Shown in pieces: positions 1-64,000 of a stretch of DNA of 64,000 nucleotides; within the stretch, counting starts at the first letter, position 1; every line of letters begins with the position of its first letter. The notes beneath the pieces are model-generated. The model worked only from the letters and a program-made list of their open reading frames with translations. It had not been told where the DNA came from and did not search any database. The DNA lies in NCBI GenBank assembly GCA_029213165.1, contig JARGNO010000003.1:53980-117979 (forward strand), written 5' to 3'. The translations under genes and the position numbers were made by a program. The DNA comes from Minwuia sp. (GTDB lineage: Bacteria; Pseudomonadota; Alphaproteobacteria; Minwuiales; Minwuiaceae).

Positions 1-2
1 TC

Positions 3-242
3 CTGGAGGCCATGGCGAGTGGCGTCCCCGTCATCGCCAGTTCGACGGACGGCAGCCGTGATGCGGTGCGTGACGGCGAACTGGGCGAAATGGTCGATCC
101 GGACAAGCCGGATGAACTGCTTGCCGCGATCCGGCGTGGACTGAATGCCCCGCGCGGGGTACCGGATGGGCTGGGCTATTTTGCCTTCGGACAGTTTGCC
201 GAGCGTGTCCGTGACATTCTGGACGGGATGGTGAAACGGTGA
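3..242 (+). CDS. Glycosyltransferase (GT4-like), C-terminal fragment, truncated by window start
   Basis: Open frame from window edge; LEAMASGVPVIASSTDGSRDAV resembles the C-terminal donor-binding motif of GT4 enzymes. Confidence 0.7.
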   Translation: MEAMASGVPVIASSTDGSRDAVRDGELGEMVDPDKPDELLAAIRRGLNAPRGVPDGLGYFAFGQFAERVRDILDGMVKR

Positions 243-1210
243 GCCCGCAAGCCACAGCCCTGATCTGCGGAGTATCCGGGCAGGATGGGGCCTATCTGGC
301 CCGGCTGCTGCTCGACAGGGGCTATCGGGTCATCGGCACGTCCCGTGATGCCACAACGAACAGTTTTGCGAACCTGGAACGGCTGGGCATCGCGGATCGC
401 GTCGAGACCGCATCGATGGTCCTGACCGACTTCCGGAGTGTGCTGCAGGCACTGAGCCGCTTCGAACCGGATGAAATCTACAATCTCGCAGGGCAGAGTT
501 CGGTTGGCCTGTCGTTCCAGCAGCCCGTCGAGACCCTGGACAGTATTGCGGGCGGCACCATCAACCTGCTGGAGGCCGTGCGCTTCACCGGTCGTCCGGT
601 GAAGCTCTACAACGCAGGTTCCAGCGAATGCTTCGGCGACACCGGCGGCGAGGCGGCGAACGAGGATACCGCGTTCCGCCCGCGCAGCCCCTATGCGACA
701 GCCAAGGCCACAGCGCACTGGGCCGTTGCCAACTATCGGGAAGCCTATGGTCTGCACGCCTGCACCGGCATCCTGTTCAATCATGAATCCCCGCTGCGGC
801 CAGCCCGCTTCGTCACTCGCAAGATTGTCAACGGTGCCTGCCGCATCGCGCGAGACGGCGGCGGCGTTCTGCAGCTCGGCAACCTTTCGGTCAGTCGCGA
901 CTGGGGCTGGGCGCCAGAGTATGTGGACGCCATGTGGCGCATGTTGCAGACCGACAGTCCGGCGGACTATGTCATCGCGACGGGCCGGAGCCACACGTTG
1001 CAGGCCTTCTGCAACGCTGTGTTTGCGGAACTCGACCTGGACGCTGCCGCACATGTCGAGATGGACGAGAGCCTGAAACGCCCCTCCGACATCGAATTCG
1101 GCCAGGGCGATGCCAGTCGGGCCGCACGCGACCTCGGGTGGAAGGCGACGTATCACATGGACGAAGTCGTGAAAGCCATGGTTGAAGCAGAGAAAGCCTT
1201 GCATGACTGA
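239..1210 (+). CDS. gmd: GDP-mannose 4,6-dehydratase-like NAD-dependent epimerase/dehydratase
   Basis: Rossmann GVSGQDGAYLARLLLDRGYRVIGTSRD, YNLAGQSSVGLSF, SPYATAKATAHWAVANYREAYGL, LFNHESPLRP; GTG start. Confidence 0.88.
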   Translation: MSPQATALICGVSGQDGAYLARLLLDRGYRVIGTSRDATTNSFANLERLGIADRVETASMVLTDFRSVLQALSRFEPDEIYNLAGQSSVGLSFQQPVETLDSIAGGTINLLEAVRFTGRPVKLYNAGSSECFGDTGGEAANEDTAFRPRSPYATAKATAHWAVANYREAYGLHACTGILFNHESPLRPARFVTRKIVNGACRIARDGGGVLQLGNLSVSRDWGWAPEYVDAMWRMLQTDSPADYVIATGRSHTLQAFCNAVFAELDLDAAAHVEMDESLKRPSDIEFGQGDASRAARDLGWKATYHMDEVVKAMVEAEKALHD

Positions 1211-2090
1211 GACAGACAAGACGGTCGCCGACCGGCAGGCCGGGCATCATGATGCGCAGTGGACCCGTATCATCCAGCCCCAGCGCGGCCTGCTTTCGGT
1301 GCCGGTCGCCGAGATCTGGGCCTATCGCGACCTGCTGCTGTTGCTGGTCCGGCGGGACTTCGTGGCGCTGTACAAGCAGACCGTGCTGGGACCGATCTGG
1401 TTCATCATCCAGCCGGTGATGATGACCATCGTGTTCACCATCGTATTCGGCAATATCGCCAACATTTCCACCGACGGCGTTCCACACACGGTCTTCTACC
1501 TGGCGGGAATCACGATGTGGACGTTCTTCGCCGATGCCTTCACCAAGACTTCGGAAACCTTCATCACCAATGCCAGCATCTTCGGCAAGGTCTACTTTCC
1601 ACGCGTGATCGTACCCTTGTCGGTGGTGCTTTCCGGGCTGCTGAAATTCGCTGTCCAGTTCACCATCCTGATCGCCTTCGTTGCCTACTTCGCGGCGACC
1701 ACGGAAGTCGTGCAGCCGACCTGGGCCGTGCTGCTGCTGCCCGTGCTGTTGCTGATGATGGGAACACTCGGTCTCAGTCTCGGCATGATCATTTCCGCCC
1801 TGACCACCAAGTATCGCGACCTGCGTTTCCTGATGCAGTTCGGTGTGCAGTTGCTGATGTACGCCACGCCGGTGATCTACCCGGTCTCCGCCCTGCCGGA
1901 TACCTATCGGATCTACATCATGGCCAACCCGATCACGCCGATTGTCGAGGCATTTCGCTACGCCTTCGTCGGTCGCGGCGATTTTGACCCCATGCACCTG
2001 GCCTACAGCGGTGGTGTGATCCTTGTCCTGCTGATCGCGGCGACCGTGATCTTCAATCAGGTCGAGAAAAACTTCATGGATACAGTCTGA
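1203..2090 (+). CDS. wzm: ABC-2 type polysaccharide export permease (Wzm-like)
   Basis: RDLLLLLVRRDFVALYKQTVLGPIWFIIQP; multiple hydrophobic segments; directly upstream of the ATPase. Confidence 0.88.
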   Translation: MTETDKTVADRQAGHHDAQWTRIIQPQRGLLSVPVAEIWAYRDLLLLLVRRDFVALYKQTVLGPIWFIIQPVMMTIVFTIVFGNIANISTDGVPHTVFYLAGITMWTFFADAFTKTSETFITNASIFGKVYFPRVIVPLSVVLSGLLKFAVQFTILIAFVAYFAATTEVVQPTWAVLLLPVLLLMMGTLGLSLGMIISALTTKYRDLRFLMQFGVQLLMYATPVIYPVSALPDTYRIYIMANPITPIVEAFRYAFVGRGDFDPMHLAYSGGVILVLLIAATVIFNQVEKNFMDTV

Positions 2091-3379
2091 TGAGCACGCC
2101 TGCGCTCCGGGTCGACAATGTGTCCAAGATGTACCGTCTCGGCGAGGTCGGCACAGGTTCCCTGTCACATGACCTGAACCGGGCCTGGGCCCGACTGCGC
2201 GGCAGACCCGACCCCTATGCCCTGATCGGCGCGGTCAATGACCGGACCAGCGAAGGCACAAGGGACTTCGTCTGGGCCTTGCGCGACATCAATTTCGAAG
2301 TCGGCCAGGGCGATATCGTCGGCATCATCGGGCGCAATGGCGCGGGCAAATCGACCCTGCTGAAACTGCTCTCACGGGTCACAGCCCCAACGGAAGGCAA
2401 GATCTTCATCAACGGACGCATCGCCAGTCTGCTGGAGGTCGGAACCGGTTTCCACCCTGACCTTACAGGACGGGAGAACATCTTCCTCAACGGCGCGATC
2501 CTGGGCATGAACAAGCAGGAAATCCGGGCCCGCTTCGACGAGATCGTCGAGTTCTCCGGCTGCGCCAAGTACATCGACACGCCGGTGAAACGCTATTCGT
2601 CGGGCATGCATGTCCGCCTTGCCTTCGCCGTCGCAGCACACCTGGAGACCGATATCCTGATCGTCGATGAGGTGCTGGCCGTCGGCGACGCCGAATTCCA
2701 GCAGCGCTGCCTCGGCAAGATGAAGGACCTGAGCACGAAAGGCCACCGTACCGTCCTGTTTGTCAGCCACAACATGGCCTCAATATCTGCCCTCTGCCCC
2801 CGATCACTCATGATCACGAAGGGTGGAATTTCCTTCGACGGCGTCACGTCCGAGACCATTCGGCGGTACATGAAGGAAAGTCAGGTACTCATGACAAGCA
2901 GAGTTTCTGACCGATCCGATCGCAGCGGGAACGGCAAGGCACGCCTGGTGAAAATCCAGATCAAGGACAGCCAGTCAGAAATACGAAGTCAGTTCGCAAC
3001 CGGTGAACAGTTCAGGATCGAGATGGAAATCGAATGTTCCGCGCCACTTGAGAACTGCAATATCGCCTTGGGTGTCTACAACGGCGTTGGAACGAAGCTA
3101 ACCGATTTCTGGACTGACCTGACACTGCCGCGCCTGAACCTGCATCGCGGGATCAATCACGTCTCCTGCGTCTCCACCTCATCCAATTTCTCTGTCGGTG
3201 ATTTCCGCTTCAATTTCTTCCTGGAATCCAACAATGAAGTTGTCGATGCAATGGAAGATGTCGCGCAGGCCGAGTTCATGGCCGCACGGACCGGAAATCT
3301 GCAGATCGCCCCACGTGACGACTGCGGACCCGTATTGCTTGATCACGAGTGGACGTTCAATGGCGGGATGTCAAAATGA
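2090..3379 (+). CDS. wzt: Polysaccharide ABC exporter ATP-binding protein with Wzt-like C-terminal extension
   Basis: Walker [50 protein letters not shown]; beta-rich C-terminal ~150 aa. Confidence 0.88.
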   Translation: MSTPALRVDNVSKMYRLGEVGTGSLSHDLNRAWARLRGRPDPYALIGAVNDRTSEGTRDFVWALRDINFEVGQGDIVGIIGRNGAGKSTLLKLLSRVTAPTEGKIFINGRIASLLEVGTGFHPDLTGRENIFLNGAILGMNKQEIRARFDEIVEFSGCAKYIDTPVKRYSSGMHVRLAFAVAAHLETDILIVDEVLAVGDAEFQQRCLGKMKDLSTKGHRTVLFVSHNMASISALCPRSLMITKGGISFDGVTSETIRRYMKESQVLMTSRVSDRSDRSGNGKARLVKIQIKDSQSEIRSQFATGEQFRIEMEIECSAPLENCNIALGVYNGVGTKLTDFWTDLTLPRLNLHRGINHVSCVSTSSNFSVGDFRFNFFLESNNEVVDAMEDVAQAEFMAARTGNLQIAPRDDCGPVLLDHEWTFNGGMSK

Positions 3380-4593
3380 ACATCCTGATCGTGGTCGATT
3401 CAGACCCCCTGCGCGAACAAAGGGTCATGAACATGGTTCAGCTGATGTCCAATTTCGGCACTGTGACTGTGATGGAAATTGAAACATCGAAATCAAACCG
3501 AACCAGCAACGAGACGAATTCGAAATTCAAGAAAGTCACAATCAGCAGAAAAAATCCAAAATCCCATTGGAAAAAGGGATTTTTTTTCAGAAAATACAGA
3601 TCTCTTGTCAACAGGATACTATATTTTTTTTATAGAAAAAACCATTTCATTCGGGAATTATTGACCATATCTGCTCTTTCTGCAAAAAAAATTCAAAGTC
3701 ACATTGACGTTTCCGAATATCAGATCACTGTAATTCATCACATATGGAATATTCCTTCGGTATACAATGCATTTCGAGACACGGATACCACGTTCATTTG
3801 CAATCTTCATGAATATTACCCAGAACAGCACGCTGAAAATGATGAGTGGATGCAGGAGCAGAACGGATATCTGAACTACATTTGTCGGAAATATTTGAAA
3901 AAAATGAATACTTGCCTCTCGGTTTGCGACAGCATTTCGCAACGATATTTGAAGAATTTCGGAGGAAATTACATATTATTCAGAAATATCAAGGAATACT
4001 TTGATCTGACGCCCTCGACGAACGACGAAAAAATAACTCATCTCGTGCATCATGGAATCGCGAACAGATCCAGGAAGATCGAAAACTTCATTCAGGCCGT
4101 CGATATGCTGGGTGGCCGATTTCAATTGCATCTGTTCCTCACGGCTTCATCGTCCGATCCTGACTATCACAGATCGCTGGAGGAACTGGCGAATGCGTCA
4201 GCATTTGCAGAATTCCATGCCCCGGTCCCAACCAAGGAAATTCCGGCGCACATCAACAAGTACGACATTGCGCTCAGTATCGTTCCGAACGCCAATTTCA
4301 ATCAACTCTGCATGCTTCCGAACAAGGTCTTTGAATCAATTCAGGCAAGGTTGATGCTGATTGTCGGCCCGTCGCACGAGATGAAGGAACTGGTGGAACG
4401 CCACGATATCGGGATATCCATTCCCGAGGCGAGCGCCGAATGTCTGGCACGAACCCTCGCCAATCTGGATATCAGTACGATTGCCGGGTTCAAACAGAGG
4501 AGCCATCTTGCCGCACGCGAAGTCTGCACCGAAACCGAGATCAAGAGAGCGATCTCCGAATTGCGCAAGGTCGGGATCGTTGCAACCGGATAG
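3376..4593 (+). CDS. Putative glycosyltransferase (AT-rich gene)
   Basis: MNILIVVDSDPLREQRVMNMVQLMSNFG; GT-like C-terminal half (LPNKVFESIQARLMLIVG); AT content visibly above neighbours. Confidence 0.6.
   Translation: MNILIVVDSDPLREQRVMNMVQLMSNFGTVTVMEIETSKSNRTSNETNSKFKKVTISRKNPKSHWKKGFFFRKYRSLVNRILYFFYRKNHFIRELLTISALSAKKIQSHIDVSEYQITVIHHIWNIPSVYNAFRDTDTTFICNLHEYYPEQHAENDEWMQEQNGYLNYICRKYLKKMNTCLSVCDSISQRYLKNFGGNYILFRNIKEYFDLTPSTNDEKITHLVHHGIANRSRKIENFIQAVDMLGGRFQLHLFLTASSSDPDYHRSLEELANASAFAEFHAPVPTKEIPAHINKYDIALSIVPNANFNQLCMLPNKVFESIQARLMLIVGPSHEMKELVERHDIGISIPEASAECLARTLANLDISTIAGFKQRSHLAAREVCTETEIKRAISELRKVGIVATG
3558..3587 (+). terminator. Intragenic terminator-like hairpin inside glycosyltransferase gene
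   Basis: AAAATCCC-ATTGGAAAAA-GGGATTTT followed by TTTT (T8 run 3580-3587). Confidence 0.5.
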
Positions 4594-4655
4594 TCGGCGC
4601 AGCCCAACCGAAGCTGATGCTCACGACACAAGTCCGCCAGAACGAGGCCTGAACA

Positions 4656-5789
4656 ATGGTTGAGTCATGCACCAATTGCATCATGACGAAGATGGACGAC
4701 CCCACCCTCACCTTCGATGAGGATGGTGTATGCAGCCTGTGCAGAAAATTCCAGGGAATGCTGGCTGAACTTCCAGGGAACAAGGAAGAGAGCGACAAGA
4801 TACTTCTCCCGATGATCGAGAAGATCAAGGAACGGGGAAAAGGGCATCCTTATGACTGCATCACCGGAGTCAGCGGCGGCGTCGACAGCACCTACGTCTG
4901 CCTGTTGATGAAGCGATATGGTCTGCGTCCACTTTGCGTCCACTTCGACAACGGCTGGAATACCGAGCTTGCGGTCGAGAACATCAACAGGATGATTGAT
5001 ATTCTCGGATTCGACTTGGAAACTTATGTTATCGACTGGGAAGATTTCCGTGAATTGCAGATCGCGTACTTGAAATCAGGTGTGATTGATATTGAAGTGG
5101 CGACGGATCATGCGATTTATGGATCACTCTACAGCATGGCTATCAAGAACGATATTCCGTTCATTATCAGCGGTGTGAATACGGCCACAGAAGATTTCAT
5201 GCCTTACCATTGGTGTTTCGACAAACATGATGACGCCAACATCAAGGATATTTACCGCAAGCATGGATCCAAGCGACCACTGAAGAACTACCCCTTCGTT
5301 GACGCCAGGCTTCGCCGAAAAATCAAACGGTCAAACATAGAAGTCATTCGAATTCTGAATATGTTGCCGATCAATATTGATGAAATGAAGGCTGACATTA
5401 CCCGCGAACTCGGCTGGAAGCCATATGATGGCAAACATCACGAGTCCATTTTCACCCGTTTCTATCAGGGCTACATTCTCCCCCGGAAGTTCGGCGTCGA
5501 CAAGCGCAAGGCCCATCTTTCGAATTTGGTCTGTGCTGGCATGACCACTCGTCAGCAGGCGCTGGCAGAGTTCCAGCAGGACATCTATCCGCCGAGTCAG
5601 GCACGTGAGGATCTGGAGTTCGTCAGCAAGAAACTTCAGTTTTCGGTGGAGGAGTTTGAACAGCTCATGCGTGAACCTCCCCGGCGGCATCTCGACTTTG
5701 CAAATAGTCGCTGGTTCTTTGCGCGCTATCCCGTGGCCAAGCCGCTTCTGCCTCTCTGGCGACGCTACAAGGCCTGGCGGGACGCCTGA
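4656..5789 (+). CDS. N-acetyl sugar amidotransferase (WbpG/PseA family), copy 1
   Basis: ESCTNCIMTKMDDPTLTFDEDGVCSLCRKF (CxxC...CxxC), PP-loop GVSGGVDSTYVCLLMK, HHESIFTRFYQGYILPRKFGVDKRKAHLSNL. Confidence 0.88.
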   Translation: MVESCTNCIMTKMDDPTLTFDEDGVCSLCRKFQGMLAELPGNKEESDKILLPMIEKIKERGKGHPYDCITGVSGGVDSTYVCLLMKRYGLRPLCVHFDNGWNTELAVENINRMIDILGFDLETYVIDWEDFRELQIAYLKSGVIDIEVATDHAIYGSLYSMAIKNDIPFIISGVNTATEDFMPYHWCFDKHDDANIKDIYRKHGSKRPLKNYPFVDARLRRKIKRSNIEVIRILNMLPINIDEMKADITRELGWKPYDGKHHESIFTRFYQGYILPRKFGVDKRKAHLSNLVCAGMTTRQQALAEFQQDIYPPSQAREDLEFVSKKLQFSVEEFEQLMREPPRRHLDFANSRWFFARYPVAKPLLPLWRRYKAWRDA

Positions 5790-5792
5790 CAG

Positions 5793-6827
5793 ATGCCACC
5801 TGTCGTTGCCCTTTGCATGCCTGCGTTCAATCGGGAGGATCTCATTGCGGAGACTCTCGATTCAGTGCTCGCCCAGACCTGGCCACATTGGGAGCTTCGA
5901 GTGGTCGATGATGGATCCACTGATCGCACCATGCAGATCGTCGCGGACTATGCGGCTCGGGATTCCCGGATTCATCTCGCGAACCGGAAAGGACTTCCCA
6001 AGGGGGCCTGTACCTGCCGCAATGAAGGCGTTCTGGCCACCAGCGCCCAGTATGTCATGTTCCTCGACACCGACGACATCATCGAACCCTTCTGCCTGGA
6101 GAACCGGGTCGCGGCAATGGAGAGTGCGTCGACCCTCGACTTCGCGATTTTTCCGGGACTGATGTTCGAGCATGAGCCGCATGACCTGGGGCTCTGGTGG
6201 AACATTGAAACGCGTGAGGATGAACTGACCCGTCAGTTTCGTCAGGACGCCATCGCACAGGGCACCGGCGTGCTCTGGCGAAAGGAATCCTTTGTCCGGA
6301 TCGGCATGTGGAACCTTGAACTCATGCTCTGGCAGGACATCGAACTTTTCTTCCGGGCCTACATCCAGGGCTATCGATACCGGAAGTTCTTCGATCTGCC
6401 ACCCGACCTCCACAACCGTGTAACCCCTGCCAGTCTCAGTCGCGGCCGGTTCTTCAGCCCGGAGAAGCAATTGAGCCGCGTCAAGGTTGCAAGGCAAGTG
6501 GCGGCTTTGCTGCGCGAGAATGGGCAGCAGCACCGGCTGAAAGAACTGCGTTACATGGTGGCGGAGATCGTGATCGGGGCTGCCCGTTCCGGACAGGTTT
6601 CACTCGCGGTGAGGTTCCTGACCTGGGCATTCAGGGAAGGCGTGATCAGCACCCGTCAATTCCTGCGTATTGCTTGCGTCATCAGCCTGTACGGTGGCCG
6701 CGCCACCCGGTTCCGGGTGTTTCGCGATCTGGCTGAAAGACTGCAGCGCCCCTTCGCCGGTCACGGCAACATTGGCCGGATCCCCATCACGACACCAGTC
6801 ACTTCAAAGGCAGGCACCCATCCATGA
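5793..6827 (+). CDS. Glycosyltransferase family 2
   Basis: VALCMPAFNREDLIAETLDSVLAQTWPHWELRVVDDGSTDRTMQI; FLDTDD. Confidence 0.88.
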   Translation: MPPVVALCMPAFNREDLIAETLDSVLAQTWPHWELRVVDDGSTDRTMQIVADYAARDSRIHLANRKGLPKGACTCRNEGVLATSAQYVMFLDTDDIIEPFCLENRVAAMESASTLDFAIFPGLMFEHEPHDLGLWWNIETREDELTRQFRQDAIAQGTGVLWRKESFVRIGMWNLELMLWQDIELFFRAYIQGYRYRKFFDLPPDLHNRVTPASLSRGRFFSPEKQLSRVKVARQVAALLRENGQQHRLKELRYMVAEIVIGAARSGQVSLAVRFLTWAFREGVISTRQFLRIACVISLYGGRATRFRVFRDLAERLQRPFAGHGNIGRIPITTPVTSKAGTHP

Positions 6828-7594
6828 CCAGATCCCTCGCCGCCATCATTCCCGCTGCTGGTCGGGGTTCTCGGCTGAAACCGTTTCCCTGTCCCAAGGA
6901 GCTGTTTCCGGTTGGCTATCAGGACGTCGTCATCGATGGCGTGATGGAGAAACGGCCGAAAGTCGTCAGCCAGTACCTGGTGGACCACATGCTGTCCGCA
7001 GGCGCCAAACAGGTGTTCATCGTGCTTGGCGAAGGCAAGTCGGACATCATGCAGTACTATGGCAACGGTTCACGCTTCGGGGGCCATGTCAGCTATCTGT
7101 TCCAGGAAGAATTGCATGGCATGCCATATGCCATCGACCTTGCACGCCCGTGGCTGGACGGCCAGACAGTCCTGTTCGGCATGCCTGACACGATCATCGA
7201 ACCTGCAGATTGTTTCAGCCAGTTGCTGTCGTTTCATGACCAGCACGAGGCCGACCTGACCCTGGCCCTGTTTCCGACCGACAACCCCAGCAAGTTCGGC
7301 ATGGTCGACATGGATGAGAACAACGACGTGATCTGGACCTACGACAAACCGGAAGCATCGGACCTGTCCTGCGCATGGGGTGCCTGTTGCTGGTCGCCGG
7401 CTTTCACGGCACTGATCGGGGAGTATCTGGAGACGGTGACACCCGGTGCGCAGGAGGTCGTTCTGGGCGATGTGTTCAACCACGCGATCGAGCGCAAGAT
7501 GCGGGTCAAGGCAACGTCATTCGACGGAGCCAAGTACATCGACATCGGCACCACCGCAGAACTGAATCTGGCGCTCCAGCGGTTCAACCTGTGA
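6824..7594 (+). CDS. Sugar nucleotidyltransferase
   Basis: AAIIPAAGRGSRLKPFPCPKELFPVG nucleotidyltransferase signature. Confidence 0.85.
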   Translation: MTRSLAAIIPAAGRGSRLKPFPCPKELFPVGYQDVVIDGVMEKRPKVVSQYLVDHMLSAGAKQVFIVLGEGKSDIMQYYGNGSRFGGHVSYLFQEELHGMPYAIDLARPWLDGQTVLFGMPDTIIEPADCFSQLLSFHDQHEADLTLALFPTDNPSKFGMVDMDENNDVIWTYDKPEASDLSCAWGACCWSPAFTALIGEYLETVTPGAQEVVLGDVFNHAIERKMRVKATSFDGAKYIDIGTTAELNLALQRFNL

Positions 7595-7599
7595 CCAGC

Positions 7600-8574
7600 A
7601 TGGACAGCACGGCAAGCATATCCGTCGTCGTCCCGGTCAAGAACGAGGCTGCAGGTCTTGCTGCCTGCCTGGACGGAATCCTGGCGCAGACCGTGGCCGT
7701 CGACGAGATCCTGGTCATCGATTCCGGGTCCACGGACGGGACGCAGGACATTGTCCGGTCCTGTGCCCAGGCGCGGCTGCTGGAGATCGCGCCCGGCGAC
7801 TTCAATCACGGCGAGACCCGCAACCTTGGTGTCCGGGAAACCTCAGGCGATCTGGTGCTGTTCACGGTCGGCGACGCACGCCCTGTCGATGACCGCTGGA
7901 TCGAGCGGATGCGCAATGGCTTCGTCGCTGAGGATGTGGCGGCGGTGGGGGGCCTTCAGGTCGTTGCCCATGACCCGCAGAACAATCCGCTCGATTGGTA
8001 CCGTCCGGTTTCAAAGCCGGTCAGAAGCGTGCACCGGTTCGGCAGTGCCGGAGACTTCGACGCCGCATCGCCGACGGAGAAGCAGAACGCCTGTGTCATC
8101 GACGACGTCACGTCGATGTACCGCCGGTCCTTCATCGCGGAAACACCCTTCCGCCACACGGTGTACGGAGAGGACATGCTGATCTGCATCGACGCGCTGC
8201 GCAGCGGCCATGCATTGGTGCGCGAACCGGCAGCCTGCGTCTATCACTGCCACCTGGAGAACTACGAGACGACGCTGAAACGGACAGTGGTGGTCTGCCT
8301 GATGCGCCACGACCTCTTCGGCACGCTGCCTGGGGAACCGGCAATCCAGCCACTGCGGGAGGCTTTGCGACTGCTGCGCATTCCGTCGCTGACGGTGCGG
8401 CAGAAGCTTTACTGGTGGCACAACCGGCGCGAATGCGTCAGGGGATTGGTGGACGGAATCGCCATCTTCGAGAAGGCGCGGGCAAAGGGCGCGGAAGCGC
8501 TTTCCGCCCTGTACCGGGACTATCTTGGCGCACCACCGGTTCCGCTGAAGCGCGGACAGGCCGACGCCGCATGA
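7600..8574 (+). CDS. Glycosyltransferase family 2
   Basis: ISVVVPVKNEAAGLAACLDGILAQTVAVDEILVIDSGSTDGTQ; a GTG at 7591 is an alternative start. Confidence 0.85.
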   Translation: MDSTASISVVVPVKNEAAGLAACLDGILAQTVAVDEILVIDSGSTDGTQDIVRSCAQARLLEIAPGDFNHGETRNLGVRETSGDLVLFTVGDARPVDDRWIERMRNGFVAEDVAAVGGLQVVAHDPQNNPLDWYRPVSKPVRSVHRFGSAGDFDAASPTEKQNACVIDDVTSMYRRSFIAETPFRHTVYGEDMLICIDALRSGHALVREPAACVYHCHLENYETTLKRTVVVCLMRHDLFGTLPGEPAIQPLREALRLLRIPSLTVRQKLYWWHNRRECVRGLVDGIAIFEKARAKGAEALSALYRDYLGAPPVPLKRGQADAA

Positions 8575-9212
8575 CCACCGGCGCGATCACCATTGTCGAC
8601 TATGGTTGCGGCAACCCCGCATCCATCCGCAACATGCTGAAGAAGCTTGGCATCAAGGCCACGATCACTTCCGAGGCCGAGGATATCCTGACTTCGGAAC
8701 GCATTGTCTTCCCTGGTGTCGGTGCGTTCGACCACGGTGCGGAGAGCATCAGGGAGAAGGGTATTTCCGAAGCGCTGGAACAGCGCGTGATCCGCGACGG
8801 CGTGCCCATTCTGGGGATATGTGTCGGGATGCAACTTCTCGGCCGTCGCAGTGATGAAGGCAAGTTGCCCGGGCTTGGCTGGATCGACGGCGATGTTCTG
8901 GCATTTGATCGCAGCCGGCTCGGCCCGACCGATCGGGTGCCTCACATGGGCTGGGCGATGCTGGACGTGAAACAGCCGCAGACGGCACTTCACGGTTTTC
9001 ACGAGGAACCGCGGTTCTATTTCGTGCATTCGTTTCACATGACCTGCGATGACCCGGCAGACGTCGCCGCGACCGCACATCATGGCTATGATTTCTGCGC
9101 CGCCGTGGCCAGTCGCAACATACTGGGCGTCCAGTTTCATCCGGAGAAGAGCCATCGCTTCGGCATGACCCTGCTGCGCAATTTCGCCGAAGGAAAGACA
9201 GGCGCCGAATGA
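8571..9212 (+). CDS. hisH: Imidazole glycerol phosphate synthase glutaminase subunit-like (HisH), surface-sugar paralogue
   Basis: VDYGCGNPASIRNML, GICVGMQLLG (nucleophilic Cys), VQFHPEKSHRFG. Confidence 0.9.
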   Translation: MTTGAITIVDYGCGNPASIRNMLKKLGIKATITSEAEDILTSERIVFPGVGAFDHGAESIREKGISEALEQRVIRDGVPILGICVGMQLLGRRSDEGKLPGLGWIDGDVLAFDRSRLGPTDRVPHMGWAMLDVKQPQTALHGFHEEPRFYFVHSFHMTCDDPADVAATAHHGYDFCAAVASRNILGVQFHPEKSHRFGMTLLRNFAEGKTGAE

Positions 9213-9225
9213 AGACCGGTCTCCA

Positions 9226-10017
9226 ATGAAACGGGTACGTGTCATTCCCACCCTGCTGATCGAACGGGGCCGTCTTGTGAAGACCGTCAGGTTCGGCAAG
9301 CGGACCTATGTCGGCGATCCGGTCAATACCGTTCGCATCTTCAGCGACAAGGAAGTCGATGAGTTGATGCTGCTCGACATCAGTGTCGCCAAGGCGGGCT
9401 CGGAACCGGATTTCGACCTGCTGCGCGAGATCGCCAGCGAATGTTTCATCCCCTTCGGATACGGCGGCGGCATCCGGACGCTGGAGCAAGCGCGGCGTGC
9501 CTTCGATTCAGGGGTCGAGAAGGTGGTGCTGAATACCGCCCTGCATCGTTCACCCACGCTGGCAGGCAAGATCGCGCGCATGTACGGCAACCAGGCTGTG
9601 GTCGCCAGCATCGACGTGAAGAAGGGACTGTTCGGCGGGCCAAAGGTGATGACCGAATGTGGTTCCAGGCGCGTGCCGGGAGAGGTCACCGAGATCGCGC
9701 GCAATGCGGTTGACGCCGGCGCGGGCGAGATCCTGCTGACGGCGATCGATCGTGACGGCACCTTCGAAGGCTATGACATGGACCTGATCAGGCGGGTGAC
9801 CAGCGCGGTCGATGTGCCTGTCATCGCCAGTGGAGGCGCGCGCGGCGTTCCCGATTTCCTTGCCGCGATCAAGGAAGGCGGCGCCTCTGCTGTCGCGGCA
9901 GGTGCCCAGTTCGTCTTCAAGGGTCCGCACCGGGCCGTCCTGGTCAATTACCCCAGTCAGGCGGTCCTGCGCGAGGGCCTGTTCGATCACCTGGGTCCCG
10001 AAGACATTGTCGCCTGA
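9226..10017 (+). CDS. hisF: HisF-like subunit, predicted ammonia-channel partner of WbpG-type amidotransferase
   Basis: VGDPVNTVRIFSDKEVDELMLLDI, FGYGGGIRT, VVASIDVKKG, GEILLTAIDRDGT, VIASGGARG. Confidence 0.88.
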   Translation: MKRVRVIPTLLIERGRLVKTVRFGKRTYVGDPVNTVRIFSDKEVDELMLLDISVAKAGSEPDFDLLREIASECFIPFGYGGGIRTLEQARRAFDSGVEKVVLNTALHRSPTLAGKIARMYGNQAVVASIDVKKGLFGGPKVMTECGSRRVPGEVTEIARNAVDAGAGEILLTAIDRDGTFEGYDMDLIRRVTSAVDVPVIASGGARGVPDFLAAIKEGGASAVAAGAQFVFKGPHRAVLVNYPSQAVLREGLFDHLGPEDIVA

Positions 10018-10056
10018 TCCCCTGTCCATCCAGAAGAGAATGGTCTGAAACACAAC

Positions 10057-11088
10057 ATGCAGCAGGTATCTCCCAACAGCACAGGCTTCGCCATTGTCGG
10101 CTGCGGCCGGATCGGTCAGCGCCACGCTGGCCATGCCCCCAAGTTCGGTCGCCTGACCGCCGTCTGCGATATCGTGCCGGAGAAGGCGCAGCAGGTCGCG
10201 GCGGAGCAGGGAGCCGAAGCCTTCACCGATCTGGATCAGATGCTGAAGGACATGCGCGGCAAGGCCGATGTGGTCGCGATCTGCACCCCGAACGGGCTGC
10301 ACGCTGAGCACACGATCAAGGCATTCGAGGCCGGATACCATGTGCTCTGCGAGAAGCCCATGGCGCTGACCGTTCACGAGTGCGGGGAGATGATCAAGGC
10401 GGGTGAAAAGGCCAATCGCCGTCTCTTTGTCGTAAAGCAGAACCGCTACAATCCGCCGGTGGAGCATCTGAAGAAGCTGCTGGACCAGGGCGCGCTCGGG
10501 CGGATCTACAGTGTCCACCTGAATTGCTTCTGGAACCGCAACGACGCCTATTACGCCGACAGCTGGAAGGGCAGCATGGCGATGGATGGCGGCACGCTCT
10601 ACACCCAGTTCAGCCATTTCATCGATCTGCTCTACTGGCTGGCCGGCGACGTACAGGACGTGGCCAGCTTCATGGACAACTACTGCCATGCGGACTCGGT
10701 CGAGTTCGAAGACGCCGGGGTCGCGATCCTGCGCTTCTACAGCGGTGCCATCGGCAGTGTCAGCTTCACCATCAACAGCTTCGGGCGGAACATGGAGGGA
10801 TCACTGACCCTGTTCTGCGAAAAGGGAACAATCAAGATTGGCGGCCAGTACCTGAACGAGATCGAGTACGAGAACATCGCCGGCATGAACCCGGCCGAGC
10901 TTAAACAGGGCCGCCCCCCGAATGAATACGGGGCCTACCAGGGTTCCATGTCGAACCACGAGGATGTCTACGAGAACATCCGGCAGGTCCTGACTGCCGA
11001 AGGCTCCATCGGCACCATCGGTTTCGAGGGACTGAAGACCGTCGAGATCATCGACAAGATCTACAGGGCCGCGAAGATTGCCTCCTGA
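10057..11088 (+). CDS. Gfo/Idh/MocA oxidoreductase, WbpB-like (UDP-GlcNAc(A) 3-dehydrogenase)
   Basis: FAIVGCGRIGQRHAGHAPKFG, HVLCEKPMALTVHECGEMI; next to acetyltransferase and aminotransferase as in wbpB-D-E. Confidence 0.83.
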   Translation: MQQVSPNSTGFAIVGCGRIGQRHAGHAPKFGRLTAVCDIVPEKAQQVAAEQGAEAFTDLDQMLKDMRGKADVVAICTPNGLHAEHTIKAFEAGYHVLCEKPMALTVHECGEMIKAGEKANRRLFVVKQNRYNPPVEHLKKLLDQGALGRIYSVHLNCFWNRNDAYYADSWKGSMAMDGGTLYTQFSHFIDLLYWLAGDVQDVASFMDNYCHADSVEFEDAGVAILRFYSGAIGSVSFTINSFGRNMEGSLTLFCEKGTIKIGGQYLNEIEYENIAGMNPAELKQGRPPNEYGAYQGSMSNHEDVYENIRQVLTAEGSIGTIGFEGLKTVEIIDKIYRAAKIAS

Positions 11089-11536
11089 CCTGAAGAGTGT
11101 CGGCATTCGCGACGTGACCTGCGGCACGGGCGTCACGATCGTCGAACCGTCCAACGTCTATCGCTGCACGCTGGGTGACGGTTGCTTCGTCGGTCCGTTC
11201 GTCGAGATCCAGGCCGGGGTAGAGATCGGAGCGCGGACACGGGTGCAGTCCCATGCCTTCATCTGCGAACTGGTGACCATCGGCGACGACTGTTTCATCT
11301 CGCACGGTGCCATGTTCATCAACGACAGTTTTTCCGGTGGCGGCCCGGCACGTGGCGACCGCACGAAGTGGGGCAACACCCGCATCGGAAACAATGTCTC
11401 CATCGGAACCAACGCGACGATCATGCCCGTCAGCATCTGCGACAATGCCGTGGTCGGTGCTGGCGCCGTCGTGACGAAGGACATTATCCAACCCGGCTTC
11501 TATGTGGGAAACCCTGCAAGACGAATGGAGCGCTGA
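11078..11536 (+). CDS. Left-handed beta-helix acyltransferase, WbpD-like
   Basis: Hexapeptide repeats (VSIGTNATIMPVSICDNAVVGAGAVVTKDI), PGFYVGNPARRMER; TTG start. Confidence 0.83.
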   Translation: MPPDLKSVGIRDVTCGTGVTIVEPSNVYRCTLGDGCFVGPFVEIQAGVEIGARTRVQSHAFICELVTIGDDCFISHGAMFINDSFSGGGPARGDRTKWGNTRIGNNVSIGTNATIMPVSICDNAVVGAGAVVTKDIIQPGFYVGNPARRMER

Positions 11537-11539
11537 CTG

Positions 11540-12649
11540 ATGCAGTTCGTAGACCTGAAGGCGTTGCACGACACGCTGCAGCCTGCCCTGAACGACACGA
11601 TCGCCCGCGTCATCGACACATCCGCATTCATTCGCGGCCAGGACGTCGATGACTTCGAACAGAATTTCGCCAGCCTGACCGGCGCAAGGCATTGCGTATC
11701 CTGCGCCAATGGCACCGACGCCCTCTACATTGCACTCAGGGCGCTGGGGGCGGGGCCGGGTGACGAGGTCATCACGACGGCACACAGCTGGATCGCCACC
11801 AGCGAAACCATCACCCAGACGGGCGCGAAGGTCATCTTCGGCGACACCGAGGATGCCTATTTCTGCCTCGACCCCGCGGAGGTCGAGGCGAAGATCACTC
11901 CCCGCACGAAGGGTGTCGTTGCCGTCCACCTCTATGGTCAGCCCGCAGCAATTGCCGAGATCAAGGCGATCTGTGACCGGCATGGACTGTGGCTGATCGA
12001 GGACAGCGCCCAGGCGCATCTCGCAGAGGTGGATGGACAGCAGGTGGGGCGCTTCGGTGACGTGGCGACCTTCTCGTTCTATCCCGGCAAGAACCTGGGC
12101 GCGATGGGGGATGCCGGTTGCCTGATCACCGACCGTGATGACATTGCGGAGTTCGCCACCCTGTTCGCCCGTCACGGGGGCAAGAACAACCACGTGATGG
12201 AGGGAATCTGCAGCCGCATGGACGGCCTGCAGGCGGCAGTGCTGAACGTGAAGATGCCGCATCTGCCGGGCTGGAATGACGCCCGCCGCAAGGTCGCGGC
12301 ACGTTATGACCGGATGCTGCAGGGCATCGGCGACCTGACCCTGCCCGCGCAGCGGCCCGGCGTGCGCCATGTCTATCATCTGTACGTGGTCCGCACCGGA
12401 GACCGCGACGCGCTGCAGAAACATCTCGTGGCAGCGGGTGTGCCGACCGTCATCAATTATCCGCGCGCCCTGCCCTTCTACTCGGCGTACGACCATCTCG
12501 GCCATGTGCCTTCGGACTTCCCCGTTGCGCATGCCCATGCGTCGGAGATCCTTTCCCTGCCGATCCATCCGATGTTGAGCGAGGCGGATCAGGATCGGGT
12601 GGTGGAAGCCATCAGCGACTTCTTCGCGAAGCCAGGCAATCGCGGCTGA
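11540..12649 (+). CDS. DegT/DnrJ/EryC1/StrS aminotransferase, WbpE-like
   Basis: HCVSCANGTDALYIALRALGAGPGDEVITTAHSWIATSE; FSFYPGKNLGAMGDAGCLIT (PLP lysine). Confidence 0.9.
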   Translation: MQFVDLKALHDTLQPALNDTIARVIDTSAFIRGQDVDDFEQNFASLTGARHCVSCANGTDALYIALRALGAGPGDEVITTAHSWIATSETITQTGAKVIFGDTEDAYFCLDPAEVEAKITPRTKGVVAVHLYGQPAAIAEIKAICDRHGLWLIEDSAQAHLAEVDGQQVGRFGDVATFSFYPGKNLGAMGDAGCLITDRDDIAEFATLFARHGGKNNHVMEGICSRMDGLQAAVLNVKMPHLPGWNDARRKVAARYDRMLQGIGDLTLPAQRPGVRHVYHLYVVRTGDRDALQKHLVAAGVPTVINYPRALPFYSAYDHLGHVPSDFPVAHAHASEILSLPIHPMLSEADQDRVVEAISDFFAKPGNRG

Positions 12650-12666
12650 TGGGCCAGGGGAGCAAC

Positions 12667-13539
12667 ATGACGACACCTGCACCAGCGGTCAGTGTCCTGA
12701 TGACAGCCTACAATCGGGCCGACTTCATTGCCGATGCGATGGGCAGCGTGCTGGCGTCCGACTTTACCGACTTCGAACTGATCGTGGTGGATGACGGGTC
12801 GAACGACCGGACAGTCGAGATCGCACGGACGCTGGAAGCCACCGACAGCCGGGTACGTGTCTATCAGAACGCGAAGAACCTTGGCGACTATCCGAACCGC
12901 AAGCACGCGGCCAGTCTCGCAAGAGGAAAGTATCTGAAGTACGTCGATTCCGACGACATGATCTATCCTTGGGGACTGGGCGCCTTCGTGCGTTGCATGG
13001 AACAGTTCCCTGATGCCGGTTTTGGCCTGTCGGCCCATTCCGCTCCTGACCGTCCGCATCCAATGATCTTCTCACCCGCTGAAGCGTACAGGGAAGAATT
13101 TCACGGGCGCGAATTGTTCGGCAGGGCTCCTGGATCCGGTATCATCCGACGCGATGCGTATGAGGCGGTTGGCGGGTTCAGCGGCATGCGCCAGCTTGGC
13201 GACATGGAATTCTGGCTGAAGATCGGTGCCCGCTATCCAGTCGTGACTATGCCGCCTGCGCTGGTTTGGGACCGGGTGCATGGCGGTCAGGAGAAGAACG
13301 TGAATACCGATACCGAGAAGACCGCGATGCGAGTAGGCGTGGTAATTTCAGCCCTGCTGTCCGACGAATGCCCACTCAGTATGTCGAAACGACGCGAAGC
13401 GTTGGTCGCGTACCGCAGAACTCTGGAGAGGGACCTCCTGCGCAACACTCTGCGTCACGGTCGATTTGGTCAGATTCCGGTCTACCGGCGCACTGTGCTC
13501 ACTCCCCTGCGTCGAGCAATCCTGTCCACGTATTCCTGA
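12667..13539 (+). CDS. Glycosyltransferase family 2
   Basis: VSVLMTAYNRADFIADAMGSVLASDFTDFELIVVDDGSNDRT; YVDSDD; alternative start 12649. Confidence 0.85.
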   Translation: MTTPAPAVSVLMTAYNRADFIADAMGSVLASDFTDFELIVVDDGSNDRTVEIARTLEATDSRVRVYQNAKNLGDYPNRKHAASLARGKYLKYVDSDDMIYPWGLGAFVRCMEQFPDAGFGLSAHSAPDRPHPMIFSPAEAYREEFHGRELFGRAPGSGIIRRDAYEAVGGFSGMRQLGDMEFWLKIGARYPVVTMPPALVWDRVHGGQEKNVNTDTEKTAMRVGVVISALLSDECPLSMSKRREALVAYRRTLERDLLRNTLRHGRFGQIPVYRRTVLTPLRRAILSTYS

Positions 13540-13784
13540 GTTGTATTCCCTGGCCGCGCAGATCGAGACCGAATGGCCGTTAGCATTGCCTATCTGGATT
13601 GAGCAAACGGACAACGCTGTCCCATCTAAGTTGGATATTTGAGTGGAACGCACACGAGGAATGGTTGGAGGGCACTGTTGGTGCTCTGTACTGTCCGGAC
13701 AGGATCCTGGGACTACGCCTGTTATCGGGCAGGGCGTACCTCTGGACCATCATCCATGACTGTGGCAGCTGACTAGCGACTACG

Positions 13785-15065
13785 ATGCCACGCCATGTCC
13801 TCATCCTGCCGACCGAGGAATTCCTGCCAGCGCATGAGCCGCTTGCCGGTATTTTTCAGGGGCATCAGATCGAGGCCCTGCGGATGACTGGCAACGAGAA
13901 GTTCGGCGTTGTCTCCATTCGCCTGCGCCATTCCGTTCCCATGTACATGCGCAGCATCCTGCGCCGCCTGGGCGGGCGCCCTGCCGACCCGGCACTGCCG
14001 GGTGGACGCCTGTTGCTCCTGTGCCGCGAGTTGTTTCGGCGGTGGTTCGATCCACGCTCGACAGTCGCCGTCGAGGATTGGAAGGGCACGCCTGTCCTCA
14101 GAGTGGAGGGGCTCTACGGCACGCCACCGTCCCGCAGGTTCGACCCCGTGTGGTGGCAGAGAGCAGGCTGGGCAGGCTATCGCGAGTACTGCGCCCGCTA
14201 CGGACGCCCTGACCTGATACATGCCCACAACACCATCGCCGCTGGCTTGCTGGCGCATCGGATCGCCCGCCGTGAGGGTATCCCCTACGTCCTGACGGAG
14301 CACAGCAGCGCTTACCAACTTGATGAGGTTCCTGCCTCCCTGTTTCCCGCTGTCCGTTCGGCCATCGCGGGTGCCCATGCGTTCCTGCCGGTCAGCAAGG
14401 CATTGCTGCAATCGGTGGTGACGCGGGTTGGGGAGCCGGACACCGATGTCACCGTCCTTGGCAATGTATTGCCACGCACCTTCATGGATATCGAGCGGCG
14501 CGAGCGCGAAGGCGGACCTTTCACGTTCCTGACTGTCGGCAGCCTTCTGCCGGTGAAGAACCATGCCCTGCTGATCTCCGCGTTCGCTCGGGTTCTCGAT
14601 GACCATCCGGACTGTCGGCTGGTGCTGGTCGGAGACGGGCCGCTCCGCCATTCGCTTGAGCAACAGTCCGAGGAGGCAGGACTGGCTGATCGGATCCGAT
14701 TCATGGGACTGCTCGAACCATCCAGTGTGCGGGAGCAGATGTTGCGGGCAGATGCCTTCGTCTTTTCCAGCCACTTCGAAACCTTTGGTGTCGCGCTGAT
14801 CGAGGCCATGGCGTGTGGTTTGCCCGTGATCGCCATCGCATCCGGCGGACCGCTGGAAATCATCACTGCCGCAACAGGACGATTGGTCAACCCCGGTGAC
14901 GTCTCGGCGTTGATATCGGCAATGACCGATATCGCTTCGACATCAACAACCTTTGATACCGGGGCCATTCAGGCACATGCCCGGAACACATGGGGTCCCG
15001 AGGGTTTTGGCCGGAATCTTCGCATGGCCTACGCCAATGCTTGCGCCGACGTATCCGGGGCATGA
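13785..15065 (+). CDS. Glycosyltransferase family 4
   Basis: LIHAHNTIAAGLLAHRIARREGIPYVLTEHSS; FVFSSHFETFGVALIEAMACGLPVIAIASGGPLEI. Confidence 0.88.
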   Translation: MPRHVLILPTEEFLPAHEPLAGIFQGHQIEALRMTGNEKFGVVSIRLRHSVPMYMRSILRRLGGRPADPALPGGRLLLLCRELFRRWFDPRSTVAVEDWKGTPVLRVEGLYGTPPSRRFDPVWWQRAGWAGYREYCARYGRPDLIHAHNTIAAGLLAHRIARREGIPYVLTEHSSAYQLDEVPASLFPAVRSAIAGAHAFLPVSKALLQSVVTRVGEPDTDVTVLGNVLPRTFMDIERREREGGPFTFLTVGSLLPVKNHALLISAFARVLDDHPDCRLVLVGDGPLRHSLEQQSEEAGLADRIRFMGLLEPSSVREQMLRADAFVFSSHFETFGVALIEAMACGLPVIAIASGGPLEIITAATGRLVNPGDVSALISAMTDIASTSTTFDTGAIQAHARNTWGPEGFGRNLRMAYANACADVSGA

Positions 15066-15066
15066 A

Positions 15067-16239
15067 ATGACAGGTATCTGCGACTCGGATGTGAACCATA
15101 TCCCCAATGTCCGCCAATGCAGTATCGGTGTGCTGGACACCAATGATGATCCAGACATGCGCTTCGATGACGAGGGCCGGAGCCACTACTATCACGACTA
15201 CATGCGTGCCGCCGCCGAACTGGTGCATGACGGGCCGGAGGGAGAGGCCATGCTGCAATCGCTGGCCGCGCAGATAAGCGCAGACGGCAAGGGCAAGCCC
15301 TATGACTGCATCATGGGTCTCAGCGGGGGGGTAGACAGCACTTATGTGGCGCTCCAGGCGCGCAGGCTGGGTCTGCGCCCCCTTGCGGTCCATCTGGACA
15401 ATGGCTGGAACGCGGAACTGGCGGTCCAGAATATCGAGCAGATCGTCAGCCGTCTCGATATCGACCTGCACACGCATGTCATCGACTGGAACGAATTCCG
15501 TGACCTGCAGCGTGCGCACCTGAAGGCATCCGTGATCGATATCGAGGTCGTCTCTGATCATGCCATTTTCGCCGTGCTGAACCGGCTGGCGTCAAAATAC
15601 GGCATCCGTCATGTCCTCAGCGGCACCAATGTGGTGACTGAATTTGTCATGCCGCCACACTGGATTTTCGCCAAGACCGATCATGTGAACATCAAGGCAA
15701 TTCACGCCGCACATGGCGAGGTCCCATTGAAGACCTATCCCTTCATGTCACTGAAACTGAAGAAGTGGGACCAGATGTTCCGGGGACTGAAGTCCCATTC
15801 CATCCTCAATCTGGTGCCCTATGACAAGGCTGCCGTGAAGCAGAAGATCATTGATGAACTCGGTTGGCGGGACTATGGCGGCAAGCATCACGAGTCGATC
15901 TTCACCCGCTTCTACCAAGGCTACATCCTTCCGGTGAAATTCGGCGTGGACAAGCGCAAGGCCCACCTGACCAATCTGATATATGCCGGGCAGATCACGA
16001 AGGAAGACGCGCTCAACGAGCTTTCCGCCCCGCCCTATGACCCGGACCAGATGGAGGAGGACCGACAGTTTGTCTCCAAGAAGCTGGGTTTCACGCTGGC
16101 CGAGTTCGACGAGATCATGCGCGCACCGCCGCGGCCCCACAGTGACTTTGCGGTCGAACGGTCTGTCTACGAGGCCTATCCGGCGCTGCGCCCCCTGCGC
16201 GGAGCCTTCAACCTGATCAAGCGCGGCGCGGGGAAGTAG
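15067..16239 (+). CDS. N-acetyl sugar amidotransferase (WbpG/PseA family), copy 2, degenerate N-terminal cysteine motif
   Basis: PP-loop GLSGGVDSTYVALQAR; HHESIFTRFYQGYILPVKFGVDKRKAHLTNL as in copy 1; N-terminus RQCSIGVLDTNDDPDMRFDDEGRSHYYHDY. Confidence 0.85.
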   Translation: MTGICDSDVNHIPNVRQCSIGVLDTNDDPDMRFDDEGRSHYYHDYMRAAAELVHDGPEGEAMLQSLAAQISADGKGKPYDCIMGLSGGVDSTYVALQARRLGLRPLAVHLDNGWNAELAVQNIEQIVSRLDIDLHTHVIDWNEFRDLQRAHLKASVIDIEVVSDHAIFAVLNRLASKYGIRHVLSGTNVVTEFVMPPHWIFAKTDHVNIKAIHAAHGEVPLKTYPFMSLKLKKWDQMFRGLKSHSILNLVPYDKAAVKQKIIDELGWRDYGGKHHESIFTRFYQGYILPVKFGVDKRKAHLTNLIYAGQITKEDALNELSAPPYDPDQMEEDRQFVSKKLGFTLAEFDEIMRAPPRPHSDFAVERSVYEAYPALRPLRGAFNLIKRGAGK

Positions 16240-16268
16240 GCCGAATTGCCCGGCGCGCATGTCCGCCA

Positions 16269-17429
16269 ATGACCGAACCGGAAGTCCGGTGGCTGAAGGA
16301 CAAGCAGATCCTGCTGATTTCACCGCAGGACTGGGACCATATCCCCATTTCAAAACATCACTATGCAGAGGCGCTGGGGCTTGCGAACCGGGTCCTGTTT
16401 CTTGACCCGCCCGACTGGTCGATGCGTCCGGGCGCCGTTCGCAGGTCGGTGACAGGACGACCGGGTGTCGAACGCATCACCTGGCGGCCATGCCTGCCAC
16501 GATCACTGCGGTTTCATGCCCCGAGGCTCTACCGTATCTGGATCGGACGGGAGGTACGCCGGTTGCTCCGCATACTGCAGGCCAGTCCGGATCTGGTCTG
16601 GTGTTTCGACTTCAATACCTACCCCGACCTTCGCGCCTTCGGGGCGCGGCGCGTGATCTTCCATCCGGTTGATCCTGTCAGCGACCCACGACAGGCCAGG
16701 ATCGGCCGCACCGCCGATCTTGTATTCAGTGTGTCGGAGCGCATTCTCGCCAGTGTCACGAGACATGCTCCCCTGCCCGCCAGCGCCGTGATCAATCACG
16801 GCACAGGAACGGAGTTCGCGGCACTGGCGCAGGTCGCTGCGCGGAGACCGGGGCGAGATGGCGGCATTCATTGCGGCTATTTCGGGAACCTCGACCGCCA
16901 GACGATCAACGTGGGTCTGCTGCGCGCGGTGGCGCGACAGCATCCTGACATCACGTTCCATTACTGGGGACCGATCAGCGACGGTTCACCATTGGCAGCA
17001 GCTTTGGCGGATTGCCGGAACTGCCTGTTTCACGGTGCCTTGCCGAAGGCGGAGTTGGCCAATGCCGCCGCGGCCATGGATTGCCTGTTACTGAGCTATC
17101 AGGATCACGAGACCGAGTCGGACCGATCCAACTCCCACAAGTTCATCGAATATTTCGCGACAGGCAAGGTGGTTGTCAGCACCCGCATGTCAATCTATGC
17201 CGATGACCCTGAACTGGTCCGCATGTCAACGTCGCCTGACGACAGTGACTTCGTCGACATCTTCAGCCAGACAGTTCGCGACCTGGAAACCCACAACGCT
17301 CCGGCGCGCCAGAAACGACGCAAGGCGCTGGCACTTCAGAATACCTACCCGCGCAACATTGCCCGTATCGACAACATGCTCTGCCAGATCGACGCGGGCA
17401 CAGTCAGCAACAAGGAAACAAGACAATGA
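16269..17429 (+). CDS. Glycosyltransferase (family 1/4-like)
   Basis: ILLISPQDWDHIPISKHHYAEALGLANRVLFLDPP; SHKFIEYFATGKVVVSTRM. Confidence 0.72.
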   Translation: MTEPEVRWLKDKQILLISPQDWDHIPISKHHYAEALGLANRVLFLDPPDWSMRPGAVRRSVTGRPGVERITWRPCLPRSLRFHAPRLYRIWIGREVRRLLRILQASPDLVWCFDFNTYPDLRAFGARRVIFHPVDPVSDPRQARIGRTADLVFSVSERILASVTRHAPLPASAVINHGTGTEFAALAQVAARRPGRDGGIHCGYFGNLDRQTINVGLLRAVARQHPDITFHYWGPISDGSPLAAALADCRNCLFHGALPKAELANAAAAMDCLLLSYQDHETESDRSNSHKFIEYFATGKVVVSTRMSIYADDPELVRMSTSPDDSDFVDIFSQTVRDLETHNAPARQKRRKALALQNTYPRNIARIDNMLCQIDAGTVSNKETRQ

Positions 17430-18262
17430 GCCTGAAGCGGTTGCTCGCGCGCAGCGTTGACATCCTGCCCTGGGGTATGCGGAACCGCATCAAATCGTTG
17501 CCGCTGGTCGCACCGCTGCAACGCTGGCTGGTCAACTCGGCGATGAAAGATGCCGAGTTCGTGCATCGCATCACGGCCGGCCCGGCCAGGGGGCTGACCA
17601 TGCGGATCAGCTTGCCCGACGACAAGCTCTACTGGACCGGTACCTGGGAACAGGACGTGACAACCGCGCTGGCAGCGGAAGTCACACAGGGCATGGTCTG
17701 CTACGACATAGGCAGCCACCGTGGCTTCATGGCCGGTGTCATGGCCGCCAGCGGTGCTGCGGAAGTGATCTGCTTTGAGCCGAATCCGGAAAACGCGGCC
17801 ACGATCGAAGACCTGATTGCACTCAATCCGGCAATGAGGCTTTCGCTCCAGACCTGCGCCGTCGGGGCAGAGGACACCACGGCGACGTTCGAGGTCATGC
17901 CTGAGACCAGCATGGGCAAGCTTTCGAGTTCCAGCTTTCAGCACGGCACTGATGGCCAGACACGCATCGAGGTCCAGGTCGTACGGCTGGATACGCTGGT
18001 CGACAGGCAGGTCATTGCACCGCCGGATCTGCTGAAGATCGACATAGAGGGTGCAGAACAGGACGCACTGCTGGGCGCCGAGTCCACGGTGGCGCGGTTC
18101 AGGCCGGTCCTGCTGATCGAGGTCCACTCCCATGACCTGCTGATCAGTTGTCGCCAGTGGCTGGCGGAAAGGAACTATCGGATGCGCGTGGTGCAGCAGG
18201 ATCTGGACACCATCACGGCAGCCAACTTCCACGTCTGTCACCTGGTGGCGAAGCCCGCCTGA
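17426..18262 (+). CDS. FkbM family methyltransferase
   Basis: MVCYDIGSHRGFMAGVMAASGAAEVICFEPNPENAATIEDLI; LLKIDIEGAEQDALLGA. Confidence 0.85.
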   Translation: MSLKRLLARSVDILPWGMRNRIKSLPLVAPLQRWLVNSAMKDAEFVHRITAGPARGLTMRISLPDDKLYWTGTWEQDVTTALAAEVTQGMVCYDIGSHRGFMAGVMAASGAAEVICFEPNPENAATIEDLIALNPAMRLSLQTCAVGAEDTTATFEVMPETSMGKLSSSSFQHGTDGQTRIEVQVVRLDTLVDRQVIAPPDLLKIDIEGAEQDALLGAESTVARFRPVLLIEVHSHDLLISCRQWLAERNYRMRVVQQDLDTITAANFHVCHLVAKPA

Positions 18263-19512
18263 TGCCACGCCGCTATGTGATCGTCTCCGGGTTTCAGGTG
18301 ATCAACAATCCGCGCGTGGTCAAGGAGGCCGACGCAATAGCCGAGCTGGGGCACGAGGTCATCGTGCTGGCTGCCATTCACCGGGCGCAGGACCTGCCGC
18401 GGATCGATGCGATGGTGCGGGACCGGAGGTGGCAACACATACCGGTAATGGACCTGACCGAGACTGGCCTGGTGAACCGGCTGCGGAGTACCTGGCTGCG
18501 CGCGATGGCGCGACTGATGCGAGAGGCCGGGCAACGCTTCGGTTACGAACATCCGATGCAGTTGGGTTATGAGGCGGGTTCGCTCCTGCGGACCGCGCGT
18601 CGGCTGAACGCGGACCTCTACAGCCTTCACCTGGAAAAGGCACTGTGGGTTGGCACCAGACTGGTCAATGATGGCCGCGCGGTTCGGATCGACATGGAGG
18701 ACTGGTACACCGATGATGGCTTGCCGGTGGATCAGGCCAAGCGACCCCTGAACCTGATGCGGCGCGCCGAATCGTTTCTGCTCAACAACGCCGTTCATGC
18801 GACCACCACATCCCATGCACTGGCCGACGCACTTGTGCGCGCCTATGGCTGCCCGAAGCCGGGAGTGATCCACAACAGCTTCCCCTCAGAGGAACGCCTG
18901 ACAACGGATGGCAGGATCGTGGACCGCAGGGATACCGGGATCCCTTCGATCACCTGGTTCTCGCAGACCATTGGACCGGGGCGGGGCCTGGAAGCACTGA
19001 TGCAGGCGATCATGCTCATCGATGCGCCGTTCGAGCTGCACCTGAGGGGCACACCCCGCGCCGGGTTCATGCAGGAACTCCTCGCGGACGTTTCGCCGGA
19101 AGTCCGGAACCGCGTCCACGTTCACCCGCAGGTGCCGCAGGCTGAATTGCTGTCACGGCTGAGCGAGCACGATATCGGCTATTGTGGCGAGCTTTCCGAC
19201 TGCGCCAGCAGACACCTGACAATCACCAACAAGGTCTTCGAGTACATGCGCGCCGGCCTTGCCATCGTGGCAAGCGATACCGCCGGACAGTCGGAAGTTG
19301 CCGGGATCGCGCCGGAAGCGGTTCACATCTTTCCGCAGGGCGACGCGCGTGCCCTCGCGGAAGCCCTGCGTCCATTGATCGTGGACGCACGGGAACGCAC
19401 GACAGCGGCGAAGGCATCCGTGGCGGCCCTGGAGCAGCACTTCTCATGGGAGCTGTCGAAGGCGCGCCTGCAACGTCAGGTGAACGACTTTCTGGAAGCA
19501 GGCAACGCTTGA
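18262..19512 (+). CDS. Glycosyltransferase (GT4-like)
   Basis: YVIVSGFQVINNPRVVKEADAIAELGHEVIVLA; ITNKVFEYMRAGLAIVASDTAGQSEV. Confidence 0.8.
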   Translation: MPRRYVIVSGFQVINNPRVVKEADAIAELGHEVIVLAAIHRAQDLPRIDAMVRDRRWQHIPVMDLTETGLVNRLRSTWLRAMARLMREAGQRFGYEHPMQLGYEAGSLLRTARRLNADLYSLHLEKALWVGTRLVNDGRAVRIDMEDWYTDDGLPVDQAKRPLNLMRRAESFLLNNAVHATTTSHALADALVRAYGCPKPGVIHNSFPSEERLTTDGRIVDRRDTGIPSITWFSQTIGPGRGLEALMQAIMLIDAPFELHLRGTPRAGFMQELLADVSPEVRNRVHVHPQVPQAELLSRLSEHDIGYCGELSDCASRHLTITNKVFEYMRAGLAIVASDTAGQSEVAGIAPEAVHIFPQGDARALAEALRPLIVDARERTTAAKASVAALEQHFSWELSKARLQRQVNDFLEAGNA

Positions 19513-20786
19513 AACGCGTGCTCTGCATCTCCCCGCATTTCCCCCCGGTCAATGCGGCTGACATGCACCGGCTGCGGCAGTCCCTGCCCTGGATGCGGGC
19601 GAATGGCTGGGAACCGGTTGTCTTTGCGGTCGATCCGGCAGACTGCGAGACAGCGTCCGATCCATTGCTGCTCAGGACCATTCCTGACGACGTCGAAGTG
19701 CATCACGTTCGGGCCTTCTCACCGCGCCTGACGCGCAAGGTAGGGCTTGGCAATCTCGGGTTTCGCTGCTGGTTGCAGTTGCGGCGCGCCGTGGATGCCT
19801 ATCTGTCGCGCCACCGCGTTGACCTGATCTTCTTCACGACAACGGTGTTCACGGCCATCGCCCACGGTCCGCACTGGAAACGGAAATTCGGTGTTCCCTT
19901 TGTGGTGGACCTGCAGGATCCGTGGCGCAACGACTACTATCTCTCGCTGCCGCGCGAGAAACGACCGCGCAAGTTCGCCTTCGACTACTGGCAGAAGTCC
20001 AGGCTGGAAGCCCGCACGATGCCGGAAGCCGCCGGGGTGCTGGCAGTGTCGGAGCCCTATATCCGCACCGTGCAGGAACGCTATCCTGCGCTTCGCGGCA
20101 GGCCCGAACTGACCCTGCCCTTCGCGGCTGCCCTCGGCGACATGGACATTGCGCGAACCCTTCCAGAGGTCAGGACCGGGGCGTCTGGGGGCACGTCACA
20201 GGTTGTCGTGCGCTATGTCGGCAGGGGTGGACCGGACATGGCGAAGGCGCTGACAATCCTGTTCCGTGCACTCCGCCGCGAGACCTTCAGTCGATTGCGG
20301 TTCGAGTTCTATGGCACCAGCTATGCGCGCGCTGGCCATGGCGTACGGACGATCCTGCCGGTGGCGGTGCAGGAAGGTGTCGCGGACCAGGTTCGCGAGA
20401 TACCGGACCGCCTGCCCTATTTCGTGTCGCTGCGTCACCTGCTGGATGCCGATGCGCTCGTCATCATCGGCTCCGACGATGCCGCCTACACTGCATCGAA
20501 GGTCTATCCCTATGCACTGGCCGGTCGCCCGTTGCTCTCCATCTTTCACGAGTCCAGCACCGCCGCAGAGTTTGTCCGGAACACCAATGCGGGAACGGTG
20601 GCGACATTCGGGACGGGCGACGACAGAGAGAATGCAGTGGATTGCGCGTACAGGGCACTGTCCGCGATGGTCCTTGATCCGCCAACCGTCGTCCTGGACC
20701 AGCAGGCTTTCGCCCCTTTCACTGCCGAGATGATGACCAGAAGGCTGTGTCATCTTTTCGAAACATCAATTGCGGGGCTTCGTTGA
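19509..20786 (+). CDS. Glycosyltransferase (GT4-like)
   Basis: LKRVLCISPHFPPVNAADMHRLRQSLPWMRANGWEPVVFAV; TTG start. Confidence 0.72.
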   Translation: MKRVLCISPHFPPVNAADMHRLRQSLPWMRANGWEPVVFAVDPADCETASDPLLLRTIPDDVEVHHVRAFSPRLTRKVGLGNLGFRCWLQLRRAVDAYLSRHRVDLIFFTTTVFTAIAHGPHWKRKFGVPFVVDLQDPWRNDYYLSLPREKRPRKFAFDYWQKSRLEARTMPEAAGVLAVSEPYIRTVQERYPALRGRPELTLPFAAALGDMDIARTLPEVRTGASGGTSQVVVRYVGRGGPDMAKALTILFRALRRETFSRLRFEFYGTSYARAGHGVRTILPVAVQEGVADQVREIPDRLPYFVSLRHLLDADALVIIGSDDAAYTASKVYPYALAGRPLLSIFHESSTAAEFVRNTNAGTVATFGTGDDRENAVDCAYRALSAMVLDPPTVVLDQQAFAPFTAEMMTRRLCHLFETSIAGLR

Positions 20787-21961
20787 CCCGCACGAGACTG
20801 GCCATCGTCAGCAGTCACCCGATCCAGTACAACGCTCCACTGTTTCAGGAACTTGCCCGGAATTCGCCTCTGGAGATCCGGCTGTTCTATTGCTGGGAAG
20901 GGCCCGGCGGGACCATCGATCGCGAATTTGGCCGCCAGGTCATCTGGGATATCCCCCTGCTGGACGGCTATGACTGGGAGATCGTGCCGAATGTGTCCGC
21001 CGATCCGGGCACACACCACTTCAACGGGCTGAACAATCCGGAGATGGTCGACAGGATCAGCCGCTGGCAACCGGATGCCGTTCTGGTCTACGGCTGGGCC
21101 TGGCGCACGAACCTTCGTGTCTTGCGGCATTTCCACGGTCAGACGCCGATATTGTTCCGCGGTGACTCTACCCTCGCCTCCGTGCGTGGTCCCCGTCTCA
21201 AACGGTGGCTCAGAAGGCCCGTGCTGAGGTGGGTCTACAGCCATGTCGACATTGCCCTGACACCAGGCACGCGCAACAGTGAATACCTTCGGCATATGGG
21301 TTTGCCGATGGACCGGATCAGCCATATGCCGCATTCAATCGACACGGAGCGCTTTGGCACGACTTCCGGCGCCGTGCCGAACTTGCGCAATCACGAACGC
21401 GCACAGCTCGGAATTGGCGAGCACGATCCGGTCTTTCTCTATGCAGGGAAGTTCGTTTCCCACAAGCGGGTGGATACACTGATCGATGCCTTCCGGAAGG
21501 TCGCCAATGCCGTCCCAGGCGCGCATCTGGTCCTGGCCGGCGACGGGGCAGGCAAAACGGCCCTGGATGCCCAGGCAAGGGACCTGTCCAATGTTCATTT
21601 CCCGGGCTTCAGGAACCAGAGCGCGATGCCTGGCCTGTATCAGATGGCGGACGTATTCGTTCTGCCTTCCAGCAGCGAAACCTGGGGACTGAGCGTGAAT
21701 GAGGCACTCACTGCAGGCTGCATGGCCATTGCTAGCGATCAGGTTGGCTGCGCCCCCGACCTGCTCGCGGACACGACATATGGCCGGATTTTCCCTTGCG
21801 GCGATGTCGATACGCTGGCAAGGATCATGATCTCGATCGCTGAAGATCCTGCTGCGCTGTATCTGAACGGTCGCCAGGCGGCCAAGGCAAGCAGCAACTG
21901 GTCGACATATGCGGCATCGACCGCCCTGCAGAGCGCCATTGCGAAACTGGTCCTTCATTGA
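20783..21961 (+). CDS. Glycosyltransferase family 4
   Basis: RLAIVSSHPIQYNAPLFQELA; VFLYAGKFVSHKRVDTLIDAFRKV; FVLPSSSETWGLSVNEALTAGC; TTG start. Confidence 0.83.
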   Translation: MTRTRLAIVSSHPIQYNAPLFQELARNSPLEIRLFYCWEGPGGTIDREFGRQVIWDIPLLDGYDWEIVPNVSADPGTHHFNGLNNPEMVDRISRWQPDAVLVYGWAWRTNLRVLRHFHGQTPILFRGDSTLASVRGPRLKRWLRRPVLRWVYSHVDIALTPGTRNSEYLRHMGLPMDRISHMPHSIDTERFGTTSGAVPNLRNHERAQLGIGEHDPVFLYAGKFVSHKRVDTLIDAFRKVANAVPGAHLVLAGDGAGKTALDAQARDLSNVHFPGFRNQSAMPGLYQMADVFVLPSSSETWGLSVNEALTAGCMAIASDQVGCAPDLLADTTYGRIFPCGDVDTLARIMISIAEDPAALYLNGRQAAKASSNWSTYAASTALQSAIAKLVLH

Positions 21962-21971
21962 GAGTAGCTAG

Positions 21972-23360
21972 ATGACCTCGACCGAGAATCTGCAGCATCC
22001 GTCAACCGAAATGCAGGCACCGACAACGACATTGCCTGTAAACCTGATAGCCGGTGCCCTGACGACTGCCGTGGCGCTGGCTTTCGATGTCGAGATTCTG
22101 GCATCCATTGGACTTGGGCTGTTTGCCTATACACTTTTCTGGTTCGTCAATGCGACCGGCAAGGAAATAGCCATAGGTCCAGTCGTATCCATGATTGCTA
22201 CGGCGCAATGGATTGTCGGACCCTATTTTGCGTATTATCATGACGCTGTGACCTACAAATATCGAATGTACGTCGATGAAGAGTCTTATTTTCTTTACGT
22301 TGTACCATCTTTGATTTTATTCGTTCTTTCTGTGCGAATTTTTTCACCAAACATCAACATAGATCAAATTAGAAATTACATAAACAGAACCTCAATTCTT
22401 AATTCGACAAATATTTATTACATTTTCCTGATCGGCGTAGTAGCACATATTGCCACGCCGAATTTGCCATTTTCATTGCGCTTCATACTTTTCCTCATTT
22501 CACAATTCACATTTATCGCATCCATCTACATGATGGTTCTTCGAATAAAATTTCGATGGGTATGCCTTTCAATATCATTCATCCTTCTCGCAAACAGCTC
22601 TCTGGAATACAGTTTTTTTCATATCCTCCTGCTTTGGTCAGCCCTCATCGCGTCATATGTTTGTGCGGAACTGAGAATAAAATTCCGAACAAAATTCCTT
22701 GTCTTCCTTGGCTGTATCCTGCTCGTTACTCAACTACAGGCAGCCAAGTCAGAATATCGCCTCCGCATCATTCAGGATCCGAGCAAATCCGGGATATTCA
22801 CACTGATGGATGCAATGGTTGAGAACTCCCTTTTTCAGAATTCCGAGTTTTCTTCAGCCAGCACAACGGGTGGAGCACTGAACGCTCGCCTGAATCAGGG
22901 ATGGATCATCAGCGCCGTGATGAGTTATGTTCCTGCAGTTCATGATTTTGAAAACGGCGATACAATATTACGCGCACTTCAGGAAAGTCTCCTGCCTAGA
23001 TTCTTGTTTGAAAAACGCGCCGTGAATGTATCCGACGGATTTGAGAAATATACCGGACTCAGAGTTTCGAATGATACTTCATTTGGAATCAGCATTGTCG
23101 GCGAGGCATGGGCGAATTTTGGCTATTACGGCATCTTTTTCATGGGAATATTTGGGGCGTTCTATGGATCAATCATTCGATTGACATTCATCATTGCACG
23201 ACGATTCCCGACCGTGATCTTCTGGATACCCTTGATCTTTCTTCAGGCCACCAAGGCCGAGACCGAAACCGTCGTCGTGCTGAACCACATCGTGAAGTCG
23301 GGTGCCCTGGTCGCGATGATCTATATCATGGCCTACAAGGTCCTGAAGTGGCGCATCTGA
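21972..23360 (+). CDS. Polytopic membrane protein, possible O-antigen polymerase (Wzy-like)
   Basis: Many hydrophobic segments; AT-rich; central large hydrophilic segment; position in glycan locus. Confidence 0.5.
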   Translation: MTSTENLQHPSTEMQAPTTTLPVNLIAGALTTAVALAFDVEILASIGLGLFAYTLFWFVNATGKEIAIGPVVSMIATAQWIVGPYFAYYHDAVTYKYRMYVDEESYFLYVVPSLILFVLSVRIFSPNINIDQIRNYINRTSILNSTNIYYIFLIGVVAHIATPNLPFSLRFILFLISQFTFIASIYMMVLRIKFRWVCLSISFILLANSSLEYSFFHILLLWSALIASYVCAELRIKFRTKFLVFLGCILLVTQLQAAKSEYRLRIIQDPSKSGIFTLMDAMVENSLFQNSEFSSASTTGGALNARLNQGWIISAVMSYVPAVHDFENGDTILRALQESLLPRFLFEKRAVNVSDGFEKYTGLRVSNDTSFGISIVGEAWANFGYYGIFFMGIFGAFYGSIIRLTFIIARRFPTVIFWIPLIFLQATKAETETVVVLNHIVKSGALVAMIYIMAYKVLKWRI

Positions 23361-23395
23361 CCTCCGTGTTTCGTGAGAGTGTGTAGCCGGACCGG

Positions 23396-24517
23396 ATGCG
23401 CATCTTCCTGTCATCGGGCAGTTTCGACCGCAGCTACGGGGGGCCCGCCTATTCGGTTTCCAGACTCGGACGGGCGCTGGCCGACGCTGGTGTCAGTGTC
23501 GGGCTGTGGGCACCCGATGGCAGCGCCGTTCGATCCGATGTCGTCCGCGGCTCCGAACATCAGGGCATGGACAGACTGATCCGGCTGGAAGGCTCCCTGC
23601 AGGCAGCACTGGAAGCCTTTGGTAATGTCGATGTCTTTCATGACAGCGGCCTGTGGTGGTCGCACAATCATGCGATCAGCCGTCATGCGCGGCAGTCCGG
23701 GACTCCGGTCGTCGTCAGCACCCGTGGAATGCTTGCCCCCTGGGCGATGCGACACAAGCACTGGCGCAAGAAGGTTGCCTGGCAGCTTTATCAGCGCCGG
23801 GACCTGATGCATGCGGCTGCCATCCACGCCACCTCGCCGGAGGAAGCCGGCCATGTTGCAGCCCTGAACCTCGGGCACACGGCCACGCTGATCCCGAATG
23901 GCGCCGATCTGCCGACAGAACTGCCACCAACCGATACCGGCGACGGGAGGGCGCGCAGAACTGCTGTCTTCCTGGGTCGCCTGCATCCGGTCAAGGGACT
24001 GCCGCTGGCACTGGAGGCATGGCAACGGGTTCGCCCGGACGGCTGGGATTTCGCGATCGCCGGGCCGGATGAGGATGGCTATCGCGCCGTGTTGCAGGAC
24101 CTGATCGCGAAGCTGGCCCTTGACGACTGCGTCAGGCTGACCGGCGCTGTTGATGGCGATGCCAAGACCGACCTGTTGCGCAGGGCCGATCTGTTCCTGC
24201 TGCCCAGCCATTCCGAGAGTTTCGGGATGGTGGTTGCGGAGGCTCTGGCCCACAGCCTGCCCGTTTTGACCACTCATGCGGTTCCATGGCCGGATCTGGA
24301 ACGGACAGACTGCGGATGGCGCGTGCCGGCAAGTGTCTCGGGGCTAGCTGACGGGCTTTCTGCCGCCACGGCCCTGTCCGATCAGGAAAGGGCTGCCATG
24401 GGTGACCGGGGACATGACCTGATCCGCACCCAGTACAGTTGGGAATCGGTGGCGCGGCGGTTTCTCGATCTCTATTCATCCGTTCTGACCGGTTTCAACA
24501 CAGGGAAAGTTGCATGA
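23396..24517 (+). CDS. Glycosyltransferase family 4
   Basis: GGPAYSVSRLGRALADAG; AVFLGRLHPVKGLPLALEAW; LFLLPSHSESFGMVVAEALAHSLPVLT. Confidence 0.88.
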   Translation: MRIFLSSGSFDRSYGGPAYSVSRLGRALADAGVSVGLWAPDGSAVRSDVVRGSEHQGMDRLIRLEGSLQAALEAFGNVDVFHDSGLWWSHNHAISRHARQSGTPVVVSTRGMLAPWAMRHKHWRKKVAWQLYQRRDLMHAAAIHATSPEEAGHVAALNLGHTATLIPNGADLPTELPPTDTGDGRARRTAVFLGRLHPVKGLPLALEAWQRVRPDGWDFAIAGPDEDGYRAVLQDLIAKLALDDCVRLTGAVDGDAKTDLLRRADLFLLPSHSESFGMVVAEALAHSLPVLTTHAVPWPDLERTDCGWRVPASVSGLADGLSAATALSDQERAAMGDRGHDLIRTQYSWESVARRFLDLYSSVLTGFNTGKVA

Positions 24518-26265
24518 TCATCCTTGGCGTGAACGCCTTTCACGGTGACAGCTCGGCCTGTCTGGTCCGTGACGGCAAACTGGTCGCCGCGCTGGAAGAG
24601 GAACGCCTGCGCCGGGTCAAGCACTGGGCGGGCTTCCCCTCGGAATCCATTCGCTACTGCCTGGACGAAGCAGGTCTGAAGATCGGCGACGTCGATGTGC
24701 TGGCCGTCAATCAGGACAGCAAGGCCAGCCTGCCGCGCAAGATCGGCTATGTGCTGCGCAAGCGGCCGGACCTGAGCCTGGTGCTGGACCGCATCCGCAA
24801 TCGCCATGCCCGGCGCAGCCTGCCCGAACTGATTGACGACGCCTTTCCTGGGGAGAAATTCGGGGGCGAGATCCGGAATATCGAGCACCATCGCGCGCAT
24901 CTGTCATCCGCGTTCCACGTCTCGCCGTTCGAGGAAGCGACGGTCATTTCCGTCGACGGGTTCGGCGATTTCTCCAGCGGGGCCTGGGGCATCGGGCGCG
25001 GAACGGATATCAGCATGGAGGGGAAGGTCTATTTCCCCCACTCGCTGGGTATCTTCTATCAGGCGCTGACGCAGTATCTCGGCTTCCGACACTATGGCGA
25101 CGAGTACAAGGTCATGGGTCTGGCCCCCTATGGCCAGCCGACCCTGATGGACGCGATGCGCCAGATCGTGAAGCTGCAGACGGATGGCGGATACCAGCTC
25201 AACCTCAGCTACTTCCGCCACCACAAGGAAGGCGTGCAGTACGAGTGGAAATCAGGCATTCCGGAGGTCGGAACCCTGTTCTCTGACGCGCTGGAAGACC
25301 TGCTGGGTCCGACCCGGGAGCCGAAGGCGGAGATCAGCCAGCGGCACTATGACATCGCCCGCTCTGTCCAGGCGATGTACGAGGAAGCCTTCTTCAACCT
25401 GCTGAATACCCTGCAACCCCGCCATGGGCTGAAGACACTTTGTCTGGCCGGAGGCTGCGCCATGAATTCCGTCGCCAACGGCAAGGTCCGGCGCCAGACA
25501 GCCTACCAGAAGGTCTATATCCAGTCCGCCGCGGGCGATGCAGGTGGCGCCATCGGCGCAGCCTATGCCGCCTGGCATGACACAGGGGCTCCGCGCGGCT
25601 TCGTCATGGATCATGCCTATTGGGGACCGGCCTATGGTGTGGAAACCGTGGAAGCCGTGCTGCGCGACAACCAGGACGCCATCGCGACCGCCAACTGTAC
25701 CGTCACGATCCACGCCCGGCAGAGTGACCTCTATACCCATACAGCGAAGGCCATTGCCGATGGCAAGGTCATCGGCTGGTTCCAGGGCCGGCTGGAATGG
25801 GGACCGCGGGCGCTGGGCAACCGTTCCATTCTCTGCGACCCACGCCGGGGCGACATGAAGGCGGTACTGAACGCCAAGATCAAGAAGCGGGAGAGTTTTC
25901 GCCCCTTCGCGCCTTCGATCCTTTCAGAACATGTCCCGGACTGGTTCGAGGAGGATGACAATGTCCCCTTCATGATGCAGGTCTTCCAGATCCGCGAGCC
26001 CAGGCGTGCCGAAATTCCGGCAGTCACCCATGTCGATGGTTCCGGACGGCTGCAGACCGTGCACCAGTCGGCCAACCCACGCTATCACGCACTGATCTCC
26101 GCATTTCACGACCTGACGGGTGTGCCGATCCTGCTGAACACCTCGTTCAACGAGAACGAGCCGGTGGTCTGCCACCCGCAGGAAGCACTGGACTGCTTCC
26201 TGCGCACCGACATGGATGTCCTGGTTCTGGGCGACACCATCATCGAGCGTCAACGCGACACCTGA
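24514..26265 (+). CDS. Carbamoyltransferase, NodU/CmcH family
   Basis: ILGVNAFHGDSSACLVRDGKLVAALEEERLRRVKHWAGFPSESI; LCLAGGCAMNSVANGK; EWGPRALGNRSILCDPR; LNTSFNENEPVVC. Confidence 0.93.
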   Translation: MIILGVNAFHGDSSACLVRDGKLVAALEEERLRRVKHWAGFPSESIRYCLDEAGLKIGDVDVLAVNQDSKASLPRKIGYVLRKRPDLSLVLDRIRNRHARRSLPELIDDAFPGEKFGGEIRNIEHHRAHLSSAFHVSPFEEATVISVDGFGDFSSGAWGIGRGTDISMEGKVYFPHSLGIFYQALTQYLGFRHYGDEYKVMGLAPYGQPTLMDAMRQIVKLQTDGGYQLNLSYFRHHKEGVQYEWKSGIPEVGTLFSDALEDLLGPTREPKAEISQRHYDIARSVQAMYEEAFFNLLNTLQPRHGLKTLCLAGGCAMNSVANGKVRRQTAYQKVYIQSAAGDAGGAIGAAYAAWHDTGAPRGFVMDHAYWGPAYGVETVEAVLRDNQDAIATANCTVTIHARQSDLYTHTAKAIADGKVIGWFQGRLEWGPRALGNRSILCDPRRGDMKAVLNAKIKKRESFRPFAPSILSEHVPDWFEEDDNVPFMMQVFQIREPRRAEIPAVTHVDGSGRLQTVHQSANPRYHALISAFHDLTGVPILLNTSFNENEPVVCHPQEALDCFLRTDMDVLVLGDTIIERQRDT

Positions 26266-26268
26266 AGC

Positions 26269-27699
26269 TCATACGGCCTTTGCCACAGGGTCCACGCGGC
26301 GCAGTTCCCTGCATGTGTCCTGCCGCAGGACCTCCCCCATCAGGACCAGGGAAGGCTGTTCTTGATCAAGTTCACCGATCGAAGTCGCGGCCTCAGCCAG
26401 TGTCGAATGCACCCAGGCCTCATCGGGTCGGGAAATGCTGACCCCGACTGATACGGGTGTCGAGGCACAGGCGCCCCGCGCCATGGCCTCCGCACTGAAG
26501 GCCGCCAGGCGGCCACGCCCCATGTAGAGTGCGATGGTCGTCCGCTCGGAAGCGACCGCCTGCCAGTCGATCTCCGCCGGGCCGTCTCCTCTCCCATGAC
26601 CTGAAACATAAAGAAGCTGCCGACCGAAATGCCGGTCGGTCAGTGTCTTGCCGATGCTGGCCGCAGCCGCCGAGGCGGTGGTGATGCCAGGCACGATGCT
26701 GACATCAATCCCGGCGTCTCGCAGTGCCCGCACCTCTTCCCCGCCACGGCTGAAGATTGCAGGGTCTCCCGCCTTCAGCCGGACAACGTGCTTCCCCTCC
26801 CCCGCGAACCGGATCATCAGACGATTGATCTCTTCCTGCTTGCAGGATGGACGCCCGCCGCGCTTGCCAACCGGCATCCGCTGCGCCTCCCGCCGGGCCA
26901 GTTCCAGGATATCGTCGGAAACCAGTGCGTCGAACAGCACCACATCCGCATCCTGCAGCGCCCGGATCGCCTTCACAGTCAGCAGATCCGGATCACCCGG
27001 ACCGGCGCCGACCAGCGTGACCCGCCCGCTCTCTCCCCCGAAGACCGGCATGGCATCGTTCGCGACTGCCGGCAGTTCCGCGCCGGACATTGCGGTGTCG
27101 GCAAAGCGGGTCCACCAGGCGCGGCGCAGGCTGGGCAGTGGCAGCGCAGTCCTGACCGTTGCACGCATCGCCCGCGCCCACATACCCCATGCGCCAAGGT
27201 TGCGCGGCAGCAGACGCTCCACCTTCTGCCGGATCGCCTGCCCCAGAACCGGGGCGGTGCCATCGGTGGAGATACCAACCACGACAGGCGAACGATTGAC
27301 GATGGATCCGAACTGCACGGTGCAGAACGCCGGGCGGTCGATCTGGTTGATCGGCACACCCCGTGCGACCGCCGCATCAAACAGCGCCCTTGCCTGCGTC
27401 TCCGCCTCGACATCCGCGACGACCAGCGCGAACTCCGACAGCCGGGCAAGGACGGCATCGAATTCCGACCGCAGCAGCGCATGCTGCATGATCAACGCCC
27501 TGACTTCCGCGACCGGGCGTTCGGCAACCAGCGTCGGCACCGCTCCGGTAGCCAGCAGCAGTTCCAGCTTCCACGCCACGGCTTCGGAGCCACCGACAAC
27601 CAGAACGGGGCGGTCCTGCAACCGATGGAACAAGGGCAGCACAGCGATCGGCGCGATGCGCTCCACCGCTTTCTCAGACAGCTTCCGCGACCTGCGCAT
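26269..27699 (-). CDS. cysG: Siroheme synthase CysG (uroporphyrinogen-III C-methyltransferase / precorrin-2 dehydrogenase)
   Basis: N-terminal RPVLVVGGSEAVAWKLELLLATGA; C-terminal VTLVGAGPGDPDLLTVKAIRALQDADVVLFDALVSDDIL. Confidence 0.93.
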   Translation of the reverse strand: MRRSRKLSEKAVERIAPIAVLPLFHRLQDRPVLVVGGSEAVAWKLELLLATGAVPTLVAERPVAEVRALIMQHALLRSEFDAVLARLSEFALVVADVEAETQARALFDAAVARGVPINQIDRPAFCTVQFGSIVNRSPVVVGISTDGTAPVLGQAIRQKVERLLPRNLGAWGMWARAMRATVRTALPLPSLRRAWWTRFADTAMSGAELPAVANDAMPVFGGESGRVTLVGAGPGDPDLLTVKAIRALQDADVVLFDALVSDDILELARREAQRMPVGKRGGRPSCKQEEINRLMIRFAGEGKHVVRLKAGDPAIFSRGGEEVRALRDAGIDVSIVPGITTASAAAASIGKTLTDRHFGRQLLYVSGHGRGDGPAEIDWQAVASERTTIALYMGRGRLAAFSAEAMARGACASTPVSVGVSISRPDEAWVHSTLAEAATSIGELDQEQPSLVLMGEVLRQDTCRELRRVDPVAKAV

Positions 27700-30346
27700 T
27701 GCTCAGCAGCCTCCCGATCTCGCTCTGGCACGACCCGCATCCGGTTCCCGCGCCCGTGACCTTACCAACAGCCTGGACACTGCAGGCACCACCTGCGACT
27801 GCCGCGCTGATGGCGCGGGTGCCCACGTTGTTGCAGGCACAGACCATGACCCCGGGCCCCGCGTTCGCGTCTGCCGGGCGACCGGCCAGCAGACGGGCAC
27901 GTTGCGCAACCTCGTCGAATGTCTCGCCGAGACAGGAGAGCAGCCATTCACGCTCGACAGCGACCGGGGCAGGGGCGGCGAGGAACGCGCCGATCAACCG
28001 GTTCCGTCGGAAGGCGGCCAGCCGATAGAGGCCGAGGTGGTTGTCCAGAAACTGCAACCGCTCCAGCCCGTCCCCGGATGCAAGGCCAAGGAAGCGGTCG
28101 GTCAGCCGGGATTCCGGAACATCGCCGCGCCCTGCGCATTCGAATCTGTAGCCAGCCCCTGACCGAACAGCGGCCCAATAGTCGGTGCCTGCAAGGTCGG
28201 GGCGTTCGAGACTGGCACCGAAACCGTACCAGTCGGCCTCGTGGCGTTGCACCGACACGCGGGACGACTTCAGGGCGGGCTGACCGGACACGGGATCGAC
28301 GACACCTCGCACCAGCGCATCGACTCTGGCCGTCACAGCCGTCTGGCCCGTCCAGTGCATCGGGCTGAAGACCGTGCCTGGCTGCTGCGCGTCCGTGATC
28401 AGTGCCCGCGCCACCAGCCGTCCGCAGTCATTCGAGAGCCGGACGAGATCTGCTGCCCTGATGCCTGTACGCTTCGCATCAGCCGGATGCAGCGCCACAT
28501 ACGGCTCAGCCAGATGCTGGGAGAGCCGGGCAGACCGGCCGGTGCGTGTCATCGTGTGCCATTGGTCCCGCACCCGCCCCGTGTTCAGGACGAAAGTCGC
28601 GGAATCTGCCCCAACCGGCGCAGGTGAAAGGGTCGGGACGAACCGTGCCTTCCGGTCAGGCGTAAAGAACCGGCCATCCGAGAGGATCTGTCCATCTTGG
28701 CGCGACGACTGGTTCGGGACCGGCCATTGCACCGGCGACAGACGGTCAAACCCGCCGCGCCCCAGCCCGACAAGTCCGCCGATATCGAAATCACGCTGCC
28801 CGACATTGTCCAGGGCAGAGAGCCGGGCATGTTCGTCGAAGATCGCGGCAGGTCCGGAGTAATCGAAGGCCTGCCGGAACCCCATTGCCTTGGCGACATC
28901 ACAGATGATGCGCCAGTCCGGGCGGGCTGCGCCGGGCAGCGGGCGAAAGCCGCGCTGCCGACTGATACGGCGTTCGGAGTTGGTGACGGTTCCGTCCTTC
29001 TCGCTCCAGCTCGCGGCAGGCATCAGGACATCGGCAACTTCGACGGTATCGGTGCGCCGCTCGACATCGGACACGACGACCAGCGGACAGGCCTTCAGCG
29101 CGCGGCGCACCCGATCAGCATCCGGCATGGTGACCGCCGGATTGGTGGCCATGATCCAGACAGCCCTGATCCGGCCGGCCTCGATCGCGTCGAACAGGTC
29201 AACCGCCTTCAGTCCGGCCCGCGTGGCCATGGCAGGGGCCTGCCAGAACCGCTGTACCCGCGCCCGGTCCTCCGGATTCTCGATCTCCATGTGTGCGGCA
29301 AGTTGGTTGGCAAGCCCGCCGACCTCCCGCCCCCCCATCGCGTTCGGTTGGCCGGTGATGGAGAATGGCCCCATGCCGGGACGCCCGACACGTCCGGTAA
29401 GCAGATGGCAATTGATGATGGCATTCACCCGATCCGTGCCGTCTGCCGCCTGGTTCACTCCCTGACTGAAGACAGTCACGGTCTTGCGGTGCGCTGCAAA
29501 CATTTCCCGGAACGCCGCAATCTGCGCCCGGCTGAGACCCGTCAGCGCTTCTGTCTCAGCCTGCTGCGTCACCTCGGCCGTGCGCAGGGCGTCTTCCAGC
29601 CCATTGGTATGCTGCGCCACGAAGGCCGCATCGGCATGTCCCTGCTCCGCCAGCCAGACGAGCAGATTGCTGAACAGCGCAACGTCGCCGCCGCTGCGGA
29701 TCGGCAGGTGCAGATCTGCAAGTTCCGCCGTCGGTGTCCGTCGCGGGTCGATGACAACGATCTTCATTCCGGGTCGCGCATTCCGCGCCGCCAGCAGCCG
29801 CTGGAACAGCACCGGATGACACCAGGCCAGGTTGGAGCCAACCAGAACGACCAGATCCGCCTGCTCCAGATCCCCATAGGAAACCGGCACGACGTCGGCG
29901 CCGAAAGCCCGCTTGTGCCCAGCCACTGCGGAGGCCATGCAGAGACGGGAATTGGTGTCGATATTGCCCGAGCCGATGAAGCCCTTCATCAGCTTGTTGG
30001 CGACGTAGTAGTCCTCCGTCAGCAACTGGCCGGAAACATAGAAGGCGACCGAGTCGGGGCCATGTTCCGCGATCGTGCGACTGAATCCGTCCGCGACCCT
30101 TGCGATGGCTTCATCCCATGTTGCGGGCTGCCCATCGATCTCCGGTGCCAGCAGTCGCCCATCCAGCCCCAGGGTCTCCCCGAGCGCCGCCCCCTTCGAG
30201 CACAGACGACCGAAATTCGCCGGGTGATCCGGATCCCCCTTTATCTCCACCGAGCCATCGGGTCTGGCGGTGGCCAGCACGCCACAGCCCACCCCGCAAT
30301 AGGGGCAGGTGGTGCGCACGATGGGGGACGCGGCGCTGTCAGGCAT
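27674..30346 (-). CDS. nasA: Assimilatory nitrate reductase catalytic subunit with C-terminal BFD-like [2Fe-2S] domain
   Basis: RTTCPYCGVGCGVLATA, Mo-bisMGD motifs, C-terminal VCACNNVGTRAISAAV...GTGCGSCQSEIGRLL. Confidence 0.93.
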   Translation of the reverse strand: MPDSAASPIVRTTCPYCGVGCGVLATARPDGSVEIKGDPDHPANFGRLCSKGAALGETLGLDGRLLAPEIDGQPATWDEAIARVADGFSRTIAEHGPDSVAFYVSGQLLTEDYYVANKLMKGFIGSGNIDTNSRLCMASAVAGHKRAFGADVVPVSYGDLEQADLVVLVGSNLAWCHPVLFQRLLAARNARPGMKIVVIDPRRTPTAELADLHLPIRSGGDVALFSNLLVWLAEQGHADAAFVAQHTNGLEDALRTAEVTQQAETEALTGLSRAQIAAFREMFAAHRKTVTVFSQGVNQAADGTDRVNAIINCHLLTGRVGRPGMGPFSITGQPNAMGGREVGGLANQLAAHMEIENPEDRARVQRFWQAPAMATRAGLKAVDLFDAIEAGRIRAVWIMATNPAVTMPDADRVRRALKACPLVVVSDVERRTDTVEVADVLMPAASWSEKDGTVTNSERRISRQRGFRPLPGAARPDWRIICDVAKAMGFRQAFDYSGPAAIFDEHARLSALDNVGQRDFDIGGLVGLGRGGFDRLSPVQWPVPNQSSRQDGQILSDGRFFTPDRKARFVPTLSPAPVGADSATFVLNTGRVRDQWHTMTRTGRSARLSQHLAEPYVALHPADAKRTGIRAADLVRLSNDCGRLVARALITDAQQPGTVFSPMHWTGQTAVTARVDALVRGVVDPVSGQPALKSSRVSVQRHEADWYGFGASLERPDLAGTDYWAAVRSGAGYRFECAGRGDVPESRLTDRFLGLASGDGLERLQFLDNHLGLYRLAAFRRNRLIGAFLAAPAPVAVEREWLLSCLGETFDEVAQRARLLAGRPADANAGPGVMVCACNNVGTRAISAAVAGGACSVQAVGKVTGAGTGCGSCQSEIGRLLSNAQVAEAV

Positions 30347-30695
30347 CCGCGCCCACCGCGCCTGCCCGCAGGCAATCGCCACTCAGCAGGATACGGCCAT
30401 CCTCGACGCGGGTGGGGTAGGTTGTGACCCGACCGCTGTCCGCCCCCTGCGCCTCCCCCGACTCCAGGCTGATGACCCAGTTGTGCAACGGACAGGTGAC
30501 GGACGCCCCATGCACGATGCCCTGGCTCAGCGGTCCCTGCTTGTGCGGGCAACGGTCCTCCAGCGCGAAGACCTGGTCATCGACCGTACGGAATACCGCA
30601 ATGCAGCCCTGGGGCAGGCGCAATACGCGCCCGCCACGGCGCGGGACATCATCAAGTGCCGCAATGTCCAGCCAGCGTTCTGTGGTGTGCTGCAT
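30339..30695 (-). CDS. nirD: Nitrite reductase small subunit (Rieske)
   Basis: DRCPHKQGPLSQGIVHGASVTCPLHNWVISLESGEAQGAD. Confidence 0.92.
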   Translation of the reverse strand: MQHTTERWLDIAALDDVPRRGGRVLRLPQGCIAVFRTVDDQVFALEDRCPHKQGPLSQGIVHGASVTCPLHNWVISLESGEAQGADSGRVTTYPTRVEDGRILLSGDCLRAGAVGADA

Positions 30696-33139
30696 CAGGC
30701 CACGGCCTCCAGATCAGGGGTTGCGAGGGAAGTGAATTCGTGGGCATCGCGACCGGCGGCCCGTTCCGACCAGGGATCGGTCTGGGCGAACTGCTGGGCA
30801 AAATTGAAGCGGTCGACCAGCGCCTGGCGATTCTCGGCATCGCCGACGATGGCCTGTTGCACATGCTCCATGCCGACGCGCGCCAGCCACTTGTGCATCC
30901 GGTCGAGATAATGGGCTTCTTCCCGGTAGAGCTGCAGCAGGGCGACGCAGTATTCCATCACCTGCTCTTCCGTCTCGACCTTGCAGAGCGGGACGGTTTC
31001 CTTGACTTCCATGCCTGCGGCCCCGGCGAACAGCAGTTCGTAGCCACTGTCCACACAGATCACGCCGAAGTCCTTGATGGTCGCCTCCGAGCAGTTTCGC
31101 GGACAGCCGGAGACGCCCATCTTCACCTTGTGCGGTGTCCATGCTCCCCAGAGGAAGCGTTCCATCCGCACCCCCAGCGAGACCGAGGCCTGGGTACCAA
31201 AACGGCACCATTCACTGCCGACACAGGTCTTCACCGTGCGCAGCGCCTTGCCATAGGCATGACCGGAGACCATGCCAGCGGCGTTCAGGTCGGACCAGAC
31301 CGCCGGCAGGTCATCCTTCTTCACGCCCAGCAGGTCGATCCGCTGCCCGCCCGTGACCTTCACGGTCGGGATGGCGAACTTGTCGGCCACATTGGCGATG
31401 GTGCGCAATTCGTCCGGCGTGGTGATGCCCCCCCACATGCGTGGCACGACCGAGTAGGTGCCATCCTTCTGGATGTTGGCGTGGACCCTTTCGTTGATGA
31501 AGCGGGACTGCTGGTCATCGACATACTCACCGGGCCAGGTGGCCAGCAGGTAGTAGTTCAGCGCCGGGCGGCACTTGGCGCAGCCACAGCTCGTCTGCCA
31601 TTGCAGTTCCTGCATCACCGCCGGAATGGACTTCAGCGCCTTTGCGATGATCAGGCGACGGACCTCCCCGTGGCCCAGATCCGTACAGCCGCACATGGAC
31701 TGGACTGCAGGGCGCGCGTAGGACTCGCCCAGGCTGAGTTCCAGCAATTGTTCCACCAGCCCCGTGCAACTGCCGCAGGACGACGATGCCTTCGTGGTCG
31801 CCCGCACCCCGTCCAGATCGCTCTGACCTGCGGCGATGGCGTCGACGATGACACTCTTGCAGATGCCGTTGCAGCCACAGATCTCGGCGTCATCCGCCAA
31901 GGCTGCAACGGCCGCCATAGGGTCCAGCGGGCCCGCTCCCGCAAAACCCTGTCCGAAGATCAGGGTCTCGCGCATGTCGGAGATATCGGTGCCGTCCTTC
32001 ATCAACTGGAAGAACCAGGGGCCATCCGCCGTGTCGCCATAGAGAACCGCACCAATGATGCGATTGTCGCGAAGCACCAGCCGCTTGTAGATCGCGTGAC
32101 TGGCGTCCCGCAGCACGATCTCCTCCCGGTCATCGCCCTCCGCGAAGTCCCCGGCGGAATAGAGATCGACGCCTGTCACCTTCAGCTTCGTCGCCGTGAT
32201 GGAGCCTTCGTAGGTCAGGCTGTCATCCCCCGCCAGTCCAGCCCCCACTGACTTCGCCATCTCGTAGAGCGGCGCGACCAGGCCGTAGCAGGTGGCCCGG
32301 TGCTCGACGCATTCGCCCACGGCATAGATCGCCGGATCACTTGTCTGCATCAGGTCGTTGACCAGAACCCCGCGATTGACCTCCAGCCCGGCATCCCTGG
32401 CCAAGGCGATGCTCGGCTTGATGCCGACGGCCATGACCACGATGTCCGCCGGGATTTCCGTTCTATCGTCCAGCCGCACGGCCTCGACCTTGTCATCACC
32501 CACGACCGCGTGGGTGTTGGCGCGGGTAATGACCCTGATCCCGCGATCCTCGATCGCGCGTTGCAGCAGGTATCCGGCACTCTGGTCCAGTTGCCGCTCC
32601 ATCAGCGTCGGCATCAGGTGCAGCACGGTGACTTCCATGCCCTGCGCCTTCAGCCCCGCCGCCGCCTCCAGCCCCAGCAGGCCGCCGCCGATGACAACCG
32701 CGCTGCCGCCCTTCCGTGCCTGGGCCAGCATGGCTTCGACGTCGTCCAGATCGCGGTAGCTCAACACGCCCGGCAAATCGTGGCCCGGGACCGGAATGAT
32801 GAAGGGCAGTGATCCCGTGGCGATGATCAGCCGGTCGTATTCGGCAACCGTACCGGCGCGGGAAATCACCCGCTGGTCGGCCCGGTTGATGGCAATGACT
32901 TCCTCCCCCCGGATCAGGTTGACCCGGTTCCGGACGTACCAGTCATCGTCATGGATCAGGATATCCTCATAGGCCTTCTCACCCGAAAGCACCGGAGAAA
33001 GCATGATCCGGTTGTAATTGACCCGGGGTTCGGCGTTGAAGACCGTGACCTCATAGCGGTCCGGCTCCCTGCGGAACAGCTCCTCCAGCGCACGGCCAGC
33101 GGCCATGCCGTTGCCGATGACGACAAGCTTCTCAGTCAT
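30695..33139 (-). CDS. nirB: Nitrite reductase [NAD(P)H] large subunit
   Basis: MTEKLVVIGNGMAAGRALEEL FAD motif; BFD-like CGCNGICKSV; siroheme/4Fe-4S signature GVSGCPRNCSEATIKDFG. Confidence 0.95.
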   Translation of the reverse strand: MTEKLVVIGNGMAAGRALEELFRREPDRYEVTVFNAEPRVNYNRIMLSPVLSGEKAYEDILIHDDDWYVRNRVNLIRGEEVIAINRADQRVISRAGTVAEYDRLIIATGSLPFIIPVPGHDLPGVLSYRDLDDVEAMLAQARKGGSAVVIGGGLLGLEAAAGLKAQGMEVTVLHLMPTLMERQLDQSAGYLLQRAIEDRGIRVITRANTHAVVGDDKVEAVRLDDRTEIPADIVVMAVGIKPSIALARDAGLEVNRGVLVNDLMQTSDPAIYAVGECVEHRATCYGLVAPLYEMAKSVGAGLAGDDSLTYEGSITATKLKVTGVDLYSAGDFAEGDDREEIVLRDASHAIYKRLVLRDNRIIGAVLYGDTADGPWFFQLMKDGTDISDMRETLIFGQGFAGAGPLDPMAAVAALADDAEICGCNGICKSVIVDAIAAGQSDLDGVRATTKASSSCGSCTGLVEQLLELSLGESYARPAVQSMCGCTDLGHGEVRRLIIAKALKSIPAVMQELQWQTSCGCAKCRPALNYYLLATWPGEYVDDQQSRFINERVHANIQKDGTYSVVPRMWGGITTPDELRTIANVADKFAIPTVKVTGGQRIDLLGVKKDDLPAVWSDLNAAGMVSGHAYGKALRTVKTCVGSEWCRFGTQASVSLGVRMERFLWGAWTPHKVKMGVSGCPRNCSEATIKDFGVICVDSGYELLFAGAAGMEVKETVPLCKVETEEQVMEYCVALLQLYREEAHYLDRMHKWLARVGMEHVQQAIVGDAENRQALVDRFNFAQQFAQTDPWSERAAGRDAHEFTSLATPDLEAVA

Positions 33140-33186
33140 GGCTGCAAACTCCTGCAATCGTGCGGTGCGACTTCTGCGACCGCATT

Positions 33187-34197
33187 TCAGAAATACCAGG
33201 CGACAACGTCGCTCAGGCTGTCGGTTCCATGGATCGGCAGCGCCACCAGTGACCGGAACCCGGCGCGGGCAGCGGCCCGTTCAAGAATGTCGGTGCTGGC
33301 GGCAAGGTCGGCGACGACCTCCGGCACGCCTGTGGCGGCAACCCGCGTCAGCACGCAGTCGCCATCCCGCACCAGCAGCTCCACGTCGTGCCCGCTCGGC
33401 GTGCCTTCCAGTTCGCAGACCCCGTCCCGGAACTTCATCCACCGCCGGTCAAGTACCGACCAGATCTCGAAACGCCGCGCGATGGGCGTACCCCGTGCAG
33501 ACAACAGGGCCAGCACAGTGGTGCCGGTGGTGTGGCTGGCCACGGGAAAAGCCAGCCCGAACGTCAGACCTGCCTTTTCCGCACTCTCGGAGCGGATGAA
33601 ACGGCGGCTGTTGCCCAGGTCATGCATCAGTTGCGGCCGACCGCTGGCCCAGACCTGGCCGGGGAGACCCATGCCCTTCGGGAAACGCGTCCGCTTCGAG
33701 ATCCACTCGAAATGCGCGGCGGTTCCGAAATAGCCGTCCACCAGACCCATGGTGTCGCCCGACTCATCACCGCCGTGCCAGAGTTCGATGGCACCCACAT
33801 GCTCCGCATCGTCACCGCAGAGAAAGACGACAACGCCCATCAGCTCGTCGCGATGAGAGAAGACCGGGATGGCCAGACCAACCGTCAGCCCCTCCCGCTC
33901 TGCCGCTTCGGTGCGCCTGAAGTAACTGCCACGAAATCCCTTCAGCATGACCGGCGCACGCGACTGCCAGGCTCTGCCCGGCAAGCCTTCACCCATGCCG
34001 AAGCTTTCCTGATCGCTGACCTGCGCGAAGCCGGTCATCGATCCATGATAGGCAGAGGCGAGAGTGAGCCGATTGCTGGACGGATCCAGCGTCCACACTT
34101 CAGTGGCGCGCACGAATGCCCTGGTGTCCCCTGCCTGAACAGGTGCCGCCTCGGTCACGGCTGATCCCATCAGACCTTTCAGCATTCCGGTGTTCAT
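33187..34197 (-). CDS. Tandem GAF-domain protein in nitrate assimilation operon
   Basis: Two internal repeats: [15 protein letters not shown]...[13 protein letters not shown] and [15 protein letters not shown]...[13 protein letters not shown]; no recognised output domain. Confidence 0.7.
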
Positions 34198-35927
34198 GCT
34201 GCCTCATCCCGCTTGGAAACGGTGTCTGCCGGCGCCTCCTCAGGCTTCGGCTCCGGCGTTGCGCCGTGCTCGTATTCCTCCAGGAAGGACAGCAACTGCT
34301 CGCGGTAGAGGTAATAGTCCGGGTGCTCCAGCAGGGCCTTGCGGGTGCGGGGGCGCGGCAGGTCCACCTCCATGATCCGGCCAATCGTGGCGTTCGGCCC
34401 GTTGGTCATCATCACCACGCGGTCTGCGAGCAGGATCGCCTCATCCACGTCATGCGTGACGCAGATCGCCGTGACCTGGGTCCGCTTCCAGACATCCATC
34501 AGGACTTCCTGCAGTTCCCAGCGTGTCAGGCTGTCCAGCATCCCGAAGGGTTCATCCAGCAGCAGCAACTTCGGCGAAAGGGCGAAGGCACGCGCGATCC
34601 CGACGCGCTGTTTCATGCCGTTGGAGAGATCGGCTGCCAGCCGGTCCATGGAATCCCCCAGACCGACACGGGCAAGGTAGTACTCGACGATGTCCGACCG
34701 CTCCGCAGCCGTGGCATTGGGGAACACCCTGTCCACGCCGATGGAGACATTCTCCCGCGCCGTCATCCAGGGCATCAGGCTTGGTGCCTGAAACACCACC
34801 GCGCGCTCCGGCCCCGCACCCGAGATCTCGCGACCATCCAGCACCACACTGCCCGACGAGATCTCGTTCAGACCCGCGGTCATGGACAGAACCGTTGACT
34901 TGCCACAACCCGAATGCCCGATCAGGGAGATGAACTCCCCCTTGCGCATCTTCAGTTCGACGCCATCGACGACGGTCAGTGGCCCCTTCGGCGTCGGATA
35001 GACCTTCTTCAGGTTGATGAATTCGAGGAAGCGGTCCTCGCGCGGGCTTTCGGCAGCCTTCAGATAGGCTTCGGGCGGCAGGTCCTCGCCGCCCTGCTGC
35101 GTGATCGGGACGACATTGGGCAGGACAAGCGTGTCCTCGACATTCGCGCCACGTTCCAGGCCCACCCGCATCAGGTACTGCGTGATGTCAGCACGCAGAC
35201 GCTTGAAACCGGCGTCATGGTTCATCGCCGTCCGCTCCCTGGGGCGCGGCAGGTCCACCCTGAACTCCGGTCCGAGTGTCGCGTTGGGGCCCGGGTTGAG
35301 CGGAATGATCCGGTCGGCGAGCAGGATCGCCTCATCCACGTCATTGGTGATCAGCAGAACGGTCTTGCGGTCCTGCTGCCAGATGCGGGTGATCTCGTCC
35401 TGCAGATTGGCGCGGGTCAGCGCGTCCAGCGCCGAGAGCGGTTCGTCGAGCAGCAGGATTTCAGGACTCATGGCCAGGGCGCGCGCCACGGCAACCCGCT
35501 GGCGCATGCCACCGGAAAGCTCCGCAGGCTTGCGGTCGACGGCGTGCGACAGGCCCACCATGTCGATGTAGCGGGCAACCCGCGCCGCGCGTTCCGCCCT
35601 GCTCTCCGACGAGAAGACGGAGTCGACGGCCAGCGCCACATTGCCCTCCACCGTCAGCCAGGGCATCAGCGAATAGCTCTGGAAGACGACGCCACGCTCC
35701 GGATCCGGACCCTTCACGCGCTTGCCCTTCAGCAGGATCTCGCCCGCATCCGGTTCGATCAGCCCGGCAATGGCGCTGATCAGTGTCGTCTTGCCGGAGC
35801 CGGAGAAGCCGACGATCGCAATGAACTCGCCCTCCTCAACCGCCAGATCGATGCCGTCCAGAACGATGGAGCGATCCACCCCGACGCCATACCCCTTAGT
35901 CAGTCCATTGAGTTCAAGAAATGCCAT
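34194..35927 (-). CDS. Nitrate ABC transporter ATP-binding protein with two fused cassettes (NrtC/NrtD-type)
   Basis: Two Walker A motifs ([32 protein letters not shown]) and two signature motifs ([32 protein letters not shown]). Confidence 0.9.
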
Positions 35928-35939
35928 GATCCGCCCCCC

Positions 35940-37025
35940 TCACCGCGTTGCCGAGTGGGTGAACATGGTCTGCAGCGCCAGCATCACGCGATCCAGCAGG
36001 AAGCCGATGATGCCGATGGTGAAGACCGCAACGAGGATCTTGGCGAGGGACGACGAGGAACCGTTCTGGAACTCGTCCCAGACGAACTTGCCCAGCCCCG
36101 GGTTCTGCGCCAGCATTTCCGCCGCAATCAGCACCATCCAGCCAACACCGAGAGACAGGCGCAGTCCGGTGAAGATCAGCGGCATGGCAGAGGGCAGGAC
36201 CAGTTTCACGATCTGCTTCGACCAGGACAGTTGCAGCACCCGACCGACATTCATCAGGTCCTTGTCGATGGAGGCCACGCCATAGGCCGTATTGATCAGG
36301 GTCGGCCAGAGCGAACAGAGCATCACGGTTATCGCGGAGACCACGAAGGACTTCGGAAACAAGTCGCTGTTGCCGGCGTAGACCGCCGAGACGACCATCG
36401 TGACCAGCGGCAGCCAGGCCAGCGGCGAGACCGGCTTGAAGATCTGGATCAGCGGATTGACCCCGGCATTCACGGCCCGCGAAAGCCCGCAGACGATACC
36501 CAGCGGCACCGCCACGACGGTTGCCAGCAGAAAGCCGAAGCCGACCGTGACCAGGCTGGTCCATATCTGGTCGAGATAGGTCGGTGCGCCGGTGTAGTCG
36601 CGCCATTTGATGCGGTCCTGCTTGCCCTGCTCGGCAAGCTTCGCGTTCCGCTTCTCCTGTCGCTCCATGAACGCTGCTTCCTTGCCGCGTTCGCGCACAT
36701 GGTCGGCGTAGAGGTTCTCCACCTGCTCCCAGACGCCCGCCGGACCAGGTATGGCCCCAAGCGAGGTATTCACCAGCGGCGCCGTCTGCGCCCAGACAAA
36801 CAGGAACAGCAGGATACCCAGCACTGGCATGCCGAGACCGCGCCCCAGTTCCTTCATCTGATGACCGACCGGATCTCCGGCGGCGATCTTCAGCAAGGGC
36901 GTGACCCAGCCAAGTGCCAGCATGTTGAGGTAGGTGTCTGCCCGGCCAATCCAGGTGAACATCCGCTCAGTGCGGCGTTGCCTCGCTGCTTCGGCAGTGC
37001 TGTCAATATCGCTTGCGACGCTCAT
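35940..37025 (-). CDS. nrtB: Nitrate ABC transporter permease
   Basis: SPLAWLPLVTMV...LRLSLGVGWMVLIAAEML binding-protein-dependent permease signature; operon context. Confidence 0.9.
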   Translation of the reverse strand: MSVASDIDSTAEAARQRRTERMFTWIGRADTYLNMLALGWVTPLLKIAAGDPVGHQMKELGRGLGMPVLGILLFLFVWAQTAPLVNTSLGAIPGPAGVWEQVENLYADHVRERGKEAAFMERQEKRNAKLAEQGKQDRIKWRDYTGAPTYLDQIWTSLVTVGFGFLLATVVAVPLGIVCGLSRAVNAGVNPLIQIFKPVSPLAWLPLVTMVVSAVYAGNSDLFPKSFVVSAITVMLCSLWPTLINTAYGVASIDKDLMNVGRVLQLSWSKQIVKLVLPSAMPLIFTGLRLSLGVGWMVLIAAEMLAQNPGLGKFVWDEFQNGSSSSLAKILVAVFTIGIIGFLLDRVMLALQTMFTHSATR

Positions 37026-37109
37026 GTTCTCTCGTCTCTCAAAAGGAGGGGCCGGAATGGTTGACCGGCAGGGGCGCAGCGACCGGTGCCGCACCCCGGG
37101 CGCCCCCCC

Positions 37110-37128
37110 CCGGCGGGCCACCCGCCGG
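37110..37128 (-). repeat. Intercistronic inverted repeat between nrtA and nrtB
   Basis: CCGGCGGG-CCA-CCCGCCGG on + strand, 8-bp perfect stem, directly after nrtA stop. Confidence 0.65.
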
Positions 37129-37130
37129 TT

Positions 37131-38534
37131 TCAGCCGTCAACCACGCTGCTGCCTTCGACCTTCTCGGAACCCTTCAGGCCGATCGGGAACTGCTCCAGA
37201 TAGGCGTTGGGCTTGCGGCCATCGAAGGTGATGCCATCGATGAACTCGGTCTGGGCAGGCTTGAAACCATCGGTATCCCAGGGGAAGTCCGCCTTGTCAG
37301 CCAGACCTTCCTCCACCAGCAACTTCGCGGCGGAGAGATAGATGTCCGGGCGGTAGACCTTGGCCGCGACGTCCTTGTACCAGGCATCCGACTTGCCATC
37401 GGTGATCTGGCCCCAGCGGCGCATCTGGCTGAGATACCAGATCGCATCGGAGTAGTAGGGGTAGGTCGCGAAGTAGCGGAAGAAGACGTTGAAGTCGGGG
37501 ACGTCGCGCTTGTCACCCTTCTCGTACTCGAAGGTTCCGGTCATCGAGTTGGCGATGACCTCCCGGTCGGCCCCGACATATTCGGAACGGGACAGGATAT
37601 CGACCGCTTCAGGCCGGTTGGCATTGTTGTTCTCGTCCAGCCACATGGCGGCGCGGATCAGTGCCTTGGTTACCGCCACGGCCGTGTTGGGATACTTCTC
37701 AGCGAATTCGGCGGTGATCCCGAAGACCTTTTCGGGATTGTCCTTCCAGATCTCGTAGTCGGTGATGACCGGAACACCGATCCCCTTGAACACGGCCTGC
37801 TGGTTCCACGGCTCGCCCACGCAGTAGCCGTGGATGGTGCCGGCCTCCAGCGTTGCCGGCATCTGCGGCGGCGGCGTCACGGACAGCAGCACATCCGCCT
37901 GGATCTGCCCCGTGATGTTCTCACCGGAATAATAGCCGGGATGCAGGCCACCAGCGGCCAGCCAGTAGCGCAATTCATAGTTGTGGGTCGAGACGGGGAA
38001 GACCATGCCCATCTTGAAGGCCTTGCCATCATTGCGGAAACGGTCGACGACGGGCTTCAGGTAGTCGGCCTTGATCGGATGCACGGGCCTGCCGTCCGCC
38101 TGCAAGGGAATGTTGGGCTTCATCTCCGCCCAGACCTCGTTCGACACGGTGATGCCGTTGCCGTTCAGATCCATGGAGAACGGAGTGATGATATGCGCCT
38201 CGGTACCGAAACCGATGGTCGCGGCCAGCGGCTGACCGGCCAGCATGTGGGCGCCATCCAGTTCGCCGGTGATCACCCGATCCAGCAGAACCTTCCAGTT
38301 CGCCTGCGGCTCCAGCGAGACGAAGAGTCCCTCATCCTCGAAGTAACCCTTCTCGTAGGCGATGGCGAGCGGCGCCATGTCGGTCAGCTTGATGAAACCG
38401 AAGGTGAGTTCGTCCTTCTCGACATCCAGCATCTCGGCCTGCGAGATACCGGGTGCGCCAATGCCTGCGATGGCGAAGGCGGCCAGTGCCACGAATGCAC
38501 CATCTCTGATGCGACTGAGCAGTGAATGGGTCAC
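37131..38534 (-). CDS. nrtA: Nitrate ABC transporter substrate-binding protein
   Basis: [67 protein letters not shown]-terminal hydrophobic leader; GTG start assumed. Confidence 0.9.
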
Positions 38535-38602
38535 GTCCCTCTGTCTCCCTCTGTCCCGGATCCGGTTGCGCCGGACCCTCCGCCCGGTCATCGACCAGGC
38601 AC

Positions 38603-38660
38603 AAAAAAAGCCGCCCACCTTTTCCGGCCCCGCTGGATGCGGTTCCTTCAAGGTGGCGGC
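38603..38660 (-). terminator. Intrinsic terminator in nrtA leader overlapping third hexaloop hairpin
   Basis: Minus strand GCCGCCACCTT ... AAGGTGGGCGGC TTTTTTT, 11 bp with one bulged G; loop contains CCGC-ATCCA-GCGG. Confidence 0.82.
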
Positions 38661-38718
38661 CTTGCCACGGACGACCCGTCAATGGATCGCTATGTTTCGG
38701 GACACCGTCGTTGGCGTC
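38653..38718 (-). promoter_or_regulatory. ANTAR-type leader RNA with three hexaloop hairpins
   Basis: Minus strand: GACGCC-AACGAC-GGTGTC (38718-38701), GCGATCC-ATTGAC-GGGTCGT (38690-38671), GTGGC-AAGGCC-GCCAC (38668-38653); all loops 6 nt with A1 and G4. Confidence 0.75.
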
Positions 38719-38731
38719 TTGCCCCTGTCCT

Positions 38732-38749
38732 ATTCAAGCCCTGTGCCAG
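38732..38749 (-). promoter_or_regulatory. Candidate sigma-54 -24/-12 element upstream of nrtA leader
   Basis: Minus-strand CTGGCACAGGGCTTGAAT; matches TGGCAC-N5-TTGC except GA in place of the -12 GC; about 14 nt upstream of first leader hairpin. Confidence 0.45.
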
Positions 38750-38869
38750 AGCAGATTTTCATTTTTTATTATCCAATTCAATTGATTAGGATGCTGATTG
38801 AAAAATGGCCAAATCAGATATTCGCTCGATTCTTGTGCATCGCGGCAAATTTTTTGTGCAACTGCTGCT

Positions 38870-40063
38870 TCAGCGAACAGTGGGTCGAAGCTCACCGAGA
38901 TAGCGGCGGACATTGTCCGGATCGAAGTAGTGGCCATCCATCAACGGGGCATGATCACGCCCATTCACACCGGCCGGAAACCCGGCAGCACCGGCCAGGA
39001 GGTCGGCGCGATAGACTTCGCCAACCATCTGCACGGCCTGTTCGCTGTAATCGACCTGTCCCCACCGCATCATCTGGCTCAACACCCAGGTTGCCGCATC
39101 CGCATCGGGCAGGTTCATCCGCCCGCCACCGAAGCGCAGGAAATCCGGGGCCTGCCGGATGGTCCCGTCCGGGTGGATCACAAGGTTGCCGGTCAGCGCC
39201 CGGCGCAGGATGCGCACGGGCGCGCCGACATGCGCCTCATCCGCAAGCAGGCTCACCAGATCATCGCGATTTGCCGGGTCCTGACACCATTCCGCGCCCG
39301 CATGAAGTGCCCGCAGCAATCGCCGCAGCAGATCCGGATGACGTTCCGTCCAGACCTTGCGGGCACCAAGCACCTTCTCCGGCGCATCGGGCCAGATGTC
39401 GTGTTTCAGCGCCACGATCGCGGCCAGTCCCGCATCGACCGCCAGACTTCCCCAGGGTTCGCCGACACAGAAACCATCGACCTGCCCGGCGCGCAGGCTG
39501 TCCACCATCATCGACGGCGGAATGACGACAATGCGCACATCCGTATCCGGGTCGATGCCGGAAGCCGCAAGCCAGTAGCGCAACTCGTAATTGTGGCTGG
39601 AGAACGGGAAGACCATGGCCAGCACCAGCGGCGCCTCGCCAGCCGCCGCGCGCTGTCTGATCAGGTCGCGCAGGGCCAGGCCGGCAGCCAGCGGGCCGTC
39701 CCGCCAGCCCTGCCCTGTCCCGTCGAGTCCTGCAAAAAGGCCACGACTGAGCGCGATGACATTGCCACCCCGTCCGAATGCAAAACTCGCGACCGTCGGC
39801 ACCTTCAGATGATTGATGCCCAGGGACGCGGCAAGCGGCATCCCCGCCAGCATCTGCGCAACATCCAGGTGACCGACGTTGATGCGGTCGCGGATGCTGG
39901 CCCAGGACGGTTGTCGCAGCAGGCGAAGATCGATGGCCTCCGCCGCCGCCATGCCGCGCCGCGCCGCGACGATCAGCGGTGCCGCGTCCACCAGCGGCAG
40001 GAAGCCCGCACGCACGACTTCGTGGCCATCGCGGCCCCTATCCATGTTCATGTCGATTTCCAC
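38870..40063 (-). CDS. nasS: Nitrate/nitrite sensor NasS (NrtA-like, no obvious signal peptide)
   Basis: GFLPLVDAAPLIVAARRGMAAAEAIDLRLLRQPSWASIRDRINVGHLDVAQMLAGMPLAASLG; immediately downstream of nasT. Confidence 0.88.
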   Translation of the reverse strand: MEIDMNMDRGRDGHEVVRAGFLPLVDAAPLIVAARRGMAAAEAIDLRLLRQPSWASIRDRINVGHLDVAQMLAGMPLAASLGINHLKVPTVASFAFGRGGNVIALSRGLFAGLDGTGQGWRDGPLAAGLALRDLIRQRAAAGEAPLVLAMVFPFSSHNYELRYWLAASGIDPDTDVRIVVIPPSMMVDSLRAGQVDGFCVGEPWGSLAVDAGLAAIVALKHDIWPDAPEKVLGARKVWTERHPDLLRRLLRALHAGAEWCQDPANRDDLVSLLADEAHVGAPVRILRRALTGNLVIHPDGTIRQAPDFLRFGGGRMNLPDADAATWVLSQMMRWGQVDYSEQAVQMVGEVYRADLLAGAAGFPAGVNGRDHAPLMDGHYFDPDNVRRYLGELRPTVR

Positions 40064-40205
40064 GCACGGAGTTCATCGTTCACATCTCCCGCACAGGGCC
40101 ACGACCGACGTGGTCCGCCGCCCAGGTAGGTTTCCGGTCGCGCTCCGTTGCGCAATCTGTCCTCCGGTCTCGCCATTGAGACCCATCTTTCCGCCACCGG
40201 CCCGG

Positions 40206-40793
40206 TCAGGCAAGCAACTCGGCCGCTGTCACCACGCTTCGGGCAATATCGGCAATCTTCTTCTTCTCGTTCATCGCGGTGCGGCGCAGCAGGCCATAGG
40301 CGGCCGGTTCATCGACCCCCTTGCTGCGCATCAGGATGCCTTTCGCACGCTCGATGATCTTGCGGTCCTCCAGTGCGCCCCGCGTCTCCTCCAGTTCCGC
40401 ACGCAGGCGGGAGAAGGCGTTGAAGCGGCTGATCGCCATGTCGACGATGGACCGGACACGCGACTGCACCAGACCATCGACGATGTAGGCGGACACGCCC
40501 GCCTCAATGGCCTGGTCGATCATGGCCCGGTCGGAATGGTCCACGAACATGGCAATCGGGCGACGCACGTCACGGCTGACCTGGAACATCTGTTCCAGCA
40601 CGTCACGGCTGTGATCCTCCAGATCGATCACGATCACATCGGGGTCCATGGCGAAGATCCGGCGCTGCAGATCGAAGGTATCCGTGATCAGGTGCGCATC
40701 CACCTCCCCCGCGCCCGTCAGCCCGTCCACCAGAATGGCCGCACGGACGGGATTGCTGTCGATTACCGCGACTTTGAGAGCTTCTTTTTGCAT
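40206..40793 (-). CDS. nasT: ANTAR-domain response regulator NasT (antiterminator)
   Basis: Receiver-like N-terminus; C-terminal ANTAR helix bundle EDRKIIERAKGILMRSKGVDEPAAYGLLRRTAMNEKKKIADIARSVV. Confidence 0.93.
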   Translation of the reverse strand: MQKEALKVAVIDSNPVRAAILVDGLTGAGEVDAHLITDTFDLQRRIFAMDPDVIVIDLEDHSRDVLEQMFQVSRDVRRPIAMFVDHSDRAMIDQAIEAGVSAYIVDGLVQSRVRSIVDMAISRFNAFSRLRAELEETRGALEDRKIIERAKGILMRSKGVDEPAAYGLLRRTAMNEKKKIADIARSVVTAAELLA

Positions 40794-40937
40794 TGCAGCA
40801 AAAGAATGACGCAGCGCACAACAATCCGTCAAGGCGTTTGCAGCGCACAAGCCTCGCGCGAAAGCCGACGACGCTGTGAACCAGCATCGATCCGACCAGT
40901 CTTCCCAAGGCCGATGCAATACCCGATTGTTTCTTAT

Positions 40938-40958
40938 TGCAACTGACTCTCAATAGCA
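40938..40958 (+). promoter_or_regulatory. Fur-like box overlapping candidate sigma-70 promoter
   Basis: TGCAACTGACTCTCAATAGCA, imperfect 9-3-9 palindrome; TTGCAA (40937) - 16 bp - TATAAA (40959). Confidence 0.6.
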
Positions 40959-41076
40959 TATAAACGGGGTGGTTCACTCCTCCGGCGCACATGGCCAGAG
41001 GGAACGTCGAAATGGCCCCATGCTGGAACCTACGAGACACTTCACGGCAGCGGGCCAAGGCAACAATGAGGTTGGG

Positions 41077-41385
41077 ATGTATATCGCGATGAACAGGTTC
41101 CGGATCGTGCCGGGCCAGGAAAAAGCCTTTGAACAGGTCTGGGAAGAAAGGGATTCCCAGCTCACCGAGGTGCCGGGATTCATGGCCTTTCACCTGCTGA
41201 AGGGACCAAAGGCGGACGACCACACGCTGTATTCATCACATACCATGTGGACGAACGAGGACGCGTTCGAGGCATGGACCCGGTCGGAGGCGTTTCGGCA
41301 GGCGCATCAGGGTGCCGGTGACCGCAAGCACATCTACAAGGGTCACCCCGTCTTCGAGGGCTTCGAGGTCGTGCAGCAGATCTGA
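41077..41385 (+). CDS. IsdG/HmoB-type heme-degrading monooxygenase (ABM domain)
   Basis: MYIAMNRFRIVPGQEKAFEQVWEER; putative N-W-H triad: Asn in AMNRF, Trp and His in AWTRSEAFRQAH; operon context. Confidence 0.82.
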   Translation: MYIAMNRFRIVPGQEKAFEQVWEERDSQLTEVPGFMAFHLLKGPKADDHTLYSSHTMWTNEDAFEAWTRSEAFRQAHQGAGDRKHIYKGHPVFEGFEVVQQI

Positions 41386-41388
41386 AAC

Positions 41389-41571
41389 ATGCCCTGCGAG
41401 TTCCCCATGCCGAAGTCAGCGGAGAATATCCCCGTCACCATCAACACAGGTGGCAGATACGTGGATAGCGCCGCGTTGCTGGATGATCAGCGGGAGCTGC
41501 TGATCCGGCATCGGGGTGACACATACCGGCTCCGCCTGACCGGGACAGGCAAACTGATCCTGATCAAGTAA
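41389..41571 (+). CDS. hemP: Hemin uptake protein HemP/HmuP
   Basis: 60 aa; SAALLDDQRELLIRHRGDTYRLRLTGTGKLILIK. Confidence 0.88.
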   Translation: MPCEFPMPKSAENIPVTINTGGRYVDSAALLDDQRELLIRHRGDTYRLRLTGTGKLILIK

Positions 41572-41573
41572 CC

Positions 41574-41602
41574 AGTCCGGCGCGGACATCCCGCGCCGGA
41601 CT
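41574..41602 (+). repeat. Perfect 12-bp inverted repeat after hemP
   Basis: AGTCCGGCGCGG-ACATC-CCGCGCCGGACT, starting 3 nt after hemP stop; no T-tract follows. Confidence 0.8.
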
Positions 41603-41704
41603 TACCAGACACCCACAGACACAACGATCCAAGCCCGCCACCTGCGGCCCTCAGAGGCACGCACGGCAGCCAGCCAGGATTCTTGCACCGCGTGAGAAGA
41701 ACGG

Positions 41705-43828
41705 ATGGCACCAATGAACAGACGCTGGAACCGCGTTGTGATGACAACGGCACTGATGACAGTCGCTGCTGCTTCGGGCAGCAGGGCACAGAGCAACGAC
41801 AATGGGGCGCAGGATGATGTGACCCGCCTGCCCCAGATCTCGGTCACGGCAGGCCGGACCCCGATCGAGGCGGCGGAGTATCCCGGCATGGTCACGATCA
41901 TGCAGCAGGATGAGATCGACCTGCGGCAGGCTTCATCCCCCGATGATCTGCTGAACTTCATTCCGAACGTGGAGTTCACCGGTGGTCCGCGCCGCACCGG
42001 CGAGACCCCCAGCATCCGCGGCTTCTCGGGCAGCGATCTGGTGATCCTGATCGACGGCGCACGGCAGAATGTCAACGCCGCGCACGATGGCCGTTTCTTC
42101 ATCGATCCGACAATGCTGAAGGAAGTCGAAGTGCTGCGCGGTCCGGCCTCGGCCCTTTTCGGCTCCGGCGGCACGGGCGGCGTCATCGCCTTCCGCACAC
42201 TGGACGCGGCGGATGTGCTGGAAGGGGACGAGACCCTGGCCGTAAGACTCGCGGCAGGCTACCAGACCGTTGATCGGGAGGAACTGGTTGCCCTGTCGGT
42301 ATTCTCGAAGCCGACCGAATCCCTGGACGTTACTGCGAACTTCACCTTCCGCGATCCCGGCTCCATAAAGCTGGGTGACGGCAGTGAACTGACCCGGTCC
42401 GATGACGACATTCTCTCCGGGCTGCTGAAGGGAACCTATGATGTCGGCAACGGGCACACTGCCGAAGTCTCCCTGCTGTCCTTCCGCAACGACGCGTTGG
42501 AACCGAACGTCGGCCAGGGACGCGCAGGGAACGATGTCGTCGACAAGGAGATCGAGAGCGATACCGCGCGCCTGAGCTGGCGCTACGACGCGCCGGCCAA
42601 CGACATGATCGACCTAGACACACAGGTCTACTATTCCCGCAACCGCATCGACGAAACCCGCCTCGACAACAATGGTGCCGGGGCGCAGGGCGATGTCCTG
42701 AAGCGTGACGTCGACACACTGGGCTTCCGCGCCGACAACCGTTCCCGTCCGGCATGGCTGAGCAATGGCGACGTCACACTGGTCTACGGTCTGGAAGGCT
42801 ACCGCGATGTCCAGGACGGTGATCTGAACGGGGGCGCACGCGATGGCGTTCCGGATTCGACCAACCTGTTCGGCGGTGTCTTTGCCCAGGCCGAGTTCCG
42901 GTTCTTCGATCCGTTCGGTGCGAACAGCGGCGAAGTGGCGCTGATGCCGGGTGTGCGCTTCGACTACTTCAATTCCTCCAGCGAGATCGCCAGCGATGTC
43001 ACCGATGTCGCGCTGTCACCGCGTCTGGGTGCCACCTGGGCCCCCGTGCCCTGGATGATGGTATTCGGCAACTATGCCCATGCCTTCCGGGCACCGAGCT
43101 TCGACGAGGCGTTCCTGGACGGAGTGCACTTCGAGATCCCGGTCGGCGCAGGCGTGGTCAACCGCTTCGTCGCCAATCCCGACCTGCGGTCACAGCGCAC
43201 CCGGACGTTCGAGGCCGGACTGGGTCTGAACTTCGACCATGTCGTCACACAGGGCGACCATGTGGCGTTCAAGGCGACCCATTTCCGCACCCGCGCCACT
43301 GATTTCATTGACCTGCAGGTGAACCAGCCAACCCTGTTCGTCGACTGCAATCCCTTCATCCCCGGTGACTGCGATGGCACCACCCAGGCTGTGAACATTC
43401 CCGATGCCGTTCTGTTCGGCAACGAGATCGAGGCAAGCTATGACAACCGCCGTACCCGTTTCGTCTTCGGCTATTCGAACCTGGATGGTGACGATCTGAC
43501 CAACGGCGGCAAGCTGGGCGTCCTGACCCCCGACCAGTTCACGCTGGATGCCGCCATCAAGTTCCCGGAACAGGGCATCGTCACGGGCATCCGCACCCTC
43601 GCCGCCATCGACTTCGACAAGGTCGACAATGCTGCGGACGAGCGCCCCGGCTACGTCGTCCACGACATCTATTTCGCCATGGTCCAGCCCATCGCCGAGG
43701 CCACCGAGATCCGCGTCGATCTTGGCATCGACAATGTCACCGACCGTGCCTACTCGCGGGTCTTCAACGACGCGTTCGAACCGGGCCGGAATTTCAAGGG
43801 CCGACTGACACTCACGCGCCGCTGGTAG
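41705..43828 (+). CDS. TonB-dependent heme receptor
   Basis: Plug domain (IRGFSGSDLVILIDGARQN, LRGPASALFGSGGTGGVIAFRT); FRAPSFDEAF and NPDL motifs of heme receptors. Confidence 0.9.
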   Translation: MAPMNRRWNRVVMTTALMTVAAASGSRAQSNDNGAQDDVTRLPQISVTAGRTPIEAAEYPGMVTIMQQDEIDLRQASSPDDLLNFIPNVEFTGGPRRTGETPSIRGFSGSDLVILIDGARQNVNAAHDGRFFIDPTMLKEVEVLRGPASALFGSGGTGGVIAFRTLDAADVLEGDETLAVRLAAGYQTVDREELVALSVFSKPTESLDVTANFTFRDPGSIKLGDGSELTRSDDDILSGLLKGTYDVGNGHTAEVSLLSFRNDALEPNVGQGRAGNDVVDKEIESDTARLSWRYDAPANDMIDLDTQVYYSRNRIDETRLDNNGAGAQGDVLKRDVDTLGFRADNRSRPAWLSNGDVTLVYGLEGYRDVQDGDLNGGARDGVPDSTNLFGGVFAQAEFRFFDPFGANSGEVALMPGVRFDYFNSSSEIASDVTDVALSPRLGATWAPVPWMMVFGNYAHAFRAPSFDEAFLDGVHFEIPVGAGVVNRFVANPDLRSQRTRTFEAGLGLNFDHVVTQGDHVAFKATHFRTRATDFIDLQVNQPTLFVDCNPFIPGDCDGTTQAVNIPDAVLFGNEIEASYDNRRTRFVFGYSNLDGDDLTNGGKLGVLTPDQFTLDAAIKFPEQGIVTGIRTLAAIDFDKVDNAADERPGYVVHDIYFAMVQPIAEATEIRVDLGIDNVTDRAYSRVFNDAFEPGRNFKGRLTLTRRW

Positions 43829-43863
43829 CGGTCAGGTCAGGCCAGGCCAGCAAAGGAGCGAAC

Positions 43864-44739
43864 ATGCAACTGCAGGGCAGATTTCTCGGACGTGTCGTCA
43901 TCGGTCTCGGCCTGCTGGCCTGGGGTCCCCAGCCCGCCTCTGCCGAAAACACGCGAATTGTCTCCATCGGCGGATCGGTGACCGAAATCGTCTATGCCCT
44001 CGGGGCCGGGTCACGTCTCGTTGCCGTTGACCAGACCAGCCTGCATCCGCCCGAGGCGCAGGACCTGCCGGATGTGGGCTACCTGCGCGCCTTGTCGGCG
44101 GAGCCGATCCTCTCCCTCGCGCCTGACCTTGTGCTGGTGGAGGCTGATGCGGGACCACCGGAGGTACTGACACAGCTTGAGAGTGCAGGCGTCACAGTCA
44201 CCCGCATGTCGGATGAGCCCGACATCGGCGGTGTGCAGCAGAAGATCCACCAGGTCGCCGCCGCCCTGGGCCTGGATGACCTGGGTGCAGAACTGGCCAG
44301 ACAGGTGGGCGCGGACCACGCCCGCGTGATCGCACAGGTCGCGAAGGTGCAGACGCAACCGCGCGTCATGTTCGTCCTGTCCGCCGGTCGCGGCGCGCCG
44401 CTGGTCGCCGGGGAGGGAACATCCGCGGAATCGATCATCACCCTGGCCGGGGGCCGCAATGCCATCACGGGCTTTCCCGACTACCGCCCGCTTTCGCCCG
44501 AAGCGGGCGTCGCGGCTTCGCCGGGCGTCATACTGGTCACCCATCGCACCATGCGGCTGCTGGGGGGCATCGAGGGGCTGGTCACCTTGCCGGGGATAAT
44601 CGGGACACCTGCCGCTGACGACCGCCGCATCGTCGCGATCAACGGTCTTCTGCTGCTGGGGTTCGGCCCGCGCACGCCGGAGGCCGTTGCAGAACTGGCG
44701 GAAGCATTGCACCCCGGCCTTGAGGTGTCGCGCCGATGA
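43864..44739 (+). CDS. hmuT: Heme ABC transporter substrate-binding protein
   Basis: RIVSIGGSVTEIVYALGAGSRLVAVDQTSLHPPEAQDLPDVGYLRALSAEPILSLAPDLVL. Confidence 0.9.
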   Translation: MQLQGRFLGRVVIGLGLLAWGPQPASAENTRIVSIGGSVTEIVYALGAGSRLVAVDQTSLHPPEAQDLPDVGYLRALSAEPILSLAPDLVLVEADAGPPEVLTQLESAGVTVTRMSDEPDIGGVQQKIHQVAAALGLDDLGAELARQVGADHARVIAQVAKVQTQPRVMFVLSAGRGAPLVAGEGTSAESIITLAGGRNAITGFPDYRPLSPEAGVAASPGVILVTHRTMRLLGGIEGLVTLPGIIGTPAADDRRIVAINGLLLLGFGPRTPEAVAELAEALHPGLEVSRR

Positions 44740-45839
44740 CGGAACTGTCGCCGGACCTGGAACGACAGTCAGACCTTCTGCTGGCCGAGCACCGCCGGGT
44801 TCACAGAACCCGGATGCAGCTTCTGGGCTTCGGGCTGCTCCTGGCGCTGAGTTGCCTGACCTCCGTCTGCATCGGTGCCGTGGCCATCAGCCCCGGTCAG
44901 GTACTGGGCATCCTGTCCAACGCGATCACAGGCGTTGATACCGGCATCGACTACGGTCGGCGGGAGGAGATCATCCTGCTGGCCGTAAGGTTGCCACGCC
45001 TGCTGCTGGGTATCGGCGTCGGTGCCGCGCTGGGTGTCTCGGGCGCCGTCCTGCAAGGACTCTTCCGCAATCCGCTGGCCGACCCGGCCCTGATCGGCGT
45101 CTCCAGCGGCGCAGCGCTTGGCGCAGTGACCATGATCGTGCTCGGCAGCAGCATCCTGGCTTTCCTGCCCGCCGGTTTCGGTTTCTACCTGATCCCGTTT
45201 GCGGCCTTTCTGGGCGGCCTGCTGGTGACGGCTGTCGTCTATGGCCTTGCCCAGCGCCAGCACGGCACCGATATCTCCATCCTGCTGCTGGCCGGCGTTG
45301 CGATGAACGCCGTTGCCGCCGCGGTGGTCGGGCTGATGATGTTCATCAGTGATGACCAGCAGCTTCGCGACCTGAATTTCTGGATGCTCGGATCGCTTGC
45401 CGGAGCCACCTGGGACAAGTTTGCCCTGGCCATCCCGGCGATCATCATTGCGCTCGCCGCCCTGTTCTCGCTCTCGCGCTTCCTGAACGCGATCCTGCTG
45501 GGAGAGGAAGCGGCGATGCATCTCGGTTTGCCCGTGGAGATGGCCAAGCGCCTGTCGGTGCTGCTGGTGGCGCTTGCCACCGGGGCCGCTGTCTCAATGA
45601 CCGGCGTCATCGCATTTGTCGGGCTGATGGTACCGCACATGGTCCGCATGATGATGGGCAGCAATCATCATGTGGTCCTGCCCGGCTCCGCCCTGCTGGG
45701 GGCGACGGTGATCGTGATTGCCGACCTGCTGGCCCGGACCATCGTTGTCCCGGCAGACCTGCCCATCGGAGTTGTGATGAGCCTGGCTGGTGGCCCGTTC
45801 TTCATCTGGCTGCTGTGCCGTCGGCGGGGGATTGTCTGA
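44736..45839 (+). CDS. hmuU: Heme ABC transporter permease (FecCD family)
   Basis: VRLPRLLLGIGVGAALGVSGAVLQGLFRNPLADPALIGVSSGAALGAV. Confidence 0.92.
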   Translation: MTELSPDLERQSDLLLAEHRRVHRTRMQLLGFGLLLALSCLTSVCIGAVAISPGQVLGILSNAITGVDTGIDYGRREEIILLAVRLPRLLLGIGVGAALGVSGAVLQGLFRNPLADPALIGVSSGAALGAVTMIVLGSSILAFLPAGFGFYLIPFAAFLGGLLVTAVVYGLAQRQHGTDISILLLAGVAMNAVAAAVVGLMMFISDDQQLRDLNFWMLGSLAGATWDKFALAIPAIIIALAALFSLSRFLNAILLGEEAAMHLGLPVEMAKRLSVLLVALATGAAVSMTGVIAFVGLMVPHMVRMMMGSNHHVVLPGSALLGATVIVIADLLARTIVVPADLPIGVVMSLAGGPFFIWLLCRRRGIV

Positions 45840-46633
45840 TGCCGGTCCTCCAGGTGGATGGCCTGACCATCCGGCGCGACGGCAAGGTGCTGATCGACAG
45901 CGCCGACCTGAGCATCAATGCGGGCGAGGTCACGACCATCCTTGGTCCCAATGGAGCAGGCAAGTCGACGCTGCTGCGCTGCCTTTCCGGCACCATGCGT
46001 CCTGATCAGGGGCGGATCCTGTTCAACGGTCGCGACCTGCGCAGCTATTCGGCTTCCGAACTGGCCCTGCAAAGGGCTGTGCTGGGACAGGAAGGGCAAC
46101 TTGCCTTCGGCAGTTCCGTCATGGACGTTGTCAGGCTGGGCCGCATTCCGCATGTCGGACGTTCAACGCGCCAGACCGACCTGGCGGCGGTTGCCGAGGC
46201 GATGCAGGTGGCAAGTGTCGGGCATCTGGCCGACCGCAACTTCCTGACCCTTTCCGGCGGCGAGAAGCAACGGGTTCATCTCGCCCGCACACTCTGTCAG
46301 TTACTTCCCTGGCGCGCAGAAGCAACAGCATCGCAACTGCTGTACCTGGACGAGCCGACCAACAACCTCGACCTTTCGCATCAGCACGCGGTACTGCGCC
46401 ATGCCCGCAAACTGTCGAAGGCCGGTCTTGGTGTGGTGATCGTGCTGCATGACCCCAACCTCGCGACCGCCTACGCGGATCATGTGGTCCTGATGCAGAC
46501 CGGTCGGATCATCGCGACAGGCCCGACCGATTACGCGCTTCACCCGGAGCGGCTCTCGAAGGTCTATGGCATCCCGATGCGCCGCATCTCCCACCCCGAC
46601 TACGTGCATGACCTGCTGGTTCCGGCGGAATAG
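45839..46633 (+). CDS. hmuV: Heme ABC transporter ATP-binding protein
   Basis: [49 protein letters not shown]. Confidence 0.92.
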   Translation: MPVLQVDGLTIRRDGKVLIDSADLSINAGEVTTILGPNGAGKSTLLRCLSGTMRPDQGRILFNGRDLRSYSASELALQRAVLGQEGQLAFGSSVMDVVRLGRIPHVGRSTRQTDLAAVAEAMQVASVGHLADRNFLTLSGGEKQRVHLARTLCQLLPWRAEATASQLLYLDEPTNNLDLSHQHAVLRHARKLSKAGLGVVIVLHDPNLATAYADHVVLMQTGRIIATGPTDYALHPERLSKVYGIPMRRISHPDYVHDLLVPAE

Positions 46634-46658
46634 CCCCGGATCGGCCTGACCGGACAGC

Positions 46659-47525
46659 TCATGCGGCAGGCCCGGCCACCCGCTTTTCCAGGTCCTGCGC
46701 CAGTTGCCGGGCAAACAGCGCCGAAGCGATCGGCAAGGTCCTGCCGCGGACCTGGCCCATCAGCAGGTGACCGACCGGCACGTCGCGGGTGGAGAGGGGA
46801 CGAATGGCCAGCCCATGTTGTGGCGCGGCATCCAGACCGATGGGTATCTGGAACGCCACCGCATTCTCGTGCAGCACGTAGTGGCGCATGAAGTCGAATG
46901 ATTCCGCCTCCACGATCGGTGACAGCCGCCGTGTACCGCGTCGTGATGCCTGGTCCAGCAGATGACGCACGCCATATTCCGCGGTGGGGAGTACATGCGG
47001 ACAGTCCAGGCAGTCCATCACCACCTGAATCTGCTGCGGGATCGAGCTCAGGACCTCGAAATCCACCAGCACCACCGGCTCGAAGACCAGCGCGATGTCA
47101 CTGCTGAAGGTGCTCAGGTCACGCTCCGCAGCTTCCCGGTCGCGTACCTTGACCTCGAATGTCACGCCCGGATGCTCATGACGGTACGCCGCAATCTGCG
47201 CAGGCAGGAAATAGGGCAGCAATGCCTGTGAGCAGGCAATCGAAACGTGGCCACGCCGGACACCCGCCAGATCGGCGACCTGCGACTGTACCCGCACCAG
47301 GTCGGACACCTGCGATCTTATGTGCTGGATCAGCAACTCTCCGGCCGGGTTCAGGCGAACACCACGCGGCAGTCGCTCGAATATCTCATAACCGAATTCG
47401 TCCTCGAAACGCCGGATGCGCCGGTTCAGGGCGGAGGCGGTGATGTTCACATCCTCCGCCGCCTTGCGGATCGACCCTGCCCGCATGACGGCCTCGATCA
47501 GGCGAAAGGTCTGCAGGTGACGCAT
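46659..47525 (-). CDS. LysR-family transcriptional regulator
   Basis: MRHLQTFRLIEAVMRAGSIRKAAEDVNITASALNRRIRRFEDEFGYEIFERLPRGVRLNPAGELL; divergent from ABC/allophanate operon. Confidence 0.9.
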   Translation of the reverse strand: MRHLQTFRLIEAVMRAGSIRKAAEDVNITASALNRRIRRFEDEFGYEIFERLPRGVRLNPAGELLIQHIRSQVSDLVRVQSQVADLAGVRRGHVSIACSQALLPYFLPAQIAAYRHEHPGVTFEVKVRDREAAERDLSTFSSDIALVFEPVVLVDFEVLSSIPQQIQVVMDCLDCPHVLPTAEYGVRHLLDQASRRGTRRLSPIVEAESFDFMRHYVLHENAVAFQIPIGLDAAPQHGLAIRPLSTRDVPVGHLLMGQVRGRTLPIASALFARQLAQDLEKRVAGPAA

Positions 47526-47540
47526 CGCGGTTCCTCCCAG

Positions 47541-47579
47541 CGGTTCATTTATTGAACCGGTTCTGTGAATTAATAGCAA
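47541..47579 (+). promoter_or_regulatory. Composite LysR-type operator, copy A
   Basis: CGGTTCATTTATTGAACCG inverted repeat (T-N11-A) followed by GAATTAATAGCAA; aligns without gaps to 54660-54698. Confidence 0.68.
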
Positions 47580-47650
47580 TAGAAGAACATACCCGAACCT
47601 CCTAGCGTTTCTGCAGTGCAGCATTCCTGACCTGGCAAGGAGACGAGGGC

Positions 47651-49261
47651 ATGACCCTGACAAGGCGCGAACTACTGAAGATCGGCGGTGGCGGTGTTCT
47701 GGGTGCGGGGATCCTGCCGTTCCTGAAGGTACTGCCCGCAGCAGCGGCAACGGACGATGTGATCGTCGGCGTGCATGGCCAGACCATCAACTCCCTCGAC
47801 ATCCATCGCACCGGCACGAACCGTCCCAGCTATCAGGTCGCGGTGAACTGCTACGACCGGCTGGTGTCCTTCGGCACCAAGACCACACCGGATGGTGGCC
47901 TGTCCTACGACTATTCGAAGATCGAACCGGAGCTGGCGGAAAGCTGGACCATCTCCGACGACGGCCTGACCATGACCTTCAAGCTGAATCCGAAGGCGGT
48001 CTTCCAGGACGGTTCAAAGGTGACGGCGGCAGACGTGAAATGGTCCTTCGACCGGGCGGTCTCTGCCGGCGGCTTCCCCACCGTCCAGATGAAGGCCGGC
48101 GGGCTGGTCCGTCCCGACCAGTTCACGGCAGTCGATGAGGGGACCTTCGTCATCACGCTGGACCGGTCGTCGAAGCTGACGCTGCCCGACCTGGCAGTGC
48201 CGGTGCCCTATATCCTCAACTCGCGCATCGCCCTGGCCAATGCCACGGCGGAGGATCCATGGGCGATGGAATACGTCCACAAGAACACCATCGGTTCCGG
48301 TGCCTACAAGGTCGTGCGCTGGGATCCGGGCCAGCAGCTTGTCTATGAGCGCAATGACGCCTGGACCGGCGGCCCCTTGCCCGGCATCAAGCGGCTGGTG
48401 CTGCGCGAAGTGCCGAGCCAGGCCACCCGCCGCGCCCTGATCACCCGTGGCGATGCCCAGCTGTCCTTCAACATCCCCAACAAGGATGCCAAGGAACTCA
48501 GCGGTGACGTGAAGGTCTTCTCCACCCCCATCGAGAACTCGATCTATGTCGTCGGCGTGAACCACAAGTTCGAGCCGTTCCAGGACCCCGACGTGCGCAA
48601 GGCGCTGGCCTATGCCATTCCCTACGAGGAGATCTTCCAGGCCGCCGCATACGGGCGCGGCAATCCGATGTGGGGCGGCCGCGCCGACATCGACAGCATC
48701 GACTGGCCGCGCAAGTCCCCCTACAGCACCGACATGGACAAGGCACGGGAGCATCTGGAGAAGTCAGCCTTCGCCAAGGGCTTCGAAGTTCCCTTCTCCA
48801 TCAGCCTGGGCCAGACGGACTGGATGGAGCCGACCGCACTGCTGATCCAGGAGAGCCTGGCGAAGCTGGGTATCAAGTCGGAGATCGAGAAGATTCCCGG
48901 CGCCAACTGGCGCACCGCGTCCCTGGTGGAGAAGCGACTGGCGCTGCATCTGGAAGGCTTCGGCGGCTGGCTGAACTACCCCTGCTACTACTTCTTCTGG
49001 GCCTACAAGGACGGGCATCTCTTCAACTCCTCCAACTACCGCAACGAGGAGATCGAGACGCTGGTGGACGAGACGCTGCATCTCGCGGTCGATCACCCCG
49101 ACTATGCGCCGAAGGTGAAGCGCATGTTCGAGATCGCGTTCGAGGACCTGCCCCGCATCCCGCTGTGGCAGCCCGCCCTGAACGTGGCGACCAATGGTGC
49201 CACCGGTTACGAGTACTGGTTCCACCGCCAGCTCGACGCCCGCAAGCTGGCCAAGGGCTGA
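47651..49261 (+). CDS. ABC transporter substrate-binding protein (SBP family 5), Tat-type signal
   Basis: MTLTRRELLKIGGGGVLGAGILPFLKVLPAAAA; LNSLDIHRTG...ELAESWTISDDGLTMTFKLNPKAVFQDGSKVTAADVKWSFDR. Confidence 0.9.
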   Translation: MTLTRRELLKIGGGGVLGAGILPFLKVLPAAAATDDVIVGVHGQTINSLDIHRTGTNRPSYQVAVNCYDRLVSFGTKTTPDGGLSYDYSKIEPELAESWTISDDGLTMTFKLNPKAVFQDGSKVTAADVKWSFDRAVSAGGFPTVQMKAGGLVRPDQFTAVDEGTFVITLDRSSKLTLPDLAVPVPYILNSRIALANATAEDPWAMEYVHKNTIGSGAYKVVRWDPGQQLVYERNDAWTGGPLPGIKRLVLREVPSQATRRALITRGDAQLSFNIPNKDAKELSGDVKVFSTPIENSIYVVGVNHKFEPFQDPDVRKALAYAIPYEEIFQAAAYGRGNPMWGGRADIDSIDWPRKSPYSTDMDKAREHLEKSAFAKGFEVPFSISLGQTDWMEPTALLIQESLAKLGIKSEIEKIPGANWRTASLVEKRLALHLEGFGGWLNYPCYYFFWAYKDGHLFNSSNYRNEEIETLVDETLHLAVDHPDYAPKVKRMFEIAFEDLPRIPLWQPALNVATNGATGYEYWFHRQLDARKLAKG

Positions 49262-49316
49262 ACGTGAACCCCGGCCAACATACCGGCTCCGGAGGCTCTC
49301 CGGCGGAGGCAGCGCA

Positions 49317-50342
49317 ATGTCACCGCGCCTGAGGGGTATCCTGTTCCGCATCGCGCAGGCGATTCCCGTTGTCATCGGCGTTGTCATCATCGGCTTCGTC
49401 CTGACACGGGCATTGCCTGGCGATCCGGCGGTCTATTTCGCCGGGGCCGCCGCGGATGCGGCCTCTATCGCGGAGATCCGCAAGACGCTGGGACTGGACC
49501 TGCCGCTGCCGCAGCAGTTCCTGATCTATGTCGGCGACCTGCTGCGCGGTGACTTCGGCCAGTCCATCTCCACCGGCCAGCCGGTGACTGCGGACCTCGC
49601 CAACCGCCTGCCCGCCTCACTGGAACTCACGCTGGTGGCGCTGCTGCTGTCCTGCGCCATCGCGATTCCGCTGGGGGTGATGGCCGCCACCCGTCCGGGA
49701 TCACTGATCGACCACGCCTGCCGCGTACTGGTGACCGCCGGGGTGTCATTGCCGACATTCTTCACTGGCGTCGTGCTGATCTATCTCTTCTACTATCTGC
49801 TTGGCATCGCCCCCTCGCCGCTGGGCCGATTGGACTTCATCTATATCGAGCCGGACCGGATCACCGGCTTCTACCTGATCGATTCAGCGCTGGCCGGTGA
49901 CGGCGAAACCTTTCTCGCGGCTCTGAGACAACTCGTCCTGCCCGCAGTGACCCTGGCGCTCTTCACCCTCGCCCCCATCGCGCGCATGACCCGCGCGGCG
50001 ATGCTGGGCGCGCTCTCCGCCGATTTCGTCCGGACCGCGCGTGCCGCCGGTCTGACCGGTCGCACCGTTCGCTATACCTACGCCTTCCGCAATGCGCTGC
50101 TGCCGGTCGTGACAACGCTGGGCATGGTGTTCTCCTTCACGCTTGGCGCGAACGTGCTGGTGGAGAAGGTCTTTGCCTGGCCCGGCATCGGGTCCTACGC
50201 GGTGGAGGCGCTGGTGGTCTCCGACTATGCCGCCGTGCAGGGTTTCGTGCTGGCCATGGCCTTCCTGTTCGTGGCGCTGAACCTGCTGATCGACGTGACC
50301 TACACGCTGATCGACCCCCGCATCGGGTTCGAAGCATCATGA
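49317..50342 (+). CDS. ABC transporter permease (DppB-like)
   Basis: RIAQAIPVVIGVVIIGFVLTRALPGDPA; RMTRAAMLGALSADFVRTARAAGL. Confidence 0.92.
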   Translation: MSPRLRGILFRIAQAIPVVIGVVIIGFVLTRALPGDPAVYFAGAAADAASIAEIRKTLGLDLPLPQQFLIYVGDLLRGDFGQSISTGQPVTADLANRLPASLELTLVALLLSCAIAIPLGVMAATRPGSLIDHACRVLVTAGVSLPTFFTGVVLIYLFYYLLGIAPSPLGRLDFIYIEPDRITGFYLIDSALAGDGETFLAALRQLVLPAVTLALFTLAPIARMTRAAMLGALSADFVRTARAAGLTGRTVRYTYAFRNALLPVVTTLGMVFSFTLGANVLVEKVFAWPGIGSYAVEALVVSDYAAVQGFVLAMAFLFVALNLLIDVTYTLIDPRIGFEAS

Positions 50343-51202
50343 GCGTCACGACCGCTTCCCCCGGCACCTTCAGCCACATCGGCTACGTCCTGCGCGGCAA
50401 TCCGGTGACGCTGCTGTCGTTCGTGATGTTCGCCATCCTGATCATCGCGGCGGTGCTCGGCCCCGTGCTGGTGCCCTATGACCCACTCGCCTCCGAGGCC
50501 GCGAACGCGTTGCAGCCGCCAAGCTGGGCGCACTGGTTCGGCACCGACAACCTGGGGCGCGACGTCTTCAGCCGCGTTGTCACCGCCACCCGGCTGGACC
50601 TGATGATCTCCATCTCCGCCGTCACCTTGTCTCTGATGGCCGGTTCGGTCCTGGGGGCCGTCGCCGGATACTGGGGCGGCTGGCTGGACGCCGTGCTGAA
50701 CCGGGTCATGGACACGATCATGGCCTTCCCGCTGTTCGTGCTGGCCATGGGGATCGTCGCCGCGCTCGGCAACACGGTCGAGAACATCGTCTACGCCACC
50801 GCGGTCATCAACACACCGTTCTACGCCCGCCTTGTCCGGGCGGAAGTCAACATCCGGCGGGAGGCAGGATTCGTTCACGCCGCCAAGCTGGCAGGCAACT
50901 CCGACATCCGTGTGCTCGCCATGCACATCTTCCCCAACGCCCTGCCGCCGATGATGGTGCAGATGTCCCTCAACCTCGGCTGGGCGATCCTGAATGCGGC
51001 CGGTCTCAGCTTCATCGGCCTCGGCGTCCGCCCGCCGACTGCCGAGTGGGGCATCATGGTGGCGGAGGGCGCGAACTTCATCGTCTCCGGCGAATGGTGG
51101 CTGGCTGTCTTCCCCGGCCTGGCCCTGATGTTCGCTGTCTTCACCTTCAACCTGATGGGCGATGGTCTGCGTGACATCGTCGATCCCCGGCAGCGGACCT
51201 GA
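50339..51202 (+). CDS. ABC transporter permease (DppC-like)
   Basis: HWFGTDNLGRDVFSRVVTATRLDLMISISAV; RAEVNIRREAGFVHAAKLAG. Confidence 0.92.
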   Translation: MSVTTASPGTFSHIGYVLRGNPVTLLSFVMFAILIIAAVLGPVLVPYDPLASEAANALQPPSWAHWFGTDNLGRDVFSRVVTATRLDLMISISAVTLSLMAGSVLGAVAGYWGGWLDAVLNRVMDTIMAFPLFVLAMGIVAALGNTVENIVYATAVINTPFYARLVRAEVNIRREAGFVHAAKLAGNSDIRVLAMHIFPNALPPMMVQMSLNLGWAILNAAGLSFIGLGVRPPTAEWGIMVAEGANFIVSGEWWLAVFPGLALMFAVFTFNLMGDGLRDIVDPRQRT

Positions 51203-51205
51203 GCC

Positions 51206-52831
51206 ATGCTGTCCGTCACAAATCTCGCAGTCCGCTTCCAGACCCGTCGCGGCCCGGTCGATGCCCTGAAAGGTGTCAATCTGGAAGTGGCAAGCGGCGA
51301 GATCCTGGGCGTTGTCGGTGAATCCGGCTCCGGCAAGTCCGTAACCGCCTATTCGATCATGCGTCTGCTGGAGGCTGGCGGAAAGGTCGTCGACGGGACG
51401 GTGCGCTATGGCGGTGTCGACCTTAGCGACCCGAGCGAGAACCAGATGGGCAATATCCGGGGGCGGGAGATTTCCATGATTTTCCAGAACCCGCGTGCCG
51501 CCCTGAACCCGATCCGTCGTGTCGGTGACCAGATCGGAGACGTGTTGCGCCGCCATGCCCGCGCCACCCGGACGACCGCTAAGGCGGAGGCGATCAAGGC
51601 GCTGGAGGCCGTGCGTATCCGCGATGCCGCCGCGCGGGTCGATGCTTATCCGTTCGAACTGTCCGGCGGCATGTGCCAGCGCGTCGTCATCGCCCTGGCG
51701 CTGGCCTGCGACCCGAAGCTGCTGATCATGGACGAGCCGACGACGGGGCTGGACATCACCACCCAGAAGGCAGTGATGGATCTGGTGGCCGACCTGATCC
51801 GCGACCGGGGGATGAGCGCCATCCTGATCACCCACGACCTGGGCCTCGCATCGGGTTACTGCGACCGGATCATGGTGATGCGTGACGGCGAAGTGGTGGA
51901 ACGCGGCACGCCGCTCAGCCTGTTCACCGCCCCCGACCATCCCTACACCCGCCGACTGATCGACGCCACGCCCCGGCTGGGCGCGCGGATCCGGGAACTG
52001 CTGCCGGTGGAGGCGCGAACACCGATGCCGGAGCGACGGGTTGAGAACGAGCCGCTGCTGGAGGTGCGGAACCTCGTCAAGACGTTCCCGTCACGCTCCG
52101 GCCCTGTCCATGCCGTCCGCGATGTCTCCTTCACCATCAGGAAGGGCCAGACCCTGGGGCTGGTCGGCGAATCCGGCTGCGGCAAGTCCACCACGTCTTC
52201 CATGGTCGTGCGGCTGCTGGATCCGACCAGCGGCCAGATCATTTTCCGTGGCGAAGACCTTGCCGCGACGCCGGCCAGCCGCTTTGCCCGCGATCCGCGC
52301 CGTGCCCGCATCCAGATGGTGTTTCAGGATGCCACCGACAGCCTCAATCCCCGCCATACCTCCCGCCAGACCATCGCGGAACCGCTTCGCAGACTGGGGA
52401 CCGGAGCAAGCAATGACAGGATCGCGGAACTCGCCGACCTGGTTGGCCTGCCACTGCCCCTGCTGGACCGCTTTCCGCACCAGCTTTCCGGTGGCCAGAA
52501 GGCGCGGGTCGGCATCGCACGGGCCATCGCGCTGGACCCGGACCTGCTGATCCTCGATGAACCCACCGCAGCACTGGATGTGTCGATCCAGGCCATCGTG
52601 CTCAACCTGCTGATCGACCTGCAGGCGCGGCTTGGCATCAGCTACCTGTTCGTCACCCATGACCTGAACGTGGTCCGTCTGCTGTGCGATCAGGTGATCG
52701 TGATGCAGGGCGGCGCCATTGTCGAGCAGGGCCCGGCGGAGCAGGTCATGCGCAATCCGGCCACCGCATACACCCGCTCACTCGTGGCCGCGGCACCGCA
52801 ACCCCCGGCACTCGGCGACGCGGCGCAATAG
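51206..52831 (+). CDS. ABC transporter ATP-binding protein, fused DppD-DppF type
   Basis: Two Walker A motifs (GESGSGKSVTAYSIM, GESGCGKSTTSSMVV) and two signatures (LSGGMCQRVVIALALA, LSGGQKARVGIARAIA). Confidence 0.92.
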   Translation: MLSVTNLAVRFQTRRGPVDALKGVNLEVASGEILGVVGESGSGKSVTAYSIMRLLEAGGKVVDGTVRYGGVDLSDPSENQMGNIRGREISMIFQNPRAALNPIRRVGDQIGDVLRRHARATRTTAKAEAIKALEAVRIRDAAARVDAYPFELSGGMCQRVVIALALACDPKLLIMDEPTTGLDITTQKAVMDLVADLIRDRGMSAILITHDLGLASGYCDRIMVMRDGEVVERGTPLSLFTAPDHPYTRRLIDATPRLGARIRELLPVEARTPMPERRVENEPLLEVRNLVKTFPSRSGPVHAVRDVSFTIRKGQTLGLVGESGCGKSTTSSMVVRLLDPTSGQIIFRGEDLAATPASRFARDPRRARIQMVFQDATDSLNPRHTSRQTIAEPLRRLGTGASNDRIAELADLVGLPLPLLDRFPHQLSGGQKARVGIARAIALDPDLLILDEPTAALDVSIQAIVLNLLIDLQARLGISYLFVTHDLNVVRLLCDQVIVMQGGAIVEQGPAEQVMRNPATAYTRSLVAAAPQPPALGDAAQ

Positions 52832-52860
52832 GGGCCGAAGCGGCCTGTCTGGAGACACCC

Positions 52861-54657
52861 ATGCTCGACAATCTGTCCTTCACCCTGCCTTCGCTCAGAT
52901 CGGCCTACGCCGATGGCACCAGTCCGGCGGAGGTTGTCGCGGAAGTCTATCGCCGTATCAGGGAAGTGGCTGACCCCGGCATCTTCATCGACCTGTTCGA
53001 CATGGAAGAAGTGCTTGCCGCGGCACACGCTCTGGATGGCATGGACAGGTCGTTGCCGCTCTGGGGCATCCCCTTCGCCATCAAGGACAATATCGACGTC
53101 GCCGGTCATCCGACTACCGCCGCCTGCCCGGCATTCGCCTATGTGGCAGACGAGGATGCCTTCGCAGTTGCCCGGCTGAAGGCCGCAGGAGCGCTGGCCA
53201 TCGGCAAGACCAATCTGGACCAGTTCGCAACGGGACTGGTGGGTGTCCGCACGCCCTATCCCGTGCCCCGGAACGCCATTGATCCCGACATCGTGCCCGG
53301 CGGTTCCTCCAGCGGTTCCGCAGTCGCGGTGGCGCACGGGCTGGTCAGCTTTTCCCTCGGTACCGACACGGCAGGATCAGGACGGGTGCCTGCGGCACTG
53401 AACAATATCGCAGGGCTGAAACCGACCCTCGGCGCGATCTCCGCCAGCGGGTTGGTGCCGGCCTGCCGGACCCTCGACACGATCTCGATCTTCGCCCTGA
53501 CGGTCCAGGATGCGCATACCGTCCTGGAAGCGGTCGCCGCCCATGATCCACACGACGCCTATTCCCGCGCCGTGGGCATCGCACCCCTGACGCCCCTGCC
53601 GGAAACCTTTCGTGTCGGGGTGCCGGATGCAGCCACCATCGAGTTCTTCGGGGATGCGTTGCAGCAGGCCTCCTATACCTCGGACCTGCATCGGCTGGAG
53701 GAAGCCGGCGCGGAACTGGTCGCGCTTGATTTCACGCCATTCCATGACATCGCCCGGCTGCTCTATGACGGGGCATGGGTCGCGGAACGCCATGCGGTGA
53801 TCGAGGGACTTCTGACCGACAACCCCGATGCCGTGCATCCCGTGACCGGCCAGATCATCCGCGTGGCCGAGACCCTGACAGCGACAGATGCGTTCCGGGG
53901 CATGTATCGCCTGAAGGAATTGCGGGCGGTTGCCGATCAACTGGTCAAGGGCGTCGATCTGCTCTGTGTTCCCACCATCCCGACATTCTATTCCGTCGAT
54001 GATCTGGCGAAAGACCCCATTGGTCCGAACGCCCGTCTCGGGACCTACACCAACTTCGTCAACCTGATGGACCTCTGCGGCATCGCAGTGCCGACAGCGC
54101 AACGGACTGACGGTCGTCCGGGCAGCGTCACCCTGCTTGCCGGGGCCGGTCGGGATGGCTGGCTGGCTTCCGTGGCCGTGCTTCTGGAAAGGGCGGGGAA
54201 TGTCGGCGCAACACGCCATGCCCGCCCGCAGCCCGTCATCGGAGCCCCCCGGCCCGGACCGGAGGAAATGGCCATTGCGGTCTGTGGCGCCCACATGTCC
54301 GGCCTGCCCCTGAACAGCCAGCTCACGTCGCGGGGCGGGCGGTTCCTGCGCACCGCCAGGACTGCGGAAGACTATCGCCTGTTTGCCCTGAATGGCGGAC
54401 CACCCGAACGCCCCGGTCTGGTCCGGGACCCGGCAGGCGGTGGTTCCGTTCCCGTCGAGGTATGGGCGCTGCCGATGGCGCAGGTGGGCAGCTTCCTCGC
54501 CGGCATTCCCTCCCCGCTCGGCCTTGGCACGCTGACGCTGTCAGGCGGCGAGACGGTTACCGGATTTCTCTGCGAATCCCATGGGCTGGAGGGTGCGACA
54601 GAGCTTGAGGCGGCGGCCGGATGGCGCGGCCACCTCGCCGCCGGCAGCCGATCATAA
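52861..54657 (+). CDS. atzF: Allophanate hydrolase (AtzF-like, amidase-signature plus C-terminal domain)
   Basis: GIPFAIKDNIDVAGHPTTAACPAFAY, VPGGSSSGSAVAVAHGLVSFSLGTDTAGSGRVPAALNNI; C-terminal AVCGAHMSGLPLNSQLTSRGGRFL. Confidence 0.9.
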   Translation: MLDNLSFTLPSLRSAYADGTSPAEVVAEVYRRIREVADPGIFIDLFDMEEVLAAAHALDGMDRSLPLWGIPFAIKDNIDVAGHPTTAACPAFAYVADEDAFAVARLKAAGALAIGKTNLDQFATGLVGVRTPYPVPRNAIDPDIVPGGSSSGSAVAVAHGLVSFSLGTDTAGSGRVPAALNNIAGLKPTLGAISASGLVPACRTLDTISIFALTVQDAHTVLEAVAAHDPHDAYSRAVGIAPLTPLPETFRVGVPDAATIEFFGDALQQASYTSDLHRLEEAGAELVALDFTPFHDIARLLYDGAWVAERHAVIEGLLTDNPDAVHPVTGQIIRVAETLTATDAFRGMYRLKELRAVADQLVKGVDLLCVPTIPTFYSVDDLAKDPIGPNARLGTYTNFVNLMDLCGIAVPTAQRTDGRPGSVTLLAGAGRDGWLASVAVLLERAGNVGATRHARPQPVIGAPRPGPEEMAIAVCGAHMSGLPLNSQLTSRGGRFLRTARTAEDYRLFALNGGPPERPGLVRDPAGGGSVPVEVWALPMAQVGSFLAGIPSPLGLGTLTLSGGETVTGFLCESHGLEGATELEAAAGWRGHLAAGSRS

Positions 54658-54659
54658 AC

Positions 54660-54698
54660 CGGTGCAAAAAATGAACACATCCGGGGAATTAATAGCAA
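54660..54698 (+). promoter_or_regulatory. Composite LysR-type operator, copy B
   Basis: CGGTGCAAAAAATGAACACATCCGGGGAATTAATAGCAA; 28/39 identical to copy A, 13-mer GAATTAATAGCAA exact. Confidence 0.68.
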
Positions 54699-54809
54699 AA
54701 GACGACACCTGAAGCCTCACCTATTCTCCGCAATCAGCAATGCAGTCAGCCCCGAACCGGGTGTCCCGGGGCACGAGCCACATTCCGAACCCAAGGCCAG
54801 GAGACGATC

Positions 54810-55931
54810 ATGAACCGCAGAACCATCTCACGTCGCAGCCTTCTGAAGGCCGGTGCCGCAACAGGCGCACTTGCCGCAGCGGGCGCATTTCCCTTTGGCG
54901 CGGCCCATGCCGCCGATCTGACGGTCGGCTTCATCTATGTCGGGCCGAAGGACGACTTCGGCTACAATCAGGCCCACGCGGAAGGGGCCGCCGCCGTCAA
55001 GAAGATGCCGGGCGTGACCGTGGTCGAGGAAGAGAACGTTCCTGAGACCGTCGCCGTGCAGAAGTCCATGGAATCCATGATCAACTTCGATGGCGCATCG
55101 CTGATGTTCCCCACATCCTTCGGCTATTTCGATCCCCACATCCTGGCCGTCGCGCCGAAGCACCCGGATGTGCGGTTCCAGCACGCGGGCGGCCTCTGGT
55201 CCGCCGACAAGCATCCGAAGAACGCCGGTTCCTACTTTGGCTATATCGGCCTCGGCCAGTACCTGAACGGCATCACTGCCGGTCATGCCAGCAAGTCCAA
55301 GAAGATCGGCTTTGTCGCGGCCAAGCCAATTCCGCAGGTCCTGATGAACATCAATTCCTTCCTGCTGGGCGCGCGCGCTGTCGATCCGACCATCACCTGC
55401 CAGGTGATCTTCACCGGCGAATGGTCGCTGGCGGTGAAGGAAGCGGAGGCTACCAATGCCCTCGCCGACCAGGGCTGTGATGTCATCACCTGCCATGTTG
55501 ATGGGCCGAAGGTGGTGGTGGAGACCGCCGCAGGTCGCGGTGCCTTCGTCTGTGGCTATCATGCCGACCAGAGCCCGCTGGCACCCGCGAAGTATCTGAC
55601 CGGCGCGGAATGGAACTGGGCGAACGTCTATACCGGCATGGTGAAGACCATGATGGACGGCGGCACCATCGACAATTTCGTGCGGGGAGGACTGTCGGAC
55701 GGCTTCGTCAAGTTGAGCCCGCTGGGTCCCGCCGTGTCCGATACAGCCCGCAACCAGTTCGAAGCGGCAAAGGCGGAAATCATGAAAGGCGGCTTCCTGA
55801 TCATCAAGGGACCGATCAACGACAACAAGGGCAACATCATTGCCCCTGCTGGCAAGGCCTTTGCCGAGGATGACATCGCGCTCGAAAGCATGAACTATCT
55901 TGTCGAGGGCGTGATCGGCTCGACCTCCTGA
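54810..55931 (+). CDS. BMP-family ABC transporter substrate-binding protein, Tat-type signal
   Basis: MNRRTISRRSLLKAGAATGALAAAGAFPFGAAHA; VGFIYVGPKDDFGYNQAHAEGAAAVKK. Confidence 0.9.
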   Translation: MNRRTISRRSLLKAGAATGALAAAGAFPFGAAHAADLTVGFIYVGPKDDFGYNQAHAEGAAAVKKMPGVTVVEEENVPETVAVQKSMESMINFDGASLMFPTSFGYFDPHILAVAPKHPDVRFQHAGGLWSADKHPKNAGSYFGYIGLGQYLNGITAGHASKSKKIGFVAAKPIPQVLMNINSFLLGARAVDPTITCQVIFTGEWSLAVKEAEATNALADQGCDVITCHVDGPKVVVETAAGRGAFVCGYHADQSPLAPAKYLTGAEWNWANVYTGMVKTMMDGGTIDNFVRGGLSDGFVKLSPLGPAVSDTARNQFEAAKAEIMKGGFLIIKGPINDNKGNIIAPAGKAFAEDDIALESMNYLVEGVIGSTS

Positions 55932-55935
55932 ACCA

Positions 55936-57039
55936 ATGTCCACCGACACCACGACAGAGCTTCATGCACCTGAGCGGCGCGGGGTCGCGGATCTCGCCCC
56001 GAGGCTGGAGCCCCTGATCATCCCGATCGGGGCCCTGCTGGGGGGGTTGTTCGCCTTCTCGGTGTTTCTGGTGCTGCTGGGCAAGTCGCCGGTGGACTTC
56101 TTTGGCCTGGTCTACAAGGCCGGGTTCGGCACAGCGTTCTCGTGGCAGAATACCCTGTCACGCGTTGCGCCATTGCTGCTTACAGCCTTGTGCGTGGCGC
56201 TGCCCGCAAGGCTGGGACTGGTGGTGATCGGCGGCGAGGGGGCCGTCGTTCTCGGTGGCCTTGCGGCTGCCGTGGTCGGGACTGCGCTTCTGGGCGCCCC
56301 GACCGCCATCGGCATCCCGCTCATGATGCTCGCCGCGATGCTGATCGGCGGGCTGTGGATCGGGGCTGTCGGTGCCCTGCGGATCAGACGCGGCGTCAAC
56401 GAGACGATCTCGTCCCTGCTGATGGCCTATATCGCCATCGCATTGCTCAATCATCTGGTGGAGGGTCCGTTCCGCGACCCGGCCAGCCTCAACAAGCCCT
56501 CGACAGCGCCGCTCGACCCCGCGCTGCGTGTCGGTGAATTGCCCGGCATGGATGTGCACTGGGGCTTCGCCGCAGGGATCATTGCCTGCATCATCGCCTG
56601 GGTCCTGATCGAACGGACGACCTGGGGCTTTGCCGCCCGCATCGCTGGCGGCAACATTCGCGCGGCACAGGTTCAGGGATTGCCGGTGGGACGACTGATC
56701 ATCTGCTTCACGGCGGCGGGCGGGGCCTGCGCCGGGCTTGCGGGATTCTTCGAGGTCGCCGCCATCCATGGTTCCGCAAATGGCTCGCTGGTCAGCGGCT
56801 ACGGCTATACCGGCATCCTCATCGCCTTCCTGGCGCGGCACAATCCACTGGCCATCATTCCGGTGGCCATCCTGCTCAGTGGTTTCGAGGCATCTTCCGG
56901 TCTGATCCAGCGTCGCATGGACCTGCCTGACGCGACCATCCTGGTGCTGGAGGGGATCGTCTTCGTCGCCATCCTTGTCTCCGAGACACTCTATGGCCGC
57001 TTCCGGTTCTTCGCGCCCAGGACGGAGGTACAGCCATGA
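55936..57039 (+). CDS. ABC transporter permease (nucleoside/BMP type)
   Basis: RRGVNETISSLLMAYIAIALLNHLVEGPFRDP; polytopic. Confidence 0.88.
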   Translation: MSTDTTTELHAPERRGVADLAPRLEPLIIPIGALLGGLFAFSVFLVLLGKSPVDFFGLVYKAGFGTAFSWQNTLSRVAPLLLTALCVALPARLGLVVIGGEGAVVLGGLAAAVVGTALLGAPTAIGIPLMMLAAMLIGGLWIGAVGALRIRRGVNETISSLLMAYIAIALLNHLVEGPFRDPASLNKPSTAPLDPALRVGELPGMDVHWGFAAGIIACIIAWVLIERTTWGFAARIAGGNIRAAQVQGLPVGRLIICFTAAGGACAGLAGFFEVAAIHGSANGSLVSGYGYTGILIAFLARHNPLAIIPVAILLSGFEASSGLIQRRMDLPDATILVLEGIVFVAILVSETLYGRFRFFAPRTEVQP

Positions 57040-57962
57040 ACGAGACAGACCTGGGCCTCTGGGCCGTTCCGCTGGCCATGATCGGGGGCGCGATCCGTGT
57101 CTCGACACCGTTCCTCTTCGTGTCGCTCGGCGAATGCCTGACGGAGCGGTCTGGCCGTATCAACCTGGGACTGGAGGGAACGCTGGTCTTTGGCGCCATG
57201 TCCGGCTACGCCGTCGCCTATGAAAGCGGTTCGGCCTGGGTCGGCGTCCTGGCCGCCGCGCTGGCAGGGATGCTGTTCGGTTTCTTCCATGGCTGGATCT
57301 GCAAGCTGCCGAAGGTCAATGACATCGCCATCGGCATCGCCCTGATGTTGCTGGGCATGGGTCTCGCCTTCTTCTTCGGCAAGCCCTACGTGCAGCCGCA
57401 GGCACCTGATCTGCCCGCCATCTCCTTCGGCTGGTGGTCGGATATCTCACAGGTGCAGGCGGCGCTGCAGGTCAACGTGCTGTTCCTGATCGGCATCGTG
57501 CTGACCATTGCCATGGGGTGGATGTTCCGCACCACCCGCATCGGACTGATCGTGCGCGTGGTGGGCGACAGCACCGACGCGGCCCGGTCGATGGGCCTGA
57601 ACCCCAATGTCGTGCGTCTGCTGGCCACGGGTGCGGGCGGTGCACTGGCCGGTGTCGGCGGCGCCTATCTGTCGCTCTACTATCCCGGTAGCTGGAACGA
57701 GGGGCTGTCGTCCGGTCAGGGCCTGATGGCGGTGGCGCTGGTCATCTTCGCGCGCTGGTCTCCGGTCAACTGCTTCTGGGCGGCGCTGCTGTTCGGCGGT
57801 GCGGGCGCGCTGGGTCCGGCGCTGCAGTCCGTCGGCATCAGTTCCGGCTACTACCTGTTCTATGCCGCGCCCTATGTGCTGACCCTCGGTCTGCTGATTG
57901 CCACATCCTCTCCCAACCGGGCGCTGGAAAGCGCACCGGGTGAACTGAGCATCACGAAGTAG
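57036..57962 (+). CDS. ABC transporter permease (nucleoside/BMP type)
   Basis: ECLTERSGRINLGLEGTLVFGAMSGYAVAY; GDSTDAARSMGLNPNVVRLLATGAGGALAGVGGAYLSL. Confidence 0.88.
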   Translation: MNETDLGLWAVPLAMIGGAIRVSTPFLFVSLGECLTERSGRINLGLEGTLVFGAMSGYAVAYESGSAWVGVLAAALAGMLFGFFHGWICKLPKVNDIAIGIALMLLGMGLAFFFGKPYVQPQAPDLPAISFGWWSDISQVQAALQVNVLFLIGIVLTIAMGWMFRTTRIGLIVRVVGDSTDAARSMGLNPNVVRLLATGAGGALAGVGGAYLSLYYPGSWNEGLSSGQGLMAVALVIFARWSPVNCFWAALLFGGAGALGPALQSVGISSGYYLFYAAPYVLTLGLLIATSSPNRALESAPGELSITK

Positions 57963-57972
57963 GAGCCTCGCA

Positions 57973-58986
57973 ATGAACGGACTTGGTGGCCTGAACAAGT
58001 CGGCGAACGGTGTCGTCATCGGCATGGTGCAGTTGCAACTGCCCGTCGTCGAAACGCCAGAGGATCTGGCAGCGCAGACAGCCCGGATCGTCGCCATGGT
58101 CGGCAAGGCGCGGCGCAACTCCGCCAACATGGACCTGGTGGTCTTTCCCGAGTACGCGCTGCACGGCCTCAGCATGGACACGAACCCGGAAATCATGTGC
58201 CACATCGACGGGCCGGAAGTCGCGGCCTTCCGGCAGGCCTGCATCGACAACCGGATCTGGGGCTGCTTCTCCATCATGGAACTGAACCCCGGCGGCATGC
58301 CCTACAACGTCGGGATCATCATCGACGAGCGGGGCGAGATGCAGCTCTATTACCGCAAGCTGCATCCATGGGTGCCGGTGGAGCCGTGGGAGCCGGGCGA
58401 CCTCGGCATTCCGGTCATCGACGGTCCGAACGGTTCGCGGATCGCCCTGATCATCTGCCACGACGGCATGTTCCCGGAAATGGCGCGCGAATGCGCCTAC
58501 AAGGGGGCGGAGATCATGATCCGCACGGCCGGTTACACTGCGCCGATCCGCGAGAGCTGGCGCTTCACCAACCAGTCCAACGCCTTCTGCAACCTGATGG
58601 TGACCGCCAATGTCTGCATGTGCGGTTCCGACGGCACCTTCGACAGCATGGGCGAAGGCATGATCGTCAACTTCGACGGCACGGTTCTGGCGCATGGCAC
58701 CACGGGCCGCGCCGACGAGATCATCACCGCGGAGGTCCGCCCTGATCTGGTGCGGGAAGCGCGCACGGGCTGGGGTGTGGAGAACAACATCTACCAGTTC
58801 GGCCATCGCGGCTATGTCGCGGTCAGGGGCGGCGCGCAGGACTGTCCCTATACCTACATGACCGATCTCGCCGCCGGGCGCTATCGCCTGCCCTGGGAGG
58901 ATGAGGTGGCAATCACCGACGGGACAGGCTGCGGCTTTGACGCGCCGACCCGGACCTACGTCCCCAAGCAGGAGGCTGCCGAATGA
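57973..58986 (+). CDS. amiF: Formamidase (AmiF-like, nitrilase superfamily)
   Basis: [77 protein letters not shown]...[20 protein letters not shown]; strong recall to H. pylori AmiF. Confidence 0.88.
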
Positions 58987-59660
58987 GCACCATCAAGGCT
59001 GATCCCTATCCATGGCCCTGGAACGGCGATCTGAGGCCGGAGAACACGGTCCTGATCGTCATCGACATGCAGACCGACTTCTGCGGTGAAGGCGGTTACG
59101 TCGACAAAATGGGCTATGACCTGTCGCTGACCCGCGCGCCCATCGAACCGATCAAGGCGACCATGGCCGCGATGCGGGCGAAGGGTTACCACATCATGCA
59201 CACGCGGGAGGGGCATCGCCCGGACCTGTCGGACCTGCCCCCCAACAAGCGCTGGCGGTCACAGCAGATCGGGGCAGGCATCGGCGATCCCGGTCCATGC
59301 GGCCGCATTCTGGTGCGCGGGGAGCCGGGCTGGGACATCATCGCCGAATTGGCCCCTGCCCCCGGCGAAGCCATCATCGACAAGCCCGGCAAGGGCAGTT
59401 TCTGTGCCACGGACCTGGAACTGATGCTGCGCACCAAGGGGATCGAGAACATCGTGCTGAGCGGCATCACCACCGATGTCTGCGTCCACACCACGATGCG
59501 GGAGGCCAACGACCGGGGCTTCGAGTGCCTGCTGCTGGAAGATTGCTGCGGCGCGACCGACAAGGGCAATCACGACGCCGCCATCAAGATGGTGAAGATG
59601 CAGGGTGGTGTGTTTGGCTCCGTCTCCGACAGCGCCACCTTCATCAGCCAGTTGCCGTGA
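58983..59660 (+). CDS. biuH: Biuret hydrolase-like cysteine hydrolase (isochorismatase family)
   Basis: [79 protein letters not shown] (D-K-C triad); closely recalls rhizobial BiuH. Confidence 0.85.
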
Positions 59661-61186
59661 CGCGCCCACCCGACAGAAGCCCCGCAGTGGGGCTGGAGAC
59701 CGTCGGCCTGACCATGCGGTTCGGATCGTTCACGGCGCTGGACGACGTGTCGATCCGCGTCCGCCCCGGTTCCTTCCATGCCCTGCTGGGAGAGAACGGC
59801 GCAGGCAAGTCCACGCTGGTCAAATGCATGATGGGTTTCTATCACGCGACCGCCGGAGCCATGATGGTGGCCGACAGGGAAGTGGATGTGCCTGATCCGA
59901 AGGCCGCACATGCGCTGGGGCTGGGCATGGTCTACCAGCATTTCACCCTGGTCCCGGCCCTGACAGCGGCGGAGAACCTGGTAATCAGCCGCGACGACAC
60001 CCCTGGCATCATCGACTGGCGCAAGGAACATGCGGCCTTGTCGGAATTCATGGATCGCATGCCCTTCACCGTGCCGCTGGACCAGCCCGTCAGCCGTCTG
60101 GCCGCAGGGGAGAAGCAGAAGCTCGAGATCCTGAAACAGCTCTATCTCGGGCGACGGTTCCTGATCCTGGACGAGCCGACGTCGGTCCTGACACCGGCGG
60201 AGGCGGATGAAGTTCTGGGGCATGTCAGGCAACTGACCGAATCCGGTGCGCTGACCGTGCTGATGATCAGCCACAAGTTCCGTGAGGTGACCGCCTTCGC
60301 CGACGATGTCAGCGTCCTGCGCCGGGGCCGGTATGCGGGCGGCGGCAAGGTCGCGGACCTGAGCCACGACGACATGGCCGCCATGATGGTCGGCGGTCAG
60401 CCTCCGGCGCGGGATGTTGACCGGTCGGGGGAACGTGGCGCGCCTGTGCTGCATCTGTCAGGCATCCAGGCACTCGACCGCTCCGGTCTGCTGCCGATCA
60501 GCATTGACGAACTGACTGTCCACAGCGGTGAAATCGTCGGCATCGCCGGTGTTTCCGGCAACGGCCAGATGGAACTGATGGAGATACTGACAGGACAACG
60601 CCCTGTTTCCGGTGGCCGGATCGAGGTCGCAGGCACCCCGTATCACGCCACACGGGGGGAGGCCCAGGCCCACAGGGTGCGCTGCCTGCCGGAGGAACCA
60701 TTGCGGAACGCCTGCGCCCCGCGCATGAGCGTGGCGGAGAATCTGGCCTTCCGCACCTTCGACACGGCACCGGACGAAGGCAGCCGCTTCTGGCTTGACC
60801 GCCGGGGAATGCGTCGGCGCGCGGCGGAGCTGGTGGAGGGGTTCCAGGTCAAGACAGCCTCGCTCGACAGCCCGATCCAGACCCTTTCAGGGGGCAACGT
60901 GCAACGCGCCGTACTGGGCCGGGAACTGACCGGTGATGTGGACCTGTTGCTGGTCTCCAATCCCTGTTTCGGTCTCGACTTCTCCGCCGTCGCCGCCATC
61001 CGCTCCCGCATCGTCGCCGCCCGCAATGCGGGGGCAGCGGTGCTGCTGTTGAGCGAGGATCTGGACGAGATCCTGGAACTCTCCGACCGGGTGCTGGTGA
61101 TGTCGGAGGGCAGCATCGTTCACGAGGTCCCGGCGACCGAGGCCGATATCGCCGTCATCGGCCAGCACATGGCAGGACACGCCTGA
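59657..61186 (+). CDS. ABC transporter ATP-binding protein (BMP/nucleoside type, two cassettes)
   Basis: [23 protein letters not shown]; second cassette [34 protein letters not shown] start. Confidence 0.9.
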
Positions 61187-61857
61187 TGATCCCGATTGCC
61201 GCAGAACCGTTCGAATTCCCGCTTGATCCCGCACACGCAGCACTGATCATCATCGACATGCAGCGTGATTTCCTGGAGCCGGGGGGCTTCGGTGCCGCAC
61301 TGGGCAATGACGTGACGCTGGTGCAGGCCATCGTGCCGACCGTCCGCGCCTTGCTGGATGCGGCCCGCGCGCGCGGCCTGATGATCATCCACACCCGCGA
61401 ATGCCACCGCCCCGACCTTTCCGACTGCCCCCCTGCCAAGCGTGACCGGGGTGACCCGTCACTGCGTATCGGCGATCCCGGACCCATGGGTCGCATCCTG
61501 ATCGCGGGGGAGCCGGGGGCGGAAATCGTACCCGAACTGGCCGCCCTGCCCGGCGAGCATGTCATCGACAAGCCAGGCAAGGGTGCCTTCCACGCCACCA
61601 GCCTGGGCGACATGCTGGTCGAACGCGGGATCACGCAACTGATCTTCGCGGGCGTGACGACCGAGGTCTGCGTCCAGACCACGATGCGTGAAGCCAACGA
61701 CCGGGGCTACGAATGCCTGCTGGCGGAAGATGCCACGGCCAGCTACTTTCCCGAGTTCAGGCGCGCAACCCTCGACATGATCCGCGCGCAGGGGGCCATC
61801 GTCGGCTGGACGGCTCCAACCGCCCTGATCGCCGCTGCCCTGGCACACAAGACCTGA
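61186..61857 (+). CDS. Cysteine hydrolase, isochorismatase family; possible triuret hydrolase-like enzyme
   Basis: [77 protein letters not shown] (D-K-C triad). Confidence 0.82.
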
Positions 61858-61873
61858 CCCGGGAGGTCCTCCG

Positions 61874-62215
61874 ATGACCGCGCCATTCAATATCCCTGAC
61901 CTGATCAACGGTGGCTGGAACAGCCTCGACTTTGCCCCGTTCCGTGAAGGCATCGAGATCGCGAAGATCATGGAGGGTGAACCGGCGCTGGCCGTGCTGC
62001 GCTACCAGCCCGGCGCCACCGTCCCGGCCCACCGCCACCCGGCCCCGGAAACCGTGCTGGTGCTGGAAGGCAGCCAGACCGACGACAATGGCCACTACCC
62101 CACCGGCACCCTGATCGTGAACACGGCGGGCAGCAGCCACAATGTCTGGTCAACGGATGGCTGCGTCGTGCTGGTGCAATGGGCCAAGCCGATCGAGTTT
62201 GCAGGAAAGGAATGA
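61874..62215 (+). CDS. Cupin-domain protein (ChrR-like)
   Basis: VLRYQPGATVPAHRHPAPETVLVLEGSQTDDNGHYPTGTLIVNTAGSSHNVWS. Confidence 0.8.
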   Translation: MTAPFNIPDLINGGWNSLDFAPFREGIEIAKIMEGEPALAVLRYQPGATVPAHRHPAPETVLVLEGSQTDDNGHYPTGTLIVNTAGSSHNVWSTDGCVVLVQWAKPIEFAGKE

Positions 62216-62258
62216 AACATGGCCGAGCGCGACCACGACTGTGAGCGCGCGAAGGCGA

Positions 62259-62795
62259 TCAGTCGAGCGTCGCCTCGGCATGTTCAGGGTCGTCCTCGTC
62301 GGGATCCGCGAGCCAACGCGCGACAAGGTGGATCAGGATGATGATCATGGCAATCGGCACGATCACCGCGATCCAGACCATGGAGATGCCCAGCGTGTCA
62401 GCAGTCAGACCAGACTGCCGCGCAAGGTAGCCCTTGGCGAATCCACCGCGCAGGCCGATGAAACAGAAGTAGATGACGGGCAGGATGAAGACGATGACCG
62501 CCGCGCTCTGAATGGCCGTCGCGAGAAGACCAAGCACGTTCGGCGCTGGCGGGAAGACGCTCTGCATCAGCACTGCGTCCGAACGGGTCTTGAAGGACAG
62601 CGTTGCACCCAGCAATCCGGTCCACACCATCATGTAGCGGGCCACATCCTCGGTCCAGATCGGCGGGGCGGAGAAGCCATAGCGCGCCACCACCTGGATC
62701 ATCACGGTCACGAACATTCCACAGACCGCGAAGACGGCAACGCGGCGCGAGACCTCGTGCAGGCCTGTGCTGAGAGCGAGAATGAAGTTCCGCAT
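62259..62795 (-). CDS. TRAP transporter small permease (DctQ)
   Basis: Four hydrophobic segments, FAVCGMFVTVMIQVVARYGFSAPPIWTEDVARYMMVWTGLLGATLSFK. Confidence 0.88.
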   Translation of the reverse strand: MRNFILALSTGLHEVSRRVAVFAVCGMFVTVMIQVVARYGFSAPPIWTEDVARYMMVWTGLLGATLSFKTRSDAVLMQSVFPPAPNVLGLLATAIQSAAVIVFILPVIYFCFIGLRGGFAKGYLARQSGLTADTLGISMVWIAVIVPIAMIIILIHLVARWLADPDEDDPEHAEATLD

Positions 62796-62861
62796 GACGG
62801 TGCCTCTCAGGTCCGAATGCCGCCGGGTCCGGCGTGTCAGCCGGGCCCGGCGTATTCCGGG

Positions 62862-63842
62862 TCAGCGGGTGCTGCTGGATATCTCGGTCCAGGCCCGGAC
62901 CGAATCCTCCGGCATCAGACCTGAATTGTAGACAGCCTTGGAGCGTTCGCGGAACAAGCCACGCTCGTCAATGCTCAGACGCTGGACAGTGACACCCTTG
63001 GCTTCAAGCTGGGCCAGGGCCAAAACCGATGCGTCGGCAAGCCAGGCGCGGTTGGCGGCATCTGCCGTATCGATGGCCTTCTCCACTGTCGCACGGTCAG
63101 CGTCCGAGAGCCCGTCGTACCACAGCTTCGAGGCAATCACGGCGCGCATCGGGATGATCACGCCGGCGTCCGAGAAGTTCCGGACGAAGTCGGTCTGGCC
63201 GAACATCACCGGCACGAAGGGCGAGTTGAGATACCCATCGATGACGCCGGTCTGCAGTCCTGCGGGTACTTCGCCCCACGGTACGATCGTCCCCGTGGAA
63301 CCCCAGGCCTGGTACATGGCGATCTGGGCGTCATCCAGCGCTCGCATCCGAAGGCTCGCCATGTCCGCAGGTTTCCGTACGACGGAATCGGTGGTGATGA
63401 TGCCGGAGGACGGACCGATGGGCACCAGCGCCAGCAGCATCACGTCCTGACCGGCGATGGCCTTGTTCACCCGCTCGAAGACCTTGCCAGCCTCCAGCGC
63501 CCGGTCCATGTGGGCGGCATCGTCAAAGATGTACGGCAGGCGGACGCCGTAGATGAACGGATCGACCTGCGCCACCGCGCGCACATCGGACAGCGAGACC
63601 TCCAGAAGGCCGGTCGATACCTGGTCGAACTTCTCCGTCTCGTTGCCAACTGAGCCGCGCGGCATTTCCCGCACTTCCATGCCGCCTGCCTTCAACACCT
63701 CTGCAAAGGCGTAGGACCAGTTGTACGAACCTGAAAGCTTCAGGTCCGGCTTGCCGTCGAGCGCGATCTTGACTTCCGCCGAGACCGTGCTCGCCGAGGC
63801 CACCATGGCGGCGAGTGCGATGGCAAGTGCTTTGAGCTTCAT
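62862..63842 (-). CDS. TRAP transporter substrate-binding protein (DctP)
   Basis: Signal peptide MKLKALAIALAAMVASASTVSA; RMRALDDAQIAMYQAWGSTGTIVPWGEVPAGLQTGVIDGYLNSPF. Confidence 0.88.
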   Translation of the reverse strand: MKLKALAIALAAMVASASTVSAEVKIALDGKPDLKLSGSYNWSYAFAEVLKAGGMEVREMPRGSVGNETEKFDQVSTGLLEVSLSDVRAVAQVDPFIYGVRLPYIFDDAAHMDRALEAGKVFERVNKAIAGQDVMLLALVPIGPSSGIITTDSVVRKPADMASLRMRALDDAQIAMYQAWGSTGTIVPWGEVPAGLQTGVIDGYLNSPFVPVMFGQTDFVRNFSDAGVIIPMRAVIASKLWYDGLSDADRATVEKAIDTADAANRAWLADASVLALAQLEAKGVTVQRLSIDERGLFRERSKAVYNSGLMPEDSVRAWTEISSSTR

Positions 63843-63864
63843 TTTCTTTCCTCCCATTTGGACA

Positions 63865-64000
63865 TTATTCGACTGAGAATCCCGCCATGCGCGGCACGGC
63901 GAGAGTGATCTCGGGCCATTGCGCCAGAGCCAGCAGCAGCAGTATCTGGACAGCAACGAATGGCAGCGCCGTATAGGCCAGCCGCCAGTAGTTCAGCTCG
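63865..64000 (-). CDS. TRAP transporter large permease (DctM), C-terminal fragment, truncated by window end
   Basis: Minus-strand read ELNYWRLAYTALPFVAVQILLLLALAQWPEITLAVPRMAGFSVE*. Confidence 0.6.
   Translation of the reverse strand, partial: ELNYWRLAYTALPFVAVQILLLLALAQWPEITLAVPRMAGFSVE

Follow-up and report, generated by a model that had tools for sequence, protein, structure and literature searches.

A nitrate-responsive antitermination leader with three ANTAR hairpins, controlled by NasT, is likely encoded between nasS and nrtA in Minwuia sp. (contig JARGNO010000003.1). In this leader two upstream hairpins (H1 and H2) would serve as alternative or jointly used partners of a third (H3). 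The stretch of DNA analyzed, referred to here as the window, spans 64,000 nucleotides. The best reading is a three-hairpin variant of the known NasS/NasT leader type, of which no description was found in the open-access literature searched.

Direct reading of the sequence places the three hairpins on the minus strand of the 335-bp nasS-nrtA gap, exactly where and as the original prediction had described them. H1 (38701-38718; GACGCC-AACGAC-GGUGUC) is followed after 10 nt by H2 (38671-38690; GCGAUCC-AUUGAC-GGGUCGU) and this after 2 nt by H3 (38653-38668; GUGGC-AAGGCC-GCCAC). All have A1 and G4 in the hexaloop and a C:G closing pair. An intrinsic terminator hairpin (38610-38660, minus strand) is formed by the arms GCCGCCACCUU (38660-38650) and AAGGUGGGCGGC (38621-38610) and runs into a U7 tract (38603-38609). 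It folds at -31.3 kcal/mol and is present in the minimum free energy structure of the full leader. Since positions 38653-38660 serve the terminator as well as H3, where they lie in the loop and the 3' arm, the two structures are mutually exclusive, which agrees with what had been claimed for the third hairpin. H1 and H2 fold compatibly with the terminator, and H2 has no overlap with it.

These features are shared with the dual-hairpin ANTAR RNAs (EutV/eutP, NasR/nasF, and AmiR/amiE; Ramesh et al., 2012, PMC3369931), which likewise have short stems with A1/G4 hexaloops and C:G closing pairs, an intrinsic terminator that excludes the last hairpin, a nitrogen gene downstream, and an ANTAR gene nearby. 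Mutation of EutV targets (PMC3369931) and SELEX with NasR (PMC7496416) had established this loop and closing-pair signature. ANTAR target RNAs have at least two stems of at least 3 bp with such hexaloops, of which the last overlaps an intrinsic terminator; the leader has three, and H3 is the one that overlaps. It departs from the exactly dual arrangement, however, as three hairpins stand in register with two conserved sites 5' of H3, and it is therefore a variant rather than a textbook member. The spacing also differs. In EutV targets the linker must be 5-12 nt long, and one of 3 nt cripples activity (PMC3369931). The 10-nt H1-H2 linker falls inside this range and the 2-nt H2-H3 linker outside it, although an actinobacterial survey of ANTAR RNAs accepted linkers of 2-25 nt (PMC8164766).

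The surrounding genes are those of a NasS-NasT operon. Along the minus strand nasT and nasS come first, and the gap is followed by nrtA, nrtB, nrtCD, the gene of a GAF-like protein, nirB, the nitrate reductase gene, and a gene resembling siroheme synthase. nasT (40206-40793) encodes an ANTAR antiterminator with a REC-like domain (Pfam PF03861, E 8e-21); the genome has no other ANTAR gene. nasS (38870-40063; PF13379) adjoins both nasT and the target operon and encodes a cytoplasmic nitrate sensor related to NrtA, in which no signal peptide was seen by eye. The presence of both regulators just upstream, as first suggested, was thus borne out by Pfam matches. The first gene 3' of the leader is nrtA (37131-38534; PF13379), encoding the substrate-binding protein of a nitrate ABC transporter that is 95% identical to a protein of a Minwuia thermotolerans MAG. 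A GTG start at 38534 is preferred; the nrtA frame stays open through the terminator up to a TTG at 38651 (38534-38651, minus strand), and automatic calls could start nrtA inside the leader. Downstream are the nrtB permease (35940-37025; PF00528) and the fused nrtCD ATPases (34194-35927; NCBIfam TIGR01184, nitrate transporter ATPase, 601 bits). A nirB-like assimilatory nitrite reductase (30695-33157) and a molybdopterin-type assimilatory nitrate reductase (27674-30382) were assigned by eye from translations of their open reading frames, and the nirB-like gene, lying on the same strand, is likely in the same operon as the nrt genes. Between nrtCD and nirB, inside the nitrate operon, a 336-aa protein (33187-34197, minus strand) shows tandem GAF-like repeats by eye. 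The original assignment of this element to the NasT-responsive antitermination leaders of the ANTAR type, with the nitrate operon as its target, is supported.

When 6 kb around the leader were scanned with Rfam, no ANTAR-type match appeared, just sub-threshold chance ones. By itself the three-hairpin stretch has an unremarkable fold energy (z -0.65), so stability is no argument here, and the evidence lies in the loop signature and its conservation. The ordinary fold energy is what would be expected of chance hairpins in a GC-rich spacer next to an ordinary terminator, but this reading is scarcely credible in light of the shuffles, the covariation, and the recurrence of the hairpins at fixed positions. 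When the 60 nt 5' of H3 were shuffled with dinucleotide content preserved, two non-overlapping A1/G4 hairpins upstream of H3 arose in only 2 of 20,000 shuffles.

Covariation of the stems in homologous leaders, by which the original prediction was to be judged, was found among same-genus and wider relatives. Two same-genus relatives carry nasS, namely L013 (counted once with G001) and L004 (from G003; NasS 62% identical). All 18 pairs are kept in the three same-genus leaders. H1 shows a two-sided change from G-C to A-U in L013 and H2 one from A-U to G-C in L004, A1 and G4 being retained in both cases; this comparison involves only three sequences, and 63 of 500 shuffles reach its covariation. 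The loops of H1 (AACGAC, AACGAG, and AACGGA) and of H2 (AUUGAC, AUUGAC, and AUUGCA) are constant at positions 1 and 4 and drift at positions 5 and 6. The H3 loop is AAGGCC in two of these leaders and GAAGCU in L004, with G1 in place of A1. When all leaders were aligned with MAFFT for the wider comparison, H1 was misplaced, and these alignments gave way to an anchored one whose linkers were padded with N. Nine leaders aligned in this way (A5) have nine pairs changed on both sides, with no shuffle out of 500 reaching the covariation score, although pair counts are inflated as these leaders were chosen for visible H1 hairpins.

Further analysis of alphaproteobacterial nrtA leaders revealed which hairpins are kept by which lineages. 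A scan for NrtA gave 80 loci from named genomes, and the 52 leaders with a clear H3 were analyzed, scoring hexaloops with a purine at position 1, G4, and a C:G or G:C closing pair. Hairpins were found at two fixed sites 5' of H3: 40 leaders have the H1 site, 30 the H2 site, and 19 both, compared to shuffle means of 1.5, 1.0, and 0.02, respectively. Stricter search criteria led to the same result, with 31-33 matches for the real loop signature versus 0-3 for altered ones. In the Rhodobacterales-type leaders H1 is present in 28 of 29, and the H2 site mostly holds a plain TCCCA/TGGGA-like stem. Among the others (Rhizobiales, Sneathiella, and relatives), H2 is found in 21 of 23 and H1 in 12; Rhizobiales leaders mostly keep H2 and H3, and many of them have a non-ANTAR stem in place of H1. 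All three hairpins occur in Minwuia, a Rhodospirillales MAG, a Rhodospirillum MAG, Cohaesibacter, the Roseibium group, Thioclava, and others. The data do not support a common origin of the three-hairpin layout, which on the NrtA tree needs at least 10 label changes, four of them forced by well-supported branches. In several hexaloops of L024, L028, L043, L070, and L079, G replaces A at loop position 1 and G4 is kept, and these sequences suggest that the A1 rule may be a purine-1 rule in Alphaproteobacteria.

The most conserved part across these leaders is the H3 loop signature with its C:G closing pair. H3 is the constant canonical P2, and the two upstream sites come and go. The third hairpin had been taken for the extra one; it is instead the P2 that overlaps the terminator, and the surplus is one of the two upstream hairpins. 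Three hairpins in register do go beyond the dual-hairpin norm, as had been pointed out, but the layout is less unusual than supposed, recurring across Alphaproteobacteria in 19 of 52 leaders. Attention should accordingly shift from the third hairpin to the upstream pair, and from this single leader to the class. The suggestion of two NasT binding modes is plausible, and the split of relatives into H1+H3 and H2+H3 leaders fits it; graded antitermination, suggested alongside, is more conjectural.

The same split invites another explanation, in which this is an ordinary two-hairpin leader where NasT uses H1+H3 or H2+H3 and the remaining hairpin serves as a structural spacer or is left over from evolution. 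Two hexaloops evidently suffice elsewhere, as Rhodobacterales swap H2 for a plain stem and many Rhizobiales swap H1 for a non-ANTAR stem. A left-over should lose its loop signature, however, and in the Minwuia relatives both H1 and H2 vary in stem pairs and at loop positions 5-6 but preserve A1/G4. Moreover, the H1 signature is retained in nearly all of 18 nirB leaders described below. We regard this explanation as unlikely, though it deserves to be kept in mind.

These nirB leaders were found with a covariance model (R1) built from the nine leaders. The covariance search over related genomes, which had been proposed as a check, recovered both the window and further triple leaders. In this genome the window (3.6e-14) is the sole match of R1 below about E 1. 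Matches were found in 12 of 387 genomes of the class, 22 of 75 of one family, and 12 of 398 of the phylum, some of them false. Several matches in coding regions (e.g., L107, L108, L126, L128-L130, L132, L136, and L139) were rejected as false positives, having neither a terminator nor a good sigma-54 box. About 22 clear triple leaders lie outside the training set; 18 precede nirB, three precede nrtA-like genes, and one precedes a porin-like gene. Those before nirB (L104, L105, L111, L113-L125, L127, and L131) come from one alphaproteobacterial genus and form two sequence clades. In 12 aligned nirB leaders all cells are paired, and H1 contains two-sided changes. Many of the non-training triple leaders have a terminator U-tract within the scanned distance; in the second nirB clade none was seen within that distance. 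In most of them a sigma-54 box lies 26-33 nt before H1, which would put the transcript start at H1.

A sigma-54 promoter is also predicted in the window (TGGCACAGGGCTTGAA, 38733-38748, minus strand). Its -24 element is intact and its -12 element has GA for GC, giving a consensus score of 19 out of 23, on a scale where random sequence rarely exceeds 20. In L004 a box at the same place (TGGCATCGCGGTTGCA) scores 22/23, and relatives score 20-23/23 at a roughly equal distance from H3. This distance is 71-80 nt 5' of H3 in most non-Rhodobacterales leaders, with a few at 60 or 92; in Rhodobacterales leaders no sigma-54 box was seen at that place. The predicted transcript start in the window (~38722) lies 4 nt before H1, so that H1 would form the 5' end of the transcript. 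A start downstream of 38653 would have spoken against the original prediction; the predicted one is upstream of all three hairpins. Upstream of the sigma-54 box of L004, a sequence close to an NtrC site was observed (2684-2720; TTGCACAAACGGTGTGCA), and a weaker version of it (TTGCACAAAAAATTTGCC) occurs in the window near 38860.

Among the closest described systems is the nasA leader of Paracoccus denitrificans (PMC3795266, PMC5424462), which shares the order nasT-nasS-leader-nitrate operon and has its hairpins in the nasS-nasA gap. There, nitrate releases NasT from NasS, the released NasT having a size of about six monomers (roughly hexamers), and addition of nitrate to NasS-NasT leads to binding of NasT to the nasA leader (PMC3795266). 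That leader was described with two hairpins, HI and HII, whereas the window has three. Mutation of HI, 137 nt before nasA, abolishes nasA induction, whereas mutation of HII, 91 nt before nasA, has little effect (PMC5424462). The nasA leader of the related Paracoccus ferrooxidans (L144:6743-7031) was found to contain three A1/G4 hexaloops, 159, 134, and 111 nt before nasA. As its outer loops are 48 nt apart, compared to 46 nt between HI and HII, HI is probably H1, a mapping made via the P. ferrooxidans sequence. No run of five or more T and no U-tract terminator was seen in this leader, whose terminator may be unusual or factor-dependent. The Klebsiella NasR/nasF leader (PMC7496416) is likewise a nitrate-responsive ANTAR antitermination element with a P1P2 pair closed by C:G, but it has two hairpins and a one-component NIT-ANTAR regulator.

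From these parallels and the anatomy of the leader we infer the following course of events. Under nitrogen shortage, transcription from an NtrC/sigma-54 promoter would begin some 4 nt ahead of H1. As long as nitrate is absent, NasS would hold NasT, and the terminator would form at the expense of the H3 loop and 3' arm. Nitrate would free NasT, which would bind the hexaloops; H3 held closed would prevent the terminator, and nrtABCD, nirB, and nitrate reductase would be transcribed. H1 and H2, which emerge first and are separated by a canonical 10-nt linker, could be loaded with NasT before H3 appears. NasT on H1+H2 would then capture H3, and antitermination efficiency should rise. Such early loading and later capture is suggested by the linkers, since the 10 nt between H1 and H2 fit the 5-12 nt rule and the 2 nt between H2 and H3 do not.

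For this reason H2+H3 may fall short of a classical pair in this leader; there are, however, Rhizobiales leaders that combine a similar H2-H3 spacing with the lack of an H1 hexaloop, which argues that H2+H3 can work. H1 and H2 are probably alternative or avidity partners for H3. The G at the start of the L004 H3 loop and the imperfect -12 box of the window also count against the three-hairpin model. The former, together with the permitted H1-H2 linker (PMC3369931), would suit a leader in which H1+H2 is the sole NasT dimer site and H3 is the 5' side of the terminator with a coincidental loop, bound NasT blocking termination through RNA polymerase contact or sterics. This is quite improbable, as the H3 signature and closing pair are the best conserved of all leader parts and H2 has no overlap with the terminator.

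Returning to the three-hairpin leader, a broader proposal can be put forward tentatively, as one more likely to need revision than to stand unchanged. Alphaproteobacterial NasT leaders would form a three-site class of ANTAR RNA, in which NasT dimers or a larger oligomer pair H3 with H1 or H2. Lineages would have repeatedly dropped one site, and those that keep all three would load NasT co-transcriptionally on H1+H2 and hand it off to H3, resulting in cooperative or graded antitermination. A three-site class would agree with the report of roughly hexameric free NasT and would depart from the accepted ANTAR rule of a hairpin pair at tight spacing. It would also offer a better search model for alphaproteobacterial nitrate regulons, which models built on the standard two hairpins may overlook or break up. 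As a natural experiment, lineages with H1+H3, H2+H3, or all three hairpins could help to tell which of them an ANTAR protein requires and how far apart they may lie.
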